Shown: positions 1-64,000 of the stretch, piece after piece
How positions within the stretch are numbered: the first letter of the stretch is position 1
Layout: every line of letters starts with the position of its first letter
Assembly: GCA_021848725.1 (NCBI GenBank)
Contig: JAJZTS010000002.1
Span: forward strand, 1-64,000
Source of the DNA: Pseudomonadota bacterium
Lineage (GTDB): Bacteria; Pseudomonadota; Gammaproteobacteria; Burkholderiales; Thiobacillaceae
DNA: 64,000 nt
Direction: 5' to 3'
Position numbers and translations under genes: made by a program
Notes under the pieces: generated by a model
What the model was told of the DNA's origin: nothing
The model's input: the letters and a program-made list of their open reading frames with translations, nothing else
The model's database searches: none

Positions 1-1330
1 TCGGGCAAGGCGGGATCGGCCGCGGGAACGGGGCCTTGTGGCGGAAGCCGCCCGGCCGGTCGATGGTGCCGAGGATGGACATCAGGATGCCCAAGGCGCG
101 GATGCTCTGGAAGCCGTTGGAGTGGGCGGCCAGGCCGCGCATGGCATGAAAGGCGACCGGGTTGCCGGTAATGGTCTTGTGCTCGACGTCCCAGGAGTCG
201 GTCCAGGCGATCGGCAGCTCGATCTTCTCGTCGCGCGCGGTGATGCCCATCTCGTGGGCCAAGCGGCGGATGGTCTCGGCCGGGATGCCGGTGATGTCGG
301 CCGCCCATTCCGGGGTGTACTGCTCGACCCGCTCGGCCAAGAGCTGGAAGGCCGGCTTGACCGGGGTGCCATCGGACAGCTTGAAGTCGCCCAGCAGGCG
401 CGGATCGACGCCCAGGGTGTGGGTCGACACCGGGCGGTTCAGCTCGCGGTCCCACCACAGCTTGTTCTGGGCGTCGAAACAGCCCTCCTCGGGCGGCACC
501 TCGAAGCGGACGAACATGCCGTACTCGGGGCTGTTCGGGTCCAGGTTGACCAGCTCGGCGGCGTTGGAATACTTGGCCAGGAAGTCGCGGTCGTACAGGC
601 CCTGCTTGATGATCTCGTGGATCAGGGCCAAGAGCAGCGCGCCGTCGGTGCCCGGCTTGATCGGGATCCACTCGTCGGCGATGGCGGAATAGCCGGTACG
701 CACCGGGTTGATCGAGATGAAGCGGCCGCCGTTGCGCTTGAACTTGGACAGCGCGATCTTGAGCGGGTTGGAGTGATGGTCCTCGGCGGTGCCGATCATC
801 ACGAACAGCTTGGCCCGGTCGAGATCGGGGCCGCCGAATTCCCAGAACGAGCCGCCGATGGTATAGATCATGCCGGCCGCCATGTTGACCGAGCAGAAAC
901 CGCCGTGCGCCGCGTAGTTGGGCGTGCCGTAGTTCTTGGCGAACAGGCCGGTCAGCGCCTGCATCTGGTCGCGGCCGGTGAAGATGGCGAACTTCTTGGG
1001 ATCGGTGGCGCGGATCTTGGCCAGGCGCTCTTCCATGATGGCGAAGGCCTCGTCCCAGGAGATCTCCTCGAACTCGCCGCGGCCACGGTCGGCGCCGGCC
1101 TTACGGCGCAGCGGCTTGGTCAGGCGGGCCGGGGAATACTGCTTCATGATGCCGGAGGAACCCTTGGCGCAAAGCACACCCTGGTTCAATGGGTGGTCGG
1201 GGTTGCCCTCGATAAAACGCACTTCACCGTTTTTCAGGTGAACTTTAATGCCGCAACGGCAGGCGCACATATAACAGGTCGTAGTGCGCACTTCCTCATG
1301 CACCGGCTGTTCCGTGGTCGTCGTGTTCAT
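1..1330 (-). CDS. soeA: SoeA-type molybdopterin sulfite dehydrogenase, N-terminal part (runs off the window)
   Basis: This is the first ~443 residues of a large molybdopterin oxidoreductase; the 3' end lies outside the window. Cys19-x2-Cys22-x3-Cys26-x27-Cys54 form the N-terminal [4Fe-4S] site typical of the DMSO-reductase family, and the segment HGGFCSVN probably supplies the Mo-ligating cysteine. There is no twin-arginine signal, so the protein should be cytoplasmic. That fits SoeA of the SoeABC complex, which oxidises sulfite to sulfate and passes electrons to quinone; PsrA/PhsA relatives are exported. The start at 1330 is the first ATG ahead of the iron-sulfur motif and has only a weak purine-rich upstream stretch. 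Assignment to SoeA rather than another PsrA/PhsA relative rests on recognition of the sequence and the missing signal peptide; soeB and soeC would be expected past the left edge. Confidence 0.75.
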   Translation of the reverse strand, partial: MNTTTTEQPVHEEVRTTTCYMCACRCGIKVHLKNGEVRFIEGNPDHPLNQGVLCAKGSSGIMKQYSPARLTKPLRRKAGADRGRGEFEEISWDEAFAIMEERLAKIRATDPKKFAIFTGRDQMQALTGLFAKNYGTPNYAAHGGFCSVNMAAGMIYTIGGSFWEFGGPDLDRAKLFVMIGTAEDHHSNPLKIALSKFKRNGGRFISINPVRTGYSAIADEWIPIKPGTDGALLLALIHEIIKQGLYDRDFLAKYSNAAELVNLDPNSPEYGMFVRFEVPPEEGCFDAQNKLWWDRELNRPVSTHTLGVDPRLLGDFKLSDGTPVKPAFQLLAERVEQYTPEWAADITGIPAETIRRLAHEMGITARDEKIELPIAWTDSWDVEHKTITGNPVAFHAMRGLAAHSNGFQSIRALGILMSILGTIDRPGGFRHKAPFPRPIPPCP

Positions 1331-1726
1331 AGTGGCTCTTCTGTATTTCTCAAACTAACCCATCCGCCATCGCGGCATCGCCGCGGGCCAGACAGCACTC
1401 TGGAACGCCAAACCGATATCCCCGGCAACGAGGACGACCGGCGCACTCCGGTCAATCAAAAAATTACTATTTTCTCATATACCTTGTCATTTAATCGAGC
1501 GTTTTTACTCAGTCCAGACCCCTCACCCAGCAGGGGCAAGGCGTATACTGGCTCCTCATGAACGCTTCCCCACTCCGCCGATCGCCTATTCAGGCCGGTC
1601 CATCCGAACCAGCCGAAACAGTACTTTCCGCCAGGGCAAGTCAGCACGATCTTCCGCTATCATTGCCGCCGAATCGGCGCCCGCTCACCCCTTGCAACCG
1701 GGGTGCCGCCCGCTAGGAAAATGTCC
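1331..1726. other. Gene-free intergenic region between divergent soeA and GGDEF-EAL gene
   Basis: About 400 bases separate the divergent starts of soeA and the GGDEF-EAL gene. The middle (roughly 1455-1500) is AT-rich compared with its surroundings and is the likeliest place for promoters. A TATACT hexamer lies at 1544-1549 without a convincing -35 partner. A short hairpin of CCCCT and AGGGG arms lies near 1520-1536. No convincing coding region or RNA gene was seen. Confidence 0.5.
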
Positions 1727-3874
1727 ATGCCACATGCATTCGATGACCGCCATCTCGCTCAGACCATACGCGCCCTCATCGTCGAGGACGAACCCGTGTG
1801 CCTGGAGGCCACCCGCCTGCTGATCGGCCAGCACGTCAGCCAGGCCGATGCCGCACGCTCCGGCAAGGAAGCCTATGCCTGCCTAGCGATGGCGGATTAC
1901 GACATCGTCTTGCTCGATTTGATGCTGCCGGATGCCAGCGGTCACGAGATCATGCAGTACCTGCGGGCCAAGCAACCCGACGCGATCATCATCGTGATCA
2001 GCGGCAACGACTCAGTCGATACCGCAATCGAGACCTTGCGTGGCGGCGCTTACGATTACCTGCGCAAGCCCTACCAGGCAGAAGAACTGATCAAGACCGT
2101 GCGCAATGCGGTGCAAAAGATCAACCTGCGGCACGACAACCGTCATTTCCAGCACCGCCTACAGCAATCGGAGCAATTGCACCGCTTGCTGGTCAACCTG
2201 TCGCCCGATCTGATCTACACCCTGGACATCGAGGGCCGCTTTACCTACTTGAACGATAGCATCGCCCACATGCTCGGCTACCCCAGCGCCGAGCTGATCG
2301 GCCAGCACTATTCCCGGATCGTCCATAACGAAGACCTGGAAAAGGCCCGCTACCGCGTGAATGAGCGGCGCAAGGGCGACCGCGCCACGCGCAGCTTCGA
2401 GCTGCGCTTCAAACGCAAGAAGGGCGTGCCGGTTGGTCCCGAAGACCTGCCTCATGTCGTGGCCGAACTGAACTCGATGGGGCTCTATCGGCCGAAAGCG
2501 GACGGCAGCGAAGAGCTCATCGGCACCTACGGCGTCGCCCGCGACATCAGTGCGCGCAAGCAGGCCGAGGCCACCATCAGTTTCCAGGCCTACCACGACC
2601 AGCTCACCGGCCTGCCGAACCGCACCCTGTTCCGCGACCGGCTCAACCAGGCCCTGGCCCAAGCCAAGCGGCAGGACCACCTGCTCGCCGTGATGTTCAT
2701 GGACATGGACCGGTTCAAGCTAGTGAACGATACGCTCGGCCACCTGATCGGCGACCGGCTGCTGCAAGCGATGAGTCAGCGCATTCGCGCCTGCCTGCGC
2801 GAGGCCGACACCTTGGCCCGCATTGGTGGCGACGAGTTCATGCTGCTTTTGCCGCAGATCCGCAACCGCGAAAGCGCAGCGATGATCGCGCGCAAGGTAC
2901 TGCAAGCGCTCAAGACCCCGTTCATGATCGACGGCCACGAACTGTTCGTGACCATGAGCATCGGCATCGCCCTGTTCCCGGACGACGGCGACACCATGGA
3001 GTTGCTGACCAAGCACGCCGACACCGCGCTCTATCACACCAAGGACAAGGGCCGGAACGGCTATTACTTCTTCCAGCAGGACCTCAATACCAGCCTGAAC
3101 AGCCGCATGGCACTGGAGACCGAGCTGCGCCACGGCCTGCAGCGACGCGAGTTCGAGGTCTATTACCAGCCGCAGTTCGCCATCGCATCGCGCCGCATCG
3201 TCGGCATGGAGGCCTTGGTGCGCTGGCGCCACCCCAAGCGCGGCATGGTCGGCCCGGACGAGTTCATCCCGATCGCCGAGGACACCGGCCTGATCGCGCC
3301 GCTGAGCGAACAGGTCTTGCAACATGTCTGCCAGCAAGCCCGCCAGTGGCATGAAATGGGCCTACCGCGGGTAAGCCTATCGATCAATCTGTCGGCCAGC
3401 CAGATCGAACAATCGGAGTTCGTCGAGCGCTTCACCACCACCCTGCTCGCCAACCGCGTACCGGACCGGATGATCGGCATCGAGATCACCGAGAGCATGC
3501 TGATGCGCGATATGGACGGCTCGATCGACAAACTCCGGCAACTCGCCGGCTTTGGCGTCGAAATCTCGATCGACGATTTCGGTACCGGCTATTCCTCGCT
3601 GAATTACCTGAAGCGCCTGCCGGTCCACACCATCAAGATCGACAAGAGCTTCGTGCAGGACATCCACCCCAACAGCGAAGGCACGCCCATCGTCGCTGGC
3701 ATCGCCGCGATGAGCCACGGCCTGAAATTGAACATGGTGGCCGAGGGTGTCGAAACCGAGGCGCAGCTGAGCTACCTCGAACAGGTCGGTTGCCAAGCCT
3801 GCCAGGGCTATTTCCTGAGCTATCCGCTCGACCCCAAGAAGGCCACCCGCCTGCTCGCCATGCAGACCCTGTAA
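1727..3874 (+). CDS. Response regulator with PAS, GGDEF and EAL domains (c-di-GMP turnover)
   Basis: A 715-residue cytoplasmic protein. Residues ~15-130 are a receiver domain with acidic pocket VEDEP and phospho-acceptor Asp64 in LLDLMLP. A PAS domain follows (~155-280), then a GGDEF domain with intact RIGGDEF and an upstream READ that forms an RxxD inhibitory site five residues before GGDEF, then an EAL domain with EALVRW, NLSAS, EITES, DDFGTGYSSL and IKIDKSFV. By sequence both the cyclase and the phosphodiesterase should be catalytically competent, with the balance set by phosphorylation and PAS input. I chose the ATG at 1727 because AGGA at 1715-1718 sits 8 bases ahead; the ATG at 1721 is too close and a GTG at 1703 is also open. 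No partner kinase is adjacent. Confidence 0.9.
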   Translation: MPHAFDDRHLAQTIRALIVEDEPVCLEATRLLIGQHVSQADAARSGKEAYACLAMADYDIVLLDLMLPDASGHEIMQYLRAKQPDAIIIVISGNDSVDTAIETLRGGAYDYLRKPYQAEELIKTVRNAVQKINLRHDNRHFQHRLQQSEQLHRLLVNLSPDLIYTLDIEGRFTYLNDSIAHMLGYPSAELIGQHYSRIVHNEDLEKARYRVNERRKGDRATRSFELRFKRKKGVPVGPEDLPHVVAELNSMGLYRPKADGSEELIGTYGVARDISARKQAEATISFQAYHDQLTGLPNRTLFRDRLNQALAQAKRQDHLLAVMFMDMDRFKLVNDTLGHLIGDRLLQAMSQRIRACLREADTLARIGGDEFMLLLPQIRNRESAAMIARKVLQALKTPFMIDGHELFVTMSIGIALFPDDGDTMELLTKHADTALYHTKDKGRNGYYFFQQDLNTSLNSRMALETELRHGLQRREFEVYYQPQFAIASRRIVGMEALVRWRHPKRGMVGPDEFIPIAEDTGLIAPLSEQVLQHVCQQARQWHEMGLPRVSLSINLSASQIEQSEFVERFTTTLLANRVPDRMIGIEITESMLMRDMDGSIDKLRQLAGFGVEISIDDFGTGYSSLNYLKRLPVHTIKIDKSFVQDIHPNSEGTPIVAGIAAMSHGLKLNMVAEGVETEAQLSYLEQVGCQACQGYFLSYPLDPKKATRLLAMQTL

Positions 3875-3929
3875 GCACACGCCCGGGCAGAAGGGCAGTA
3901 AAATCGGCGGGGACCACTCCATTCCCGCC

Positions 3930-5738
3930 ATGACCGAACACCGCAACCGCACCGAAAACATCAGCCCGAAGATCACCGCCTCGCAATGGCGCGCGGCTTG
4001 GTCGCTATTTCCCTACGTCTGGCAATACAAAGGCCGTCTGTTCGCGGCCTTCGGCTTGTTGCTCTCGGCCAAGCTGGCCAACGTCTCGGTGCCGTTGGTG
4101 CTCAAGGAGATCGTCGACCACCTGCAAAACCCCGGCACGGCATTATTGCTGCCGCTCGCCTTCATCGTGCTCTATGGCACGCTGCGTTTTGGCAATACCG
4201 CCTTCACCGAACTTCGCGACGCCCTATTCGCCCGCGTTTTGCAACGCGCGATGCGCGGCGTCATCTTCGATGTGTTCCGCCATCTGCACGCGCAATCGCT
4301 GCGGTTCCATCTGGAACGACGCACCGGCGGCCTGGCCGTAGAGATCGAACGCGGCGCCCGTTCGATCCGCTTCCTGATCAACTTCTCGCTGTTCAACATC
4401 GCGCCGACGCTACTCGAAATCCTGATGGTCGCCGGCATCCTGTTCGCCAAATACAGCCCGTGGTTCGGCGCGATCACGCTGATGACGCTGGTCGTCTATA
4501 TTTTCTTTACTGTGCTGGTCACCAACTGGCGCCTGCAACACCGGCGGGCGATGAACCAAACCGACGCCGATGCCAACGCCCATGCCGTCGACAGTCTGCT
4601 CAACTACGAAACGGTGAAGTATTTCAACAACGAGGCGTTCGAGGCCGAACGCCTCAACCGCGATCTCAAGCGGGCCGAAAACGCCGCAGTGCAGAGCGAA
4701 ATCTCGCTGGCCTGGCTCAACGCCGGCCAAGCCAGCATCATCGCCTGCGGCGTCACCGCGATGATGGCCCTCGCAGCGCAAGGCGTGAGCGACAAGACCA
4801 TGACCATCGGCGACCTGGTACTGGTCAACGCCTATCTGATCCAATTGTTCATCCCGCTCAACTTCCTCGGCACGGTCTACCGCGAGATTCGCAATGCGCT
4901 GACCGACATGGAAAAACTGTTCGGCCTGTTGCGCCGCCCACCCGAGATCCAGGACGCGCCGGATGCCAAGCCCTTACAGGTCGGACACGGCGAGGTGCGG
5001 TTCGAAAACGTGCATTTCGCCTACGATGAGCGCCGCGAAATCCTGCACGGCATCGATTTCGTCATTCCGGCCGGCAAAAAACTCGCCGTGGTCGGCAGCA
5101 GCGGTGCTGGCAAATCCACCTTGTCGCGCTTGCTGTTCCGTTTCTATGACGTGAGTGGCGGCCGCATCCTGCTCGACGGCCAGGACATCCGCCAGGTGTC
5201 GCAATCCAGCCTGCGCGCGGCCATCGGCATGGTGCCGCAGGACACGGTACTGTTCAACGACACGCTCTACTACAACCTCGCCTACGGCCGGCCCGAGGCG
5301 AGCCGCGACGAGGTATTGGAGGCCGCCCGGGCCGCCCACCTGGATCGCTTTATCGCGCAATTGCCCGATGGTTACGACACCCTGGTCGGCGAGCGCGGCC
5401 TCAAGCTGTCCGGCGGTGAAAAGCAACGTGTCGCGATCGCCCGGGCGATCCTGAAAAATCCGCCCATCCTGGTGTTCGACGAAGCGACCTCATCGCTCGA
5501 CTCCGCTACCGAAAAGGCGATCCAGGCAGAACTCGCGCGCATCTCCGAAAACCGCACCACGCTGGTCATCGCCCACCGGCTATCCACCATCGTCGATGCC
5601 AACGAAATCCTCGTCCTGGAGGCCGGCCGCATCGTCGAACGCGGCCAGCATGCACAACTACTGGCGGCGAATGGCCGCTATGCCGAGATGTGGCGCTTGC
5701 AGCAAAAGGCCGGACACGAAGCGGTTCCGGCCTGCTGA
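3930..5738 (+). CDS. Atm1/HMT1-type ABC exporter, fused permease and ATPase
   Basis: A 602-residue half-transporter: six predicted membrane spans in residues ~25-320, then a nucleotide-binding domain with Walker A GSSGAGKS, signature LSGGEKQR and Walker B LVFDEATSSLD, followed by the H-loop in IAHRLST. The N-terminal half and the NYETVKYFNNE segment match the ABCB7/Atm1/HMT1 family, whose bacterial members export glutathione-conjugated metals or sulfur species across the inner membrane. It would act as a homodimer. It begins 55 bases after the GGDEF-EAL gene on the same strand, without a visible terminator between them. The substrate cannot be told from sequence; the metal-efflux operon downstream makes a metal role plausible, but that is inference. 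Confidence 0.88.
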   Translation: MTEHRNRTENISPKITASQWRAAWSLFPYVWQYKGRLFAAFGLLLSAKLANVSVPLVLKEIVDHLQNPGTALLLPLAFIVLYGTLRFGNTAFTELRDALFARVLQRAMRGVIFDVFRHLHAQSLRFHLERRTGGLAVEIERGARSIRFLINFSLFNIAPTLLEILMVAGILFAKYSPWFGAITLMTLVVYIFFTVLVTNWRLQHRRAMNQTDADANAHAVDSLLNYETVKYFNNEAFEAERLNRDLKRAENAAVQSEISLAWLNAGQASIIACGVTAMMALAAQGVSDKTMTIGDLVLVNAYLIQLFIPLNFLGTVYREIRNALTDMEKLFGLLRRPPEIQDAPDAKPLQVGHGEVRFENVHFAYDERREILHGIDFVIPAGKKLAVVGSSGAGKSTLSRLLFRFYDVSGGRILLDGQDIRQVSQSSLRAAIGMVPQDTVLFNDTLYYNLAYGRPEASRDEVLEAARAAHLDRFIAQLPDGYDTLVGERGLKLSGGEKQRVAIARAILKNPPILVFDEATSSLDSATEKAIQAELARISENRTTLVIAHRLSTIVDANEILVLEAGRIVERGQHAQLLAANGRYAEMWRLQQKAGHEAVPAC

Positions 5739-5740
5739 AC

Positions 5741-6532
5741 TCAGAAACGCGCCGACACCCCCGCCGTCCAGGCAAAATCCGGGCTATGTTCGTTCAGGCC
5801 GAAACTCGCGCCGGTATCGAGCTGGACATCCTTGTTCAGCAGATAGGCCAGGCTGATGGTAGAAGTCACCACATTGCCGCCGTGGCGCGAGCCGGCCAGC
5901 TGCTTGCCCTCGATCGCGAGCGACGCACCGACGCGTTCGCTCAACGCCCGGTTATATGCCCCGCCCAGCGCGCCGCTCCAGAAATGCCCGGTGGCATCGC
6001 GGTCGTACTTGACGCCCGGCATCAAGGCCAGGCCGTCATCCGCGGACAAGGTCCATTCCATCACCCGATACAGGGCTGGGCGCAGACCATCGCCCTTGAA
6101 GGCGCGGCTGCCGCTCGGCAACTCCATGCTCAGCCACCAGGCCGCGGAGCCGAAGGTCGCGCCATCGTGGACATCGTGCCACTTGACGCCAAGGGCGGCA
6201 TCGGCGAAGCCGCTCTGCTTGCCGTCAGCGCCGGTGCCGCCCTCGCGTTGCCGGGTAAAGGCGTCGCTCTCCAGACGCAACTCCAGATCGTTGCCAATGC
6301 CATAGCGCAGCGCGGCCGGCGTCGTCCACGCTTGACTCTTCAGGGCGCCTCGCTTGTCGCGCTCGTAATTGACGCCGGCCTCGATATGCAGGCGGCCATC
6401 GCCCACGGTCGTGGACGACACCAAGAATCCCCCACGATCCGAAATCAGCGCCACATCGGGCTCGGCCCAAACCTGTTCGGCCGATATCCCGATCGATGCC
6501 ATCGCTGCAAGAATTACAAGCCGGGTCCGCAT
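5741..6532 (-). CDS. Putative outer-membrane beta-barrel protein (transporter-like)
   Basis: A 263-residue protein with a short signal peptide ending near VWAEP. It then shows alternating hydrophobic/polar strands typical of an outer-membrane barrel and ends in phenylalanine (GVSARF), the usual signal for BAM-mediated insertion. The pattern resembles the MetA-pathway-of-phenol-degradation-like/putative transporter barrels, but I do not recognise a specific orthologue. It converges almost end to end with the ABC exporter and lies 123 bases downstream of the TolC-like gene of the metal-efflux operon on the same strand, so it could be co-transcribed with it. The function is unknown. Confidence 0.6.
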   Translation of the reverse strand: MRTRLVILAAMASIGISAEQVWAEPDVALISDRGGFLVSSTTVGDGRLHIEAGVNYERDKRGALKSQAWTTPAALRYGIGNDLELRLESDAFTRQREGGTGADGKQSGFADAALGVKWHDVHDGATFGSAAWWLSMELPSGSRAFKGDGLRPALYRVMEWTLSADDGLALMPGVKYDRDATGHFWSGALGGAYNRALSERVGASLAIEGKQLAGSRHGGNVVTSTISLAYLLNKDVQLDTGASFGLNEHSPDFAWTAGVSARF

Positions 6533-6655
6533 TACCTATCCCCATCTCGTCAAATGAGCCCCGATCATATGGAAATAGCCGCCCCGAGCAAGCTCGGTTT
6601 TATAACAATGCGGCCGATTCCCCGTCAGCCGAATGGCAGACCCGCATAGCACCGT

Positions 6656-7927
6656 TCACTGATGTTCATCCTCGTCGGGCTCGGCCAGCCATAGGCTGTG
6701 CGCGTCCAACAGCAAACGGGCGATCGCTCGATTGGCGGCCAAGCGCTCCTGCTCGGCCGCCAGCCTCGCTTCCAAGGCCGCACGTCTGGCCTGCAAGACC
6801 TCATACAGGTTCAACTCGCCCAAGTCATAGGCGCGCCGAGTAAGGTCGGCATGCCGTTCCACCGAATCGGCGGCGGCCTTGAGTCGGCGGTAACTGTCGA
6901 CACCGGCCGAGGCCCGTTGCCAATTGCCCGCCGCTTCGGCCTGCAAACGGCGACGCACTGCCGCCACCTCTTCTGCCGTCGCCGCGGCCTCGGCCCGATA
7001 CATCGCGCTCTTCGCCCGCTGGCTGGCACCCGGTATCTCGATGCTCAAGCTAACGCCGACGATGTTCTCCAAGCCCCCCAGCTCGCGCGCATAATGCAAG
7101 CCCAAGCGTGGGTCGGGCAAGCGGTCGGCATCGGCCCGCTGCGCCTGCAAATTCAACCGTTCTTGCGCACGCTGCACAGAGAGAATTTCATGGTTGTGCA
7201 TCAAGCTGCGCGCGATCCAAACCGCCTCGCCCTCGCCCGGCATCGTCGGCTCGACCGAATCGCCGGCCGCTGACGACAATTCGGGAAACTGCGCCGCCAG
7301 TTCGGCCTGCGCCACCTCGGCGCGCGCCTCGGCCCGGCGTGCCTCCGCCTCGACCTGGGCCAGCGCCGACTCCGCTTGCAGGCTATCGAGCCGTGCGGCA
7401 TCGCCGCTTTTGACCCGAATCTCAGTCGTGCGCCGCTGCTCTCGGAGGAACTCGACCTGACGCTGCCACAACTGGGTTTCCACCGTGGTTTGCAACCGGG
7501 CATACCACAACCCGAGCAATTGCCGCGCGGTCTCGTGCCGGGCATCGCCCACCCGCTCCTGCGCCTCGGCAATGCCCTTCGACCCGATAGCCTGATCCAG
7601 GCCAAGCTTGCCAGGCAGGCGCCAAGCGCGTTCGATACCCACGCCCCATTCTTGATAGTCGGGGCCGCCGTTCGTATTCCGCCGCTGGCTCGACAGGTTA
7701 AGCCCCAGCGGATGCTCGCCCGCTTGCAGACGCCGGTCCTCGGCACGCGCCGCCGCCAACCGTGCTTGGGCGGCGCGCACTTGGGGATGGCCGTCCAATG
7801 CGCGCTCAACCGCATCGGCCGGCGGCAGATCGGCCGGGGCCGAATCGAGCACATTGGCCGCATTGGCCGCCGCCGTTGCCAGCACCCACACGGCCGCCGC
7901 CAGCAGCCCGCAATGCCAATTGCTCAT
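6656..7927 (-). CDS. TolC-family outer-membrane efflux protein (CzcC-like)
   Basis: A 423-residue outer-membrane factor. An N-terminal signal peptide ends near AAANA, followed by long Ala/Glu/Arg-rich amphipathic helices (for example around GHPQVRAAQARLAAARAED and in the last 150 residues) that form the periplasmic alpha-barrel of TolC proteins. It would be the exit duct for the RND pump encoded just upstream. Its ATG overlaps the stop of the DUF3240 gene as ATGA (7924-7927), so translation is coupled and this is the last gene of the pump operon. In classical czcCBA the outer-membrane gene comes first; here it is last. Confidence 0.88.
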   Translation of the reverse strand: MSNWHCGLLAAAVWVLATAAANAANVLDSAPADLPPADAVERALDGHPQVRAAQARLAAARAEDRRLQAGEHPLGLNLSSQRRNTNGGPDYQEWGVGIERAWRLPGKLGLDQAIGSKGIAEAQERVGDARHETARQLLGLWYARLQTTVETQLWQRQVEFLREQRRTTEIRVKSGDAARLDSLQAESALAQVEAEARRAEARAEVAQAELAAQFPELSSAAGDSVEPTMPGEGEAVWIARSLMHNHEILSVQRAQERLNLQAQRADADRLPDPRLGLHYARELGGLENIVGVSLSIEIPGASQRAKSAMYRAEAAATAEEVAAVRRRLQAEAAGNWQRASAGVDSYRRLKAAADSVERHADLTRRAYDLGELNLYEVLQARRAALEARLAAEQERLAANRAIARLLLDAHSLWLAEPDEDEHQ

Positions 7928-8226
7928 GCCAGTCTCCCATTCTCGTTAATGGGCACACTCCACCAATACACGTCGGGCTTGGGAAAGCGCTCACGCAAAT
8001 GCGCGATCAATTCCTGCGCTCGCCCGGCCTCCAGCACGATCTGCACCATGCTGCGCGCGGCCCGGCCGCGAACCTGTTCCGGCGGGCTCAGCTTGGTCTG
8101 CTGGCCATGACCCTCGGCGTGCCACACGGTAAACCCCGAAGCCCAATCCGGGTGTTCGAGCAATTGCTCGCACAAGGCCTCTTCCAGCGCGCGAGGCGCG
8201 GTGATCGATACCATGACGAGACTCAT
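7924..8226 (-). CDS. DUF3240 family protein of the RND efflux operon
   Basis: A 100-residue soluble protein without signal peptide. The sequence (starting MSLVMVSITAPRALEE, with VYWWSVPI near the end) matches the DUF3240 family, small proteins with a predicted ferredoxin-like/PII-like fold that recur beside heavy-metal RND pumps. It is sandwiched by ATGA overlaps with the CzcA-like gene (8223-8226) and the TolC-like gene (7924-7927), so stoichiometric production with the pump is expected. A regulatory or metal-sensing contact with the pump on its cytoplasmic face is a reasonable guess from context; no catalytic motif is visible. Confidence 0.75.
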   Translation of the reverse strand: MSLVMVSITAPRALEEALCEQLLEHPDWASGFTVWHAEGHGQQTKLSPPEQVRGRAARSMVQIVLEAGRAQELIAHLRERFPKPDVYWWSVPINENGRLA

Positions 8227-11200
8227 GCCTTCACTCCCAATATGAAGCGTCGATAGAGCACCGGCAGCAGCACCAAGGTCAACGCGGTTGAAGTAAACAG
8301 GCCGCCGATCACCACCGTGGCCAGCGGTTTCTGTATCTCCGACCCCGGCCCGCTGGCAAGCAGCAGCGGAATCAGGCCGAAGGCAGTGATGCTGGCCGTC
8401 ATCAGCACGGGCCGCAGGCGACGCATGGCACCCTCGCGCACCACAAGCTCGGGCGCCAACCCCTGGTCGGCCAACTGATTGAAATAGCCGACCATCACCA
8501 CCCCGTTCAGCACGGCGATACCGAGCAATGCGATGAAGCCGACCGAGGCCGGCACCGACAGGTACTCGCCGGCAATGAACAACGCCGCCACCCCGCCGAC
8601 CATCGCGAACGGAATGTTGAGCAATACTAGGGTAGCCTGGCGCACCGAACGGAAGGTCGCGAACAACAGCAGAAAGATCAAGCCGAGCGCCAGCGGCACC
8701 ACCACCATCAAACGAGCGGCCGCCCGCTGCTGATTCTCAAACTGGCCGCCGAAGCTGACGCGGTAACCATCCGGCAACTTGACCTCGCGCGCGATGCGGG
8801 CCTTGGCCTCCTCGACGAAGCCGACCAGATCGCGGCCGACCACGTTGCTCTGCACCGTGACGAAACGCGCAGCATTCTCGCGATTGACCGCCACCGGGCC
8901 GTCGACCCGCGCCAGACGGGCTACCTCGCGCAACGGGACGGCGCTGCCCGAAGCGGTGGGAATGCGCAGCGACTCGAACACCGCAGGCGACATGCGCACC
9001 TCTTCGCCCGCCCGCAACACCAGCGGCGAGCGGCGCACCCCCTCCTGGATGCTGCCCAGACGCAGCCCTTCGAGCTGCGCCCGGAGGAACTGCGCCACCT
9101 CGTCGGCGGTCAAGCCGAAACGGCCGACCGCCAAGCGATCGATTACGACCTGGTAATACTGCACGCCCGCGTTCTTGCGACTGTAGACATCCTCGGCGCC
9201 CGGCACGGACTTGAGCAAAGTCTCGACTTGTTCGGCCAGCCGATTAAGCGTCGCGATATCGGTGCCGAACAGCTTGATCGCAAGATCGCCGCGACTGCCG
9301 GTCAGCATCTCCGACACGCGCATGTCGATCGGTTGGGTGAAGGCATAACCAATCCCCGGAAAATCGATCATGACCTTGCGAATCTCTTCCATCAGCCACG
9401 CCTTATCCGCTACCCGCCATTGCGCCATCGGCTTCAGCAACAGAAAGCTGTCGGTATCGTTCAGCCCCATCGGGTCGAGGCCCAACTCGTCGGCACCGGC
9501 ACGCGCGACCACGCCGCGCACCTCGGGCACCCGTTGCATGATTGCCTGCTGCACCCGCATATCTTGAGCCAGACTCTGTTCCAGCGAAATCGACGGCAAT
9601 TTCTCCAACTGCAGCAGCAAATCGCCCTCATCCAAGCTCGGCATGAACGATTTGCCGATGAAGGGATACATCCCCGCCGCCAGCACTAGGGCCGCAAGCG
9701 CAACCACGATCACGCTGCGCGAACGGGTCAACGCGAAACTCAATACCGGCTCGTATAAACGCATGGCCTGGCGCAACAGCCAGGGCTCGGCATGCGCGCC
9801 CTCGCGCAACAGCCAGGAGGCCAGCACCGGCACCACCGTCAACGCCAAGAGCAAGGCCGCCGCCAAGGCAAAGACAATGGTCAACGCGACCGGGATGAAT
9901 AGCTTGCCTTCCAGGCCCTGCAAGCTCAGCAAAGGCAAGAACACGATCATGATGATGAACACACCGCTTACGGTCGGCGTAGCCACCTCGCGCACGGCGC
10001 GGTAGATCAGATGCAGCTTGGGTAGCGCGGATGCACCGCTACCGGCATGGCCGACGACATTTTGGCTGCGGCCGTCCGCTGGCGCGGACTTAACATTCGC
10101 TTCGCTCATGTGAGCCTGCGCCGAAACATCGTGTTCGCTGTTTTGGCTGCGGCCGTCCGCTGGCGCGGACTTAACATTCGCTTCGCTCATGTGAGCCTGC
10201 GCCGAAACATCGTGAGCCAAATGGCTCACGATGTTTTCCACCACCACGACAGCGGCATCGACCAGCATGCCGATGGCGATGGCGAGTCCGCCCAGGCTCA
10301 TCAAGTTGGCCGACAGGCCGAATTGGCGCATCAGCAAAAAGGTCGCCAGCGCCGCCAGCGGCAGGGTCACCGCCACGGTCAGTGCGGCGCGGACATTGCC
10401 GAGGAACAGGAACAGCAGCACCAACACCAGCACGATGGCCTCGAACAAGGCCTTGCTCACCGTGCCCACCGCCCGCTCGACCAGAGTCGAGCGATCATAG
10501 AACGGGCGCACGGTCACGCCCTTCGGCAAGGTGGGGGCGATCTCGGCCAGGCGCTGTTTCACCGCTGCGATCACCTGTTGTGCATTCGCGCCCTTGAGGC
10601 CGAGCACCAAACCTTCCACCGCTTCGGCCTTGCCATCCTGAGTGACCCCCCCGTAACGGGTGACGTGGCCCAGGCGTACTGCGGCCAAATCGGCCACCCG
10701 GATCGGTACGCCATGTACGGTCTTCACGACGATGGCGGCGATGTCCTGCAGGGTGCGCACCGCACCTTCCATCCGCACTAGCCAGACCTCCTCGCCCTCG
10801 GTCAGGCTACCGGCCCCGTCGTTGCGATTGTTGCTCGCCAAGGCCGCACGCAATTCGTCCAAAGTTACGCCACGCGCGGCCATCGCAGCGTTGTCGGGCG
10901 CCACCTCGTAGGTCTTGACCAAACCGCCGAGCGCATTGACGTCGGCCACCCCGGGCAGGGTGCGCAACTGCGGCCGAATCACCCAATCGAGCAAGGCGCG
11001 CCGCTCGGTCAAACTCAGGCCGCCGCCCTCGACGGTGAACATGAACATCTCGGACAACGGCGTGGTGATCGGCGCCAACCCGCCGGACACCCCCTCGGGC
11101 AACTCGTCCAGCACGCCGTTCAGGCGTTCGCTGACCTGGCTGCGCGCCCAGTAAATATCGGTACCGTCCTCGAAATCGATGGTGATGTCGGTCAGGCCAT

Positions 11201-11462
11201 ACTTGGACATCGAGCGTAGGATGCGCTGCTTGGGGATGCCCAGCATCTCCATCTCGATCGGTGCGGCAACGCGGTTCTCGACCTCTTCCGGCGTCATGCC
11301 CGGCGCCTTCAGGATGATCTTGACCTGAGTGGTCGAGACGTCGGGAAAGGCATCGATGGGCAATTCGCGCCAGGCCATGCTGCCGAAACCGGTCAGCAGC
11401 AATGCGAGCACCGCCACCAACAGGCGCTGGGTCAGCGCAAACTCGGTTAGCCGGGCAAACAT
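8223..11462 (-). CDS. CzcA/CusA-family heavy-metal RND efflux pump with an in-frame repeat insertion
   Basis: A 1079-residue inner-membrane RND transporter of the HME group, driven by the proton gradient. It has the usual two sets of membrane helices and large periplasmic loops, and the TM4 segment GMLVDAAVVVVENI. The DFG motif of Zn/Co/Ni pumps is replaced by AIG, so the metal is uncertain. After the TM4 helix about 60 extra residues (~410-467) are encoded by two tandem copies of a palindromic element; they form a polar cytoplasmic linker containing two copies of AQAHMSEANVKSAPADGR. I chose the ATG at 11462 (MFARLTEF), which overlaps the adaptor stop as TGATG; an alternative start lies 24 bases upstream. 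The operon order is adaptor, pump, DUF3240, TolC. Confidence 0.9.
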   Translation of the reverse strand: MFARLTEFALTQRLLVAVLALLLTGFGSMAWRELPIDAFPDVSTTQVKIILKAPGMTPEEVENRVAAPIEMEMLGIPKQRILRSMSKYGLTDITIDFEDGTDIYWARSQVSERLNGVLDELPEGVSGGLAPITTPLSEMFMFTVEGGGLSLTERRALLDWVIRPQLRTLPGVADVNALGGLVKTYEVAPDNAAMAARGVTLDELRAALASNNRNDGAGSLTEGEEVWLVRMEGAVRTLQDIAAIVVKTVHGVPIRVADLAAVRLGHVTRYGGVTQDGKAEAVEGLVLGLKGANAQQVIAAVKQRLAEIAPTLPKGVTVRPFYDRSTLVERAVGTVSKALFEAIVLVLVLLFLFLGNVRAALTVAVTLPLAALATFLLMRQFGLSANLMSLGGLAIAIGMLVDAAVVVVENIVSHLAHDVSAQAHMSEANVKSAPADGRSQNSEHDVSAQAHMSEANVKSAPADGRSQNVVGHAGSGASALPKLHLIYRAVREVATPTVSGVFIIMIVFLPLLSLQGLEGKLFIPVALTIVFALAAALLLALTVVPVLASWLLREGAHAEPWLLRQAMRLYEPVLSFALTRSRSVIVVALAALVLAAGMYPFIGKSFMPSLDEGDLLLQLEKLPSISLEQSLAQDMRVQQAIMQRVPEVRGVVARAGADELGLDPMGLNDTDSFLLLKPMAQWRVADKAWLMEEIRKVMIDFPGIGYAFTQPIDMRVSEMLTGSRGDLAIKLFGTDIATLNRLAEQVETLLKSVPGAEDVYSRKNAGVQYYQVVIDRLAVGRFGLTADEVAQFLRAQLEGLRLGSIQEGVRRSPLVLRAGEEVRMSPAVFESLRIPTASGSAVPLREVARLARVDGPVAVNRENAARFVTVQSNVVGRDLVGFVEEAKARIAREVKLPDGYRVSFGGQFENQQRAAARLMVVVPLALGLIFLLLFATFRSVRQATLVLLNIPFAMVGGVAALFIAGEYLSVPASVGFIALLGIAVLNGVVMVGYFNQLADQGLAPELVVREGAMRRLRPVLMTASITAFGLIPLLLASGPGSEIQKPLATVVIGGLFTSTALTLVLLPVLYRRFILGVKA
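10060..10236. repeat. Tandem hairpin element inserted in frame in the CzcA-like gene
   Basis: Two copies of a palindromic element in direct repeat: 74 identical bases at 10060-10133 and 10141-10214, offset by 81 bases (27 codons). Each copy starts GGCTGCGGCC, has a 6-bp hairpin (GTCCGC/GCGGAC), then CTTAAC, then GTGAGCCTGCGCCGAAAC. The second copy ends in a perfect inverted repeat with 15-base arms (10205-10219 and 10222-10236) and a 2-base centre. The right arm is the normal coding sequence for ENIVS of the pump, so the left arm is an inverted copy of the host gene. A related copy lies at 52621-52707. Confidence 0.8.
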
Positions 11463-12550
11463 CACTCCCCCCCGCCGCCAAGCCAAGCCGATTTGATCGC
11501 GGCCAAGCCTTCGACGGCGATACGCTCACCCGGCTTAAGCGCCGCCACGACGGTCACGAACTGGCCGCCTTGGGCGCCGATCTTCACCGGCAGCGGCGCG
11601 AAGCCGCCGGCACGCTCGACGAAGACATAACTCTGGCCCTGCTGATAGACCAGCGCCCGGCTAGGAACGCGCCACTGGCCGGTGCCGCTCAGGCCCTCGA
11701 AACGGACCTCGACGCTTTGATGCAAGCGCAAAGCCCCGTCCGGATTGGCGATGCGTGCCCGCACCGGCACGCTCTGCGCCGCATCGACGCTACGCCCGAT
11801 CGCCAACACCGTACCGGCCGCCTGGCTGCCGGCCAGGTTCACCTTCTGGCCCTTGCGCAATTGCGCGGCCAGCGCGGCCGGCACCCGGATATCCAACCAG
11901 ACCGGGTCAGTACGCACCAAGCGCAATAGTGGGGCCGCCGCCTCGACCCGCATGCCGCTTGCCGCCGCCTGCTCGACCACACTGCCGGCGATCGGTGCGA
12001 CGATGCGTATGCGGTCGAACAAGCGCTCGCCACGTTTGACCGCCTCGACCTCGGCGCGCGACAACCCCATCAAACCGAGCCAAGCTCGCCGTTCCTTGAG
12101 TGTGGCCCGCGCCTGCTCCAGCGCGGCCTGGCTCGCCTGCAAGCGGCCCTCGGCGATGATGCCCTCGCGGAACAGGGCCTCATCGCGACGATAGACCGTC
12201 TCGGCCAAGCGGAAGCGCGTCGCGGCCTCGACCGTTTCGCGCTGACCGCTGACGATTTCCTGGCTGCGCAGCACCAGCAAGACCTGTCCGGCAGCGACCT
12301 GCTCGCCGACCGCCGTGTGCAGTTCGGTGACCAAACCGGCCACCGGCGCCGCGATGAAACGCTCCTGTGCGGGCGGCACCATGACCGTGGCCGGCACGCC
12401 GAGCGAGGCACCGCCGACATCGGCCTCGACCGGCACGCTGGCAATGCGCAGCGCTGCGCGCTGGGTCGCATTGATCGGAATGAGGACATCCGCCGCCTGG
12501 ACCGAACCGGCCAGAGCGACAGTCAACAACAAAATCGACAAACGAGGCAT
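11462..12550 (-). CDS. RND efflux periplasmic adaptor (CzcB-like)
   Basis: A 362-residue membrane-fusion protein linking the RND pump to the TolC-like duct. A signal peptide (MPRLSILLLTVALAGSVQAA) is followed by a lipoyl/barrel-sandwich half (FIAAPVAGLV), an alpha-helical hairpin around residues ~120-175, the second lipoyl half (IVAPIAGSVVEQ), a beta-barrel, and a membrane-proximal domain ending in KPGERIAVEGLAAIKSAWL. The ATG at 12550 places the signal peptide at the N-terminus; an upstream extension of 18 residues is open but has no signal-like character. No His-rich metal-binding N-terminal extension, as in CzcB, is present. The stop overlaps the pump start by one base. Confidence 0.88.
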   Translation of the reverse strand: MPRLSILLLTVALAGSVQAADVLIPINATQRAALRIASVPVEADVGGASLGVPATVMVPPAQERFIAAPVAGLVTELHTAVGEQVAAGQVLLVLRSQEIVSGQRETVEAATRFRLAETVYRRDEALFREGIIAEGRLQASQAALEQARATLKERRAWLGLMGLSRAEVEAVKRGERLFDRIRIVAPIAGSVVEQAAASGMRVEAAAPLLRLVRTDPVWLDIRVPAALAAQLRKGQKVNLAGSQAAGTVLAIGRSVDAAQSVPVRARIANPDGALRLHQSVEVRFEGLSGTGQWRVPSRALVYQQGQSYVFVERAGGFAPLPVKIGAQGGQFVTVVAALKPGERIAVEGLAAIKSAWLGGGGE

Positions 12551-12633
12551 GGCATTCCCCAAGGTACGGCCAAACGCCTGGCCGGATACGGATAGCAAAC
12601 ACAATCGGGCCCTAATGACCCAAGCTTAGGCGA

Positions 12634-13023
12634 TCAGAGGCGAGGTGGGGCGCAGGGATAAGGGACGAGCGGCCATTCAGCGCGTAGGGGATTAGGTCGA
12701 CTTAGCGAAGCCGTTGTTGGCCGACGATATGCGAACGCACGCGGCCAGGAAGGCTGCGCCGGAACGAAGTCGAGCGATCCAAGATTGGCCGCGGCCATGC
12801 GGTATGCGCGCGCCGGCAGGGCCAGCTCCACACCGATGCCGGCAGGTTCATGCGTAGCGGCATGCAGACTCGGCGTAAGCTCATCGAACTCGACGCCATC
12901 GAGATGGATGCCATGCTGCGCGGCATGCTCATGAGCGCCGGCCGCATGGGCGTGCAGCAGCGGCAATAGGCATTGCAGCAGCACGAACAACCACAGGACG
13001 AGATGGCGGGCAGGACGCGTCAT
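12634..13023 (-). CDS. Small exported His-containing protein at the head of the RND operon
   Basis: A 129-residue protein with an N-terminal hydrophobic segment (LVLWLFVLLQCLLPLLHAHA) and a cluster of histidines directly after it (HAHAAGAHEHAAQH), then no recognisable domain. It ends 83 bases before the adaptor start on the same strand. Small exported His-rich proteins of the CzcI/CzcE kind often precede czc-type operons and sense or buffer metal in the periplasm; I infer a similar role from position and histidine content only. The chosen ATG at 13023 is the first in-frame ATG ahead of the hydrophobic segment. Confidence 0.55.
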   Translation of the reverse strand: MTRPARHLVLWLFVLLQCLLPLLHAHAAGAHEHAAQHGIHLDGVEFDELTPSLHAATHEPAGIGVELALPARAYRMAAANLGSLDFVPAQPSWPRAFAYRRPTTASLSRPNPLRAEWPLVPYPCAPPRL

Positions 13024-13067
13024 TGCCACGAATTAGACCCGATATAAGCGCCACTCGGCAAGCCCGG

Positions 13068-14357
13068 CTAGCTCGCCGGGCCGTAGAGCAGCCGCGGCAG
13101 CCACAGGCTGAGCTGCGGCACGTAGGTCACCAGCAGCAGCACCGCCGTCACCACCAGGATCCACGGCGCCGCGGCCAGCGTGGTCTCGGTCAGCCCCATG
13201 CGGGCCAGACCGCTGGCGACGTAAAGATTGAGCCCGACCGGCGGCGTGATCATGCCCAACTCCATATTGATGGTCATCACGATGCCAAGGTGGACCGGAT
13301 CGATGCCCAGTTGTTGCGCGACCGGCAGAAAGATCGGCGCCAAGATCAAAATGATCGAGCTCGGCTCCATGAAATCGCCGGCGAAAAACAGCAGCACGTT
13401 GACCACCAGCAGGAACATCCAGGGCGCGAGCCCCTGGTCGATGATCCACTGTGCCAGGTTTTGCGGGATATTCTCGCTGGTCAGCAGGAAGGAGAACAGG
13501 ATCGCATTGGTAATGATGTAAAGCAGCATCGCGCTCATATTGGCCGCTTGCAGCAACACGCGGGGCACGTCCTTGAGCTTGAGTTCCTTGTAGATGAACA
13601 CCGCAATGACGAAGGCATAAACGGCCGATACCGCCGCCGCCTCGGTCGGCGTGAAGATGCCACCGTAAATACCGCCGATCACGATCACCACCAGGAACAG
13701 GCCCCAGACCGAGCCGCGGAAGGCATGCCACACCTCTCGCAGGCTGGCCCGGGGCAAGGTTGGGTAGCCGTGCCGCCTGGCCACCAGCCAGGTCACCAGC
13801 AGCAAGACCACCGCCATGAGGATGCCGGGCACCACGCCGGCGATAAACAACTGGCCGATGCTGGTGCTGGTCGACACGCCGTAGATGATGAGCACAATGG
13901 ACGGCGGGATCAGGATGCCCAGGCCGCCCGAGGTGGCGACCACACCGACGCCGAACTTTTTCGGGTAGCCGTGCTGCATCATGGCCGGGATCATGATCGA
14001 GCCGATGGCCACCACCGTGGCCGGGCTGGAACCGGACACCGCTGCGAAGAAGGCGCAGGACAGCACCGCCGACATGGCCAAGCCGCCGCGGAAGGAGCCA
14101 ACCAAGGCGGTAGCGAAGCGGATGATGCGCCGCGCCACGCCGCCGGTGGTCAGGAAGGCGCCGGACAGGATAAAGAATGGGATGGCCATGATCGCGAACT
14201 GATCCAGGCCGGTGAACAGCCGTTGCGACACGATCTCGATCGGAATGGTCGAGAAGGTGAACAGGAAGGCCAGCACGGTCAGGCCCAGCGCGATGGAGAT
14301 CGGCATGCCGGTCAGCAGCAGCACGACCAGCAGCAGCGCGATGATGAGTCCGCTCAC
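13068..14357 (-). CDS. dctM: TRAP transporter large permease, DctM
   Basis: A 429-residue, very hydrophobic protein with about twelve predicted membrane helices. It belongs to the DctM family, the Na+-coupled translocation subunit of TRAP transporters, with typical segments such as GIPIPPS-like GILIPPSIVLIIYG and GMITPPVGLNLYV. I chose the GTG at 14357, which overlaps the dctQ stop as GTGA, so the two membrane subunits are translationally coupled. A 7-bp hairpin (13062-13080) spans the stop codon without a T-tract. Confidence 0.92.
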   Translation of the reverse strand: MSGLIIALLLVVLLLTGMPISIALGLTVLAFLFTFSTIPIEIVSQRLFTGLDQFAIMAIPFFILSGAFLTTGGVARRIIRFATALVGSFRGGLAMSAVLSCAFFAAVSGSSPATVVAIGSIMIPAMMQHGYPKKFGVGVVATSGGLGILIPPSIVLIIYGVSTSTSIGQLFIAGVVPGILMAVVLLLVTWLVARRHGYPTLPRASLREVWHAFRGSVWGLFLVVIVIGGIYGGIFTPTEAAAVSAVYAFVIAVFIYKELKLKDVPRVLLQAANMSAMLLYIITNAILFSFLLTSENIPQNLAQWIIDQGLAPWMFLLVVNVLLFFAGDFMEPSSIILILAPIFLPVAQQLGIDPVHLGIVMTINMELGMITPPVGLNLYVASGLARMGLTETTLAAAPWILVVTAVLLLVTYVPQLSLWLPRLLYGPAS

Positions 14358-14893
14358 TCCGGTATCTCCCCAGGGTCGCCGTAATGATGGCCGGGCAAGG
14401 GCTGCCCCTGGGCATAGGCCAGCAGGACCTGGACGAAGCGATAGCACATCAAGCCGGAACCGAGCGGAATGGCCAGATAAATAATCCACATCGGCATCCC
14501 CAGATCGGGCGAAACCTGGCCCAGTTCGCTGATATGCAGCACGAACCGGGTACCGAGCAGGGCGATCACCGCAGTAAAGAAGGCGCCGGAGAGCAGGCTG
14601 AACACGACGAAGAACCGCTGTTTGGCGCCATCGAGTTTGCGCACCAGCACATCGACGCCGACATGGATGCCGGTGCGCACACCATAGGCGGCACCGAACT
14701 TGGCCATCCAGATGAACAGATAGATACAGGCCTCTTGTGCCCAATTGACCTCGATATGCCGGGTGTATTGCCACACCCAGCCAATGCTCGAGGTGTAGCG
14801 ATGCACGATGGCGAAAAAAACGATCAGCGTCGCCAGGGCCATGAAGCTGGCGATCAGCGTTTCCTCCAGACGATCGAGCAGACGGTTGAGCAT
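14354..14893 (-). CDS. dctQ: TRAP transporter small permease, DctQ
   Basis: A 179-residue membrane protein with four predicted helices, matching the DctQ family. It pairs with DctM in the inner membrane and is needed for transport. The conserved WAQEACIYLFIW segment in the second helix is visible. Its start codon lies immediately downstream of a hairpin with a T-tract that follows dctP, suggesting that the permease genes are expressed at a lower level than the binding protein. Confidence 0.9.
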   Translation of the reverse strand: MLNRLLDRLEETLIASFMALATLIVFFAIVHRYTSSIGWVWQYTRHIEVNWAQEACIYLFIWMAKFGAAYGVRTGIHVGVDVLVRKLDGAKQRFFVVFSLLSGAFFTAVIALLGTRFVLHISELGQVSPDLGMPMWIIYLAIPLGSGLMCYRFVQVLLAYAQGQPLPGHHYGDPGEIPE

Positions 14894-14918
14894 AAAAAAC
14901 GGCGGCCCGAGGCCGCCG
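14894..14918 (-). terminator. Intra-operon terminator-like hairpin between dctP and dctQ
   Basis: On the minus strand a perfect 8-bp stem (CGGCGGCC/GGCCGCCG at 14900-14918, 3-base loop) is followed directly by six T residues and then the dctQ ATG. It looks like a Rho-independent terminator or a 3'-protecting hairpin for a separate dctP message. Confidence 0.75.
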
Positions 14919-14928
14919 CGTCATGGGT

Positions 14929-16011
14929 TTATTGGGCTTTTGCCGGCTTGGCCTTTTCCTTGGCCTTGGTCTTGACCTTGTCTCTAGGCTTGACGGTAGC
15001 CGCCAGTCGTTCTTTCTCGACCTCGGCGGCGATGCCATAGGCCCCCTGGATCAAATCCTTGCCGATGACGTCTTCGAACTGCTTATGCACCGGCAACAAG
15101 ACCTTGTGCCATTCCAAGCGGCCTGCCAGCGGCAAGACATAGATCTCGGTCTTCCCGGCTTTGCGCACCGCCTCCAGCGCGTCGTCGTTCTCCTTCTGGG
15201 CGATCTCGCGTTCGTACTTGGTCGCATCGGCCATCGCCTTTTCCAGGATCGGCCGGATATCGGCCGGCAGCTCATCCCAGAACTTCTTGTTCACGATCAC
15301 CGCGTAGCCGAGATAGCCGTGATCGGAAATGGTCAAGTGCTTCTGCACCTCGTGCATCTTCTGGGTGTAGAGGTTGGACACCGGGTTCTCGGTGCCGTCG
15401 ACCACGCCCTGCTGCAAGGCGGTGTAGACCTCGGAGAAGGCCATCACTTGCGGCAATGCGCCTAATGCCTTCATCTGCGCATCGAGCACCTTGGACGACT
15501 GGATGCGCATCTTCAAGCCTTGAAAATCGCTGACCTTGCGCAAGGGCCGGTTCGCGCTCATTTGCTTGAAACCGTTGTCCCAGAAGGCCAGCCCCTTGAT
15601 GCCCTTGCTCTCCAGCATACCGAATAGTTGCTTGCCGATATCGCCGTCCATCACCCGATACAGGGTCTCCTTGTTCGGGAAGATATAAGGCAGGTCGAAC
15701 AGTTCGAAGGAGCGCACGCCGAGCGGGCCGAATTTGGACAGGCTCGGCGCCAGCATCTGTACCGCACCCAGCTGCAAGGCCTCCATCTCTTCGCGGTCCT
15801 TATAGAGCTGGCTGTTCGGATAGACCTCAACCTTGACCCGCCCGCCGGTACGCTCCTCGACCAAGGTCTTGAAATAGTCGGCGGCCTTGCCCTTGGGGGT
15901 GTTGGGTGCAACGACGTGGGAAAACTTGATGACGATGGGATCGGCGGCTCGGGCGAAAGGGACCGCCAACCACGCCAGGGTAAACAGGATAAGCGCTCGC
16001 TTGAGGATCAT
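14929..16011 (-). CDS. dctP: TRAP transporter periplasmic solute-binding protein, DctP
   Basis: A 360-residue binding protein of the DctP family. A signal peptide ends near FARAA, followed by IVIKFSHVVAPNTPKG and the conserved GLKMRIQSSKVLDAQMKALGA region, whose arginine usually clamps the carboxylate of the ligand, and NPVSNLYTQKMHEVQKH. The ligand is probably an organic acid, but the exact compound cannot be read from sequence. The C-terminus carries an unusual Lys/Ala-rich tail of ~20 residues (KTKAKEKAKPAKAQ). An AGGAG ribosome site sits 7 bases ahead of the ATG. It is the first gene of the dctPQM operon. Confidence 0.92.
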   Translation of the reverse strand: MILKRALILFTLAWLAVPFARAADPIVIKFSHVVAPNTPKGKAADYFKTLVEERTGGRVKVEVYPNSQLYKDREEMEALQLGAVQMLAPSLSKFGPLGVRSFELFDLPYIFPNKETLYRVMDGDIGKQLFGMLESKGIKGLAFWDNGFKQMSANRPLRKVSDFQGLKMRIQSSKVLDAQMKALGALPQVMAFSEVYTALQQGVVDGTENPVSNLYTQKMHEVQKHLTISDHGYLGYAVIVNKKFWDELPADIRPILEKAMADATKYEREIAQKENDDALEAVRKAGKTEIYVLPLAGRLEWHKVLLPVHKQFEDVIGKDLIQGAYGIAAEVEKERLAATVKPRDKVKTKAKEKAKPAKAQ

Positions 16012-16100
16012 GGTCGTCTCCTAACGGTTGCCTGAGGTAACACCACCAGCGTAGAGGCCCGGCCAACGGCGGGCAAGCTTTAAATCTTCACAGCCCGCGC

Positions 16101-17255
16101 CTAGGCGGCCAAGACATTGTTCAGGGTGATCAACGAGATATCGTCATGCGCCACGCGCCCGGTCCCCAGATGGGCCCGCACGGCCGAGACGATGCTGGCA
16201 TGAGGATCGCTCGCGCCCTGCAAGGCGGCCAGCACCGCCGCCTCACCGAAGGCTTTACCCTTGGCATCCTCGGCATCCACCAAGCCATCCGAAAATAGGT
16301 TGAGCGTCCAGTCCCGCTCCGATTGCCAGACCTGCGTGCGCGCATCGAAGCGTGACGCGTCGATAATGCCCAATGGCGGATGCATGGACTCGAAACGGCA
16401 AATCAGGCTGCCGTCGCGGCCGGTCAGCAAGGCGGCTGGATTGCCACCGTTCCAGACTTCGATCGTCTGATTTTCCCGATCGATACAAACCAATGTCGCC
16501 GCCACGAAATAACCGCGCGGAATCTGGCGGGCCAACTGAATATTCATCTCTTGCACGATGGTGGAGAGATTGAAGCCACGTTCGCCCATGGTGCGGAAGA
16601 TCTGCGCCGTAGGCAGCAAGGGGAGCGCTGCCGGCAGGCCATGGCCCATGGAATCGGCATGGAGCAGATACAAATGGCCGGAACGCGAACGGTTGGCGAC
16701 CAACAGGTCGCCACTGAATCGAGTGGCCGGCTCCAGCCACATCTCCAAACCCGCGTCCTCGGTCGACGCGGCCTTGATCATCAAAGACATCAGCTCGCGC
16801 GCGATCTCTTGCTCGAATTCGGCGTGCTCGCGGTAGTTCTGCAACTCGGCCGTCACCTCGGCCAGCTTTTGCTGCATGCCGGCGATGCGCTGCATGGCGC
16901 GGATCTTGGCCTTGAGCACTTCCAGATCGACCGGCTTGCAAATAAAGTCGTCGCCGCCGGCTTCCAGGCCGCGGACCATATCGACGGACTGATCGAGCGC
17001 GCTGATGAAGATGATCGGCAACCAACGGTCCCCAGCCATCTCGCGCATGCGGCGCGTCGCCTCGTGCCCGCCTATGCCCGGCATCATCACATCCATCAGC
17101 ACCAGATCGGGCGACTCGCGACCGAACAATTCCAATGCCTGCTCGCCGCTGGCCGCCACGCGCACGGCATGGCCCTCGTCCTCTAGGCAGGCACGCAAGA
17201 AGGCTACGTTTTGCGGTATATCGTCGGCGATCAGCACCTTGAATGCATTAGCCAT
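16101..17255 (-). CDS. Response regulator with PPM/SpoIIE-type phosphatase output (RsbU-like)
   Basis: A 384-residue protein. A receiver domain (~5-125: IADDIPQN, phospho-acceptor in LVLMDVMMPG, Lys in CKPVD) is joined by a coiled-coil linker (~130-170) to a PPM phosphatase domain with FSGDLLVAN, DSMGHGLPAALPLL, FSDGLVDAED and DDISLITL, the metal-binding positions of the SpoIIE/RsbU family. It should dephosphorylate a phosphoserine/threonine protein, classically an anti-sigma-factor antagonist; none is encoded nearby. The ATG at 17255 lies inside the 3' end of the HD-GYP gene, giving an 8-base overlap, so it is the third gene of the coupled signalling operon. Confidence 0.87.
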   Translation of the reverse strand: MANAFKVLIADDIPQNVAFLRACLEDEGHAVRVAASGEQALELFGRESPDLVLMDVMMPGIGGHEATRRMREMAGDRWLPIIFISALDQSVDMVRGLEAGGDDFICKPVDLEVLKAKIRAMQRIAGMQQKLAEVTAELQNYREHAEFEQEIARELMSLMIKAASTEDAGLEMWLEPATRFSGDLLVANRSRSGHLYLLHADSMGHGLPAALPLLPTAQIFRTMGERGFNLSTIVQEMNIQLARQIPRGYFVAATLVCIDRENQTIEVWNGGNPAALLTGRDGSLICRFESMHPPLGIIDASRFDARTQVWQSERDWTLNLFSDGLVDAEDAKGKAFGEAAVLAALQGASDPHASIVSAVRAHLGTGRVAHDDISLITLNNVLAA

Positions 17256-18348
17256 AGAGTTTTCCAGTCCCCTCGCCCGGCTCGGCAAATTGAAAGCAAA
17301 CTGCCCTGATCTCATTCAAACAGTCCATGAAAGCATCTGTCAAATAAGGATCGAAATGAATGCCACGCTGCGCTCGGATATGATCCAGCGCCTGTTCCAC
17401 CGGCCACGCCGCCTTGTAGGGCCGCGTGCTGGTCAAGGCATCGAACACATCGGCCAAGGCAACGATGCGCCCAACCAATGGAATCGCCTCGGCCCGGCGC
17501 CCGTCCGGATAACCGCTGCCATCCCATTTTTCATGATGGGTCAACGCGATATCGCGCGCCATGGCCAGCAACGGCGCATCGTGACCGTCGAGCAGCTCGG
17601 CCCCGATCCGGGCATGCGTCTGCATGATGCGCCACTCGTCCGCATCGAGTTTGCCTGGCTTCAGCAAAATCCGATCGGGGATACCGATCTTGCCGATATC
17701 GTGCATCGGGCTGGCGTTAAGCAGCAGCTCCGCCTCCGGCACGCTCATGCCCGCCGCGCGACCGACGATCTGCGAAATCTTGCTCATGCGGATGATATGC
17801 AGGCCGGTTTCGTTATCGCGGAATTCCGCCGCCCGGCCGAGCCGGCGAATGATCTCCAACCGCGTGTCGTGGATCTCCTGCGTGCGCTCGCGCACATGCG
17901 ACTCCAGGGTCTTGTTCTGTTGGCGCAGGCTCGCCTGAGAGCGCCGCATCTCGACCAAATTACGCACCCGCGTCAGCAACTCCTCGGCATCGAATGGCTT
18001 GGGCACGAAATCGCGCGCCCCCGACCGCAGCGCCCGCAGCCGGCTGTCCCGGTCGACATGGGCGGTTAGCACCAACACGCAGGGCGGGTGCTCCAAGGTC
18101 TGCACTTGTTCGATGATTTGATAGCCATCGAGATGGGGCATTTTTAGGTCGAGCAGCAAAAGGTCGATGGCATGCTGGTCGAGCAGTTCCATCAATTGCC
18201 GCGGGTCGTTCAGTCCGTGAACGTTGGTGTGCCCGCTCTCGCGTAATAGCTGGACCAGCAGGCTGACGTTGGCCGGCTCGTCATCCAGGACGACGATCCC
18301 GCCCACCTTCCACTGGTTGAAATCAAGAAAACTTACTGCCGCGTTCAT
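17248..18348 (-). CDS. Response regulator with HD-GYP c-di-GMP phosphodiesterase domain
   Basis: A 366-residue protein. The receiver domain (VVLDDEPANV, phospho-acceptor in LLLLDLKMPHLDG, KPFDAEEL) is followed by a coiled-coil stretch and an HD-GYP domain with MHDIGKIGIPD and HHEKWDGSGYPDG, so the metal ligands and GYP motif of active c-di-GMP phosphodiesterases are present. The ATG at 18348 overlaps the end of the upstream histidine kinase gene by 26 bases. Position and overlap suggest that the hybrid kinase phosphorylates this protein, the downstream phosphatase regulator, or both. Confidence 0.9.
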   Translation of the reverse strand: MNAAVSFLDFNQWKVGGIVVLDDEPANVSLLVQLLRESGHTNVHGLNDPRQLMELLDQHAIDLLLLDLKMPHLDGYQIIEQVQTLEHPPCVLVLTAHVDRDSRLRALRSGARDFVPKPFDAEELLTRVRNLVEMRRSQASLRQQNKTLESHVRERTQEIHDTRLEIIRRLGRAAEFRDNETGLHIIRMSKISQIVGRAAGMSVPEAELLLNASPMHDIGKIGIPDRILLKPGKLDADEWRIMQTHARIGAELLDGHDAPLLAMARDIALTHHEKWDGSGYPDGRRAEAIPLVGRIVALADVFDALTSTRPYKAAWPVEQALDHIRAQRGIHFDPYLTDAFMDCLNEIRAVCFQFAEPGEGTGKLYG

Positions 18349-21300
18349 ACTCGGGTTCCTCACTTGCGCCGAATACCGAATCCAACACCCCATACAGGCG
18401 TCGGATATCGACAGGTTTGGTCAAATAGTCTTGAAAACCTGCCGCCCTCGCCTTCTCTATGTCGCGCGACATCGCCGCCGCGGTCACCGCAACGACCGGG
18501 ATCGAAGCGGTCGCCGGGTCGGCCCGTAGCCGCCTCAATACCTCATAGCCGTCCATGACCGGCATATTGATGTCCAACAAGATCAAACCGGGCCGATGCA
18601 CAAAAGCGAACTCCAGCCCCAACTTGGGGGTATGGGCCGTGATCAGCAGCAGGTGCGGGCGCCCCTGCATCATCCGTTCGATCAACTTCAGATTGGCCGG
18701 GTTATCCTCGATATAGAGCACCACGCCGTGCCCTGAGCTTTCGATATGCATGGGTGTCGGGGTCGGTTCAATGCCCCACATCTGCGCCAATGGCGACTCG
18801 TCCAAGACCTGGGCCTGCGGCAACTCCACCCAGAACCGGCTGCCTACTTGCGGTTCGCTTTCAAAACCGATCTGGCCGTGCATGGCCTCGATCAAACGCT
18901 TGCTGATGACCAGGCCGATACCGGTACCTTCCACACCAGTCCGCTCCATGCCTAAACGGCTAAAGGGCTCGAATACCTGAGCCTGCTGGTCGGCGGCAAT
19001 GCCCAAACCCGTGTCCACGACAGACCAGCAAATCCTACCCTTTGCCGCTGGCCAGACTTTGAAGGTCACCGAGCCTTGCGGCCGGTTGTATTTGATCGCG
19101 TTGCTCAGCAGGTTGAGCATCACCTGCTTGAGCCGGACCGCATCGGCCGACACTCGAACCGAGGCATCCAGTTCACCGAGATCGACCTGCAGGTCGATGC
19201 CGCGCTGCTTGGCCAAGGGCTGCATCAGACCAACGCATTCGTTCACGATGTCCAAACAGCGGACCGGCTCGATTTGCAGACTGATGCGGCCAGATTCGAT
19301 CCGAGCCAGATCGAGCACTTCGTTGATCAATTCCAGCAAATGCCGCCCGGCCTTGACGATCTCCCGGACATTCTCCTGCACACCGGCATCGACGCCGCGC
19401 TTCATTTGCAGCAACTGGGCAAAGCCCAAGATGACATTCAGCGGCGTACGCAGCTCGTGGCTCATATTGGACAGGAAATCGGTCTTGGCCTGATTGGCCT
19501 GCTCCGCCACGAGCTTGGCTTGCAGCAGCTTTTCCTCGGCCTTTTTGCGCGCGCTGATGTTGTGGACCACCGCGATCATCAAGGCGCCTTCGTCGGACTG
19601 GATCGGCCGGAGCAACACCTCCACCGGGAACTGCGTGCCGTCCTTGCGCTGATGCACCGTCTCGATCACGCTACCCTCGTCCGTTTCGTCGCCGGCGCGC
19701 TCGAACATCTCGACCAGATCCGGTTGCGCACTCTGGGGCTGGATATCGGCCGGGCCCAGGGTGAACAGCTCCTCCGGGGTGTAGCCCAGCGTTTCCCAAC
19801 CGGTTCGGTTCGCATCGATAAACCGCATGGTTTGCATATCGACCAGATAGATCGCATCCGCCGACGAATCGAGCGCAGCACGAAAACGCCGTAGCGATTC
19901 GTCCCGCTCCATGCGCACGGTGATGTCCTCGGCAATGCCGATGAAATGGGTCAATTGGCCGGCGTCATCCCGAATCGGATCGATGACCAATTCGCACCAG
20001 AACGATTCGCCGTTCTTGCGATAGCTGCGCAGGACGGCGCGTATCGATTTCGATTCATCCAGGCTATCGCCGGACAGGTCCAGGGCCAGTTGATTGGCGG
20101 CCTCGCCCTCCAGGAAACGGTAATTCCGGCCGAGCAATTCGTCGCGCGCATACCCCGTCATCTGCACGAAGGCATGATTGACGTAGATCAGCGGAATCTC
20201 CGGCTGTTTGGCATCGACGATGAAAACCCCCTCGTCCGTCTGCTCCATGGCCCCGGCCAGTAGCCGATTCTGCTCGACCGAGCGCTTGAGTTCGGTGATG
20301 TCCGTGCGCACCGAAACGTATTGGTAGGGTAGGCCATGCTCGTCCAGATAGGGCACGATCGTGCTGGAGACCCAGTATCGCTCGCCGTCTTTGCGCCGAT
20401 TGCACACTTCGCCCTGCCACACCTTGCCGCTGGCGATGGTGGACCACAAATCGTCGAAGAACGCCGGTGGATGCAGCCCGGATTTGAGGATGCGATGACT
20501 TTGGCCGATCAACTCGTCGCGGCTGTAGCCACTGATCTGACAAAAGCGGTCGTTCGCATAGGTGATCCGGCCATGGACATCGGCGATGCTGACAATGGCA
20601 TGCTCGTCCAAGGCGCGTTTTTGGAAAAACGAAGTCCGCAGGCTCGCTTCGAGCTGGTCGCTCGCCACTTCGATGCCATGCAGCAGCTTCCCGATCCGCC
20701 GGCGTACACCATAGGCCACCCAAGCGCCCAACAGCAAGGCGGCCAACCCGGCCGTCACGATCCCATTGACGGCCGTTTGGTGCCGGCGCCGATCGCCGAG
20801 CAGGATGTCTGCCGTCTTGTCGTCCTGGATGTAGGTGAATTGATTGAGCGCCTGAATGACCTGCGCCTGGTCGACCATCACGCGGTCCAGCAGGAAGTGC
20901 TCCGCTTCGCCCTCCCTGCCCGCGGCGAGCAAAGACATCAGCTTGCTACGGTCTTCGGCCAACTTGGCCGACATGATGGCCTGACCTTCCAGCACCGCCC
21001 GCTCGGCCGGGCGCAAATCGAGCGCAACCAGCTTGTGCAGCAGCACCTCGAATTGGCTGTCCAGTTCGCGCAACAGGCGCTCTTTCTCTGCCCGCAGGGC
21101 GGGGGACCGCTCATGCACCAAGCCCTGCATGACCTCGGTTTGCCGATGCGCCAGCCGGTACATGGTCTCGGCCAATCGCGCCTCGGTCTTGTACATGCCG
21201 ACGGCCGACTCCATATCCTGCCGAATCTGATGCATGGCAAGCAAGGCATAGATCGCCAGCAACACGACCAGCCCCAGCACAATGGCGAAGCCCAAGGTCA

Positions 21301-21403
21301 GGCCACGGACCGAGGCCCGCGCAGCGATGCCGCGCGGGTGCTCATGCTTTTTGTACAGCAGGCCTTTCGCCACGCTTAACGCCGCCTCTCGCGGCCTAGG
21401 CAA
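18323..21403 (-). CDS. Membrane-bound hybrid sensor histidine kinase with three PAS domains
   Basis: A 1026-residue inner-membrane sensor. TM1 (~35-57) and TM2 (~225-245) flank a helical periplasmic domain resembling four-helix-bundle ligand domains. The cytoplasmic part has PAS domains at roughly 270-380, 395-510 and 520-640 (PAS/PAC boundaries at RTDITELKR, AEDITVRM and VHNISARKK), then HisKA with FLSNMSHELRTPLN, an HATPase domain with NLLSNAIKYN and GTGIGLVISKRL, and a C-terminal receiver with phospho-acceptor in LILLDINMPVMDG. No clear HAMP domain is visible after TM2. It heads the three-gene signalling operon. The exact start is uncertain: the first ~16 residues look atypical and a later start is possible. 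Confidence 0.88.
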   Translation of the reverse strand: MPRPREAALSVAKGLLYKKHEHPRGIAARASVRGLTLGFAIVLGLVVLLAIYALLAMHQIRQDMESAVGMYKTEARLAETMYRLAHRQTEVMQGLVHERSPALRAEKERLLRELDSQFEVLLHKLVALDLRPAERAVLEGQAIMSAKLAEDRSKLMSLLAAGREGEAEHFLLDRVMVDQAQVIQALNQFTYIQDDKTADILLGDRRRHQTAVNGIVTAGLAALLLGAWVAYGVRRRIGKLLHGIEVASDQLEASLRTSFFQKRALDEHAIVSIADVHGRITYANDRFCQISGYSRDELIGQSHRILKSGLHPPAFFDDLWSTIASGKVWQGEVCNRRKDGERYWVSSTIVPYLDEHGLPYQYVSVRTDITELKRSVEQNRLLAGAMEQTDEGVFIVDAKQPEIPLIYVNHAFVQMTGYARDELLGRNYRFLEGEAANQLALDLSGDSLDESKSIRAVLRSYRKNGESFWCELVIDPIRDDAGQLTHFIGIAEDITVRMERDESLRRFRAALDSSADAIYLVDMQTMRFIDANRTGWETLGYTPEELFTLGPADIQPQSAQPDLVEMFERAGDETDEGSVIETVHQRKDGTQFPVEVLLRPIQSDEGALMIAVVHNISARKKAEEKLLQAKLVAEQANQAKTDFLSNMSHELRTPLNVILGFAQLLQMKRGVDAGVQENVREIVKAGRHLLELINEVLDLARIESGRISLQIEPVRCLDIVNECVGLMQPLAKQRGIDLQVDLGELDASVRVSADAVRLKQVMLNLLSNAIKYNRPQGSVTFKVWPAAKGRICWSVVDTGLGIAADQQAQVFEPFSRLGMERTGVEGTGIGLVISKRLIEAMHGQIGFESEPQVGSRFWVELPQAQVLDESPLAQMWGIEPTPTPMHIESSGHGVVLYIEDNPANLKLIERMMQGRPHLLLITAHTPKLGLEFAFVHRPGLILLDINMPVMDGYEVLRRLRADPATASIPVVAVTAAAMSRDIEKARAAGFQDYLTKPVDIRRLYGVLDSVFGASEEPEYERGSKFS

Positions 21404-21649
21404 GATCTGTGGCCCGGTCGTCTTTGCTCGCTACTGCACGTCAACGGCACCCCCCTAGATCGATCCAGTCGGATATCACCTTCGTTTTTAGCACAGACCC
21501 TCTCGAACCAAGCCGAAGATTGTCATTTGAATTCCTGCCATTAGAACAACTGTTTCATGTAAATGACACATATACCACTTTTTTAAGTGGTTTTATGTGG
21601 CATCGACAAAAAAGTTCTTATGCGGCCGACGGCCTGGGGTGCCGCTTGT

Positions 21650-22306
21650 TCAACGCAGACTGATGATGGGCCAACCCGCCTGTTCGGCATGGGCCCGGAG
21701 CGTAGCGTCGGGATCGACCGCCACCGGGTGGAGGACCTGCGCCAACAGCGGCAGGTCGTTGAGGGAATCGGAATAAAACCAGCTGTCGCCGACATCGGCC
21801 CAAGCCCGGCCCTGTTGGGCCAGCCACTGTTCCAGGCGTTCGACCTTGCCCTCGCGGAACGACGGCGTGCCGACCACGCGGCCGGTGAACTCGCCTTCGA
21901 CCGCCTCCGGCTCGGTCGCAATCAGATGCCCGACGCCCAAGTGGCGGGCAATCGGCGCGGTGACGAAGCTGTTGGTCGCGGTGACGATCACACAGACATC
22001 GGCTGCGTGTTTTTGCAGCAAGGCCGCGGTGCCGGGTGCGATCATCGGGATGACCTTCCGGCTCATGAACTCGGCATGCCAGGCATCGAGCTGCTCACGC
22101 GGGTGCCGGGCCAGCGGCTTCAACTGAAAATCGAGAAATTCGTGGATGTCCAGCGTGCCGGCCTTGTACTGGTCATAGAACTGCTGGTTTCGGGCCTCGT
22201 AGACCTCACGGTCGAGCACGCCTTTTTCGATCAGAAATTGCGCCCATTCGAAATCGGAGTCGCCGGCGAGCAAGGTGTTGTCGAGATCGAACAGGGCGAG
22301 GCGCAT
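21650..22306 (-). CDS. HAD-IB family phosphatase (SerB/histidinol-phosphatase-like)
   Basis: A 218-residue soluble HAD hydrolase. Motif I is LFDLDNTLL (nucleophile and acid Asp), motif II is VTATNS, a motif III lysine lies in SFREGKVERL, and motif IV is FYSDSLNDLPLL. Subfamily IB members remove phosphate from small molecules such as phosphoserine or histidinol phosphate; betaproteobacterial relatives are often annotated as histidinol-phosphatase, but the substrate is not proven here. The start at 22306 puts motif I at the N-terminus and has GGAAAG upstream. It is divergent from the CbiM-like gene, with 49 bases between starts. Confidence 0.85.
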   Translation of the reverse strand: MRLALFDLDNTLLAGDSDFEWAQFLIEKGVLDREVYEARNQQFYDQYKAGTLDIHEFLDFQLKPLARHPREQLDAWHAEFMSRKVIPMIAPGTAALLQKHAADVCVIVTATNSFVTAPIARHLGVGHLIATEPEAVEGEFTGRVVGTPSFREGKVERLEQWLAQQGRAWADVGDSWFYSDSLNDLPLLAQVLHPVAVDPDATLRAHAEQAGWPIISLR

Positions 22307-22355
22307 GAAATTTTCTTTCCGCATAAAATGCGCCGAAGTATAGCCGAGCCCCGAT

Positions 22356-23018
22356 ATGAATCTGATCTCCGCCCACATCCCGACCCCATGGTTATGGCTG
22401 CTCTGGCCGCTGGCCGGCCTGGCGTTCTACGGCATCTGGCGCCAAGCCCGCTGGCGCATGCTGGCCGATCGCGACAACCTCAACGTCTTCGCCGCCGCCT
22501 GCGTCGTCGTGGTGGCGCTATGGTCGATCAAGGCCGGCATCCGGCCCGGCCTCAATTTCCACCTGCTCGGCGCCACCGCGCTGACTTTGATGTTCGGCCC
22601 CTGGTTCGCGTTCTTCGGTCTCAGCCTGGTCCTCGCCATCGTCACCCTATTCAATGGCCAGTTTGCCGCGTATCCGGCCAACCTGCTGATCATGGCCGCG
22701 CTGCCGATCGGCCTGAGCTGGGCGATCTACCGCGTCGTCGACCGTAGGCTACCCAACCACTTGTTCATCTATGTCTTTCTCAACGGTTTCTTCGGCTCGG
22801 CCCTGGCCGTGTCCGCCGTCGGTCTGGCCTCGACCGGTTTCGACGCGCTGGCCGGCGCCTATCCCTTGAACTACCTGCTGGAAAACTACCTGCCGTTTTA
22901 CCTGCTCATGGCCTGGTCCGAGGCCTTCGCCACCGGCATGCTGATCACCGTCCTGGTCGTCTACAAACCTGAATGGGTGAGCACCTTCGACGACCGGCGC
23001 TATCTGCACGGAAAATAG
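22356..23018 (+). CDS. Stand-alone CbiM-like energy-coupling-factor permease
   Basis: A 220-residue membrane protein with about six helices in the CbiM/NikM family, the substrate-specific part of Co/Ni ECF transporters. FHLLGATALTLMFGPW matches the HLLG region whose histidine (here His69) binds metal in NikM. The canonical N-terminus of the family is Met-His, with His2 as a ligand; here it is MNLISAHIP, so His2 is missing and a histidine appears at position 7. No CbiN, CbiQ or CbiO gene is adjacent. It converges on tonB with only 4 bases between stop codons. A small hairpin (CGCAT/ATGCG, 22320-22332) lies just upstream. The partnership with the TonB locus is inferred from context. Confidence 0.75.
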   Translation: MNLISAHIPTPWLWLLWPLAGLAFYGIWRQARWRMLADRDNLNVFAAACVVVVALWSIKAGIRPGLNFHLLGATALTLMFGPWFAFFGLSLVLAIVTLFNGQFAAYPANLLIMAALPIGLSWAIYRVVDRRLPNHLFIYVFLNGFFGSALAVSAVGLASTGFDALAGAYPLNYLLENYLPFYLLMAWSEAFATGMLITVLVVYKPEWVSTFDDRRYLHGK

Positions 23019-23022
23019 ACGT

Positions 23023-23670
23023 CTAGTTCAGCGCGAAGCTAATCGGCACCAACACCCAGCCTTCGATGGCCTCGCTGCCGCGGCGCGCCGGCACGAAGCG
23101 CCAGCGCCCGACCGCATCGCGCGCCGCCTGGTCGAGCCGGGCAAAGCCGCTGCCCTCTTTCACCTGCACCTCGCGCGCCCGGCCATCGGCGCCAACCCAT
23201 ACCCGCAACAGCAGCTTGCCCTCCTCGCCCAGCCGGCGCGACAAGGCGGGATAATTTGGCCGTGGATTGTCCAGATACTCGGCATCGAAGCGTGGCGGCA
23301 GCACCGCTGGCGGCGGACTGGGCATGGCTTGGTTGGCTACCGCTGCCGCCGGGGCCGGGGCCGCGACCGGGGCCAGCGGGGCGGCCGTTTCGGCCGACTT
23401 GGCCGCGGGCAACGCGGCGGGCAGCGCCTCGGTCGTGGCCGGCGGGCTCGGTTGCGCGCGCGGTTTCGTCGCAAGCGGCCGCGCGGCCGGTCGAGGCATG
23501 GCCGTCGGCATTGCCGGCACGGCGGCCGGCAGCAGTTGCACCGTCAAGGGGAGCGGCCCGCCCATCGGCATCGCCTTGTCGCCCAAATGCAGTCGCGCCA
23601 AGGCGAGCGCATGCACGACGAAGGAGAGCGACACCGCCCAGAGCAGCACGCGATCCGTCGTCCCCTTCAT
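23023..23670 (-). CDS. TonB energy-transducer protein
   Basis: A 215-residue TonB-family protein. An N-terminal signal anchor (LLWAVSLSFVVHALALARLHL) is followed by a long Pro/Ala-rich periplasm-spanning stretch (~45-125) and a C-terminal TonB domain with NYPALSRRLGEEGKLLLRVWV and the conserved RWRFVPAR. It couples the proton-motive force through ExbBD to outer-membrane receptors. It is the last gene of the receptor operon, 7 bases after the thioredoxin-like gene, so it is probably dedicated to the receptor encoded upstream. No exbB or exbD is in the window. Confidence 0.9.
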   Translation of the reverse strand: MKGTTDRVLLWAVSLSFVVHALALARLHLGDKAMPMGGPLPLTVQLLPAAVPAMPTAMPRPAARPLATKPRAQPSPPATTEALPAALPAAKSAETAAPLAPVAAPAPAAAVANQAMPSPPPAVLPPRFDAEYLDNPRPNYPALSRRLGEEGKLLLRVWVGADGRAREVQVKEGSGFARLDQAARDAVGRWRFVPARRGSEAIEGWVLVPISFALN

Positions 23671-23677
23671 CGTTACT

Positions 23678-24157
23678 TCAATCCGAGCCCGATTTGAGCC
23701 AGTGGCGCAACGCCATCTCGCTCACCGCACCGCTGACGCCCTGCACGCGGTGCGCCGCATCGAACCAATAGCTGCGCGGCAACTCGCCGCGCCATTGACG
23801 GTCGATAGCGAAACGCAGCCGCGCTGCCCGTGCATCGGCGAATTGCCAGTTGTCGGCATTGCCCAAGCCCAATTCGGCCAGGCGCGCAGTCACTTGCGGC
23901 GCCAACTCGGGCGCATCGACCGAGACCAGCAACACGGGCAGGTCGGGCTGCTCGCGCAGCAACCGGGCGAACAGCTCCAACTCGCCCTGGCAGTGCGGGC
24001 AGTCGACCGACCAAAACGCCAGCAGATAAGGCTTGCCGGCGAAACGCTTGGCCAACTCGGCCGGCGTGTCGGCGGCGAAGGGCTTGGGTGCGCCGGCCAA
24101 GGCCCAGCCCGCGCTCAATGCAAGCAACATCAAGCCGAATCGGAGCAGCCGCCTCAT
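23678..24157 (-). CDS. TlpA-like periplasmic thioredoxin-fold protein
   Basis: A 159-residue protein with an N-terminal signal peptide (LLRFGLMLLALSAGWALA) and a thioredoxin fold whose active site is Cys53-Pro-His-Cys56 in FWSVDCPHCQGE. A conserved cis-proline is plausible at ELPRSYWFD. The CPHC site is the DsbA type, and proteins of this kind reduce or oxidise periplasmic thiols or handle copper. The ATG overlaps the stop of the BNR-repeat gene as ATGA. Its natural partner in this operon is the preceding protein, which carries a Cys-rich CECC motif; this pairing is inference. Confidence 0.85.
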   Translation of the reverse strand: MRRLLRFGLMLLALSAGWALAGAPKPFAADTPAELAKRFAGKPYLLAFWSVDCPHCQGELELFARLLREQPDLPVLLVSVDAPELAPQVTARLAELGLGNADNWQFADARAARLRFAIDRQWRGELPRSYWFDAAHRVQGVSGAVSEMALRHWLKSGSD

Positions 24158-25335
24158 TTCGCCACCGCCATCGCCCGCAAGCCCTCGCGCTCGCTATGCC
24201 AAACCAGCCACGGCTTGCCCTGGCGGTTCAGCAGGATCGGATAATCGACGGTCCCCTCGCTGCTCGCCATGCTGCGCGCCTGGACCCAATGCCGACCGCC
24301 ATCGCGCGATTGCATCGTCCACACGCGATTGGCTTGGCCGTCATATTCCAACCAGGCCACCGTAATTGTGCGGCCGGTGGCGACGACCGCCGGGTGGCCG
24401 GCCTGTGCCGCGTCGTTGCCGAACTTATACGGGGCAGAAAATTTCTGGCCGTCATAGCGGCGGTAGAACAGGCCCTGCCGGGCCTGACCTTGGGTGAACC
24501 AGACCAGGTGCAGGCCGCCCTGCCCATCGGCTGCCAAGGCGCCGCCGTGATGTGGGCAGCCGTCGATCCGCCAATCGTCGTCGCTGGCGCGCATCAGCTG
24601 TCCGGGCTCGCTCAAATCGGCCAGCGCGAAGTCGCGCACATTGCCGTCGAACACTTGGCGCCAGAAGGCCATCGCTTCATTGCCACGCCAAGCCACGGCC
24701 AACCGGCAGCATTCGCAGCTATGCGCCGCGAAACGGCGATTCGCCCCGAAACTGGCGCCGCCGTCGGTCGATTCCGTGACATAGAGCGACGCGCCGGCAA
24801 ACTTCTCGCCGGCAGCAAGCGCAGCCTGGCGCTCGCGCGCATCGAGCCAGGCGATCAGCACGCGTTTGCCAGCAACCAACAAAGCGGGGAAACGGTGGCT
24901 GATCTCGGCGCGGTCGTCGTTCACCGTGACCGGCGCACTGAAGCTACGCCCGCCGTCGGTCGAACGGCTGTAGCGGACATGGCCGGTATAGGGTTTGGCC
25001 AAGGCGATATTCCACAGCACATGCACCGTGCCGTCGGCGGCAACGGCGATCTGCGGCCGGCTCTCGCCCTCGGCGGCAATCGTTTCCGGCAGCGCATTCA
25101 CCGTGACCGGCCAGGTGAAGTGCCGGCCGTTGTCCTCGGATTGGGCGACCTTCAACCGGCCGCTTTCGACCCGTGCCAGCCACAGCCGCCCGGCGTCATC
25201 GAAGGCAACCGCCACCGCCAGAGGCCGCGCCACGGCCTGTTGGGCCGACCACATTGCGGCCATATCGTGCTTGGGCGGCGCGGCCTGTGCCCAACCCACG
25301 GCCAAGGCCGCGACCAACAGCAATCGTCTTACCAC
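24154..25335 (-). CDS. Exported BNR/Asp-box (sialidase-fold) protein with a CxCC motif
   Basis: A 393-residue protein with a signal peptide (LLLVAALAVGWAQAAP) and four Asp-boxes (SEDNGRHF, STDGGRSF, STDGGASF, SRDGGRHW), which mark a six-bladed beta-propeller of the sialidase fold. I see no reason to call it a sialidase. Between the third and fourth boxes lies a cysteine cluster, Cys207-Glu-Cys209-Cys210, with another cysteine before His-His in DGCPHHGG: a possible metal or redox site. I chose the GTG at 25335, which overlaps the receptor stop by 7 bases and places the signal peptide at the N-terminus. It lies between the TonB receptor and the thioredoxin-like gene. Confidence 0.72.
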   Translation of the reverse strand: MVRRLLLVAALAVGWAQAAPPKHDMAAMWSAQQAVARPLAVAVAFDDAGRLWLARVESGRLKVAQSEDNGRHFTWPVTVNALPETIAAEGESRPQIAVAADGTVHVLWNIALAKPYTGHVRYSRSTDGGRSFSAPVTVNDDRAEISHRFPALLVAGKRVLIAWLDARERQAALAAGEKFAGASLYVTESTDGGASFGANRRFAAHSCECCRLAVAWRGNEAMAFWRQVFDGNVRDFALADLSEPGQLMRASDDDWRIDGCPHHGGALAADGQGGLHLVWFTQGQARQGLFYRRYDGQKFSAPYKFGNDAAQAGHPAVVATGRTITVAWLEYDGQANRVWTMQSRDGGRHWVQARSMASSEGTVDYPILLNRQGKPWLVWHSEREGLRAMAVAK

Positions 25336-27449
25336 TTCGATTCCAGCCCGATATAAAAGGTGCGCGGCAAACCCGGCGCATAGACGTTGCTGCCGGAGGT
25401 AAGCGACGCGCTCTCGGCGAAACGCTTGTCCGCCAGGTTTTGCACGCTGCCGTACAAGGCCAACTGCTTGCTCAAGGTCCAATTGCCGCGCAGGTTGAAT
25501 AAATCGTGGCCATCATACTTGGCGGTGTTGGCTTGATCCATCCAATAGCGGCCGAGGCTCAGCCACTCCAACTGCACGCGGCTGGCCGGCGTCGGCTGCC
25601 AGGTCAGCCGGGTATTGGCGATGACGCGCGGCGCCGCCTCCATCTCCTTGCCGCTGTAATCGGTCGTCGCCGACACGCGCCATTCCTCGTAGCTGTGTTT
25701 GGCATAAGACAATGCGCTATCGAAGCGCAGCGCCTTGGTCAACGGCCAGCCCAGGCCGGCCTCGATGCCCTGGTGCCGGGTCTGGCCGGCATTGACCGAT
25801 TGAGTCGCACTGGTGACCGGGTCTTTGTAGCTCAGGATGTCGTCGGTCTTGTCGATGCGATAGGCCGCCAACTGGTAATCGAGGCCGCCCGTCTTGCCGC
25901 GCAGGCCGACCTCATACTGATTCACCTTCACCGGCTTCAGCCCCAGGGCCGACTGCGCCGCCAACTGGGCCAGCGCCGCGCTGGTCGCGGCCGAGGCACG
26001 GAACAACTGGCCCTCGGACGGCGCGCGGAAGGCGTGGTTATAAGAGGCATAGAGATCGGCCTGTTTGCTCAACGCGTAGGTCGCGCCCAGCTTCGGGCTC
26101 AGGTGGTTGTAGCTGACCGTGCCGTCGGCGGCCTGGCCGTAGTAGCGGGTCACCGCCGCGCCGCCGTTCTCGCGGGTCGAGGCGGCCACGGCGCTGGCCG
26201 TGAAATTGTTGTCGAACTCATAGCGCAGATTGTCGTAGCGCAGACCGCCGGTCACGCGCAGCCGCGCGCTCGGCGAGAACTCGCCGTGGACATAGGGCGA
26301 GGCGCCGACGAAAGTGACATCGTAGTCGTAGACCCGGCTGCCGACCGAATAGCCGCGATAGATCTTGCTCACGCCGGTGCCGGTGGTATCCAAGGTGGCC
26401 AGGCGGTTCTCTTCGCGCGAGCCGGGGCTGACATCGAGGTCGATGCCGGCGATCAGGCGAGCCCGCATCGGCACGAAGTCGCGCCGCCATTTGGCCAGCA
26501 CGCCGAAGGAGCGGTTGGCCGTGGTGTAGACCGTGGGGTCATAGGCCAGCGACCAGTTGGCCAGCAGCTCCATGCTGTTGTCGCGCAGATAGGGCGTCAC
26601 CGAGACCAGGGTATCGCCCTGTTCGCGCTCGTAGGCCGAGGACAAACGCAGCGCGCCGACCTTGCGGTAGGAGATCGGCGTGTAGCTCTTGGTCGGGTCG
26701 CGCCGATAATCGTTCAGCGTCAGGGTCGAGCTACCTGCGGTCTGCTGGTCGATATTAGAGAAGGCCAGCACAGTCTTCAGCAGGGCATCGCCACCGAGAT
26801 CGCGATCCCAGCGCAGCGTGCCGGCCTGACGGTCATAACCGGTGGCGTCGCGCCAACCATCGGTATGGGTCAAGTTCAGGCTGCCGCGCCAGGCATCGTG
26901 CGCATAGGCGTCGCCGCCGTCGACGAGCAGCCGGCCCCAGCCGTAGCTGCCGGCCTCGGCCGCGGCGTTGAACTCGCGCTGGGCGGGCGGGGTCTTGGTC
27001 AACACGTTGATCACGCCGCCGATCGCGTCGGAACCGTAGAGCGCGGTACCCGGCCCCTTGCTCACTTCGATGCCGCCGGCCTGCGGCAGATTGATCTCAT
27101 ACAGCGCATTGTGGTTGAAGAAACCGGTCGACCGCGTCGGCACGCCGTCTTCCAGGTAGAGATAGACCGGGTTGGTGGTCAGCGGCTGGCGGATCGCGGT
27201 CATATGGCCTTCGCCGCCGGTGACGTTGACCCAGACGCCAGGCACCTGACCCATGATCTGCGACGGGTGGCTGGGTTTGCCTTGCGCGATGGCATCGCCC
27301 TGGATGATGCCGACGCTGGCCGGCGTTTCGGCCAGGGCCTGGCCCTCGCGCGTGCCGGTGACGGTGACCTCGCTCAGCGTGGCTTCTTGGGCCAAGGCGG
27401 AGCAGGCGTGAACGGCCATCAGGGCCGCGATGAGCGGATGGGTGCGCAT
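25329..27449 (-). CDS. TonB-dependent outer-membrane receptor
   Basis: A 706-residue receptor. The signal peptide ends near ALAQE and is followed by a TonB-box-like stretch (TLSEVTVTGTRE), a plug domain (ETPASVGIIQGDAI, then the GPGTALYGSDAIGGVINVLT signature) and a 22-strand barrel ending in LESKW. The ligand is not evident; the arrangement is nearest to siderophore, metal-chelate and cobalamin receptors. The start at 27449 gives a normal signal peptide. It is the first gene of a four-gene operon (receptor, BNR protein, thioredoxin-like, TonB), and a dyad lies upstream at 27510-27526. Confidence 0.9.
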   Translation of the reverse strand: MRTHPLIAALMAVHACSALAQEATLSEVTVTGTREGQALAETPASVGIIQGDAIAQGKPSHPSQIMGQVPGVWVNVTGGEGHMTAIRQPLTTNPVYLYLEDGVPTRSTGFFNHNALYEINLPQAGGIEVSKGPGTALYGSDAIGGVINVLTKTPPAQREFNAAAEAGSYGWGRLLVDGGDAYAHDAWRGSLNLTHTDGWRDATGYDRQAGTLRWDRDLGGDALLKTVLAFSNIDQQTAGSSTLTLNDYRRDPTKSYTPISYRKVGALRLSSAYEREQGDTLVSVTPYLRDNSMELLANWSLAYDPTVYTTANRSFGVLAKWRRDFVPMRARLIAGIDLDVSPGSREENRLATLDTTGTGVSKIYRGYSVGSRVYDYDVTFVGASPYVHGEFSPSARLRVTGGLRYDNLRYEFDNNFTASAVAASTRENGGAAVTRYYGQAADGTVSYNHLSPKLGATYALSKQADLYASYNHAFRAPSEGQLFRASAATSAALAQLAAQSALGLKPVKVNQYEVGLRGKTGGLDYQLAAYRIDKTDDILSYKDPVTSATQSVNAGQTRHQGIEAGLGWPLTKALRFDSALSYAKHSYEEWRVSATTDYSGKEMEAAPRVIANTRLTWQPTPASRVQLEWLSLGRYWMDQANTAKYDGHDLFNLRGNWTLSKQLALYGSVQNLADKRFAESASLTSGSNVYAPGLPRTFYIGLESKW

Positions 27450-27509
27450 GGTTTCCTCAATCTTGTTATCGACCCGGCGCATCCTAGAGAAGCCCCCCCT
27501 GCGGCAGAA

Positions 27510-27526
27510 TGCGACCGATTGTCGCA
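27510..27526. promoter_or_regulatory. Dyad TGCGAC-N5-GTCGCA in the receptor/hrpA intergenic region
   Basis: A perfect inverted repeat with 6-base arms and a 5-base centre lies between the divergent starts of the TonB-dependent receptor (27449) and hrpA (27611). Its position suits an operator for the receptor operon. It loosely recalls GC-rich Fur-family boxes, but the identity of the regulator is a guess. No cobalamin-riboswitch-like sequence was seen here. Confidence 0.35.
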
Positions 27527-27610
27527 GGCGCCGGCCGATGACCTGGAATGCAGAGCTGACGCGGCTTGGCGTGGTACTGGTATGATTGCGCCAGTCTTGA
27601 AATCGGCCTT

Positions 27611-30600
27611 ATGAACGTCCCCGCCCTGCCCCCGCTGGAGTTCCCCGAACAACTGCCCGTCTCCGCCAAGCGCGAGGAAATCGCCGCTGCGATAGCCGCG
27701 CACCAGGTGATCATCGTCTGCGGCGAGACCGGCTCGGGCAAGACCACGCAGCTACCCAAGATCGCGCTGCTCGCCGGCCGCGGCACGACCGGCCGCATCG
27801 GCATGACCCAGCCCCGGCGCATCGCGGCGCGCAGCGTGGCCAATCGCATCGCCGAGGAGATGCGCGGACGGCTGGGCGAGTTCGTCGGCTATCAGGTCCG
27901 CTTCCACGACCAGGTCGGGCCGAACACGCGGATCAAGATCATGACCGACGGCATCCTGTTGGCCGAGACCCAGTCCGACGCCGAGTTCCGCAACTACGAC
28001 ACCCTCATCCTGGACGAGGCACACGAGCGCAGCCTGAACATCGACTTTCTGTTGGGTTACCTCAAGACCCTGCTGCCGCGCCGGCCGGAGCTGAAGCTGA
28101 TCATCTCCTCCGCCACGCTGGAGGCCGAACGCTTCGCCGACTATTTCGGCGGCGCGACGGTGATCGAGGTATCGGGCCGCACTTATCCGGTCGAGCTGCG
28201 CTATCGGCCTTTGGAACCCCTCTCCCGCCGGGAGAGGGGCAGGGGTGAGGGAAACCCGGCACAGATTCTTCAAAAACCTCCCTCTCCCCCCACCCCTCCC
28301 CCGGAGGGGGAGGGGAGTGAAGATTTCAACCAGGCCCTGCTCGACGCCGTCGACGAACTGGCGCGCGAAGGCCCGGGCGACGTGCTGGTCTTCCTGCCCG
28401 GCGAGCGCGAGATTCGCGAAGCACAGGAGGCGCTGCGCAAGCACCACCCGCCGCAAACGGAGATCCTGCCGCTCTATGCCCGGCTCTCCGTGGCCGAGCA
28501 GGAGCGCATCTTCCAGTCGCATGCCGCGCGGCGCATCGTGCTCGCGACCAACGTGGCCGAGACCTCGCTCACTGTGCCCGGCATCCGCTATGTCGTCGAC
28601 ACCGGTCTCGCCCGGGTGAAGCGCTACTCCCTACGCAACAAGATCGAGCAGCTCAAGATCGAGAAGGTCGCCCAGGCCTCGGCCAACCAGCGCGCCGGCC
28701 GCTGCGGCCGGGTCGCGGCCGGCGTCTGCATCCGACTGTTCGACGAGACCGACTTCGCCGCAAGGCCGCGCTACACCACGCCGGAACTGCTGCGCTCGTC
28801 GCTGGCCGGCGTCATCCTGCGGATGAAATCGCTCGGCCTGCCCGACATCGAGACCTTCCCCTTCCTCGATGCGCCGGAACCCAAGCGCGTGCGCGACGGC
28901 TATCAGTTGCTGCAAGAACTCAACGCCATCGACGAGACCAACCGGCTGACCAAGATCGGCCAGCAGTTGGCGCAACTGCCGCTCGACCCGCGCATCGGCC
29001 GCATGCTGATCGCGGCGCGGGAGACGGCCTGCCTGGCCGAAATGCTGGTCATCGCCGCCGCCTTGACCGCGCAGGACCCGCGCGAACGGCCGCACGAGCA
29101 GACCCAGGCCGCCGACGAGAAGCACAAGCGCTTCGCCGACGAGAACTCCGATTTCATCGCCCAGCTCAACCTCTGGCGCCATATCAACGCGCTCGACACC
29201 CAGCGCAAATCGAACAAGCAGTTCCGCGAAACGCTGAAGCGCGAATTCATCTCCTACCTGCGCGTACGCGAATGGCGCGACGTGCACAATCAACTCGCCA
29301 CGCTGGTGAAAGAGATGGGCTGGCGGGTGAACGAGCAAGTCGCGGACTATGCCAGCCTGCACCAGGCCCTGCTGCCGGGCCTGCTCGGCAACCTGGGCTT
29401 CCTCACGGAAGACGGGGTTTACCTCGGCGGGCGCGACATGAAGTTCCTGATTCATCCGAGTTCCGGGGTGAAGAAGAAACCGAAGTGGCTGATGGCGGCC
29501 GAGATCGTCGAGACCAAACGCATCTATGCCCGCGGCGTGGCCCGCGTCGAGCCGCAGTGGATCGAGCATGCGGCCAAGCACTTGCTGAAGATTTCCTACA
29601 GTGAACCGCATTGGGAAAAGCGCCCGGCCCATGTCGCCGCCGCGATGCGGGCCACGCTGTATGGCCTGCCGGTGGTGGCCGGACGCAAAGTGCACTACGG
29701 TCCGCTCGACCCCGCGCTGTGCCGCGAGATCTTCATCCGCGCCGCGCTGGTCGAAGGCGAATACGAAACCCGCGCGCCCTTCTTCGCCCACAACACCAAG
29801 CTGCGGCAAGCGATCGAAGACCTCGCCCACCGCGCCCGCAACCCGCGCCTGATCCCAGACGAGGCGACGCTGTATGCCTGGTTCGATGCCCGCATTCCCG
29901 AGGGCATCCACAACGGCCGCGACTTCGAGCAATGGCGGCGCGAGGCCGAGGCGAAGTCGCCGCGCCTGCTGTTCCTCGAGCGCGAGGCCTTGCTCAAAGA
30001 GCGTGGCGCCGACAATGCCGACTTCCCGCGCGCGCTCGACCTGTCCGGCGTACGCTTCGCCTTGGCTTATCGCTTCGAGCCGGGCGAGGCCGACGACGGC
30101 GTGACCCTGCTGGTACCGCTGGCCGCACTGAACCAAGTGCCGGCCGCGCGTTGCGACTGGCTGGTACCGGGCTTGCTGGAAGAAAAAATCACCGCGCTGC
30201 TCAAATCGTTGCCACAGCAAAGCCGACGCAACTTCGTACCGGTGCCGGAATACGCACGGGCCGCGACCGAGGCACTCGGCGCCACCACGCAGACGGGCAC
30301 CTTGATCGAAACCCTCTCGGCCTTCCTGCACAAGAGCACAGGCGCGAGCATCCCGCGCGATGCCTGGCGCGAGGACACCCTGCCGGCCCATCTACGGATG
30401 AACTACCGGGTGTTGGACGAGGCCAACCGCGTGCTCGGCGAAGGCCGCGACCTCGCCGCGCTGCGGCAAAAACTCGGAGCCGAGGCCAGCCGGCAAGCGC
30501 AGCAGGCCACCAGCAGCATGGAACGCGACAGCGTCAGCCGCTGGGACTTCGGCGATCTGCCCAGCCAAGTGGAGGTGAGCCAAGGCCAGCGCAAGCTGGC

Positions 30601-31402
30601 GGCCTTCCCCGCTCTGGTCGAGGTGGAGGGCAAGGTGGAGCTGCGCTTCGCCGACAGCCTGCAGGCCGCGCAGGAGCGCCATCGCCGCGGCGTCTGCCGC
30701 CTGCTCTGGCTGGCCTTTCCCGATCTTTTGAAGCAGACCGAGAAAGACCTGGCTGCGCGGTTGAAGAGCGCCTGTATGCATTACGGCCTTTTAGACAAGG
30801 GCCTGAACTGCGACGGCCTGTTGCGCGACGCGCTCTACAGTGCTGCCCGCGCCAGCCTAGCGGTGGATGCCGCCGAGCTGCGCAATCAGACCGCGTTCGA
30901 GAGCGCAGCCCAGGCCGCCCGGCCCAAGCTGGCCGAGCATGCCCGGGAAACCGTGCGACTGGCCGCCGAATGCCTGAGCCACGCCCATAGCCTGAGCCAG
31001 GCCTTGGCTCGACCGTCAGTGCCGCGCGAGGCCGTGGCCGACATGCAAGGACAACTGAAACAACTGGTATTTCCGTACTTTATCTCTGTGCTCGCGCCGC
31101 AACGTCTGGCACAGTTGCCCCGCTATCTGCGCGGCATGGAAAAGCGCCTGGAGAAGCTGGCCAAGAACCCCGCGCGCGACGCCCAGAACATGCGGGCCAT
31201 GGCCGGCCTGCTCGCCGCTTGGCGCGCCCGCCAACAGCGCTTGCAAGCGGCGAGCGGCAGCACGGCGGCGATGGAAGACTTCCGCTGGCGGCTGGAAGAA
31301 CTGCGCATCAGTCTATTCGCACAGGAGCTGAAGACCCCGGAACCGGTTTCGGTCAAGCGACTGGAAAAACTCTGGCAAGAGATTATTGCCGCGCACGGTT
31401 AA
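27611..31402 (+). CDS. hrpA: ATP-dependent RNA helicase HrpA (DEAH box) with an in-frame repeat insertion
   Basis: A 1263-residue DEAH-box helicase. Motif I GETGSGKTT, DEAH, SAT in motif III and the QRAGRCGR motif VI are intact, followed by the winged-helix/ratchet region, OB-like domain and the long HrpA-specific C-terminus. HrpA acts on mRNA and stalled ribosomes. Residues ~203-235 are encoded by a 99-base double-hairpin repeat (28217-28315) inserted in frame between the first and second RecA-like domains, giving an Arg/Gly then Pro-rich linker (RRERGRGEGN, PPSPPTPPPEGEG). The start at 27611 gives MNVPALPPLEF, which fits the family; a longer open frame upstream is not needed. Confidence 0.92.
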   Translation: MNVPALPPLEFPEQLPVSAKREEIAAAIAAHQVIIVCGETGSGKTTQLPKIALLAGRGTTGRIGMTQPRRIAARSVANRIAEEMRGRLGEFVGYQVRFHDQVGPNTRIKIMTDGILLAETQSDAEFRNYDTLILDEAHERSLNIDFLLGYLKTLLPRRPELKLIISSATLEAERFADYFGGATVIEVSGRTYPVELRYRPLEPLSRRERGRGEGNPAQILQKPPSPPTPPPEGEGSEDFNQALLDAVDELAREGPGDVLVFLPGEREIREAQEALRKHHPPQTEILPLYARLSVAEQERIFQSHAARRIVLATNVAETSLTVPGIRYVVDTGLARVKRYSLRNKIEQLKIEKVAQASANQRAGRCGRVAAGVCIRLFDETDFAARPRYTTPELLRSSLAGVILRMKSLGLPDIETFPFLDAPEPKRVRDGYQLLQELNAIDETNRLTKIGQQLAQLPLDPRIGRMLIAARETACLAEMLVIAAALTAQDPRERPHEQTQAADEKHKRFADENSDFIAQLNLWRHINALDTQRKSNKQFRETLKREFISYLRVREWRDVHNQLATLVKEMGWRVNEQVADYASLHQALLPGLLGNLGFLTEDGVYLGGRDMKFLIHPSSGVKKKPKWLMAAEIVETKRIYARGVARVEPQWIEHAAKHLLKISYSEPHWEKRPAHVAAAMRATLYGLPVVAGRKVHYGPLDPALCREIFIRAALVEGEYETRAPFFAHNTKLRQAIEDLAHRARNPRLIPDEATLYAWFDARIPEGIHNGRDFEQWRREAEAKSPRLLFLEREALLKERGADNADFPRALDLSGVRFALAYRFEPGEADDGVTLLVPLAALNQVPAARCDWLVPGLLEEKITALLKSLPQQSRRNFVPVPEYARAATEALGATTQTGTLIETLSAFLHKSTGASIPRDAWREDTLPAHLRMNYRVLDEANRVLGEGRDLAALRQKLGAEASRQAQQATSSMERDSVSRWDFGDLPSQVEVSQGQRKLAAFPALVEVEGKVELRFADSLQAAQERHRRGVCRLLWLAFPDLLKQTEKDLAARLKSACMHYGLLDKGLNCDGLLRDALYSAARASLAVDAAELRNQTAFESAAQAARPKLAEHARETVRLAAECLSHAHSLSQALARPSVPREAVADMQGQLKQLVFPYFISVLAPQRLAQLPRYLRGMEKRLEKLAKNPARDAQNMRAMAGLLAAWRARQQRLQAASGSTAAMEDFRWRLEELRISLFAQELKTPEPVSVKRLEKLWQEIIAAHG
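28217..28315. repeat. REPIN-like double hairpin inserted in frame in hrpA
   Basis: Two inverted REP-like units. The left unit is a perfect 10-bp hairpin (28217-28226/28230-28239) followed by CAGGGGTGAGGG. The right unit begins CCCTCTCCCC and ends in a 10-bp hairpin (28293-28302/28306-28315). The units face each other across ~30 bases, the arrangement called REPIN. The total is 99 bases or 33 codons, so the hrpA frame is kept. CCCCTCTCCC-type palindromes are common in proteobacterial genomes, usually between genes. Confidence 0.82.
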
Positions 31403-31465
31403 CTTAACGCTATAGTTAAAACAACTATTTGAACAATACGACACCGCAAGGTGGAGGAGAGCAGG

Positions 31466-33088
31466 ATGAGAAAATTGTTGCATCTCATTAACAGCACCGT
31501 TGCCGCCAAGGTGCTGGGGGTCGTGGCCTTGGGCTTCGTCTTACAACTCGCCGCCGGCCTGATCTACTCTCACTACAGCACACGCAATCTCACCGAAGGG
31601 TTCGTCACCGACGAAACCCGCACCATCGCCGACGGCTATTTCGACGGCCTGAACAAGCTGATGCTCACCGGTGGCATGGCCCAGCGCGGCGACTTGCACA
31701 AAGCCATGCTGGAACAGAAAAACATCCGCGCCGCCCGCGTAATTCGCGGTGACAAGGTCAAAGAGATGTATGGCCCCGGCCTGCCGGAAGAGGCCCCAGC
31801 CGATGAACTCGACCGGCGCGCACTCAAGGGCGAAGAGGTGGTCCTCATCGAAAAAACCGGCCATGGCCGGCAGTTGACCATGGTGACCCCCGTCGTCGCC
31901 AGCACCAACACCCGCGGCATCAATTGCCTGCAATGCCACCCGAACAGCGACAAACAGGTGATGGGCGCCATCCGCATCAGCTATGACCTCGGCCCGGCCG
32001 ACACCACCATCGGCCGCATGGACATCACCAACATCGTCATCAACGTGATCATGTTCGGCGCCGCCTTCGCCATCGTGATCTGGCTGATGCGCCGCTTCGT
32101 CAACCAGCCGATCAATCAGTTGGCGAACACCATGGAGCGCGTGCAACAGACCTCGGACCTGCGGCTGCGGGTACCGGTCACCAGCCAAGACGAGATCGGC
32201 CATGCGGGCAAGGTCTTCAATGCCATGCTCGAGCAGTTCTCGGCCATCATCCAGCAAGTCGGCGGGGCGACGCGTAATCTAGGCGAAGTCACCCATGCCT
32301 TATTGGATACCTCCACCCAATCCGAACGGGGCGCCGACCAGCAACTGGCCAACACCCAGCACCTATCCAGCGTGCTGCAAGACTTGGCCCGCACCGTGCA
32401 GGGCGTAGCCCAAAATATCCAAGAGGCCGCGACGGCCGCCCAAGGGGCCAACTCGCAAGCGCATGACGGTGCCTTGATCGCCACCGAGGCCATGGGGGCG
32501 ATCGAGACCATGGCGGAAACGCTGAACGGCGCCGCCGGTGTCATTCAGCGGCTCGATACCGACAGTCGCGATATCGGTCGCGTGCTCGGCCTGATCCGCG
32601 AGATCGCCGAGCAGACCAACCTGCTCGCGCTGAACGCCGCCATCGAGGCCGCCCGGGCCGGCGAACAAGGCCGCGGTTTTGCCGTGGTCGCCGACGAGGT
32701 GCGCACCCTGGCCCAACGCACCCAATCCGCCACCGGCGAAATCGAAACCATCATCGCCAAATTGCAAGGCGCGGCCAACGAAGCGGTCGAGGTCATTCAC
32801 CAGGCCGAGAGCCGTTCCAAGGAAGGGGTCGAGTTCGTCGAAAACACGGCGGAGGCCTTGGGTAATATCGCCGGCGCCGTCGGACAAATCACCAGCATGA
32901 CGGCTCAAGTCGCCGCCAGCGCCCAAGAGCAAAGCCAAGCCGCGGAAGACATCAGAGACCATATCGGCAACATCGGCGATGTAGCACGCACGGCGTCGGG
33001 TTCTGCCCATGAAGTCCATGAGGCGAGCGAACGCCTAGACAAGCTGGCGGAAGAACTCCGGACCGCGGTGAATCAGTTCAAGACCTGA
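31466..33088 (+). CDS. Methyl-accepting chemotaxis protein with a periplasmic CxxCH motif
   Basis: A 540-residue chemoreceptor. TM1 spans ~12-34 and TM2 ~183-208. The periplasmic domain between them holds Cys154-Leu-Gln-Cys157-His158, a c-type haem attachment motif; similar haem-containing sensor domains (DUF3365/Tll0287-like) occur in bacterial redox chemoreceptors. A HAMP domain follows TM2, then the methylation helices and the conserved tip ([31 protein letters not shown]). No C-terminal CheR-docking pentapeptide is visible. The ATG at 31466 has GGAGGAG 7 bases upstream. The 3' end overlaps the convergent PgsA-like gene by 11 bases. A short inverted repeat (TTAAC/GTTAA, 31404-31419) lies upstream. 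Confidence 0.9.
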
Positions 33089-33638
33089 CCGCCCGCAAGA
33101 AACTGCGCGTCTTGCCCGACCACAGCCAGACATATTGCAGGCCCGAGGCCGCGGCCACGAGGGCCGTGAACCAAAGCAGATAAGGCCGCCAGGGCGACAG
33201 GCCGAGTTGCAAAGCGACCTCGGCCAGAACCGCGGCGATCAGCACAAACTCGAGCATCACCGCCGTCTTGCCCAGCCAGGTCGGCGCCACGTGCAGGCCG
33301 CCAGTCAGACGGCGAAAGGCCACCGCGCCGCTGAGCACGACAGCGTCTCGCAGCAGCACCAACACCGCGAACCAGAGCGGCAGCAAATCGGCCCAGGTCA
33401 GCAGCAACAAGGCGGTCAACAGCATCAGCTTGTCGGCGATGGGGTCGAGCCAAGCGCCGAATTCGCTGCGCTGGTTCAGCAACCGCGCCAGCGTGCCATC
33501 GAGCAGATCGGTCACCGCGGCAATGGCAAACAGCCAGAACGCCGGCACCCACTGCAGCTCCAACAACTGCCAGGCCACCAACGGCACCAGCAGCAAGCGG
33601 GCAAAGGTGAACATGTTGGGGATGGTCCAAACAGCCAT
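33078..33638 (-). CDS. CDP-alcohol phosphatidyltransferase (PgsA-like)
   Basis: A 186-residue membrane protein with the CDP-alcohol phosphotransferase signature DGTLAR-x8[10 protein letters not shown], which binds two metal ions. Members of this family join CDP-diacylglycerol to glycerol-3-phosphate or another alcohol; PgsA and cardiolipin-synthase-like enzymes are close. The rest of the protein consists of about five to six hydrophobic helices. Its stop lies inside the convergent chemoreceptor gene. It does not neighbour uvrC, the common companion of the main pgsA, so it may be a second paralogue. Confidence 0.85.
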
Positions 33639-33698
33639 GAAGCCCCCTCGGTACGATTTGCTTTAAGATTAATTCAGTCATATCGAAGATGGGATGAC

Positions 33699-34772
33699 AT
33701 GTCAGGCATGCCGAGGTTCTTGCAAACCACACTGTGGTTTTTTGCCGCGCTCGCACTGGCCGGCTGCGGCCACAGCAACCCCTATTACGATGCCAGCAAG
33801 CCGCATCACACGGCGGAAGGCTTTCGCAACAACACACAACCGGCCCCCAATGGCGGCCGCCATTTCTGGCGCTGGCAGTGGGAGCGCCGCATGCAGGGCC
33901 TGCCCAAACCGCCGGCGAAGGGTTACCCGGTAGTCGCCTCGGTCACACCCGAGCTGAATTTCCTGCAGCACAATCGGCAACAAGCGACGGTGACCTGGAT
34001 CAACCATTCGACGCTGTTGGTCCAACTCGGCGGCCTCAACATCTTGACCGATCCGATCTGGTCGGAACGCGCCTCGCCCATCAGTTTTATCGGCCCACAG
34101 CGCCACGCCCGAGCCGGCATCGCCTTCGACGACTTGCCCAAGATCGACGCCGTGGTGATCTCGCATAACCATTACGATCATCTCGACGCCGATACGGTCG
34201 ACCGCCTGCATGCCCGCTTCGGCGATGACCTGCACTTCTTTGTGCCGCTTGGCCTCAAACCCTGGTTCAATGATCGCGGCATCGACAATGTCAGCGAACT
34301 CGATTGGTGGGACGAGGCCCGCCTAGGCAAGCTGCGCCTGGCCTTTACCCCGGTGCAACACTGGAGCCAACGCACGCTGTGGAACCGCAATCAAACCCTG
34401 TGGGGCGGCTGGTGGTTGCAAGCCGATCGTACGCGCTTCTTCTTTGCCGGCGACACCGGCTACGCCGACGATTTCAAGACCATCCGCCACCGGCTGGGCG
34501 CGCCCGATCTCGCCGCGATCCCGGTCGGCACCTACGAACCGCGCTGGTTCATGGGCCGCCACCACGTGGCACCGGACGAAGCGCTGCGCATCCATCAAGA
34601 CCTTGGCGCCAAACAAAGCCTGGGCATCCACTGGGGCACGTTCGAACTGTCCGACGAATCGCTCGACCGACCGCCCAAGGATTTCCTCGCCGCCCGCGCG
34701 GCCGCCAGCGTCGTGCCGGAGAGCTTCTATCTGCTGCGCCACGGCGAGACCCGGCGCTTCGGCAGCCATTAG
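33699..34772 (+). CDS. MBL-fold metallo-hydrolase lipoprotein (NAPE-PLD-like)
   Basis: A 357-residue protein. The N-terminus is a lipoprotein signal with lipobox LAGC (ALALAGCGHS), so it should be anchored in a membrane facing the periplasm. The metallo-beta-lactamase core has TWINHSTLLVQLGGLNILTDP-like beginnings, the zinc motif SHNHYDHLD, GDTGY and a late histidine in GIHWGTFEL. The pattern fits the NAPE-PLD/UlaG-like branch acting on phosphodiester or lactone bonds, possibly in lipids. The ATG at 33699 is used; another in-frame ATG at 33708 is equally able to give a signal peptide. It converges with tatD, overlapping 4 bases. Confidence 0.85.
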   Translation: MSGMPRFLQTTLWFFAALALAGCGHSNPYYDASKPHHTAEGFRNNTQPAPNGGRHFWRWQWERRMQGLPKPPAKGYPVVASVTPELNFLQHNRQQATVTWINHSTLLVQLGGLNILTDPIWSERASPISFIGPQRHARAGIAFDDLPKIDAVVISHNHYDHLDADTVDRLHARFGDDLHFFVPLGLKPWFNDRGIDNVSELDWWDEARLGKLRLAFTPVQHWSQRTLWNRNQTLWGGWWLQADRTRFFFAGDTGYADDFKTIRHRLGAPDLAAIPVGTYEPRWFMGRHHVAPDEALRIHQDLGAKQSLGIHWGTFELSDESLDRPPKDFLAARAAASVVPESFYLLRHGETRRFGSH

Positions 34773-35554
34773 AAAACCAGCCCGAACAGCTCTCGCGCAT
34801 TCTGCGTGGTCTGCTCGACCACGGTCTCGACACCGACACCACGCAACTCGGCGAGATTCGCCGCGATCCGCGCCAGCTCGGCCGGCTCGTTGCGCCCCTT
34901 GCCGAGCCAAGCCGGCGCGATATCCGGGCTGTCGGTCTCCAGCACGATCGCCGCCAGCGGCAAATCGACGGCCAGCCGGCGCAGGTTGTTGGCGCGGGGG
35001 TAGGTGAAGGCGCCACCGAAACCCAGTTTGAAACCGAGCTTGATAAATTCCTCGGCCTGATGCGGACTGCCATTGAAGGCATGAGCGATGCCGCCCTTCA
35101 ATTTGAAACGGCGCAGCTGTTTCAAGATTTGATCGTTGGCCCGCCGGCAATGCAGCAACACCGGCAGGTCGAACGCCTTGGCGAGTTTCAGTTGCTCGAC
35201 GTAGAAGAATTCCTGGGTCGCGTAATCCAAATTAGGCACGAACAGGTCGAGGCCGATCTCGCCCACCGCCACCGGCCGCCATTGCTCGATTTGCTGGCGC
35301 AGCTCGGCCAGATGCTTGTCGTGATGAACGTGGATATACATCGGATGCAGGCCCCAGGCCGGCAGGCAACCGGGGTAACGCCGGCAAGTGGCGGCGACAT
35401 CGACGAAGTTGGCCGCGGTCACCGCCGGGATGATTTGCACCTTCACATTCGCCGTACAGGCCCGATCAAAGACAGTATCGCGGTCGGCATCGAACTCGCC
35501 GGCATCGAGATGGCTATGGGTATCAACCAGAAAGTCGGTCGCCGTCACGGCCAT
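34769..35554 (-). CDS. TatD-family metal-dependent hydrolase
   Basis: A 261-residue TIM-barrel hydrolase. Metal-binding motifs DTHSHLD, GEIGLDL, a histidine in LLHCRR, another in GIAHAFNG and the aspartate in LETDSPD are all present. TatD/YcfH/YjjV proteins are nucleases or phosphoesterases for DNA or related substrates. The start at 35554 gives MAVTATDFLVDTHSHLD, close to the usual N-terminus. It follows the antiporter gene on the same strand by 43 bases. Confidence 0.9.
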   Translation of the reverse strand: MAVTATDFLVDTHSHLDAGEFDADRDTVFDRACTANVKVQIIPAVTAANFVDVAATCRRYPGCLPAWGLHPMYIHVHHDKHLAELRQQIEQWRPVAVGEIGLDLFVPNLDYATQEFFYVEQLKLAKAFDLPVLLHCRRANDQILKQLRRFKLKGGIAHAFNGSPHQAEEFIKLGFKLGFGGAFTYPRANNLRRLAVDLPLAAIVLETDSPDIAPAWLGKGRNEPAELARIAANLAELRGVGVETVVEQTTQNARELFGLVF

Positions 35555-35597
35555 AGCATGTCAGGTGGGAAGACCGTGCCGGATTCAGGCAGGACCA

Positions 35598-36809
35598 TCA
35601 GTGCTCCACCTTCGCGATGTCTGCCACCTCGCCGCTGCGTTTCAGGGCGAATTCGGTAGCGATGGGGCCAATCGTTTCCAAAATGGAAATCGCGCCGAGG
35701 ATGATGGCGGACAAGGTCTTGGCAAATTCCGGATACAAGTTGGCCGCCGACTGAGTGAGACCGATGGCCATGCCCGCCATCGGCAGCAACATCAGGCCCA
35801 TCAGGGCCGCCTTCTGCCGGGGTAGGACAGTGGGCGCCAGCACCATGACGCCCAGCGACTTGCCGGCAAAACGGGCGAGCACGAAGGCCACCGCCGCCCA
35901 GCCGGCCAGCGCGAGGTCATCGATGTGCAAGCGAGCACCGGAAACAACGAACAAGATGACGAAAAAGATCTCGGTCACATGACCGAGATCCAGTTTCTCC
36001 AGCACTTGCTTGCGGTCGAGGTTATGGCTGAGCACGCCCAGCGACAACAGGGTCAGCAGGAAGGAGGCCTTGACCATGACGGCCAGGCCGACCGCACCGA
36101 CGACCGTGCCGAGGATCAGCGCGAACTGGACGCCCTCGTCGCGGCCGAAACGGGCCGCCAGGAACAGCAGCAAGCGGGCCAGCAGCCAGGCCAACGCCAA
36201 CGAGGACAGCAGGCGGTAGGCCGGCTGCAGCAGGATGGTGTTCCAGTCGGCCGCCTGACTGTAATGCAGCAGTGGCAACAGCGAGGTGAACACCAGGAAG
36301 GCCAGGATATTGTTGATGGCGACCAACATCAGAGCGCGCTCGGTCATCGGGCCTTTCGCCCCGAGTTCACGCACCACCAGCATCACCACCGCCGGCGAGG
36401 AAGAGATGCCGATGGCACCGACCAGCGCGGCATGCAGGCTATCAAGACCAAGCCAACTCAAGGCCATGAAGACCAGGCCGAACGATAGGGCCGATTCCAG
36501 CAGCGATGCGCCGATCAGCGGCCGTTCCTGCAAGGCTTGCCGGATATCGAGTAGACGCCCCATCTGGAACAAGATCAGCCCCAGCGCGATCTCGACGAAA
36601 TACTTGGCGAAGTCGAGCACCTCGTCGCCGAACAGGCCAAACCCGCTCGGCCCCATCAACAGGCCGATGGCGATGAAACCGGTGATCCGCGGCAGGAATC
36701 GGGTCTTGGCTGCGAGATAGCCGCCGAGCAGACCGACCAGGATCAGGATGCCAAACACCAGCATGGCGTTGATCTGCAAGGGCCAGGCCGGCAGAAAATC
36801 AACATTCAT
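35598..36809 (-). CDS. Monovalent cation:proton antiporter (CPA2 family, membrane domain only)
   Basis: A 403-residue membrane protein of the Na+/H+ exchanger (CPA2) group with about 12-13 helices. The region LVGAIGISSSPAVVMLVVRELGAKG corresponds to the ion-binding core helices. It ends shortly after the membrane domain, so it lacks the TrkA-N regulatory domain seen in KefB/KefC and in the antiporter at 59831-61792. The ATG at 36809 is supported by GGAG about 11 bases upstream; an ATG three codons earlier has too little spacing. It is divergent from the NDUFA9-like gene. Confidence 0.85.
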   Translation of the reverse strand: MNVDFLPAWPLQINAMLVFGILILVGLLGGYLAAKTRFLPRITGFIAIGLLMGPSGFGLFGDEVLDFAKYFVEIALGLILFQMGRLLDIRQALQERPLIGASLLESALSFGLVFMALSWLGLDSLHAALVGAIGISSSPAVVMLVVRELGAKGPMTERALMLVAINNILAFLVFTSLLPLLHYSQAADWNTILLQPAYRLLSSLALAWLLARLLLFLAARFGRDEGVQFALILGTVVGAVGLAVMVKASFLLTLLSLGVLSHNLDRKQVLEKLDLGHVTEIFFVILFVVSGARLHIDDLALAGWAAVAFVLARFAGKSLGVMVLAPTVLPRQKAALMGLMLLPMAGMAIGLTQSAANLYPEFAKTLSAIILGAISILETIGPIATEFALKRSGEVADIAKVEH

Positions 36810-36991
36810 GGGTAGCATCGCTCCGGCTGGGATTCACTGAATGGCATTTTACCCCCATCATGCCATTGGCCTGTTTCTGCTGTCGGCCGGGTGGCTAGCG
36901 CATCGTCCTGTCGCTTGTTGCCTCATCAGGAGAAAGCAACCGTGGCTGACGTTACAATGGGTACCATAAACCTCAAGGGACGAACAAAAAC

Positions 36992-37939
36992 ATGAGCTGC
37001 GACAACATCTGCATCCTCGGCGGTAGTGGCTTCGTCGGCTCGCATCTCGCCGCCCGCCTGGTTGGCCAAGGCAAGCGCGTGCGCATCGCCACTCGCCGGC
37101 GCGAGCAAGGCAAACACCTGCTGCCCCTGCCTAGCGTCGAAATCGTCGAGGCCGACATCCACGACCCGCAGGCGCTCAAGGCGCTGTTCACCGACATGGA
37201 TGCGGTGATCAATCTGGTCGGCATCCTGCATGGCAATCGCAAGACCTTCGAACATGCCCATGCCGAGTTGCCGCGCAAGATCGTGACGGCCTGCCATGCC
37301 GCAGGCGTGCACCGGCTGCTGCAGATGAGCGCGCTGGGTGCCGACGTGAATTCGCCCAGCGTCTATCAACAGACCAAGGCCGACGGCGAGGCCATCGTGC
37401 GCGCGGCAGAGAAGACCCATCACCTGCACACCACGATCTTCCGGCCCTCGGTGATCTTCGGTCCGGGTGACCGCTTCCTCAAGCTATTCGCCCGCCTGCT
37501 CAAATTCGCGCCAGTCGTGCCCTTGGCCGGCGGCAATGCACGGTTCCAGCCGGTCTATGTCGGCGATGTCGCGCGTGCCTTCGCCGAGAGCCTCGACAAC
37601 ATCGACACCTTCGGCCAGACCTACCCACTGTGCGGCCCTACGGTCTACACCCTGGCCGAACTGGTGCAGCTGACGGCCGCAACCCTAGGCTACCAACGCA
37701 AGATCATTGCGCTGGGGGAGAAGGCCTCTTATGTCTTCGCCAGCCTGATGGAACTCAAGCCGGGCAACAAACCGATGACCCGCGACAATCACTACGCCAT
37801 GCTCAAGGACAACGTCTGCACCGAAGGCTTCCCGGCCCTATTCGGCCAGCCCACGCCGCTGGATGCAGTGATCGGCTATCTGCACGAAGCCGACCCGCGC
37901 CGGGCTTACGACGGCTTTCGTCAGCAGGCGCATCGCTGA
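36992..37939 (+). CDS. NDUFA9-like NAD(P)-binding epimerase-fold protein
   Basis: A 315-residue Rossmann-fold protein of the atypical short-chain dehydrogenase type. The dinucleotide-binding motif is [42 protein letters not shown] and [11 protein letters not shown] match the complex I NDUFA9-subunit family. The Tyr-x3-Lys pair (YQQTK) is retained. Bacterial members are not part of complex I and their reaction is unknown. The gene ends one base before the cca start, so the two are probably co-transcribed. Confidence 0.85.
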
Positions 37940-37940
37940 C

Positions 37941-39170
37941 GTGCCCGGCTTTCCCGAACGGATCAAGGTCTACGTCGTCGGCGGCGCCGTGCGCGACCGC
38001 CTACTCGGCCTGGCGGTGCAAGACCGCGATTACGTCGTCGTCGGCGCCACACCGGAGGACATGGTGCACCTCGGCTTCCGCCCGGTCGGCAAGGACTTCC
38101 CGGTCTTTCTGCACCCGGCAACGCAAGCGGAATACGCCCTGGCCCGTACCGAGCGCAAAACCGCGCGCGGCTACAAGGGCTTTCAAGTCTATGCCAGCCC
38201 CGAGGTCACGCTGGAAGAGGACTTGATCCGGCGCGATCTCACCATCAACGCCATGGCCGAAGCGGCCGATGGCCAAATCACCGACCCCTACGGCGGCCAG
38301 CGCGATCTCGCCGAGAAAATACTGCGCCACGTCAGTCCGGCCTTTGCCGAAGACCCGGTGCGCATCCTGCGCGTGGCCCGCTTCGCCGCGCGCTTCCCCG
38401 AGTTCACCGTGGCACCGGAAACCTTGGCGCTGATGCGCGAAATGGTGACGAACGGCGAGGCCGATGCCCTGGTGCCGGAACGAGTCTGGCAAGAAATCAG
38501 CCGCGGTCTGATGGAAACCAAACCCTCGCGCCTGCTCGAGGTGCTGCGCACGTGCGGTGCCTTAGCCAAGCTGCTGCCCGAAGTCGATACCCTGTTCGGC
38601 GTGCCGCAGGACCCGGCCAAGCACCCCGAGGTCGATACCGGCGTCCATCTGTTGCGCGTGCTCGACTGGGCCGCCAGCCAAGGCCACGACCTCGCCGTGC
38701 GCTACGCCGCGCTGGTGCACGACCTGGGCAAGGGCCTTACCCCACGCGAGCACTGGCCCGATCACGAGGGCCACGAAGCGGCCGGCATGGCCGCCGTGCG
38801 CGCACTCGGCACACGGCTGCGCGTGCCGACCGACTGCAAGGAACTGGCCCTCGCTGTCGCCCGCTGGCATGGCGAGGCCCATCGCGCCGACCGGCTCGAC
38901 GCCGCAGGCCTGCTCGCGCTGTTGGAAGCGACCGACGCCTTCCGCCGGCCCGAGCGCTTCGAGCAATTCCTGCTCGCCTGCGCCGACGACCACCACGGCC
39001 GCCCCGGCTTCGAGACGCGGCCGTTCGCCCAGGCCGACCACCTGCATCGAGCGCTTGCCGCCGCCCAGGCGGTCGACGCCGGCGCCATTGCCGCCGCCGC
39101 ACCGGACAACATTCCCGCGGCCATCCGCGCCGCGCGCACTGCGGCTATAAGAATGGGCTTGTCAGACTAA
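37941..39170 (+). CDS. cca: CCA-adding enzyme (multifunctional, with HD domain)
   Basis: A 409-residue class II nucleotidyltransferase that adds or repairs the 3' CCA of tRNA. The N-terminus [14 protein letters not shown] and the acidic pair in [10 protein letters not shown] form the active site; [19 protein letters not shown] and [16 protein letters not shown] are standard. A C-terminal HD domain ([22 protein letters not shown]) marks the gamma/beta-proteobacterial form with phosphodiesterase and phosphatase activity. It starts with GTG, one base after the NDUFA9-like stop. Confidence 0.95.
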
Positions 39171-39189
39171 GGAAGAGTGGGCGTATACT
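39159..39189 (+). promoter_or_regulatory. Predicted sigma-70 promoter of the DUF2892 gene
   Basis: TTGTCA (39159-39164) and TATACT (39184-39189) are each one base from consensus, 19 bases apart. The -10 hexamer sits in the loop of a perfect hairpin GTGGGCG/CGCCCAC (39177-39197). The -35 lies in the last codons of cca. The start codon is ~58 bases past the likely transcription start. Confidence 0.55.
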
Positions 39190-39253
39190 GCGCCCACAAT
39201 GATATTCAGCATCCTCAACCTGCCCAATCGGGCAATCTGATTTAGGAGGTGTT

Positions 39254-39457
39254 ATGCAAGCAAACGTGGGTGGGATCGATCGCATTATTCGTATCGTCGT
39301 CGGCTTGGCCTTGATCGCCTGGGCATTGATGGGCGGCCCGGTGTGGGCCTGGATCGGCGTGGTGCCGCTAGCCACCGGTGCCATCGGCTGGTGCCCGGCC
39401 TATCTGCCCTTCGGGCTCAAGACCTGCAAGACCTGCGAGAGCAAGTCGGCCGAATAA
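39254..39457 (+). CDS. DUF2892 small membrane protein
   Basis: A 67-residue protein of the DUF2892/YgaP-membrane family: MQANVGGIDRIIRIVVGLALI is the characteristic opening, followed by two hydrophobic segments and GWCPAYLPFGLKTCKTC. YgaP fuses this domain to a rhodanese; here it is alone. The cysteines at the end (WCP, CKTC) could carry sulfane sulfur or be structural. A very strong ribosome site (AGGAGG, 39244-39249) precedes the ATG, and a strong terminator follows, so this is a single-gene unit likely to be well translated. Confidence 0.85.
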   Translation: MQANVGGIDRIIRIVVGLALIAWALMGGPVWAWIGVVPLATGAIGWCPAYLPFGLKTCKTCESKSAE

Positions 39458-39470
39458 GCCGACCCGTAAG

Positions 39471-39505
39471 AAAAACAAACCCCGCCTAGCGCGGGGTTTG
39501 TTTTT
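39471..39505 (+). terminator. Rho-independent terminator after the DUF2892 gene
   Basis: Perfect 15-bp inverted repeat (39471-39485/39491-39505) with loop CTAGC; the GC core GCGGGG runs into TTTGTTTTT. The A-rich left arm means that it could also act on the minus strand. Confidence 0.92.
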
Positions 39506-39552
39506 ACCTGGTCACGCTGCGGGCCAGTGGCTGCAGACGCAAGGAGATCGGC

Positions 39553-39966
39553 ATGACACACGTCACGCTCAAGGGCGGTTGTTTATGCGGCACGGTTCAA
39601 TATGAAGTCAGCGGTGAGCCACAGCGGTTTTATCACTGCCATTGTGCGCGTTGCCGAAAATCATCGGGCACCGGCCACGCGACAAATTTGATGTTGATGG
39701 ACGCGCAGCTGGTATTCACCACCGGCGAATCGTTTTTGAAACGATACAAAGTACCGGAAGCCAAGCGTTTTACTCGGCAGTTTTGCGCCAACTGCGGCAG
39801 TCAAGTGGCGCGCTTCGTTCCGGAACTCGGTGCCGTGGTCATTCCCGCCGGCTCGCTGGACAGCGAGCCCCCCATCGAACCACAGGCGCGGATATTCTGG
39901 GATTCGCGCGCGGCGTGGTCCTGCGATGGCGATGCGTTGCCGCGGCATGCCGAATACCCGGCATAA
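39553..39966 (+). CDS. GFA family (CENP-V/glutathione-dependent formaldehyde-activating-like) protein
   Basis: A 137-residue zinc-binding protein. GGCLCGTVQYEV, CHCARCRKSSG and FCANCGSQVA provide the cysteine ligands of the two zinc sites of the GFA fold. The founding member was proposed to form S-hydroxymethylglutathione; most homologues have unknown substrates. AAGGAG eight bases before the ATG supports the start. It stands alone between a terminator and the convergent ketoacyl synthase gene. Confidence 0.88.
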   Translation: MTHVTLKGGCLCGTVQYEVSGEPQRFYHCHCARCRKSSGTGHATNLMLMDAQLVFTTGESFLKRYKVPEAKRFTRQFCANCGSQVARFVPELGAVVIPAGSLDSEPPIEPQARIFWDSRAAWSCDGDALPRHAEYPA

Positions 39967-40005
39967 CAAGACCGCCGGGCGCTGGATCAAGCTGCTGGTG
40001 CAGGC

Positions 40006-41256
40006 CTAGAACAATACCGCCTTGCGGCAGACCAAGACGGCATTGGAACCGCCAAAGGCGAACGAGTTGCTCAAGGCCGCGCGCACCGGCACATTGCGCT
40101 CACCGCGGCCGACATGGCGCAGGCCGATGCACTCCGGTGCCGGCGCAGCGAGATGCGCGGTCGGCGGAATGGCCTGCTGTGCCACGGCCAGGATGGTGAC
40201 GATCGCCTCGATCACGCCGGCCGCGCCCAGGGCGTGGCCATGCATGGATTTCGTCGCGCTGATCGCCAAGCGGCTGGTATGGTCGCCGAACACCTGTGCC
40301 AAGGCAGCGATCTCGGTCGCATCGCCCTCGCGCGTGGCCGTGCCATGTGCATTCACATAATCGATCTCGTCTGGCCGCAGGCCGGCATCCGCCAGGGCCG
40401 CTTCCAGCGCCCGAACTTGCCCGGCCGCTTCCGGGCGCGACAAATGGACGTGGTCGCAACGAGTGCCATAGCCGGCCAGTTCGGCATAAATCGTGGCGCC
40501 CCGGGCGACCGCGCGGTCCCAATCTTCCAGCACGATGGCGCCGGCCCCCTCCGACAGGACCAAGCCGCGCCGTTCGGCATCGAACGGGCGGCAGGCGAAT
40601 GGCGCAGAAGCCTCGTCGCCCGGGGCGAGTATCTTCAACGACTCCCAGGCGCGGATCACGCCGTAGGCCAAGGGGGCTTCCGAACCGCCGGCCAGCATGA
40701 CCGCAGCCTCGCCGGAGCGCACCCGGCGAAACGCCTCGCCGATGGCGATGGCCGACGAGGCGCAGGCGACCGAGTAGGTGAAATTCGCGCCGCCCAGACC
40801 CAAGCCGATCGCGATATGCGTTGCCGCGGCATTGCTCATGCTGAACATCACCGACAAGGGCGAGATCCGCGTCTTGTCGCGCAGAAACAAATCCTGGTAG
40901 CCGCGTTCGGTCGTACCGAAGCCACCGCCGCCGGTACCCCAAAACACGCCGACATCGTGCCTCTGCAATGAGTCGTCCCGATCCAGGCCGGCATCCTGCC
41001 AAGCCAACTGGGCGGCAGTCGCGCCCAGTTGGCTGAAGCGATCCATGCCGTTGGCCCGGCTGCGGCCCAGGCTGGCGGCCGCATCGAAATCGGCGCAATA
41101 GCCGGCCGGTATCGCAAGCGGCTGCGGCGCAGCTTCGCCTTGATACAGACGGATGGCCGATTCGCCACGCAAGAGCGCCTCGAAGAAAAGCGGCGCGTCA
41201 CTGCCATGCGGCGTCACCGCGCCGATGCCGGTCACCGCGACTCGGCGTCGTGTCAC
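40006..41256 (-). CDS. Beta-ketoacyl-ACP synthase (FabF-like) of the ACP/hydrolase operon
   Basis: A 416-residue condensing enzyme. Active-site cysteine lies in YSVACASSAIAIGEA, the first histidine in NAHGTATREGD and the second in KSMHGHALGAAG, so the Cys-His-His triad for chain elongation is complete. It starts with GTG, overlapping the acyl carrier protein stop as GTGA, and is third in an operon with the ACP and an alpha/beta hydrolase. No ketoreductase, dehydratase or malonyl transferase gene is nearby, so this is not the main fabF locus. It probably makes or extends a specialised acyl chain; the product is unknown. Confidence 0.88.
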   Translation of the reverse strand: MTRRRVAVTGIGAVTPHGSDAPLFFEALLRGESAIRLYQGEAAPQPLAIPAGYCADFDAAASLGRSRANGMDRFSQLGATAAQLAWQDAGLDRDDSLQRHDVGVFWGTGGGGFGTTERGYQDLFLRDKTRISPLSVMFSMSNAAATHIAIGLGLGGANFTYSVACASSAIAIGEAFRRVRSGEAAVMLAGGSEAPLAYGVIRAWESLKILAPGDEASAPFACRPFDAERRGLVLSEGAGAIVLEDWDRAVARGATIYAELAGYGTRCDHVHLSRPEAAGQVRALEAALADAGLRPDEIDYVNAHGTATREGDATEIAALAQVFGDHTSRLAISATKSMHGHALGAAGVIEAIVTILAVAQQAIPPTAHLAAPAPECIGLRHVGRGERNVPVRAALSNSFAFGGSNAVLVCRKAVLF

Positions 41257-41501
41257 GCCAGCTGGCCCTGACGCCCGGCCTGCATTGTTTCGACGATCGT
41301 CACCAGATCGGCGATGGTGACCGGCGTCGGAAAATCCTCGGGCGCAGGCACGCCCAGCTTGTCCTCGACCTCGAACATCAACTCGACCAAACCGAGCGAA
41401 TCGACTTCAAGCGATTCGAGCGTGGTTTCCGGCGTGACCGATTCCACTGCGATGTCGTAACGCTTATGCAGCGCATCGAGAATGATGGGATAGACATCCA
41501 T
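41253..41501 (-). CDS. Acyl carrier protein (dedicated paralogue)
   Basis: An 82-residue acidic helical protein with the phosphopantetheine attachment site Asp-Ser-Leu in LEVDSLGLVELMFEVEDKLG. It differs from the highly conserved housekeeping AcpP (which has DSLDTVEL) and sits in an operon with a ketoacyl synthase and a hydrolase, so it is likely a pathway-specific carrier. The ATG at 41501 has GGAGG about 6 bases upstream. It begins 12 bases after the hydrolase stop. Confidence 0.9.
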   Translation of the reverse strand: MDVYPIILDALHKRYDIAVESVTPETTLESLEVDSLGLVELMFEVEDKLGVPAPEDFPTPVTIADLVTIVETMQAGRQGQLA

Positions 41502-41513
41502 CAAAGACCTCCA

Positions 41514-42371
41514 TTACCGTGATTGCGATAGCGCATAGACATTGCTGCGCGTAGGCACCTTGTTCGACCGACCCGCTAGTCGATCGAGAAATTCGCGCGC
41601 CTCGGCCAGCACGCGTTCTTTTTCTTGATCCAGCGTAATCATGTGATAGCTGTCGCGCAGCACGACGTAGCGGCTGTGCTCAGAGGCGATCCGACGCAGA
41701 AGATATTCTGGATTGCGCAGTGACGACATATCGTCTTCCGCGGCGTGAATAACCAACGTTGGGCTCGTGATTCGCGGCATCGACTCCCGCGTCGCCCGGC
41801 ACAAACGCATGGCCTCGATCAGGCTGGGTGCAGTCAAGGTCGCCGCGCCGGCCATGGACGATTCGGTCTTCGCCATCTCGCGTGCAATCCAGCGCCGCAT
41901 CCGTTCGTCCTTGACGCCATAGGGCTCGCCCTCGCGATAACGGTAGCGCATGCCGAACGGCACATAGGGCGCCAGGTGCAGCAGAAAGCGATACCAGGGC
42001 AGGCTCCAGCCGTCGTACCAAAGGGTGACGGACAAGGCGATCAGCGCGGCCACCGCATCGCCGCGTTGCGCGGCCACGTTCAGGGCCAGGGTCGCGCCGA
42101 TGCACAGGCCGCCGATCGCGACCTGCTCATGCTTGGCATGCACCCGGTCGAATTCGTGCAAGGCCTGGGCGACCCAGTCCCGCCAATCCGTAACCAGACC
42201 CTTTTGCCTGCCACCGCCGTCGCCGTAACCGGGTAGATGCGGCAGGTAGACGGTATAGCCGGCGCGCTGCAAACCGCGGCCGAGCAACTGCAACTCCAAG
42301 GGACTGCTGGACAGGCCGTGAAACAGGATGACAGCGCGCTCACCAGCGAGCAGGGTCTGGGACTTGAACAT
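41514..42371 (-). CDS. Alpha/beta hydrolase (esterase/thioesterase-like) with cysteine at the nucleophile position
   Basis: A 285-residue alpha/beta hydrolase of the serine-aminopeptidase-like/carboxylesterase group. An oxyanion-type HGLSSSP follows strand 3; the nucleophile elbow reads GGLCIG, so Cys90 replaces the usual serine. An acid residue in HAAEDDMSS and a histidine in SYHMITLDQEKERV complete a plausible triad. It has no signal peptide. As the first gene ahead of the ACP and ketoacyl synthase it may release or transfer the acyl chain from the ACP. Cysteine nucleophiles are known in the fold (dienelactone hydrolase), so loss of activity need not follow. Confidence 0.82.
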   Translation of the reverse strand: MFKSQTLLAGERAVILFHGLSSSPLELQLLGRGLQRAGYTVYLPHLPGYGDGGGRQKGLVTDWRDWVAQALHEFDRVHAKHEQVAIGGLCIGATLALNVAAQRGDAVAALIALSVTLWYDGWSLPWYRFLLHLAPYVPFGMRYRYREGEPYGVKDERMRRWIAREMAKTESSMAGAATLTAPSLIEAMRLCRATRESMPRITSPTLVIHAAEDDMSSLRNPEYLLRRIASEHSRYVVLRDSYHMITLDQEKERVLAEAREFLDRLAGRSNKVPTRSNVYALSQSR

Positions 42372-42499
42372 GACCGAAGTGGCCGACAGAAGAAGAGTGC
42401 GGCCACTTTACACATGCCCGGGAGGAACGTCCCTTACTGATTCGTAAGCCGGCTGGCCGCCCGTCTGGCCGGAATTGCCGCCTGGCGGGCAGCGGGCGC

Positions 42500-44011
42500 T
42501 TAACCGAGGAACAGCTTATAGGCCGGGTTCTTCGACTCGTTCCAGTAAGGATAGCCCAGCTTATCGAGGAAGGCCTTGAACGCCGCCTTGTCCGCCGGCG
42601 GCACCTGCACCCCGCACAGCACCCGGCCGTAGTCGGCACCGTGGTTGCGGTAGTGGAACAAGCTGATATTCCACTTGTGGCCCAGGCTGTTGAGGAACTT
42701 CATCAGCGCGCCCGGCCGCTCGGGAAACTCGAAGCGATAGATCACCTCGTGCTTGGCCTGCGGTGCCTTGCCGCCGACCAAGTGGCGGATGTGCAGCTTG
42801 GCCATCTCGTTGTCGGTCAGGTCGAGCACCGGCAAGTCGTGGCGCTTGAGCGACGCGATCATCTTGTCCACCTCGGCCCGGTTCTGCACCTGGACGCCGA
42901 CGAAGATGTGGGCGAGCTTGGGGTCGTCGAAGCGGTAGTTGAACTCGGTAATGACGTGGCCGCCCAAGAGCGCGCAGAAGGTCTTGAAGCTGCCCGGTTT
43001 CTCGGGGATGGTCACCGCCAGCACCGCCTCGCGCTTCTCGCCCAGCTCGGCCCGCTCGGCGACGAAGCGCAGGCGGTCGAAGTTCATGTTGGCGCCGCTG
43101 GCGATGGCGACCAGGTGCTTGTCCTTAGCCTTCTCGCGCGCGACCCAGGCCTTGAGCCCGGCCACCGACAAGGCGCCGGCCGGCTCCAGGATCGAGCGGG
43201 TGTCCTCGAACACGTCCTTGATCGCAGCGCAGATCGCGTCGTTGTCGACCCGGATGATCTCGTCGACATACTGCTGGCACAGCCGGAAGGTCTCCGCCCC
43301 GACCTGCTTCACCGCCACGCCGTCGGCGAACAGGCCGACCTGGGCCAGGGTCACCCGCTCGCCCTTGGCCAGGGAGCGGGCCATGGCGTCGGCCTCTTCC
43401 GGCTCGACGCCGATGATCTTGATCTCCGGCCGTAATCGCTTGACATAGGCGGCGATGCCGGCGATCAGGCCGCCGCCGCCGACCGGCACGAAAATGGCGT
43501 GCGGGCAGGCCGACTTGGCCTGGCGCATGAGCTCCATGGCCACCGTGCCCTGGCCGGCGATCACCTCGGGATCGTCGTAGGGGTGGACGAAGGTCTTCTT
43601 ACCCTTCTTGGCGATGGCCATGGCATGGTGATAGGCCTCGTCATAGGAATCGCCGTGCAGCACCACCTCGGCGCCGCGCTTGGCCACGGCGTCCACCTTG
43701 ATCTGCGGCGTGGTCGCCGGCATGACGATGGTCGCCGCGCACTTGAGGATCTGCGCCGCCAAGGCCACGCCCTGGGCGTGGTTGCCGGCCGAGGCCGCCA
43801 CCACCCCGCGCTTGAGCGCCGCCGGCGGCAGCGAGGCCATCTTGTTGTAGGCGCCGCGCAACTTGAACGAGAACACCGGCTGCATGTCCTCGCGCTTGAG
43901 CCACACCGTGTTCTTCAAGCGGCGCGACAGATTGGGCGCCTCGTCCAGGGGCGACTCGATGGCCACGTCGTAGACGCGGGCGAGCAGGATTTTTTCCAGA
44001 TAGTCCGACAT
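42500..44011 (-). CDS. ilvA: Threonine ammonia-lyase, biosynthetic
   Basis: A 503-residue PLP enzyme that converts threonine to 2-oxobutanoate, the first step of isoleucine synthesis. The PLP lysine is in FSFKLRGAYNKM, the phosphate-binding glycine loop in VPVGGGGLIAGIA, and SAGNHAQG binds substrate. Residues ~325-503 hold two ACT-like regulatory domains (EKPGSFKTFCALLG and ERPGALMKFLNSLG), so allosteric inhibition by isoleucine is expected. Length and layout match the biosynthetic IlvA form. It diverges from rpiA. Confidence 0.95.
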   Translation of the reverse strand: MSDYLEKILLARVYDVAIESPLDEAPNLSRRLKNTVWLKREDMQPVFSFKLRGAYNKMASLPPAALKRGVVAASAGNHAQGVALAAQILKCAATIVMPATTPQIKVDAVAKRGAEVVLHGDSYDEAYHHAMAIAKKGKKTFVHPYDDPEVIAGQGTVAMELMRQAKSACPHAIFVPVGGGGLIAGIAAYVKRLRPEIKIIGVEPEEADAMARSLAKGERVTLAQVGLFADGVAVKQVGAETFRLCQQYVDEIIRVDNDAICAAIKDVFEDTRSILEPAGALSVAGLKAWVAREKAKDKHLVAIASGANMNFDRLRFVAERAELGEKREAVLAVTIPEKPGSFKTFCALLGGHVITEFNYRFDDPKLAHIFVGVQVQNRAEVDKMIASLKRHDLPVLDLTDNEMAKLHIRHLVGGKAPQAKHEVIYRFEFPERPGALMKFLNSLGHKWNISLFHYRNHGADYGRVLCGVQVPPADKAAFKAFLDKLGYPYWNESKNPAYKLFLG

Positions 44012-44027
44012 GCTGGTATCAACCGGT

Positions 44028-44056
44028 TTGAAATGGCCGCTAAACCCCGCTATTCT
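44028..44056 (+). promoter_or_regulatory. Predicted sigma-70 promoter of rpiA
   Basis: TTGAAA (44028-44033) and TATTCT (44051-44056) with a 17-base spacer, 36 bases before the rpiA ATG. Confidence 0.6.
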
Positions 44057-44091
44057 CGGCGTTTTTACGGCAAGTTGAAAGCAGAAGCGCC

Positions 44092-44754
44092 ATGAGCATG
44101 ACCCAAGACGAATTGAAGCAGGCTGTCGCCCGCGCCGCCATCGAACACGTGCCCGCCGGCATCATCGGCGTCGGCACCGGCTCCACCGCCAATTTCTTCA
44201 TCGACGAACTGGCCCACATCAAGGGCCGCATCGACGGCGCTGTGGCCTCCTCGGTCGCCACCGCCGAACGCCTGAAGAAGCACGGCATCCGCGTGCTCGA
44301 CCTGAACGAGGCCGGCGAGATGGAAGTCTACGTCGACGGCGCCGACGAGATCACCCGGCACATGGCCATGGTCAAGGGCGGCGGCGGCGCGCTGACGCGG
44401 GAGAAGATCGTGGCCGCCTGCGCCAAGAAATTCGTCTGCATCGTCGACCAGACCAAGCTGGTCGACGTGCTGGGCAAGTTCCCACTGCCGGTCGAGGTCA
44501 TCCCCATGGCCCGCTCCTACGTGGCCCGGCAACTGGTCAAGCTCGGCGGCAACCCCGTGCTGCGTGCCGGCTTCACCACCGACAACGGCAACGTCATCCT
44601 CGACGTGCACGGCCTGAACATCCTCGACCCGGTCGCGCTGGAGACCGAGATCAACCAGCTCGTCGGCGTGGTGACCAACGGCTTGTTCGCCCGCCGCGGC
44701 GCCGATGTCTGCCTGATGGGCACGCCGGAAGGCGTGCAGACCCTGACCCGCTAA
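44092..44754 (+). CDS. rpiA: Ribose-5-phosphate isomerase A
   Basis: A 220-residue enzyme of the pentose phosphate and Calvin cycles that interconverts ribose-5-phosphate and ribulose-5-phosphate. [21 protein letters not shown] (catalytic Asp) and [14 protein letters not shown] (catalytic Glu and Lys) are all intact and the length is typical. The uracil-DNA glycosylase gene follows after 10 bases on the same strand. Confidence 0.96.
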
Positions 44755-44764
44755 ATTTCTAGCG

Positions 44765-45379
44765 ATGCCGACAGTCGGTGCCAGACTCAAGGCGCATCAA
44801 GCGGCACTGAGCCTATGCACCAAGTGCCGGCCAGACATGATCGGCCCGGTGGTCATGGGCCGACCGGTCGCCTCGAAAATCCTGCAAATCGGCCAGGCGC
44901 CCGGGCCTTACGAGGGCAAGATCGGCCAACCCTTCGCCTGGACCGCCGGCAAGACCTTGTTCAAATGGTATGCCTCGCTCGGCGTCTCGGAGGAGCAGTT
45001 CCGCAGCCGCGTCTATATGGCCGCCGTCTGCCGCTGCTTTCCCGGCAAGAACCCCAAGGGCGGCGACCGCGTGCCCGATCAGAATGAGATTGCCCAGTGC
45101 AGCGAATGGCTGCGCCGGGAAGTCGAGATACTCAAACCCGAACTGATCATCCCGGTCGGCAAGCTCGCCATCGCGCAAATCCTGCATACGCCGCGCCTGG
45201 TCGACGCGGTCGGACGGATTCACCGGGTCGAATATTTCGGGTTGGAATCGGATGTGATCGCCCTGCCGCATCCGTCCGGGCTGTCGACCTGGTTCAAGAC
45301 GGAACCCGGCAAGACCTTGCTGCAGCGCGCCTTGACCTTGATTGCGGAACATCCGGCTTGGCGTAGCACCTTCCTCTAG
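44765..45379 (+). CDS. Uracil-DNA glycosylase superfamily protein with Fe-S cysteines
   Basis: A 204-residue protein of the UDG superfamily. IGQAPGPYEG is motif 1 and LPHPSG is motif 2. Four cysteines (Cys18-x2-Cys21 in CTKC; further on CRCFPG and QCSEWL) match the [4Fe-4S] pattern of family 4/5-like glycosylases. It should remove uracil or a related damaged base from DNA. It probably shares the rpiA transcript. Confidence 0.88.
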   Translation: MPTVGARLKAHQAALSLCTKCRPDMIGPVVMGRPVASKILQIGQAPGPYEGKIGQPFAWTAGKTLFKWYASLGVSEEQFRSRVYMAAVCRCFPGKNPKGGDRVPDQNEIAQCSEWLRREVEILKPELIIPVGKLAIAQILHTPRLVDAVGRIHRVEYFGLESDVIALPHPSGLSTWFKTEPGKTLLQRALTLIAEHPAWRSTFL

Positions 45380-45516
45380 CAAGCGCGGATCGACCACCTC
45401 AGCGTGGATGTACAGGTCGAGCCGTTTATTCGCTTTGAATGAGCTTAGCTAGACTGAAATGAAGTAGGCACAACCAATTGAAGCCGGACCCTCTAATTTC
45501 AGGAGGTTGCCCAGTG

Positions 45517-45590
45517 GTAGGGTGCCCCCGCTGTGCGAGGATAAACGCCATGCGCACCAGCCGAACAATGGTGCGTAAAACGTACCCTAC
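45517..45590. repeat. Palindromic intergenic repeat with GTAGGGT/ACCCTAC ends
   Basis: A 74-base imperfect palindrome bounded by GTAGGGT and ACCCTAC, with inner arms TGCGCACC and GGTGCGTA. It lies in the non-coding interval 45380-45615 between the uracil-DNA glycosylase and yacG genes; no gene was seen in that interval. Similar GTAGGGTG-type palindromes are a frequent dispersed repeat in proteobacteria and cyanobacteria. Confidence 0.6.
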
Positions 45591-45615
45591 GCTTGCTAGC
45601 AGAGAGTGTGCGCGC

Positions 45616-45798
45616 CTACTCCTGCTCTCCGCTCAAAGGCTCGTCCTCTGCCGGCACGCGGTATTTCTCCGTGGCCCATTCGCCCAGGTCGATCAGCTTG
45701 CAGCGCTCGGAGCAGAAGGGCTTGAATTGGTTTTCCGGCCGCCACTCGACGGGCTTGCCGCAAGTGGGACAGGTAACGATGCGATATTTTTCAGTCAT
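45616..45798 (-). CDS. yacG: DNA gyrase inhibitor YacG (zinc protein)
   Basis: A 60-residue protein with the YacG pattern: [12 protein letters not shown] and [22 protein letters not shown], four cysteines binding one zinc, then an acidic tail ([11 protein letters not shown]). YacG binds GyrB and inhibits gyrase in E. coli. It is often beside coaE and zapD; here it is alone between repeats. No strong ribosome site is visible. A terminator-like hairpin lies just upstream (45815-45832). Confidence 0.93.
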
Positions 45799-45814
45799 TA
45801 AATCAGCACAATAA

Positions 45815-45832
45815 AAACGCGCTTGCGCGTTT
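45815..45832 (-). terminator. Hairpin with T-tract upstream of yacG
   Basis: AAACGCGC/GCGCGTTT perfect 8-base arms, followed on the minus strand by TTATTG. It reads as a second terminator for transcripts from erpA. The 16 bases CAATAAAAACGCGCTT (45809-45824) recur at 63981-63996. Confidence 0.6.
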
Positions 45833-45868
45833 CAGTGAAGACTTATGCGCGAAGCGCGTTAGTCGAAA

Positions 45869-45898
45869 CTAAAAAGGCGGCCGAAGCCGCCTTTTTAG
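45869..45898. terminator. Strong bidirectional terminator after erpA
   Basis: Perfect 13-bp stem (CTAAAAAGGCGGC/GCCGCCTTTTTAG) with a CGAA loop (TTCG on the minus strand, an extra-stable tetraloop). It lies 15 bases beyond the erpA stop. Confidence 0.92.
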
Positions 45899-45913
45899 CA
45901 CATCCGTTTCCGC

Positions 45914-46261
45914 TTAGGCGGAGAAGGAGGAACCACAACCGCAGGTGGATACGGCGTTGGGGTTCTTGATCACGAACTGGGCGCCTTCCAGGCCTTCGCT
46001 GTAGTCGATCTCGGCGCCGACCATGTATTGCAGGCTCATCGGGTCGATCAGCAGGGTGACGCCGTTCTTCTGCATGATGGTGTCGTCTTCGTTCTGCACT
46101 TCGTCGAAGGTGAAGCCGTACTGGAAACCGGAGCAGCCGCCACCGGTGACGAAGACGCGCAGTTTCAGGTCGGGGTTGCCCTCTTCCTCGATCAACGATT
46201 TCACCTTGTTGGCGGCGTTGTCGGTGAAGACCAGGGGGGTCATTTCGGTCGCGGCATTCAT
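45914..46261 (-). CDS. erpA: Iron-sulfur cluster insertion protein ErpA
   Basis: A 115-residue A-type Fe-S carrier. The three conserved cysteines are in [11 protein letters not shown] and TCGCGSSF. The acidic stretch and length fit ErpA rather than IscA. It delivers [4Fe-4S] or [2Fe-2S] clusters to apo-enzymes, such as those of isoprenoid synthesis and respiration. AGGAG lies 7 bases ahead of the ATG. It has its own promoter and a strong terminator, so it is a single-gene unit. Confidence 0.95.
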
Positions 46262-46295
46262 CGCGCTACTCCTAATAAAAAAGTTCAGCTAAGGC

Positions 46296-46324
46296 ATTAT
46301 TGGGGCCGGGAAAGTTCCCGTCAA
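46296..46324 (-). promoter_or_regulatory. Predicted erpA promoter with an operator-like palindrome
   Basis: On the minus strand TTGACG (46319-46324) and AATAAT (46296-46301) are 17 bases apart, each one base from consensus. A perfect palindrome CGGGAA-AG-TTCCCG (46307-46320) fills the spacer and overlaps the -35, a position where a repressor would block RNA polymerase. Confidence 0.65.
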
Positions 46325-46358
46325 CCATGCCCTCAATATGGGTTCGTCCCTGGAAAAT

Positions 46359-47387
46359 TCAAGGCGAAACAGCGATTTGGGTCAGACCCATCTGCTCGGT
46401 TAGGCCAAACATCAGGTTCATGTTCTGCACGGCCTGGCCGGCGGCGCCCTTGACCAGGTTGTCGATCACCGACAGCACGACCACGGTGTCGCCGCCCTGC
46501 GGCCGGTGCACGGCGATGCGGCAGGTGTTGATCGAGCGCACCGAGCGGGTCTCCGGATGCGACTTGGCCGGCATGACGTCGACGAAGTATTCGCCGGCGT
46601 AACGCTTTTCGAACAGGGCCTGCAAGTCGACGTCCTTTTCCAGCTTGGCATAGAGCGTGGCGTGGATGCCGCGGACCATCGGGGTGAGGTGCGGCACGAA
46701 GGTCAGGCCGACGTCATGCCCGGCCATCAGGCCCAGGCCCTGGCGGATCTCCGGCAGATGACGATGACCGGCTACGGCATAGGCACGGAACGAGTCGGTG
46801 GCCTCGGCGTAGAGGATGTGGGTCTCGGCCTTGCGCCCGGCGCCGGACACGCCGGACTTGCAGTCGGCCACCAGGCCGTTGGTGTCGACCACGCCGGCCT
46901 CGACCAGGGGCAGAAAGCCGAGCTGCACGGCAGTCGGATAGCAGCCGGGATTGGCGATCAGCCTCGCCTGTCTGACGGCCTCGCGGTTGATCTCAGGCAG
47001 GCCGTAGACCGCCTCGGCCACCAGGTCCGGGCAGGCGTGCTCCATGCCGTACCACTTGGACCACTCGGCTACGTCCTTGATGCGGAAATCGGCCGCCAGA
47101 TCGATGACCTTGACCCCGGCATCGAGCAACTCGCGGGTCTGCTGCATGGCGACGCCGTTTGGGGTGGCGAAGAACACCACGTCGCACGATTTGAGCGGCG
47201 CCTCCTCCGGCGTGGCGAAGGCGAGCTCGACCCGGCCGCGCAGGGAGGGGAACATCTCGGCCACCGGCATGCCGGCCTCCTTGCGCGAGGTGATGGCCGC
47301 CAGCTCGACCTCGGGGTGCTGGGCCAACAAGCGGAGCAGCTCCACGCCCGTGTAGCCGGTGCCGCCGACGATGCCTGCCTTGATCAT
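46359..47387 (-). CDS. argC: N-acetyl-gamma-glutamyl-phosphate reductase
   Basis: A 342-residue NADPH enzyme that makes N-acetylglutamate semialdehyde, the third step of arginine synthesis. [17 protein letters not shown] binds NADP, the catalytic cysteine is in NPGCYPTA and the histidine in AGHRHLPEI. Length is typical of the short ArgC form. AAAGGA precedes the ATG by 8 bases. It lies downstream of rplM-rpsI on the same strand but a terminator separates them. Confidence 0.96.
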
Positions 47388-47445
47388 GTGCCGTGTCCTT
47401 TACCGATGTTTCTGCAATAGGGCAATGATAGCCCCGCTCCGTGAC

Positions 47446-47475
47446 AAATAAAAAAGCCGCCCAGAAGGCGGCTTT
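47446..47475 (-). terminator. Rho-independent terminator of rplM-rpsI
   Basis: AAAGCCGCC/GGCGGCTTT perfect 9-base arms (47453-47461/47467-47475) with loop CAGAA; the T-tract extends on the minus strand. It lies 16 bases beyond the rpsI stop. Confidence 0.92.
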
Positions 47476-47491
47476 CTTGAACTGCAGGCGA

Positions 47492-47884
47492 TTAGCGCTT
47501 GGAGAACTGCTTGCGCCGGCGGGCCTTGTGCAGACCGACCTTCTTACGCTCGACCTCGCGGGCATCGCGGGTGACCAGACCGGCATGCTTGAGCACGCTC
47601 TTCAGGCCCGGATCGTATTCGATCAGCGCGCGGGTGATGCCGTGGCGCACCGCACCGGCTTGGCCGGATTCGCCGCCGCCGTCGACGTTCACCATGATGT
47701 CGAAGGTGCCTTCCTTCTCGGTCAGCACCAGGGGCTGACGCACGACCATGCGGCCGGTTTCGCGAGCGAAGTATTGGTCGACCGGTTTGCCGTTGACGAC
47801 GATCTGGCCCTTGCCAGCTTTGATGAAGACGCGAGCGACGGAGCTCTTGCGACGCCCAGTGCCGTAGTAATAGTCACCGATCAT
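47492..47884 (-). CDS. rpsI: 30S ribosomal protein S9
   Basis: A 130-residue ribosomal protein with the universal [10 protein letters not shown] opening and the basic C-terminal tail ending [11 protein letters not shown], which reaches the P-site tRNA. It follows rplM by 10 bases, the standard L13-S9 operon. Confidence 0.98.
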
Positions 47885-47894
47885 GACTTAATCC

Positions 47895-48323
47895 TTAAAT
47901 TTCCAGAGCTTTGGGCTGCTGGGCGGCATGGGGATGCTCGCCGCCGGCATAGACCTTCAGCTTCTTGATCATGGCGTAGCCCAGCGGGCCCTTGGGCAGC
48001 ATGCCCTTGACGGCCTTCTCCAGGGCACGGCCAGGGTGCTTGGCCTGCATGTCCTTGAAGTTGGTCTCGTAGATGCCGCCGGGGAAACCGGAGTGGCGGT
48101 AATACGTCTTGTCCAGGGCCTTGTTACCGGTCACGCGAATCTTGTCGGCATTGACCACGACGATGAAATCGCCGGTGTCCACGTGCGGGGTATAAATGGC
48201 CTTGTGCTTGCCGCGCAGACGACGGGCGATCTCGCTCGCCAGGCGACCGAGCACCTTGTCGTCGGCATTCACGACATACCAGTCGTGCACGACTTCGAGC
48301 GGCTTGGCAGAAAAGGTTTTCAT
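47895..48323 (-). CDS. rplM: 50S ribosomal protein L13
   Basis: A 142-residue ribosomal protein ([49 protein letters not shown]). I chose the ATG at 48323, which gives the usual length and N-terminus; a TTG four codons upstream is also in frame. First gene of the L13-S9 operon. Confidence 0.98.
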
Positions 48324-48358
48324 GTTGTTTTCCAAGGGTCAAACGCGGAAAGACGCGG

Positions 48359-48388
48359 ATTGTATGCAATATTTCAAAGTCCTGTCAA
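48359..48388 (-). promoter_or_regulatory. Strong predicted sigma-70 promoter of rplM-rpsI
   Basis: On the minus strand a perfect TTGACA (48383-48388) and TACAAT (48359-48364, one mismatch) are 18 bases apart, with the -10 35 bases before the rplM ATG. Confidence 0.85.
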
Positions 48389-48486
48389 ACCCGATTTACG
48401 CAAAAGACAATAACTGGATAATAGCGGCGCGCTGGCTGTCACCCCGCCAAACCTGGGCAACGGCCCCCAAAACTCGAGGAGGATGC

Positions 48487-48909
48487 ATGAAAACCCGCGT
48501 GAAATGGATCGAAGACGTCTGCTTCATGGGCGAAACCGACAGCGGCCACGCCGTCGTGATGGACGGCGCGCCCGACATCGGCGGCCGCAATCTCGGCCCC
48601 CGGCCGATGGAGATGCTGCTTTTGGGCGCCGGCGGCTGCACCTCGGTCGACGTCATCATGATTCTGAAGAAGAGCCGGCAGGACGTGACCGGCTGCGAGG
48701 TGGTGCTCGAGGCCGACCGGGCCAACGATCACCCCAAGGTGTTCACCAAGATCAACATGCACTTCATCGTGCGCGGCCGCAACCTGAAGGCCGAGACGGT
48801 GGAGCGGGCGATCAAGCTATCGGCCGAGAAATACTGCTCGGCCACGATCATGCTGGCGAAGACCGCCGAGGTGACGCACGACTTCGAGATTATCGAAGAA
48901 ACGGCTTAA
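48487..48909 (+). CDS. OsmC family protein
   Basis: A 140-residue protein of the OsmC/Ohr superfamily. The two conserved cysteines of the peroxidatic site appear in LLLGAGGCTSVDV and EKYCSATIML. The sequence is closest to the YhfA-like branch rather than classical Ohr. Such proteins reduce organic hydroperoxides with thiols, though YhfA substrates are unknown. GAGGAGG lies just ahead of the ATG at 48487. It is divergent from rplM. Confidence 0.9.
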   Translation: MKTRVKWIEDVCFMGETDSGHAVVMDGAPDIGGRNLGPRPMEMLLLGAGGCTSVDVIMILKKSRQDVTGCEVVLEADRANDHPKVFTKINMHFIVRGRNLKAETVERAIKLSAEKYCSATIMLAKTAEVTHDFEIIEETA

Positions 48910-48920
48910 ATCGTTTTTAT

Positions 48921-48993
48921 GTCATTCCCGCGGAAGCGGGAATCCAGGAGTTCCGGAAACGTTGTTATGGATTCCCGCTTCCGCGGGCATGAC
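48921..48993. repeat. Paired ATTCCCGC hairpin repeat (REPIN/dRS3-like)
   Basis: Two inverted hairpins: ATTCCCGC/GCGGGAAT (48924-48931/48936-48943) and ATTCCCGC/GCGGGCAT (48971-48978/48983-48990, one mismatch), bounded by GTCAT and ATGAC. The core equals the ATTCCC-N8-GGGAAT repeats found in Neisseria and many proteobacteria. It lies between the convergent OsmC and DUF2322 genes and may help end both transcripts. Confidence 0.85.
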
Positions 48994-49003
48994 GACTCAA
49001 TCC

Positions 49004-49315
49004 TTAGGCCGAGTAGGTCTTCACCGCGTAATTGCCCTGGCTGGCCGCCACGGCAAAAAGGCGGTCAATATTGGGGTGCTTACCGGGATTGGCGCGCGCA
49101 TCCGCAGTGTGCTCCGCATAGAGCACCAAGCCCTCTGCCGCCGCGGCGGCATCGATCGCGCCGTGCTTGCCGGCCAGGTAGGCATAGACCCGCACCGAAC
49201 CGGCGCTACCCGGCTTGTTCTCGATCACCTCCATCACGCCGTTGGCCGCGGTCAGTTCGATGCGCGCCAGATGGTCGGCAGCAGGCAAGGCGGCGAGGTT
49301 TTCTGCGAAGGCCAT
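49004..49315 (-). CDS. DUF2322 family protein
   Basis: A 103-residue soluble protein with no signal peptide or membrane segment. The sequence (AENLAALPAADHLARIEL; HPNIDRLFAVAASQ) matches the DUF2322 family of beta- and gammaproteobacteria, for which no function is known. It starts 2 bases downstream of the coq7 stop, so it is at the end of a long minus-strand gene run. Confidence 0.75.
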   Translation of the reverse strand: MAFAENLAALPAADHLARIELTAANGVMEVIENKPGSAGSVRVYAYLAGKHGAIDAAAAAEGLVLYAEHTADARANPGKHPNIDRLFAVAASQGNYAVKTYSA

Positions 49316-49317
49316 TT

Positions 49318-49947
49318 TTAAATTCTGTAGGCGGTGTGGGTCAATATCTTCGAGGTCGCCTGCATCGCCAGTTTCACCGGCAAAGGTAGCGGCACGCCGC
49401 CGTGCGCGACGGCGGTTTCGGCGTGTTTGATTTCATCCGCCTTCATTTGCTCGACGACAGCGCGGCTCTTGGCGTCTTGCGCCGGCAGCGTATCCAGATG
49501 GCCATTCAGGTGGCCTTCGACCTGGCGCTCGGTCTCGGCCAGAAAGCCCAGGTTCCACTTATCGCCCAAGGCGCCGGCGATGGCGCCGAGGGTGAACGAG
49601 CCGGCATACCACAAGGGGTTGAGCAGGCTCTTGTGGCTGCCCAATGCCTCCAAGCGACGTTCGCACCAAGCCAAGTGTTCGGTTTCTTCGGCGCTCGCCT
49701 CTTGCAGCGCACGCTGTACCTCGGGGTCGCGCGCGGTCAGGGCCTGGCCCTGATACAAGGCCTGGGCGCAGACCTCGCCGCTGTGATTCACCCGCATCAA
49801 CCCGGCGGCATGGCGTTTTTCCGCCTCGCTCAGCTCGGCCTCGGGCAGCTCGGCATCGGGATAGGGGCGGCGGCTATGGGCCTGGGCGAACACCGTGCGC
49901 AAGGCCTTGTCGAATTGGATGATCAGATTGTCTGGAATGGGCAGCAT
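49318..49947 (-). CDS. coq7: 2-nonaprenyl-3-methyl-6-methoxy-1,4-benzoquinol hydroxylase Coq7
   Basis: A 209-residue ferritin-like di-iron monooxygenase for the last hydroxylation in ubiquinone synthesis. Iron ligands are in [24 protein letters not shown] and [13 protein letters not shown] chose the ATG at 49947 because GGAG lies 9 bases ahead of it; an in-frame ATG at 49956 touches that same GGAG and is therefore unlikely. It follows the PNPOx-like gene by 29 bases. Confidence 0.93.
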
Positions 49948-49976
49948 GGTAGGCATCTCCAACAACACGGGCCGGA

Positions 49977-50537
49977 TTATACGGCGTCGGCCTGTTCGTC
50001 GCCCAAACCGGTCGGCAGGCCGTCGATGCTGAGCCGGTTCTTCTGCTGGCGATAGTCGCGCAGACCCGCCGCCCCCTTCTTCTCGGCCCAATCGAGCAGC
50101 AGGCTACGCTCGCCGGCGAAATCGAAATAGGGCACGGCGAAGCCGCACGAGGTCTGCACCGAATCGATGTGCAGCAGGATGATCTGGCGCGCGCCGAGGA
50201 GATCGGGAAACCTGGACTTGAGTTCGGCCCAGGCTGGCAGTTCCGGCCGCACCACCTCACCCTGGCCGTATAGGCGCAGGATCAAAGGCTCGCCATCGAA
50301 GGCGCAGCACATCAGGGTAAGCCGGCCGTTCTCGCGGATGTGGGCGGCGGTTTCCGCGCTGCTACCGGTAAGGTCGAGATAGGCCACCGTCTTCGGCCCC
50401 AGCACGCGCAGGCTGTCCATGCCCTTGGGCGACACGTTGACCCGGCCGGCATGCGGCGCCGTCGCGACGAAAAAGATCTTTTGCCGGCCGATGAACTCGA
50501 TTTGCTCCGGATTCAACGCCTCGAAAAATTTCGCCAT
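49977..50537 (-). CDS. Pyridoxamine-5'-phosphate-oxidase-fold flavoprotein
   Basis: A 186-residue protein with the split-barrel FMN-binding fold of PNPOx-like proteins ([26 protein letters not shown] at the N-terminus, then [17 protein letters not shown]). It is not PdxH, since the substrate residues of that enzyme are not evident. Family members bind FMN, haem or F420 and often act as small reductases or oxidases. It lies 12 bases from the Lon-domain gene in the same direction. Confidence 0.82.
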
Positions 50538-50549
50538 GCCATTTCCCCT

Positions 50550-51131
50550 TTATTTGTCGTCTTGCCAGCCATGATCGCGCACGAATTCGACGATGATCTC
50601 CAGGCGCCGCACCGGGTCGTCAAGTTCCAGCATGGCCTGGCGCACGGCCATCTCAAACGGCAGCAGCTCGACCAGGCGATGACCGACCCACGCCACCTCG
50701 TCGCGCACCGGTCTCAGTTCCAACTCCGGCAATTCCTCGGCCATACGCCGCAGCAAACGTAGACAAGCGGCACAGTGCTCGGGCACCGGCGCGTTCGATT
50801 CGGCTGGCCACAGCTCGACCTCGCCGATCAGCAAGCGATTGGGGCCGACCCGCGTGGACTGAATACGGAAACGGTCGCCGCCCTCGACATCGATATCGAA
50901 CACACCCGGCTCGTGCATGTCGGCTTTGCGGATATGGGCCAGGGTGCCGACCTGCTCGGGCTCGGCCGCCTCGCCCACCTCGGAGCCGGACTTGATCAGG
51001 CAGATACCGAAGGGATCGCCGCCGCGCAGACAGGCGCTGACCAGATCGAGGTAGCGCGGCTCGAACACCTTGAGCCGCAAATGCCCACCCGGCAAGAGCA
51101 GGGTGTTGAGCGGGAACAGCGGCAGTTCCAT
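50550..51131 (-). CDS. Lon substrate-binding (N-terminal) domain protein
   Basis: A 193-residue protein consisting only of the N-terminal domain of Lon protease (MELPLFPLNTLLLPGGHLRLKVFEPRYLDLV is the hallmark opening). No ATPase or protease domain is present. Stand-alone proteins of this family are thought to bind proteins or act as adaptors; function unproven. The ATG overlaps the ubiX-like stop by one base (TGATG). Confidence 0.9.
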   Translation of the reverse strand: MELPLFPLNTLLLPGGHLRLKVFEPRYLDLVSACLRGGDPFGICLIKSGSEVGEAAEPEQVGTLAHIRKADMHEPGVFDIDVEGGDRFRIQSTRVGPNRLLIGEVELWPAESNAPVPEHCAACLRLLRRMAEELPELELRPVRDEVAWVGHRLVELLPFEMAVRQAMLELDDPVRRLEIIVEFVRDHGWQDDK

Positions 51132-51748
51132 CAGCCCGCGCCGACCTCGCCCCAGCGTTGCAGCAATCGATGCGGCACGCCGACCTGATCCAACACGCGG
51201 GCGACGATGAAATCGACCACCGCCGCGACCGACTGCGGCCGATGGTAGAAACCGGGATTGGCCGGCAGGATCGTGGCGCCGGCTTCGGCCAGTTGCGTCA
51301 TGTTGCGCAGATGGATCAGCGAAAACGGCGTCTCGCGCGGCACCAGGATCAACGGCCGCTTTTCCTTCAACATCACGTCGGCCGCGCGCTCGATCAAGTT
51401 GTCGGCCAGGCCCTGGGCGATGGCGGCAAGGCTGCCCATGGTGCAGGGGCAGACGATCATCGCATCGGCCGGGTTGGAACCGGAAGCGACCGGGGCGAAC
51501 CACTCCTCCTTGCCGTAGGCGAGCAATTCGCCGCCGTGCCCGGCGAAGCGCGCGCTCAATTGCCCGGCCAACTCGGCCGTGTCGCTCGGCAACACGATGT
51601 CCAACTCTTGCTTGGCGACAATGCGCGCCGCCGACGAGACCAGCAACTCGACCCGGCAGCCGGCCTGCAACAGGCATTCGAGCAAGCGCAGGCCATAGGC
51701 CATGCCCGATGCGCCGGTCCAGGCCAAGGCAATGCGCTTGGGCGTCAT
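51131..51748 (-). CDS. UbiX-family flavin prenyltransferase
   Basis: A 205-residue flavoprotein. ALAWTGASGMAYGLRLLE binds FMN, CPCTMGSLAAIAQGLADNLIERAADVMLKE and LVPRETPFSLIHLRNM match UbiX/Pad1, which prenylates FMN to make the cofactor of UbiD-type decarboxylases. Its neighbours are quinone-linked (coq7 downstream), consistent with ubiquinone synthesis; no ubiD is in the window. The ATG overlaps the previous stop as ATGA. Confidence 0.92.
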   Translation of the reverse strand: MTPKRIALAWTGASGMAYGLRLLECLLQAGCRVELLVSSAARIVAKQELDIVLPSDTAELAGQLSARFAGHGGELLAYGKEEWFAPVASGSNPADAMIVCPCTMGSLAAIAQGLADNLIERAADVMLKEKRPLILVPRETPFSLIHLRNMTQLAEAGATILPANPGFYHRPQSVAAVVDFIVARVLDQVGVPHRLLQRWGEVGAG

Positions 51749-52287
51749 GCGGCCACCTCCCGGCGACATTCAGGCTGGGGCAGGTTCATCATGCGCGCGA
51801 CAATCAGGCCGTTGGCCAAACCGGTCAGCCAGGCCGCGGTGAGAAACCACGGCAACAGGCCTTGCAGGCTGACGTGCGGCATCAACCAAAGATCGACCAC
51901 CGCCAATTGCATAGCGATATGGACAAAGGCCGCCAGCAGCGACAAACCGACCGGGCCGAACCAAGCTTGCGGCAAGCGGATGGCGGCGGCCAACACAAGC
52001 AAGCTGGCTAGACCACCGGTCAGGCTCAGGACGAAGGTCGGCGTTAGAAAGGTGCCGAGAAACAACGCCCCGGCGACGATGCGCAACAGCGAAACCCAGG
52101 CCGCCGCGCGCCAACCGAAGCGATACAGCACCAGCAGCGTGACGATGTTGGCCAGGCCGGGCTTGATGCCGGGGATGGGTAAAGGGATGGCCGCCTCGGC
52201 CAGGGTCAGGCCGATGCCGGCCGCCGCCAGCGCGGCGATGCGGCGGTCTTCCAGGCTCGCCCGCAGTTCAATAGTTGAGGCTGTCAT
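51745..52287 (-). CDS. Gx-transporter / heptaprenyl-diphosphate-synthase-component-I-like membrane protein
   Basis: A 180-residue membrane protein with about five helices (GIGLTLAEAAIPLPIPGIKPGLANIVTLL; SLTGGLASLLVLAAAI). It matches the Hpre_diP_synt_I/Gx transporter family, which resembles ECF-type substrate-binding subunits and in Firmicutes is linked to prenyl-diphosphate synthesis. The substrate is not known. It overlaps the NusG-domain-II gene by 20 bases and the ubiX-like gene by 4. Confidence 0.78.
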   Translation of the reverse strand: MTASTIELRASLEDRRIAALAAAGIGLTLAEAAIPLPIPGIKPGLANIVTLLVLYRFGWRAAAWVSLLRIVAGALFLGTFLTPTFVLSLTGGLASLLVLAAAIRLPQAWFGPVGLSLLAAFVHIAMQLAVVDLWLMPHVSLQGLLPWFLTAAWLTGLANGLIVARMMNLPQPECRREVAA

Positions 52288-52618
52288 AAGCCGCCCTGCC
52301 CAATTCCACGCTGACCCGATTGGGCAGGCAGACCGCCGCCTCGCCCGCCTGCAGCCAGCCCTGCTTCACGCATAGCTGGCGCGGGCTCGGGTCGGCCTTG
52401 ATCCGTACCCGACCGCCATGAATCTCGACTTGCGTCGTGCCCAACGGCCCCGGCACCGCAATCAGCCGGTCGATGCGCAAACCGGCTTCCAGAAAGGGCT
52501 GGCCCGACTGCCTGATCGTCACCCGGTCGGCCACCGCCGGGGCGCGCAAAAACAGGCCGGCCACCAGTGCCAAGCCCGCCAACACAATGAGCCAGTCGCC
52601 AGGATAAATCCATTGCAC
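52268..52618 (-). CDS. NusG domain II-containing membrane-anchored protein
   Basis: A 116-residue protein: one N-terminal membrane helix (DWLIVLAGLALVAGLFL) and a NusG-domain-II beta-domain (LIAVPGPLGTTQVEIHGG, then RQLCVKQGWLQAGEAAVCLPNRV). I chose the GTG at 52618 because the reading frame further upstream runs into the palindromic repeat at 52621-52707 and then into rapZ. In several phyla this small family sits beside the Gx-transporter family, as it does here. The biochemical role is unknown. Confidence 0.72.
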   Translation of the reverse strand: MQWIYPGDWLIVLAGLALVAGLFLRAPAVADRVTIRQSGQPFLEAGLRIDRLIAVPGPLGTTQVEIHGGRVRIKADPSPRQLCVKQGWLQAGEAAVCLPNRVSVELGRAAYDSLNY

Positions 52619-52620
52619 CG

Positions 52621-52707
52621 CTTGGCTACGGCCGCTGCGCTTAACGCCGGCTGCGCCGGCATTAGCCTCCGCCGAAACGCATTTTGGGCTCTGCCCAAAA
52701 TGCGTTT
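52621..52707. repeat. Hairpin element directly after the rapZ stop, related to the one inside the CzcA-like gene
   Basis: It starts CTTGGCTACGGCC, continues GCTGCGCTTAAC, a 6-bp hairpin (GCCGGC-TGC-GCCGGC, 52646-52660), ATTAGCCTCCGCCGAAAC, and ends in a perfect inverted repeat with 15-base arms (52675-52689 and 52693-52707) that abuts the rapZ stop codon. The constant parts match the copies at 10060-10236; the outer arms do not. Confidence 0.78.
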
Positions 52708-53541
52708 TCAAGTCAGCCCCCGATGCCGCACCAGCACTTGCTGGAGATGTGGAAACCGACGCGCCAGGGTTTCGGCGAAATAGACCGAGCGATGCCGGCC
52801 GCCGGTGCAGCCTAAGGCGACCGTGAAATAGGCCCGGTTGTCCTGGATATAGGCCGGCAGCCATTTGTTCACGTAGGCGTAGATATCCGCCAGCATGTCG
52901 CCCACAGCCGGCTGCGCCTCCAAAAAGGCCACGACGGCGGCGTCCTGACCCGTTTGTGGCCGCAAGGCCAAGTCGTAATGCGGATTGGGCAGGCAACGCA
53001 CATCGAATACCAAATCGGCATCGAGCGGGATGCCATGCTTGAAGCCGAACGATTCGAAGACCAAGGTGAAATTGACACCGCTCAAAGCCAGCCAGTCCTT
53101 CACCCAGGCGCGCAAGGCGTTGGCCGACAGGTCGCTGGTATCGAGGCGGTAGGCCTGCCCCGCCAGATCGGCCAGCAGATCGCGCTCCTCGCGCAGGCAC
53201 TCCTCCAACGAACGCTCGCCCGTGCTCAGTGGATGGCGCCGCCGCGTCTCGGAAAAACGCCGCACCAGCTCGGCATCGGCCGCATCGAGGAACAGGATGC
53301 GCAAATCCACGCGCGTGCGCAGTGCCGCCAGCATCTCCGGCATGCGTTCCAGGCAGGCACCGCTGCGCGCGTCGACACTGACGGCGGCATCCTGAATGCC
53401 CTGCTGCTCCAAATAGTTCACCGTCTCCGGCAGTTGCACGGCCGGCAGGTTGTCGATGCAATAAAAACCCGCGTCTTCGAGCAACCTCAGCGCCACGCTC
53501 TTGCCGGAGCCGGACAGGCCGGTGATGACGACCAGGCGCAT
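52708..53541 (-). CDS. rapZ: RNase adapter protein RapZ
   Basis: A 277-residue nucleotide-binding protein. Walker A is GLSGSGKSVALRLLED; LFLDAAD is near Walker B; the C-terminal domain has the typical IGCTGG-like LGCTGGRHRSVYFAE. In E. coli RapZ presents GlmZ to RNase E and links to cell-envelope precursor control; in other bacteria the role is less clear. I chose the ATG at 53541, 5 bases past the hprK stop. Confidence 0.95.
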   Translation of the reverse strand: MRLVVITGLSGSGKSVALRLLEDAGFYCIDNLPAVQLPETVNYLEQQGIQDAAVSVDARSGACLERMPEMLAALRTRVDLRILFLDAADAELVRRFSETRRRHPLSTGERSLEECLREERDLLADLAGQAYRLDTSDLSANALRAWVKDWLALSGVNFTLVFESFGFKHGIPLDADLVFDVRCLPNPHYDLALRPQTGQDAAVVAFLEAQPAVGDMLADIYAYVNKWLPAYIQDNRAYFTVALGCTGGRHRSVYFAETLARRFPHLQQVLVRHRGLT

Positions 53542-53546
53542 GCTCG

Positions 53547-54500
53547 CTATGACTCCTCGCCGCCGCGCATGGCCTGCTGCTGCAGGCCGATGAATTCTTC
53601 GGTGCTGTTGATGCCATGCTGTTTGAGGATGTGGTTGCGCACGGCCACTTCGACCAGTACCGCCAGATTGCGCCCCACCGCCAGCGGGATGCTCACCTTG
53701 GGAATTTCGACGCCGAGCACGACTTCGCTGCTGGCCTGAATCGCGAGCCGATCGACCTCCTGCCATTGCTCGGCCGGGGTCAGATGCACGATCAGTTTGA
53801 GGTTCTTCTTGAATTTGACTGCCGTCTCGCCGAACAGCCGGCGCACGTCGATCACCCCCAGGCCGCGCACCTCCATGAAGCCGCGCAGCAAGGTCGGGCA
53901 ACGGCCCTCCAGGGTATCCGGGGAGATGGCATAGACCTCGAGGATGTCGTCGGCGACCAGGCGGTGGCCGCGGCTGATCAACTCCAAGGCCAATTCGCTC
54001 TTGCCGGTGGCCGGCTCGCCGGTGATCAGCACCCCCAGACCGGAGACTTCGAGGAAGACGCCATGCAGGCTCACCGACGGCGCCAGGGCCTGGCCGATCA
54101 CGTGCTGCAATATCTTGATCAGTGCCGCGCTGGATTCCGGCGAAGCGAAAACCGGTATCTCGCGCTGTTCGGCCATCTCGATCAGCGCGGCCGGTGGCTG
54201 CTCGCCGTTGGCGACCACCACCATGGCCAATTCGGTGGCCAGCAAATTACTGATCGCCTGGCTTTGTCCCTCGGCCGGCAGCCCGCGCAAATAGCCCATT
54301 TCGGCATTGCCGAGCACTTGAATGCGGTTGGGGTGAACCAGATTGAAATAGCCGATCAGCGCAAAGGCGGACTTGTCCACCGCGTCCGAGGCCAACAGCC
54401 GGCCGCCGCCGCCGCGCCCGGCCACCCAATCGATAGCGAGCTGCCCGCGCGCCTGTTCGTAGAGTTCACGAACGGTAAGGTGTGGAATCAAGGCATCCAT
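53547..54500 (-). CDS. hprK: HPr kinase/phosphorylase
   Basis: A 317-residue enzyme that phosphorylates and dephosphorylates Ser46 of HPr. Walker A GEPATGKSELALELI, the HPrK signature EVRGLGVIDVRRLFG and catalytic HRLVADD are intact. The ATG at 54500 overlaps the ptsN stop by 13 bases. No ptsH or ptsI is here, so the other PTS components must lie elsewhere. Confidence 0.96.
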   Translation of the reverse strand: MDALIPHLTVRELYEQARGQLAIDWVAGRGGGGRLLASDAVDKSAFALIGYFNLVHPNRIQVLGNAEMGYLRGLPAEGQSQAISNLLATELAMVVVANGEQPPAALIEMAEQREIPVFASPESSAALIKILQHVIGQALAPSVSLHGVFLEVSGLGVLITGEPATGKSELALELISRGHRLVADDILEVYAISPDTLEGRCPTLLRGFMEVRGLGVIDVRRLFGETAVKFKKNLKLIVHLTPAEQWQEVDRLAIQASSEVVLGVEIPKVSIPLAVGRNLAVLVEVAVRNHILKQHGINSTEEFIGLQQQAMRGGEES

Positions 54501-54943
54501 TCGCAAATCAACTTGTGCAGGGCGGCCGCATCGGGCGCAGCGCGCATTTGATCACGCATGGCCTTATCGCTGAACATCTGAGCCAATTCGCCCAATATCT
54601 GCAAATGCAGATCGGTAGCCGCCGCCGGCGCCAACAGGATGAACACCAAGTCCACTGGCATGCCATCCGGCGCATCGAAATCGATCGGGTGTTTCAAACG
54701 AATGAAGGCGCAACTCGTCTCCTTCAAACCCTTGATCCGGCCGTGCGGAATCGCAATGCCATAACCCAGTGCGGTCGAACCCAGTTTTTCCCGCGACAAC
54801 AGGCTGTCGAACACCTCGGCGGCGGAAACCCCCATGCTGGCCTGGAACGTCTGCGCCGCATGCTCGAATAGGCGCTTGCGGCTGTTCGTCTCGAAATCGG
54901 CGAACACGTTGTCAAGTTTCAACAGGGGGGATATGAGATTCAT
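54488..54943 (-). CDS. ptsN: PTS IIA-like nitrogen regulatory protein PtsN
   Basis: A 151-residue EIIA-Ntr protein. The phosphorylated histidine is in GYGIAIPHGRIKGL. It receives phosphate from PTS-Ntr and regulates potassium transport, nitrogen metabolism and other targets. The ATG at 54943 gives the usual MNLISPLL start; it follows rpoN by 25 bases. The hpf gene often present at this junction is absent. Confidence 0.95.
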   Translation of the reverse strand: MNLISPLLKLDNVFADFETNSRKRLFEHAAQTFQASMGVSAAEVFDSLLSREKLGSTALGYGIAIPHGRIKGLKETSCAFIRLKHPIDFDAPDGMPVDLVFILLAPAAATDLHLQILGELAQMFSDKAMRDQMRAAPDAAALHKLICEWMP

Positions 54944-54968
54944 AACGACTACCCTATCTGATGGCAGC

Positions 54969-56363
54969 TCATAGCGATTTGCGCTGGCTGGCGGGCGGAA
55001 CCTGCATTTGCTCGCGGTACTTGGCGACGGTACGGCGCGCCACGACAAAGCCTTGTTTGCTCAGCATAGTCGATACCGCGCTGTCGGATAGCGGATGCCC
55101 TCTGTCCTCCGCATCGAAGGCCTGCTTCATCAAGGCCTTGATCGCGGTGCTGGACGCCGCACCGCCCTCTTCGGTCCCGACCGAACTGCAGAAGAAATAT
55201 TTGAATTCGAACAAGCCGCGCGGCGTCAGCATATATTTCTGCGTGGTCACGCGCGATACGGTCGACTCGTGCAGTTCGAGCTGGTCGGCGATCTCGCGCA
55301 GCACCATCGGCCGCATCGCGGTCGGGCCATGGTCGAAAAACAGACGCTGACGCTCGACAATGGCCTGGGCCACGCGCAGGATGGTCTCGAACCGCTGCTG
55401 CACGTTCTTGATCAGCCAGCGCGCCTCCTGCAACTGGGTTTGCAGGTTCCCGCCGCCGCGGTTCTGGCGCAGGATATTGGCGTACATCTCGTTGATGCGC
55501 AGCTTGGGCATGACCTCGGCATTGAGCGTGGCCTGCCATTGGCCGCGCACTTTGCGCACCAGGATGTCCGGCACCACATATTGGGCGCCGCTCTCGGCAT
55601 AACGTGCGCCCGGGCGCGGATTCAATTCGGTGATCCGCGCCCGGATCGCCTGGAAATCGGCATCGGAAGTAATGCCCAGCCATTTTTTCAGCTTGCCATA
55701 CTCGTGTTCGGCCAGCATCTTGAGGCCGTCGCGCGCCAGCTTCTTGGCCTCGGCCAGCCACGGCGTATCGGCCGGCAGCGCATTCAATTGCAATAGCAGG
55801 CACTCGGACAGATCGCGCGCGCCGACGCCAACCGGGTCGAAGCTCTGCAACAGCTTGAGCGCCGCATCCAGTTCTACCGGATCGCGCTCTTCTTCATCCG
55901 GCAGCAGGGTCGCCAGCTCATCGAGGCTGGCCGTCAGGTAGCCGTCCTCGTCCAGGGCATCGATCAGCATCGAGACCAGTTGGCGGTCGCGCTCGCCGAT
56001 CGGGGTCAAGGACAGTTGATTGAGCAGATGCTGGCGCAGGCCAGCCTGACTGGCGTCGATCTGCTGGAAACCGAGCTCATCGTCGTCCTCGCCACTCGAT
56101 GCCCCGGCGACGCCGCGTTCACCCCAGGCCAGTTCGGTATAGATCTCGTCCGACTCCTGGCTGGGCTGCTCCGCCGTCTCCTGCGTTTCGTACTCCGCCC
56201 CCTCGTCGCTATCCAGGCGCTCCAGCAGGGGGTTTTCTTGCAAGGCCTGGCCGATCTCTTGTTGCAGCTCAAGCGTGGAGAGTTGCAGCAGGCGAATGGA
56301 TTGCTGCAACTGAGGGGTCAGCGTCAGCTGTTGGCTGAGTCGGAGTTGGAGGCTTTGCTTCAC
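54969..56363 (-). CDS. rpoN: RNA polymerase sigma-54 factor
   Basis: A 464-residue sigma factor. The Gln-rich region I (LQLRLSQQLTLTPQLQQSIRLLQ) contacts activators, an acidic region II follows, and the C-terminal RpoN box reads ARRTVAKYRE. All domains are in order. It lies 36 bases downstream of lptB. Confidence 0.97.
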   Translation of the reverse strand: MKQSLQLRLSQQLTLTPQLQQSIRLLQLSTLELQQEIGQALQENPLLERLDSDEGAEYETQETAEQPSQESDEIYTELAWGERGVAGASSGEDDDELGFQQIDASQAGLRQHLLNQLSLTPIGERDRQLVSMLIDALDEDGYLTASLDELATLLPDEEERDPVELDAALKLLQSFDPVGVGARDLSECLLLQLNALPADTPWLAEAKKLARDGLKMLAEHEYGKLKKWLGITSDADFQAIRARITELNPRPGARYAESGAQYVVPDILVRKVRGQWQATLNAEVMPKLRINEMYANILRQNRGGGNLQTQLQEARWLIKNVQQRFETILRVAQAIVERQRLFFDHGPTAMRPMVLREIADQLELHESTVSRVTTQKYMLTPRGLFEFKYFFCSSVGTEEGGAASSTAIKALMKQAFDAEDRGHPLSDSAVSTMLSKQGFVVARRTVAKYREQMQVPPASQRKSL

Positions 56364-56399
56364 TGCTCAAGCCGTCTCGATAAAGGATTGCGGTGGATG

Positions 56400-57118
<719 letters not shown>

Positions 57119-57122
<4 letters not shown>

Positions 57123-57667
57123 GGCTTGGCCTCGCCCTTACCGGATGCATCCTTCTGCTTGGGCTTGATCACCGCGCGCACGCGGCCGTTGCCGCCTTCC
57201 TTGGTCGTGCCGACGGCACGGTAGGTCTCGGTCTTGGCGTCATATACGATCAGATTGCCGCGCACTTCCTCGTCGCCACGCTTAACCCGCGCACTGCCGA
57301 TCAATTTGACGACATCGTTCGCCGCGTCGTATTCGATGCGATTGCCCATGCCTTCGATGTATTGATCCTTCGCTTCCTGTTTTTGCCGGAAAAAGACCGG
57401 CTTGTTCAGGCCATAGGCCTCGCTGGAGGTGAAGCCTTTGTCGTCCTGGCGCACGTCCAGCCGGTCGGCCGTCATGAACAAGGTACCCTGGGTCAGCACC
57501 ACATTGCCTTCGTAGACTGCGGTTTTGTTGGCATCGTCGACCCGCAAGGTGTCCGATTCGATATTGACCGGCCGCTCGCGGTCCGCCTTTTCGGCATGCG
57601 CCGGCCAGGCAACGGCCAGTGCCAAGATAGCGGCGGCAAGGCCGGTCGATTTAGCGGCTGCGTTCAT
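57119..57667 (-). CDS. lptA: LPS transport periplasmic protein LptA
   Basis: A 182-residue periplasmic bridge protein of LPS transport. A signal peptide ends at PAHAEK; the OstA-type beta-jellyroll follows ([39 protein letters not shown]), with a Lys-rich C-terminus. I chose the ATG at 57667; another ATG is two codons upstream. It overlaps lptC by 17 bases. Confidence 0.95.
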
Positions 57668-58223
57668 AGACACTCTTCACTTTCTTACTAAAGCGGACGA
57701 TCGGGTCCTCGCCCTCGGCCAGCATCGCCCCGGCTTGAATGGACGAACCGGCTTGCTGCACCGTTACCGCCCGATCGGTCTGGATACGGTGGGCATCGGG
57801 CGTCACTTGCAAGAACGCGGTGCTCATCACCATCGGCGCCCGACTGCCGTCGGCGGCGCGCCGCAGTTGCACATCGTCGAGAAAATACACGTTGCTGCCG
57901 TCCGGCGTCACCAGCGCGCGCTGCGAATGCACGGTCACCGGCGGACGCTCGGCTGAATATTGGGTATAGACCGGGCGGTCCAGGCGAGTCGTGTCGTCGT
58001 CCATATAGTGCGTCATGCGCGCGGCCTCGAGTTGGTGCCAGGGCCGGCCCTGGCGGTCGAAGGCCATCGCCTTGAAGTTTTCGACGATGTAATCCGGGTC
58101 GTGCGCGAACCCCCGGGTGTCGACCCAAGGGGTGATCTGCACCACGCGATCCAGCCAAAAGGTCAGCGCCGCAAGCACAGAGACCACGATCAACGGCGTC
58201 CAGGACACCAATCGGGCGTTCAT
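57651..58223 (-). CDS. lptC: LPS export protein LptC
   Basis: A 190-residue bitopic protein: one N-terminal helix (WTPLIVVSVLAALTFWL) and a periplasmic jellyroll that hands LPS from LptB2FG to LptA. DPDYIVENFKAMAFD and PVTVHSQRALVTPDG are typical. The ATG overlaps the kdsC stop as ATGA. Confidence 0.94.
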   Translation of the reverse strand: MNARLVSWTPLIVVSVLAALTFWLDRVVQITPWVDTRGFAHDPDYIVENFKAMAFDRQGRPWHQLEAARMTHYMDDDTTRLDRPVYTQYSAERPPVTVHSQRALVTPDGSNVYFLDDVQLRRAADGSRAPMVMSTAFLQVTPDAHRIQTDRAVTVQQAGSSIQAGAMLAEGEDPIVRFSKKVKSVYERSR

Positions 58224-58750
58224 CGATCGTACTGGGCCAACTGCGCCTCCCAAGTGCCCTGGGCGCGCATGATCAGTTCGCAGGCCTCGCGTGCGGCGCC
58301 GCGGCCGGCATGGGCCTGGGTGACATAGTGCGCGCGTTCGACGACCAAGGCCGCCGCATCGGGCACGGTAATGGCCAGGCCGCAACGCTTGAGCACCGGT
58401 AAATCCACCACGTCGTCACCCATATAGCCGGTCTCTTCCGGCTGGAGCCCGGTCTCGGTCAGCAGCCGTTGGTAGACGTGCAGCTTGTCGTCGGCCCCCT
58501 GAAAGATGCGGGTGATGCCCAGATTCTTGGCGCGATGCATGACGACGCTGGAGGTGCGGCCGGTGATGATGCCGGCCTCGACCCCGGCGGCCTTCAGCAT
58601 CTTGATGCCGTGACCATCGCGCGAATTGAAGGCCTTGTATTCCTCGCCGTCGTCGCCGTAGAACAAACTGCCATCAGTCAGCACGCCGTCCACGTCGAAG
58701 ATCAGCATCTTCACCTTGCGGGCACGCTGCAGGACCTCGTCCAAACTCAT
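58220..58750 (-). CDS. kdsC: 3-deoxy-D-manno-octulosonate-8-phosphate phosphatase KdsC
   Basis: A 176-residue HAD phosphatase that makes free KDO for lipid A. Motif I is LIFDVDGVLTDGSLFY, motif II IITGRTS and motif IV YMGDDVVDLPVL. Its ATG overlaps the kdsD stop as ATGA. Confidence 0.95.
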   Translation of the reverse strand: MSLDEVLQRARKVKMLIFDVDGVLTDGSLFYGDDGEEYKAFNSRDGHGIKMLKAAGVEAGIITGRTSSVVMHRAKNLGITRIFQGADDKLHVYQRLLTETGLQPEETGYMGDDVVDLPVLKRCGLAITVPDAAALVVERAHYVTQAHAGRGAAREACELIMRAQGTWEAQLAQYDR

Positions 58751-59733
58751 ACCACCCCCGCCCGCAACAGGTCGTGCATGTTCAAGGCGCCGACCAGGCG
58801 CCCTGCCTCGTCCAGCGCCAGCACGCCGTTGATCTTGCGCGCTTCCATCAGATGCACGGCCTCGGCGGCCAGCGCGTCTTGCGACACCGTGATCGGGTTG
58901 CGCGTCATCGCCTCGGCGATGCCGGTGGTCTGCATATCCACGCCGCGATCCAGGCAACGGCGCAGATCGCCGTCGGTGAACACGCCGAGCAAGCGGCCGT
59001 CGGCCTCGACCACCGCGGTCATGCCCAGGCCCTTGCGGGTCATCTCGAGCAAGGCCTCTTTCATATTGGCCGTCTGCGGCACCACGGGCAAGGCCGCGCC
59101 GCTGTGCATGATGTCGCGCACGTGGACCAGCAGCCGCCGGCCGAGCGAGCCGCCGGGGTGAGTGCGGGCGAAGTCCTCGGCGGTGAAGCCGCGCGCCGAC
59201 AACAAGGCCACCACCAAGGCATCGCCCAGGGCCAGGGCGGCCGTGGTGCTGGCGGTCGGCGCCAGGTTGTGCGGGCAGGCCTCCATCGCCACGCTGGCAT
59301 CGAGATGAACATCCGACTCGCGCGCCAGGGTCGAGGCCGGGTTGCCGGTCATGCCGATCAGGCCGGCGCCGCGCCGTTTGATCAGCGGCACGATGGACAC
59401 CAACTCCGGGCTCTCGCCGGAATTGGACAGCGCGATGACCACGTCGCCGCCGGCGATCATGCCCAGGTCACCGTGACTGGCCTCGGCCGGATGCACGAAG
59501 AAGGCCGGCGTACCGGTGCTGGCGAGCGAGGCCGCGATCTTGCCGGCGACATGGCCGGACTTGCCCATGCCGCTGACCACCACGCGGCCCCGGCAATCGA
59601 GGATCATGTGCACCGCGCGCACGAAGGCGCCGTCGAGCCGAGTCCCCAGGGCCGTGACGGCCGTGGCCTCGATCTCTAGGGTGCGGCGCGCGTTGGCGAG
59701 TATCTGTTCGTTAGTATTGGCGGGCAATGTCAT
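58747..59733 (-). CDS. kdsD: Arabinose-5-phosphate isomerase KdsD
   Basis: A 328-residue enzyme: an SIS sugar-isomerase domain (VVVSGMGKSGHVAGKIAASLASTGTPAFFVHPAEASHGDLG-type; ALSNSGESPEL) and two CBS domains (from MHSGAALPVV on). It converts ribulose-5-phosphate to arabinose-5-phosphate, the KDO precursor. It heads the envelope/sigma-54 gene cluster, which continues through lptC, lptA, lptB, rpoN, ptsN, hprK and rapZ. Confidence 0.94.
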   Translation of the reverse strand: MTLPANTNEQILANARRTLEIEATAVTALGTRLDGAFVRAVHMILDCRGRVVVSGMGKSGHVAGKIAASLASTGTPAFFVHPAEASHGDLGMIAGGDVVIALSNSGESPELVSIVPLIKRRGAGLIGMTGNPASTLARESDVHLDASVAMEACPHNLAPTASTTAALALGDALVVALLSARGFTAEDFARTHPGGSLGRRLLVHVRDIMHSGAALPVVPQTANMKEALLEMTRKGLGMTAVVEADGRLLGVFTDGDLRRCLDRGVDMQTTGIAEAMTRNPITVSQDALAAEAVHLMEARKINGVLALDEAGRLVGALNMHDLLRAGVV

Positions 59734-59830
59734 AATGGAATCGAGGGCCGAAATTCAGCAATCGCCGCGTCGAGCGCAGCCCTGCTGGAATAGGCCGTTA
59801 GTATAACGACAAGCCGGATACCCCCCAAGC

Positions 59831-61792
59831 ATGCACACCACACTGGGCCTGATCGTCTTCCTGCTCGCCGCCGCCGTGCTGGCGAGCGCCCTGTTTCGCG
59901 CACTGAACCTGCCGGCGCTACTGGGCTATATCGCGATCGGCGTCATCACCGGTCCGTCCGCCCTGGGCCTGGCGCCCAACCCCGAAGAGACCCGGCACCT
60001 GGCCGAGTTCGGCGTGGTCTTCCTGATGTTCTCCATCGGCCTCGAATTCTCCCTGAGCAAGCTGCGGGTCATGCGCTTCCAGGTCTTCGGCTTCGGCGGC
60101 CTGCAAGTGGTCTTGTCCATGCTGTTCGGCCTGACCGCCGGCCTGGCCCTGGGCCTGGGCTGGGCGGCCGGGGTCGCCCTGGGCGGCGTGCTGGCGATGT
60201 CGTCCACCGCCATCGTCAGCAAATTGCTGGCCGACCAGAACGAATTGGAGCAAACCCACGGCAAGCTGATCCTCGGTGCGCTGCTGTTCCAAGACCTGGC
60301 CGTGGTGCCGCTCTTGATCTTCATCCCGTCGCTGGCCTCGGGCAGCGACATGAGCGGCGAACTGATTCGAGCCGGAGTCAAGGCCGCCATCGTGCTCGGC
60401 CTGATCCTGATGCTCGGGCAAAGGCTGCTGCGGCCGTGGTTCCATCTGGTGGCCAAGCGCAAATCGACCGAGCTATTCATGCTCAACGTGCTGTTCATCA
60501 CCCTCGGCCTCGCCTACGCCACCGACATGGCCGGCCTGTCGCTGGCGCTGGGGGCCTTCGTCGCCGGCGTGCTGATCTCGGAGACCGAATACCGCTATCA
60601 AGTGGAAAGCGACATCCGGCCCTTCCGCGACGTGCTGATGGGCCTGTTCTTCATCTCGGTCGGCATGTTGCTCGACCTGCACCTGGTGGCCCAGCATTGG
60701 GGCGGCCTGCTGCTGGCCACCACGGCGCTGATCGGCGTGAAGTTCGCCCTGATCTCGGCCCTGGCCTGGGCCTGGCGCGTGCCGCTGCATGCCGCTTTGC
60801 GCACCGGCCTCGGCCTCGCCCAAGGCGGCGAGTTCGGCCTGGTCCTGCTCGGCTTGACCGGCAAATACGGCCTGATCACCCCCGACACCGAGCAGACCGT
60901 GCTCGCCGCGATGATGCTGTCGATGATCGCGGCGCCGATCCTGGTGCAATACAGCCACCTCATCGTGCGCCGGCTGACCGGCGGCGAATGGATGCAGCGG
61001 GCGCAAGACGTGCATGCCATCGCGGTCAAGAGCTTCGGCGTATCCGGCCACGTCCTCCTCTGCGGCTATGGCCGCAACGGCCAGGGCCTGGCCCGCATGC
61101 TGGAGACCGAGAACGTACCGTTCATGGCGCTGGACGACGACCCGGCCCGCGTCGCCGCCGCCGTGGCCGCGGGCGACAACGTGGTGTTCGGCGACTCGAC
61201 CCGAACCGAGGTACTGATGGCCGCCGGTATCCGCCGCGCCCGCGCGGTCGCGATCACCTTTGCCGACGCCAATGCGGCGCTCAAGGTCCTGGCCGCGATC
61301 AAGCAGCTCAAGCCGGGCATGCCGGTGATCGTGCGCACCATCGACGAGAACGACCTCGACCGACTGAAAGAGGCCGGCGCCACCGAGGTGGTGCCCGAGG
61401 TGCTCGAAGGCGCGCTGATGCTCGGCTCGCAGACCCTGCTCATGGCCGGCGTGCCGCTAGGCACCGTGCTCAAGCGCATCCGCCAGATGCGGGAGCATCG
61501 TTACAGCTCGCTGCGCGGCTTCTTCTCGGGCCTGGATGAGAGCGACAACGCCGAGAGCGCACAAGAGCGCCTGCTGCCCTTGCACATCGAGCCCAAGATG
61601 CGCTGCGTCGGCAAGACCCTGGGCGAACTCAAGCTGGAAGCACTCGGCGTCACGGTGGTCGCTGTGCGCCGCCACGGCATCCGCGGTTCCGACCCCGATG
61701 CCGACACCGTTCTGCAGGCCGGCGACATCGTGATCTTGCGCGGCGTGCCGGAGGGCCTGTCGGCGGCTGAGTTATCGCTGGGAGTGGTTTAA
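59831..61792 (+). CDS. KefB/YbaL-type cation:proton antiporter with TrkA domains
   Basis: A 653-residue protein. Residues 1-385 are a CPA2 antiporter membrane domain (SSTAIVSKLLADQNE in the core); ~405-525 a TrkA-N Rossmann domain (VLLCGYGRNGQGLARML); ~570-653 a TrkA-C domain. Glutathione-gated potassium efflux is the known role of KefB/KefC; no ancillary KefF/KefG gene is adjacent. It is divergent from kdsD. Confidence 0.9.
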   Translation: MHTTLGLIVFLLAAAVLASALFRALNLPALLGYIAIGVITGPSALGLAPNPEETRHLAEFGVVFLMFSIGLEFSLSKLRVMRFQVFGFGGLQVVLSMLFGLTAGLALGLGWAAGVALGGVLAMSSTAIVSKLLADQNELEQTHGKLILGALLFQDLAVVPLLIFIPSLASGSDMSGELIRAGVKAAIVLGLILMLGQRLLRPWFHLVAKRKSTELFMLNVLFITLGLAYATDMAGLSLALGAFVAGVLISETEYRYQVESDIRPFRDVLMGLFFISVGMLLDLHLVAQHWGGLLLATTALIGVKFALISALAWAWRVPLHAALRTGLGLAQGGEFGLVLLGLTGKYGLITPDTEQTVLAAMMLSMIAAPILVQYSHLIVRRLTGGEWMQRAQDVHAIAVKSFGVSGHVLLCGYGRNGQGLARMLETENVPFMALDDDPARVAAAVAAGDNVVFGDSTRTEVLMAAGIRRARAVAITFADANAALKVLAAIKQLKPGMPVIVRTIDENDLDRLKEAGATEVVPEVLEGALMLGSQTLLMAGVPLGTVLKRIRQMREHRYSSLRGFFSGLDESDNAESAQERLLPLHIEPKMRCVGKTLGELKLEALGVTVVAVRRHGIRGSDPDADTVLQAGDIVILRGVPEGLSAAELSLGVV

Positions 61793-61837
61793 ACTTCGAG
61801 CTGCATATCCAATCGAGCCCGCCCTGCTGGAGAAACC

Positions 61838-63241
61838 ATGTTGCAATGGCTGATGAAGTTACTAGGCAAGAAACCGGCGCCGAGCCACAGCCGCCAGGGT
61901 ATGGGCATGCCGCAGGCCGCACCCGAAATCGCCACTCAAAGCATTGCCGAAGCCGCTACCGCCAGCACCACCGCCACCAATTTTCTTGGCCGGTCGGCAA
62001 TCCTCAATCGCCAACTGGCGGTCGTCGGCTACGAATTTCAGATCAAGCAATCGCCGGGCAGCTCGCCCCTGGTCTGCGATGCACTGCTCTTGGACAAACT
62101 CGTTCAAGGCCGCGCCACGATGTTCATTCATCGCCGGCTGACCTTCATCCCCCTGCACCCCCTGTCGCTCAACCACCCCCAGATCGAGCAACTGCCGGCC
62201 GACAATCTGGTGTTGCTCGTCACCCTGCCGACCGAGCCCCTCGCCGGCGAGCAAATACAGGCCCTGCGCGAGCGGGTGGCCGAACTGCAAGGCAAAGGCT
62301 ATGCCCTGGCCTTCGACCAGGCCCTGGAGCAAGGCCCGCTCGCCCCGCTGCTGGCCTTTGCCAATTACCTGCACCTCGACGCCAAGGGTGGCGACCCGAT
62401 TTGGCTGCTGGAACGGCAGAAACATTGCCATGCGGCCTTCCCCAACGTGCCGATGATCGTGCGCAATATCGATTCACTGGAGTTGCTCGATGCCTGCCGC
62501 AAGCTCGCCTTCCAGTTCTTCCAAGGCAACTACCTGACCAGCACGCGGGAATGGGGCCAACCCCGCATCGACACCAGCCGGGCCGTGATCCTGGAGTTGA
62601 TCGGCCACATCGCGGAAGAAGACATCGACTTCAAGCAGATGGCGCGCATCGCCGGCCAGGACCTGAGCCTGTATTACCGCCTGCTGCGCTATGTCAACTC
62701 GGCCGCCTTCGGCCTGAACAAAAAATTCGATTCGCTCGAACATGCCATGGTCCTGCTCGGCCGCGAGGGGCTGCGCCAGTGGCTCACCCTGATGCTGCTG
62801 AGCAGCAGCAAGGCGGACGACCTGGATGTGGCCTTGCGCGAGACCGCCTTCGTCCGCGCCCGCCTGGTCGAATTGCTGGCGCAAGAACATTGCACGCGGG
62901 CCGAATGCGAGCAGGCCTTCCTGGTCGGCCTGCTGTCCCTGATCGACGCCTTGTTCCATATGCCGCTGGCCGATGCCCTGCAGAAACTCGCCCTGCCCGA
63001 CCCGGTGGTCGACGCCCTGCTCAACCGCGGCGGCAAATTGGGCAACTACCTGAGCTTGGCCATCGCTTGCGAAAAAGGCTACGAAGGCGCCATCGAAGAA
63101 TTGGCCAAAACCTGCGGCCTCGACAGCCAGCAAATCAACGCCAAGCAAGTCGCCGCACTGAACTGGGCATCGGAGTTCAACGACCAACTGGCGGCAATGG
63201 ATCAGGCCGAGCCGACCAATACCCCGCCGGCAGCCGCTTAA
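61838..63241 (+). CDS. EAL-HDOD signalling protein with a degenerate EAL domain
   Basis: A 467-residue cytoplasmic protein of the YuxH class. Residues ~50-245 are an EAL-like domain: VVGYEFQI replaces the GYELL start and ALAFDQAL replaces the usual DDF, so most catalytic residues are lost and phosphodiesterase activity is unlikely. Residues ~250-450 are an HDOD domain ([46 protein letters not shown]). Such proteins scaffold c-di-GMP or stress signalling. GGAGA lies 5 bases ahead of the ATG. It overlaps pdxJ by 4 bases, convergently. Confidence 0.88.
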
Positions 63242-63960
63242 ACCGCCGTCACCATCAGCCGCTTCATCTCCGCCACCGCCGCGGCCCAGCCGACGAACAA
63301 GGCCTGGGCGACGATGGCGTGGCCGATGTTCAGTTCCACCACGCCGGGAATCGCCGCGACCGCGTGCACGTTGTGATAGTGCAGGCCGTGGCCGGCGTTG
63401 ACCTGCACGCCCAATTTCAAACCGTGCGCCACCGCCGTGCGGATGCGCGCCAGCTCGGCCGCCGCCTCGGCCTCGGTGTGCGCCTCGGCGAAACGGCCGG
63501 TATGGATCTCCACCACCGGCGCCCCGGCCGCCTTGGCCGCGTCCAGCTGCTTCGGTTCCGCATCGATGAACAGCGACACCCGAATGCCGGCCGCGCCCAG
63601 GCGCTGGCAAGCATCGCGCACCCGGTCGAGCTGGCCGGCCACGTCCAGCCCGCCCTCGGTGGTCAACTCCTGCCGCCGCTCCGGCACCAGGCAGACGTCT
63701 TGGGGTTTGACTGCCAAGGCGATGGCGATCATCTCCTCGGTCACCGCCATCTCCAGATTCATCCGGGTCTGCAAGCACTGGCGCAGGATATGCACGTCGG
63801 CGTCCTGGATATGCCGGCGATCCTCACGCAGATGCAGAGTGATCGAATCCGCCCCCGCCGTCTCCGCCATCAGCGCCGCCTGCACCGGGCTGGGGTAAGC
63901 CGTGCCGCGCGCCTGGCGCAGGGTGGCCACGTGGTCGATGTTGACGCCGAGTTTGATCAT
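63238..63960 (-). CDS. pdxJ: Pyridoxine 5'-phosphate synthase PdxJ
   Basis: A 240-residue TIM barrel that condenses 1-deoxyxylulose-5-phosphate with 3-amino-2-oxopropyl phosphate. [49 protein letters not shown] and [10 protein letters not shown] carry the active-site residues. The ATG at 63960 gives the usual N-terminus. Confidence 0.96.
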
Positions 63961-63980
63961 GCTGGATTCCAAATCTGAAA

Positions 63981-63996
63981 CAATAAAAACGCGCTT
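63981..63996. repeat. Second copy of a 16-base sequence found upstream of yacG
   Basis: CAATAAAAACGCGCTT here matches 45809-45824. In both places it lies just upstream of a minus-strand start codon (pdxJ here), and on the minus strand it reads as the end of a terminator stem followed by T residues. The window ends before the other arm. Confidence 0.45.
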
Positions 63997-64000
63997 AAGC

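Follow-up and report, generated by a model that had tools for sequence, protein, structure and literature searches.

A four-gene module that encodes a TonB-dependent receptor (TBDR), a secreted beta-propeller with four invariant cysteines, a TlpA-like thioredoxin and a TonB protein is a real, mobile unit, and we consider, with a probability of roughly 0.6, that it is a TonB-dependent cassette for the acquisition of copper or of a copper chelate. The module probably serves copper import, along a pathway that has no description so far. It was found in a stretch of 64,000 nucleotides from a bacterium of the Thiobacillaceae, referred to here as the window.

The preliminary description of this DNA had reported four coupled genes, two overlaps and a fifth gene converging on them, and both the open reading frame calls and the reads of the junctions agree with this geometry (Table 1). 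The TBDR and propeller genes overlap by 7 bases, the propeller and TlpA-like genes by 4 bases, and 7 bases separate the TlpA-like gene from that of TonB, whose stop codon lies 4 bases from that of the convergent CbiM-like gene. The CxCC motif noted earlier in the propeller was also recovered, as CECC. An Rfam scan of the window for RNA regulators, including the cobalamin riboswitch, found none, and a scan for promoters and terminators gave no signal above that of shuffled sequence.

Table 1. Positions of the cassette genes, their motifs and the flanking genes in the window
Feature	Position	Strand	Remarks
HAD-IB phosphatase (histidinol-phosphatase-like)	21650..22306	-	Ancestral CbiM neighbour, outside the system
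CbiM-like protein, 220 aa	22356..23018	+	Pfam CbiM; neighbour, judged outside the system
TonB energy transducer, 215 aa	23023..23670	-	TonB_C domain
TlpA/ResA-like thiol-disulfide oxidoreductase, periplasmic, 159 aa	23678..24157	-	ATG 24157
CPHC active site of the TlpA-like protein	23990..24001	-	Residues 53-56
Beta-propeller, secreted, 393 aa, four invariant Cys	24154..25335	-	GTG 25335, stop 24154
CPHHG motif of the propeller	24544..24558	-	Residues 260-264; C260 and P261 invariant
CxCC motif of the propeller (C-E-C-C)	24706..24717	-	Residues 207-210
TonB-dependent receptor (TBDR), 706 aa	25329..27449	-	ATG 27449, stop 25329; clade 'TBDRb'
hrpA-type helicase	27611..31402	+	Ancestral downstream neighbour of CbiM, on the far side of the cassette, outside the system

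Co-occurrence was assessed over 79 named propeller loci. A TBDR lies near the propeller in 76 of them, a TlpA in 67, a TonB in 55, and ExbB and ExbD in 35 and 34, respectively; TlpA, TonB and ExbBD are always encoded on the strand of the propeller. Since the TBDR-propeller-TlpA-TonB arrangement recurs in many genera and at unrelated sites, it is far beyond what chance would produce. Its hosts include ammonia oxidisers (Nitrosomonas, Nitrosospira), nitrite oxidisers (Nitrotoga), Thiobacillus, Sulfuricella and Dechloromonas, among others. Of the five families whose conserved co-occurrence had been proposed as a check, the four of the module, often with their own ExbBD, are thus widespread together, whereas CbiM is found near the propeller in only three loci, all from the genus of the window.

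It is therefore highly improbable that the module and CbiM form a five-gene pathway carrying a metal such as cobalt or nickel from the outside to the cytoplasm, even though the CbiM-like gene of the window and its genus lies next to the module and converges on it, and its product scores 105.5 bits against the Pfam CbiM profile (cut-off 23.1). The HAD-CbiM-hrpA synteny is seen across the family, in many genomes that do not carry the cassette, and in one genome of the same genus (G003) CbiM is directly followed by hrpA, the cassette site being empty. This neighbourhood is older than the cassette, which separates CbiM from hrpA in this lineage. In addition, the CbiM-like protein begins with MNLISAHIP and does not have the MHIPDG start of canonical paralogues; this N-terminus is variable in solitary homologues, and the genome of the window (89% complete) yielded no PF02361 match for the CbiQ T-component. 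CbiM was rejected as a member of the pathway, and as its inner-membrane step, on these grounds of synteny, N-terminus and absent CbiQ.

The propeller was predicted with a pLDDT of 92.3, and the model is probably seven-bladed. It resembles GH33 sialidases and other Asp-box propellers in its fold and in the Asp boxes present in its alignment, and its homologues carry the annotation 'sialidase family protein'; it differs from them in its four invariant cysteines and in a Pfam BNR_2 score just below the cut-off (31.0 versus 31.4 bits). Foldseek matched sialidases at an E value of 3e-10, while the best structural matches are propellers that are not sialidases. The CxCC motif is invariant in 77 aligned orthologues, as are the four cysteines of the complete CxCC...CP pattern, and all are kept in 13 of 13 distant homologues examined; 69 of the 77 orthologues have exactly four cysteines beyond residue 40. 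Conserved histidines H205, H262, H263 and H314 are mostly absent from the distant homologues, so the site does not consist of a single fixed Cys/His set. The strand order of the model suggests that cysteines and histidines could share one pocket. Our literature search, in which subscription journals were thinly covered, found no report of a sialidase-like propeller associated with copper and TonB.

The TlpA-like protein scores 24.1 bits against Pfam AhpC-TSA (cut-off 26) and matches ResA at 1.8e-9. C53, C56 and P127 are invariant in 30 sequences, with conservation of the CxxC motif and of the cis-Pro loop GELPR. TonB is well above the Pfam TonB_C cut-off (71.1 versus 24.6 bits); the genome of the window has three TonB_C genes, including this one. 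A precedent for a periplasmic thioredoxin that reduces the cysteines of copper sites is Bradyrhizobium TlpA, which acts on the copper chaperone ScoI and on CoxB (PMC6696091); the TlpA-ScoI-PcuC system also includes a PCuAC partner, but its clients are ScoI and CoxB and it has no propeller.

The TBDR was recognized by Pfam through its barrel (152 bits) and plug (54 bits) domains. The nearest solved relatives of its clade, TBDRb, are YncD/PqqU, followed by CirA, PhuR and the copper receptor CrtA (9rvq), YncD/PqqU being the best match of the TBDRb profile among all solved structures (E 6e-85). One could thus propose that the receptor imports an organic cofactor resembling PQQ and that the propeller binds it, as PqqU/YncD and YncE might, with the cysteines playing a structural role. 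YncD and YncE are encoded near each other, as are the TBDR and propeller of the cassette, and YncE, itself a periplasmic propeller, aligns with that of the cassette at a Z score of 24.0. We regard this proposal as quite unlikely, because YncE holds no special rank among many propellers, and the copper neighbours described below and the paired thioredoxin speak against it. The receptor of the window scores 89.6 bits against the PqqU family NF041535, where the cut-off is 1200, and only 2 of 11 PQQ-contact residues of PqqU (PMC12124388) are matched in the TBDRb profile, namely the equivalents of K274 and R365. At the positions of Y99, R304 and R365 the profile has V, N and R; Y99 and R304 are thus replaced. 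The preliminary description had held that metal uptake would be contradicted if the clade of the receptor were known to bind an organic ligand; the nearest solved receptor is indeed a PQQ importer, but TBDRb does not preserve the ligand residues of that importer, and PQQ import by the receptor of the window was rejected.

Known copper receptors provide another comparison. Among 41 TBDRb sequences, H82, H113, H585 and H648 are near-invariant (86-88%), and no cysteine or methionine is conserved. OprC/NosA also provide copper entry through a TBDR, but membership of this family was rejected, as the receptor of the window scores 34.1 bits against TIGR01778 (cut-off 472) and its clade does not carry the CxxxM-HxM copper site. 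A weakly OprC-like receptor, below cut-off, lies near 16 of the 79 propeller loci, and the receptors paired with the propeller fall into at least two distinct clades. CrtA and BfrG are copper TonB-dependent transporters, CrtA being encoded in the Bordetella cruR-crtA-crpH operon (PMC12914433, PMC9426467), and CrtA has conserved histidines and no conserved Cys or Met (PMC12914433), a pattern that TBDRb shares, which is a weak criterion. The cassette would resemble these systems in handling copper chelates, and it shares with some of their operons ExbBD/TonB or PCuAC and Sco genes at certain loci. It differs in its Cys propeller and TlpA, whereas CrtA operons have PepSY_TM and often CruR, neither of which is found in the cassette of the window; in addition, the receptor has a better solved match than CrtA, and the best-scoring stretch of the TBDRb profile against 9rvq covers only the C-terminal part. 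In Caulobacter, the TBDR TccA, with a predicted His-based site, is required for copper supply to the aa3 oxidase (PMC12617631); this is another TBDR tied to copper, for which a propeller-TlpA cassette is not reported.

Copper proteins are recurrent neighbours of the propeller. PCuAC (9), Cu/Zn SOD (6) and Csp1 (3) together mark 18 of the 79 loci, whereas control regions of related genomes, 221 kb in total, contain none against approximately 4.8 expected at equal density; the marker HMMs were picked after inspection of the neighbourhoods, and the loci are phylogenetically related. When Pfam families were counted without selection among 91 putative operon partners, DUF302 (7), Sod_Cu (6), PCuAC (6) and a Crp-type HTH (6) led the 75 families. 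At two loci, L020 and L021, Pfam detected genes for CruR-type copper-responsive leaders (PMC9426467; DUF2946) in the vicinity of the propeller, while a motif search returned only L021 and an apparently spurious frame of L137. The window itself has no copper gene or CruR gene, its genome encoding three COX1-family oxidases and one PCuAC, and a copper marker is missing from many independent propeller loci. Of 20 class-wide neighbourhoods chosen irrespective of copper, a clear copper gene was present in one, where a CopAB fusion is convergent with TBDR-propeller (L169); copper neighbours were sought and none confirmed in L165, which has a two-component pair, and in L166, which has a PEP-utilising enzyme and a ParA-type ATPase. 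The suggestion that this is a metal-uptake locus is thus supported as far as the neighbours of the module point to copper, with nothing pointing to cobalt, nickel or zinc.

More distant homologues of the propeller (24-25% identical) were found on plasmids, close to Cu oxidase, azurin, a Cu-binding protein, CusA, a P-type ATPase or CopC, and CxCC...CP is kept in all three that were read. These plasmid copper islands resemble efflux or detoxification systems rather than uptake systems. Used as a query in the plasmid search, the receptor returned only distant, uninformative receptors.

The propeller and TlpA could alternatively serve as a periplasmic buffer or repair device under copper stress, outside uptake, the receptor being secondary. 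Distant homologues in copper-resistance islands have no adjacent TBDR, and four cysteines with a reductant would suit detoxification; however, the TBDR in 76 of 79 orthologue loci and the frequent TonB and ExbBD favour import, and the partners PCuAC and SodC are carriers or users of copper, so that we judge a role restricted to copper stress to be unlikely. There is a similarly small chance that the cassette imports a different metal (Fe, Mn, Zn), or more than one, with propeller and TlpA acting as a redox release device and the copper neighbours reflecting general metal islands. The TBDRb profile also matches siderophore receptors, and in Stenotrophomonas a TBDR is paired with a periplasmic thioredoxin-fold protein in an MntR-controlled module linked to Mn/Fe limitation (PMC13217887). 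That pair differs from the cassette, however, by its CQNC plug motif and has no reported propeller, and the recurrent partners of the cassette are copper proteins.

In the copper-acquisition scheme that we favour, the receptor, energized by the TonB that the cassette encodes, would carry copper, probably chelated, through the outer membrane. In the periplasm the propeller would accept it at a thiolate-rich site formed by the four invariant cysteines (CxCC and CP), which conserved histidines situated at the entries to adjacent blades could complete, and the TlpA-like thioredoxin would reduce the propeller cysteines, or copper, which would allow loading of the site as Cu(I). Chaperones, for example PCuAC, and cuproenzymes may then receive the copper; the cassette itself includes no inner-membrane importer. 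More tentatively, the CxCC...CP propeller could represent a new class of copper protein, in which a Cys-lined funnel would strip imported chelates by thiol reduction and be recharged by a dedicated TlpA, giving TonB-dependent uptake a defined periplasmic acceptor, with the same site reused in copper-resistance islands.

Copper acquisition by Gram-negative bacteria is poorly known, and the periplasmic recipient behind a TonB-dependent receptor is an open question, while several hosts of the module depend on copper enzymes. The solitary 'CbiM' would leave the cobalt-uptake annotations in this family, and a propeller annotated as a 'sialidase' would become a copper or thiol-redox protein.

All five genes at the locus, with the overlaps named in the preliminary description, were recovered from open reading frame starts, junctions and domain matches. 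They lie on contig 18 of a 2.38 Mb genome (107 contigs, 89% complete). Among named genomes, those closest to it are Thiobacillus/Hydrogenophilaceae genomes from metagenomes.

Features of the cassette and its flanks, in window coordinates
Feature	Position	Strand	Remarks
TonB-dependent receptor (TBDR)	start 27449	-	best start ATG, GAGG ahead
Propeller	start 25335	-	GTG; 7-base overlap with TBDR
TlpA-like gene	start 24157	-	ATGA; 4-base overlap with propeller
TonB	start 23670	-	stop 4 bases from CbiM stop
CbiM-like gene	22356-23018	+	
hrpA	27611-31402	+	
Palindromic repeat	28217-28345		in frame within hrpA

The four-gene module is a real unit. When 84,980 species genomes were scanned with a propeller profile, at least 477 stretches encoding a relative came up, of which the best 80 were taken, as 79 loci. 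Within 6.5 kb of the propeller, a TBDR is found in 76 of these, TlpA in 67, TonB in 55, ExbB in 35 and ExbD in 34, which bears out co-occurrence for four of the five families for which it had been proposed as a check. TlpA, TonB, ExbB and ExbD lie on the propeller's strand in all cases. Since gene order varies (TBDR first at some loci, propeller-TlpA first at others) and the paired receptors fall into at least two clades, the constant core is the propeller, TlpA and a receptor; Nitrosomonas/Nitrosospira loci carry propeller and receptor, often without TlpA. Strong propeller orthologues (E < 1e-80) occur in 21/369 genomes of the class, the window's own included. A second cassette stands near the module at L103, L108, L120, L128, L132 and also L020. 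It encodes a TBDR, a DUF4198-like protein and two membrane proteins, one a NapH/NosR-like 4Fe-4S protein and one of DsbD_2 type, and may serve the reductive import of a metal.

CbiM, initially proposed as a fifth pathway gene, is a neighbour of the cassette and not a member. The family is present in 45 of 61 related genomes and the propeller in 11 (9 at 46% identity or more), and among the best 79 loci CbiM lies near the propeller only in L072, L073 and L099, three loci closely related to the window. The order divergent HAD phosphatase, CbiM, hrpA is conserved family-wide, without the cassette at L052, L055, L057, L059, L061, L064-L066 and L071; in a same-genus genome (G003; single contig, 100% complete) the hrpA frame starts within a few bases of the CbiM stop, and in the window 4.6 kb with the four cassette genes separates the two. 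Solitary CbiM proteins, such as this orphan, begin with MNLISAHIP or otherwise, never MHIPDG, and keep one His (FHLLG); canonical paralogues within the family start with MHIPDG. A minimal cobalt transporter consists of CbiM and CbiN (PMC7689651), and no CbiQ was found in the 89% complete genome. The dispersed palindromic repeat within the hrpA helicase gene (arms CCCCTCTCCCG/CGGGAGAGGGG and CCCCTCCCCC/GGGGGAGGGG) has 21 genome matches, itself counted.

The AlphaFold2 model of the propeller (77-sequence alignment, pLDDT 92.3) matches other propellers, with CylK at the top (Z 29.6, 331 residues, 3.2 A), followed by Photorhabdus lectins (Z 28.9) and YncE (Z 24.0); Foldseek ranks sialidases first. 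From the best matches and the known folds of those proteins, we take the predicted blades to be seven. The 24 invariant columns among 77 orthologues include C207, C209, C210, C260 and P261, and 69 of the 77 have only these four Cys past residue 40; all four are kept in 13/13 distant homologues (a non-homologous row, P0004, was left out). Propellers form a central pocket at the first strands of their blades. Judged by the order of strands in the model, H147, CxCC, CPHHG and H314 belong to successive blades, each of them in the blade's first strand or shortly ahead of it, and they may thus share one predicted pocket. The His are near-invariant in orthologues and mostly not kept in distant homologues.

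Among solved structures, the receptor clade matches YncD/PqqU best (E 6e-85); CirA, PhuR and CrtA, a copper receptor (9rvq; PMC12914433), come next. A clade with a known organic ligand had been named as a refutation; PqqU is the nearest solved relative, but its PQQ contacts are not kept, which speaks against PQQ as ligand. An organic cofactor is retained as a rival substrate. Four His are near-invariant in the clade, two of them in parts of the plug no more than two columns away from the PqqU ligand residues Q84 and Q121, positions that would suit a metal-chelate ligand.

Copper proteins lie near the propeller at 18/79 loci: PCuAC (PF04314), Cu/Zn SOD (PF00080) and Csp1 (TIGR04401, 152 bits against a cut-off of 100). 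In control regions taken from relatives, 221 kb in total, the same profiles gave zero matches against 4.8 expected at equal density; for PCuAC, at nine loci, the Poisson chance is about 5e-8, assuming two copies per 3 Mb and ignoring phylogeny. Because these markers were chosen after looking at the neighbourhoods, an unselected Pfam tally was added (91 putative operon partners, 75 families), headed by DUF302 (7), Sod_Cu (6), PCuAC (6) and Crp-type HTH (6). At the Thiobacillus-type loci L114, L115, L109, L097, L080 and L076 the Cu/Zn SOD directly precedes the propeller, and a gene upstream of it probably encodes the tallied DUF302 protein. In Sulfuricella T08 (L020) a DUF2946 gene of the CruR family, a copper-responsive leader (PMC9426467), is close to the propeller. 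Plasmid homologues (24-25% identity) stand in copper contexts where examined, with CopC and nearby amo/pmo in Methylomagnum, and multicopper oxidase, azurin and CusA in Sulfitobacter, Pseudosulfitobacter, Tritonibacter and Marinovum. Against this enrichment, of 20 more neighbourhoods from across the class just one, L169 with its CopAB fusion, was clearly a copper case; copper is therefore the probable substrate, not a proved one, and we keep as rivals another metal and a role of the cassette as copper-stress buffer. Directly upstream of a distant propeller at L165 (around 7.7-9.8 kb) is a response regulator and histidine kinase pair, a possible metal sensor.

TonB-dependent copper uptake is already known from OprC, CrtA and TccA. 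What seems new here is the CxCC...CP propeller, together with its dedicated thioredoxin, as the periplasmic partner of such uptake, of which we found no description in the literature open to search. The TonB-driven receptor would take up copper or a copper chelate, the propeller Cys would accept it, and the TlpA-like protein is proposed as reductant, as TlpA is in TlpA-ScoI-CoxB (PMC6696091). The cassette encodes no cytoplasmic step; the genome's three COX1-family oxidases and one PCuAC would receive the copper.
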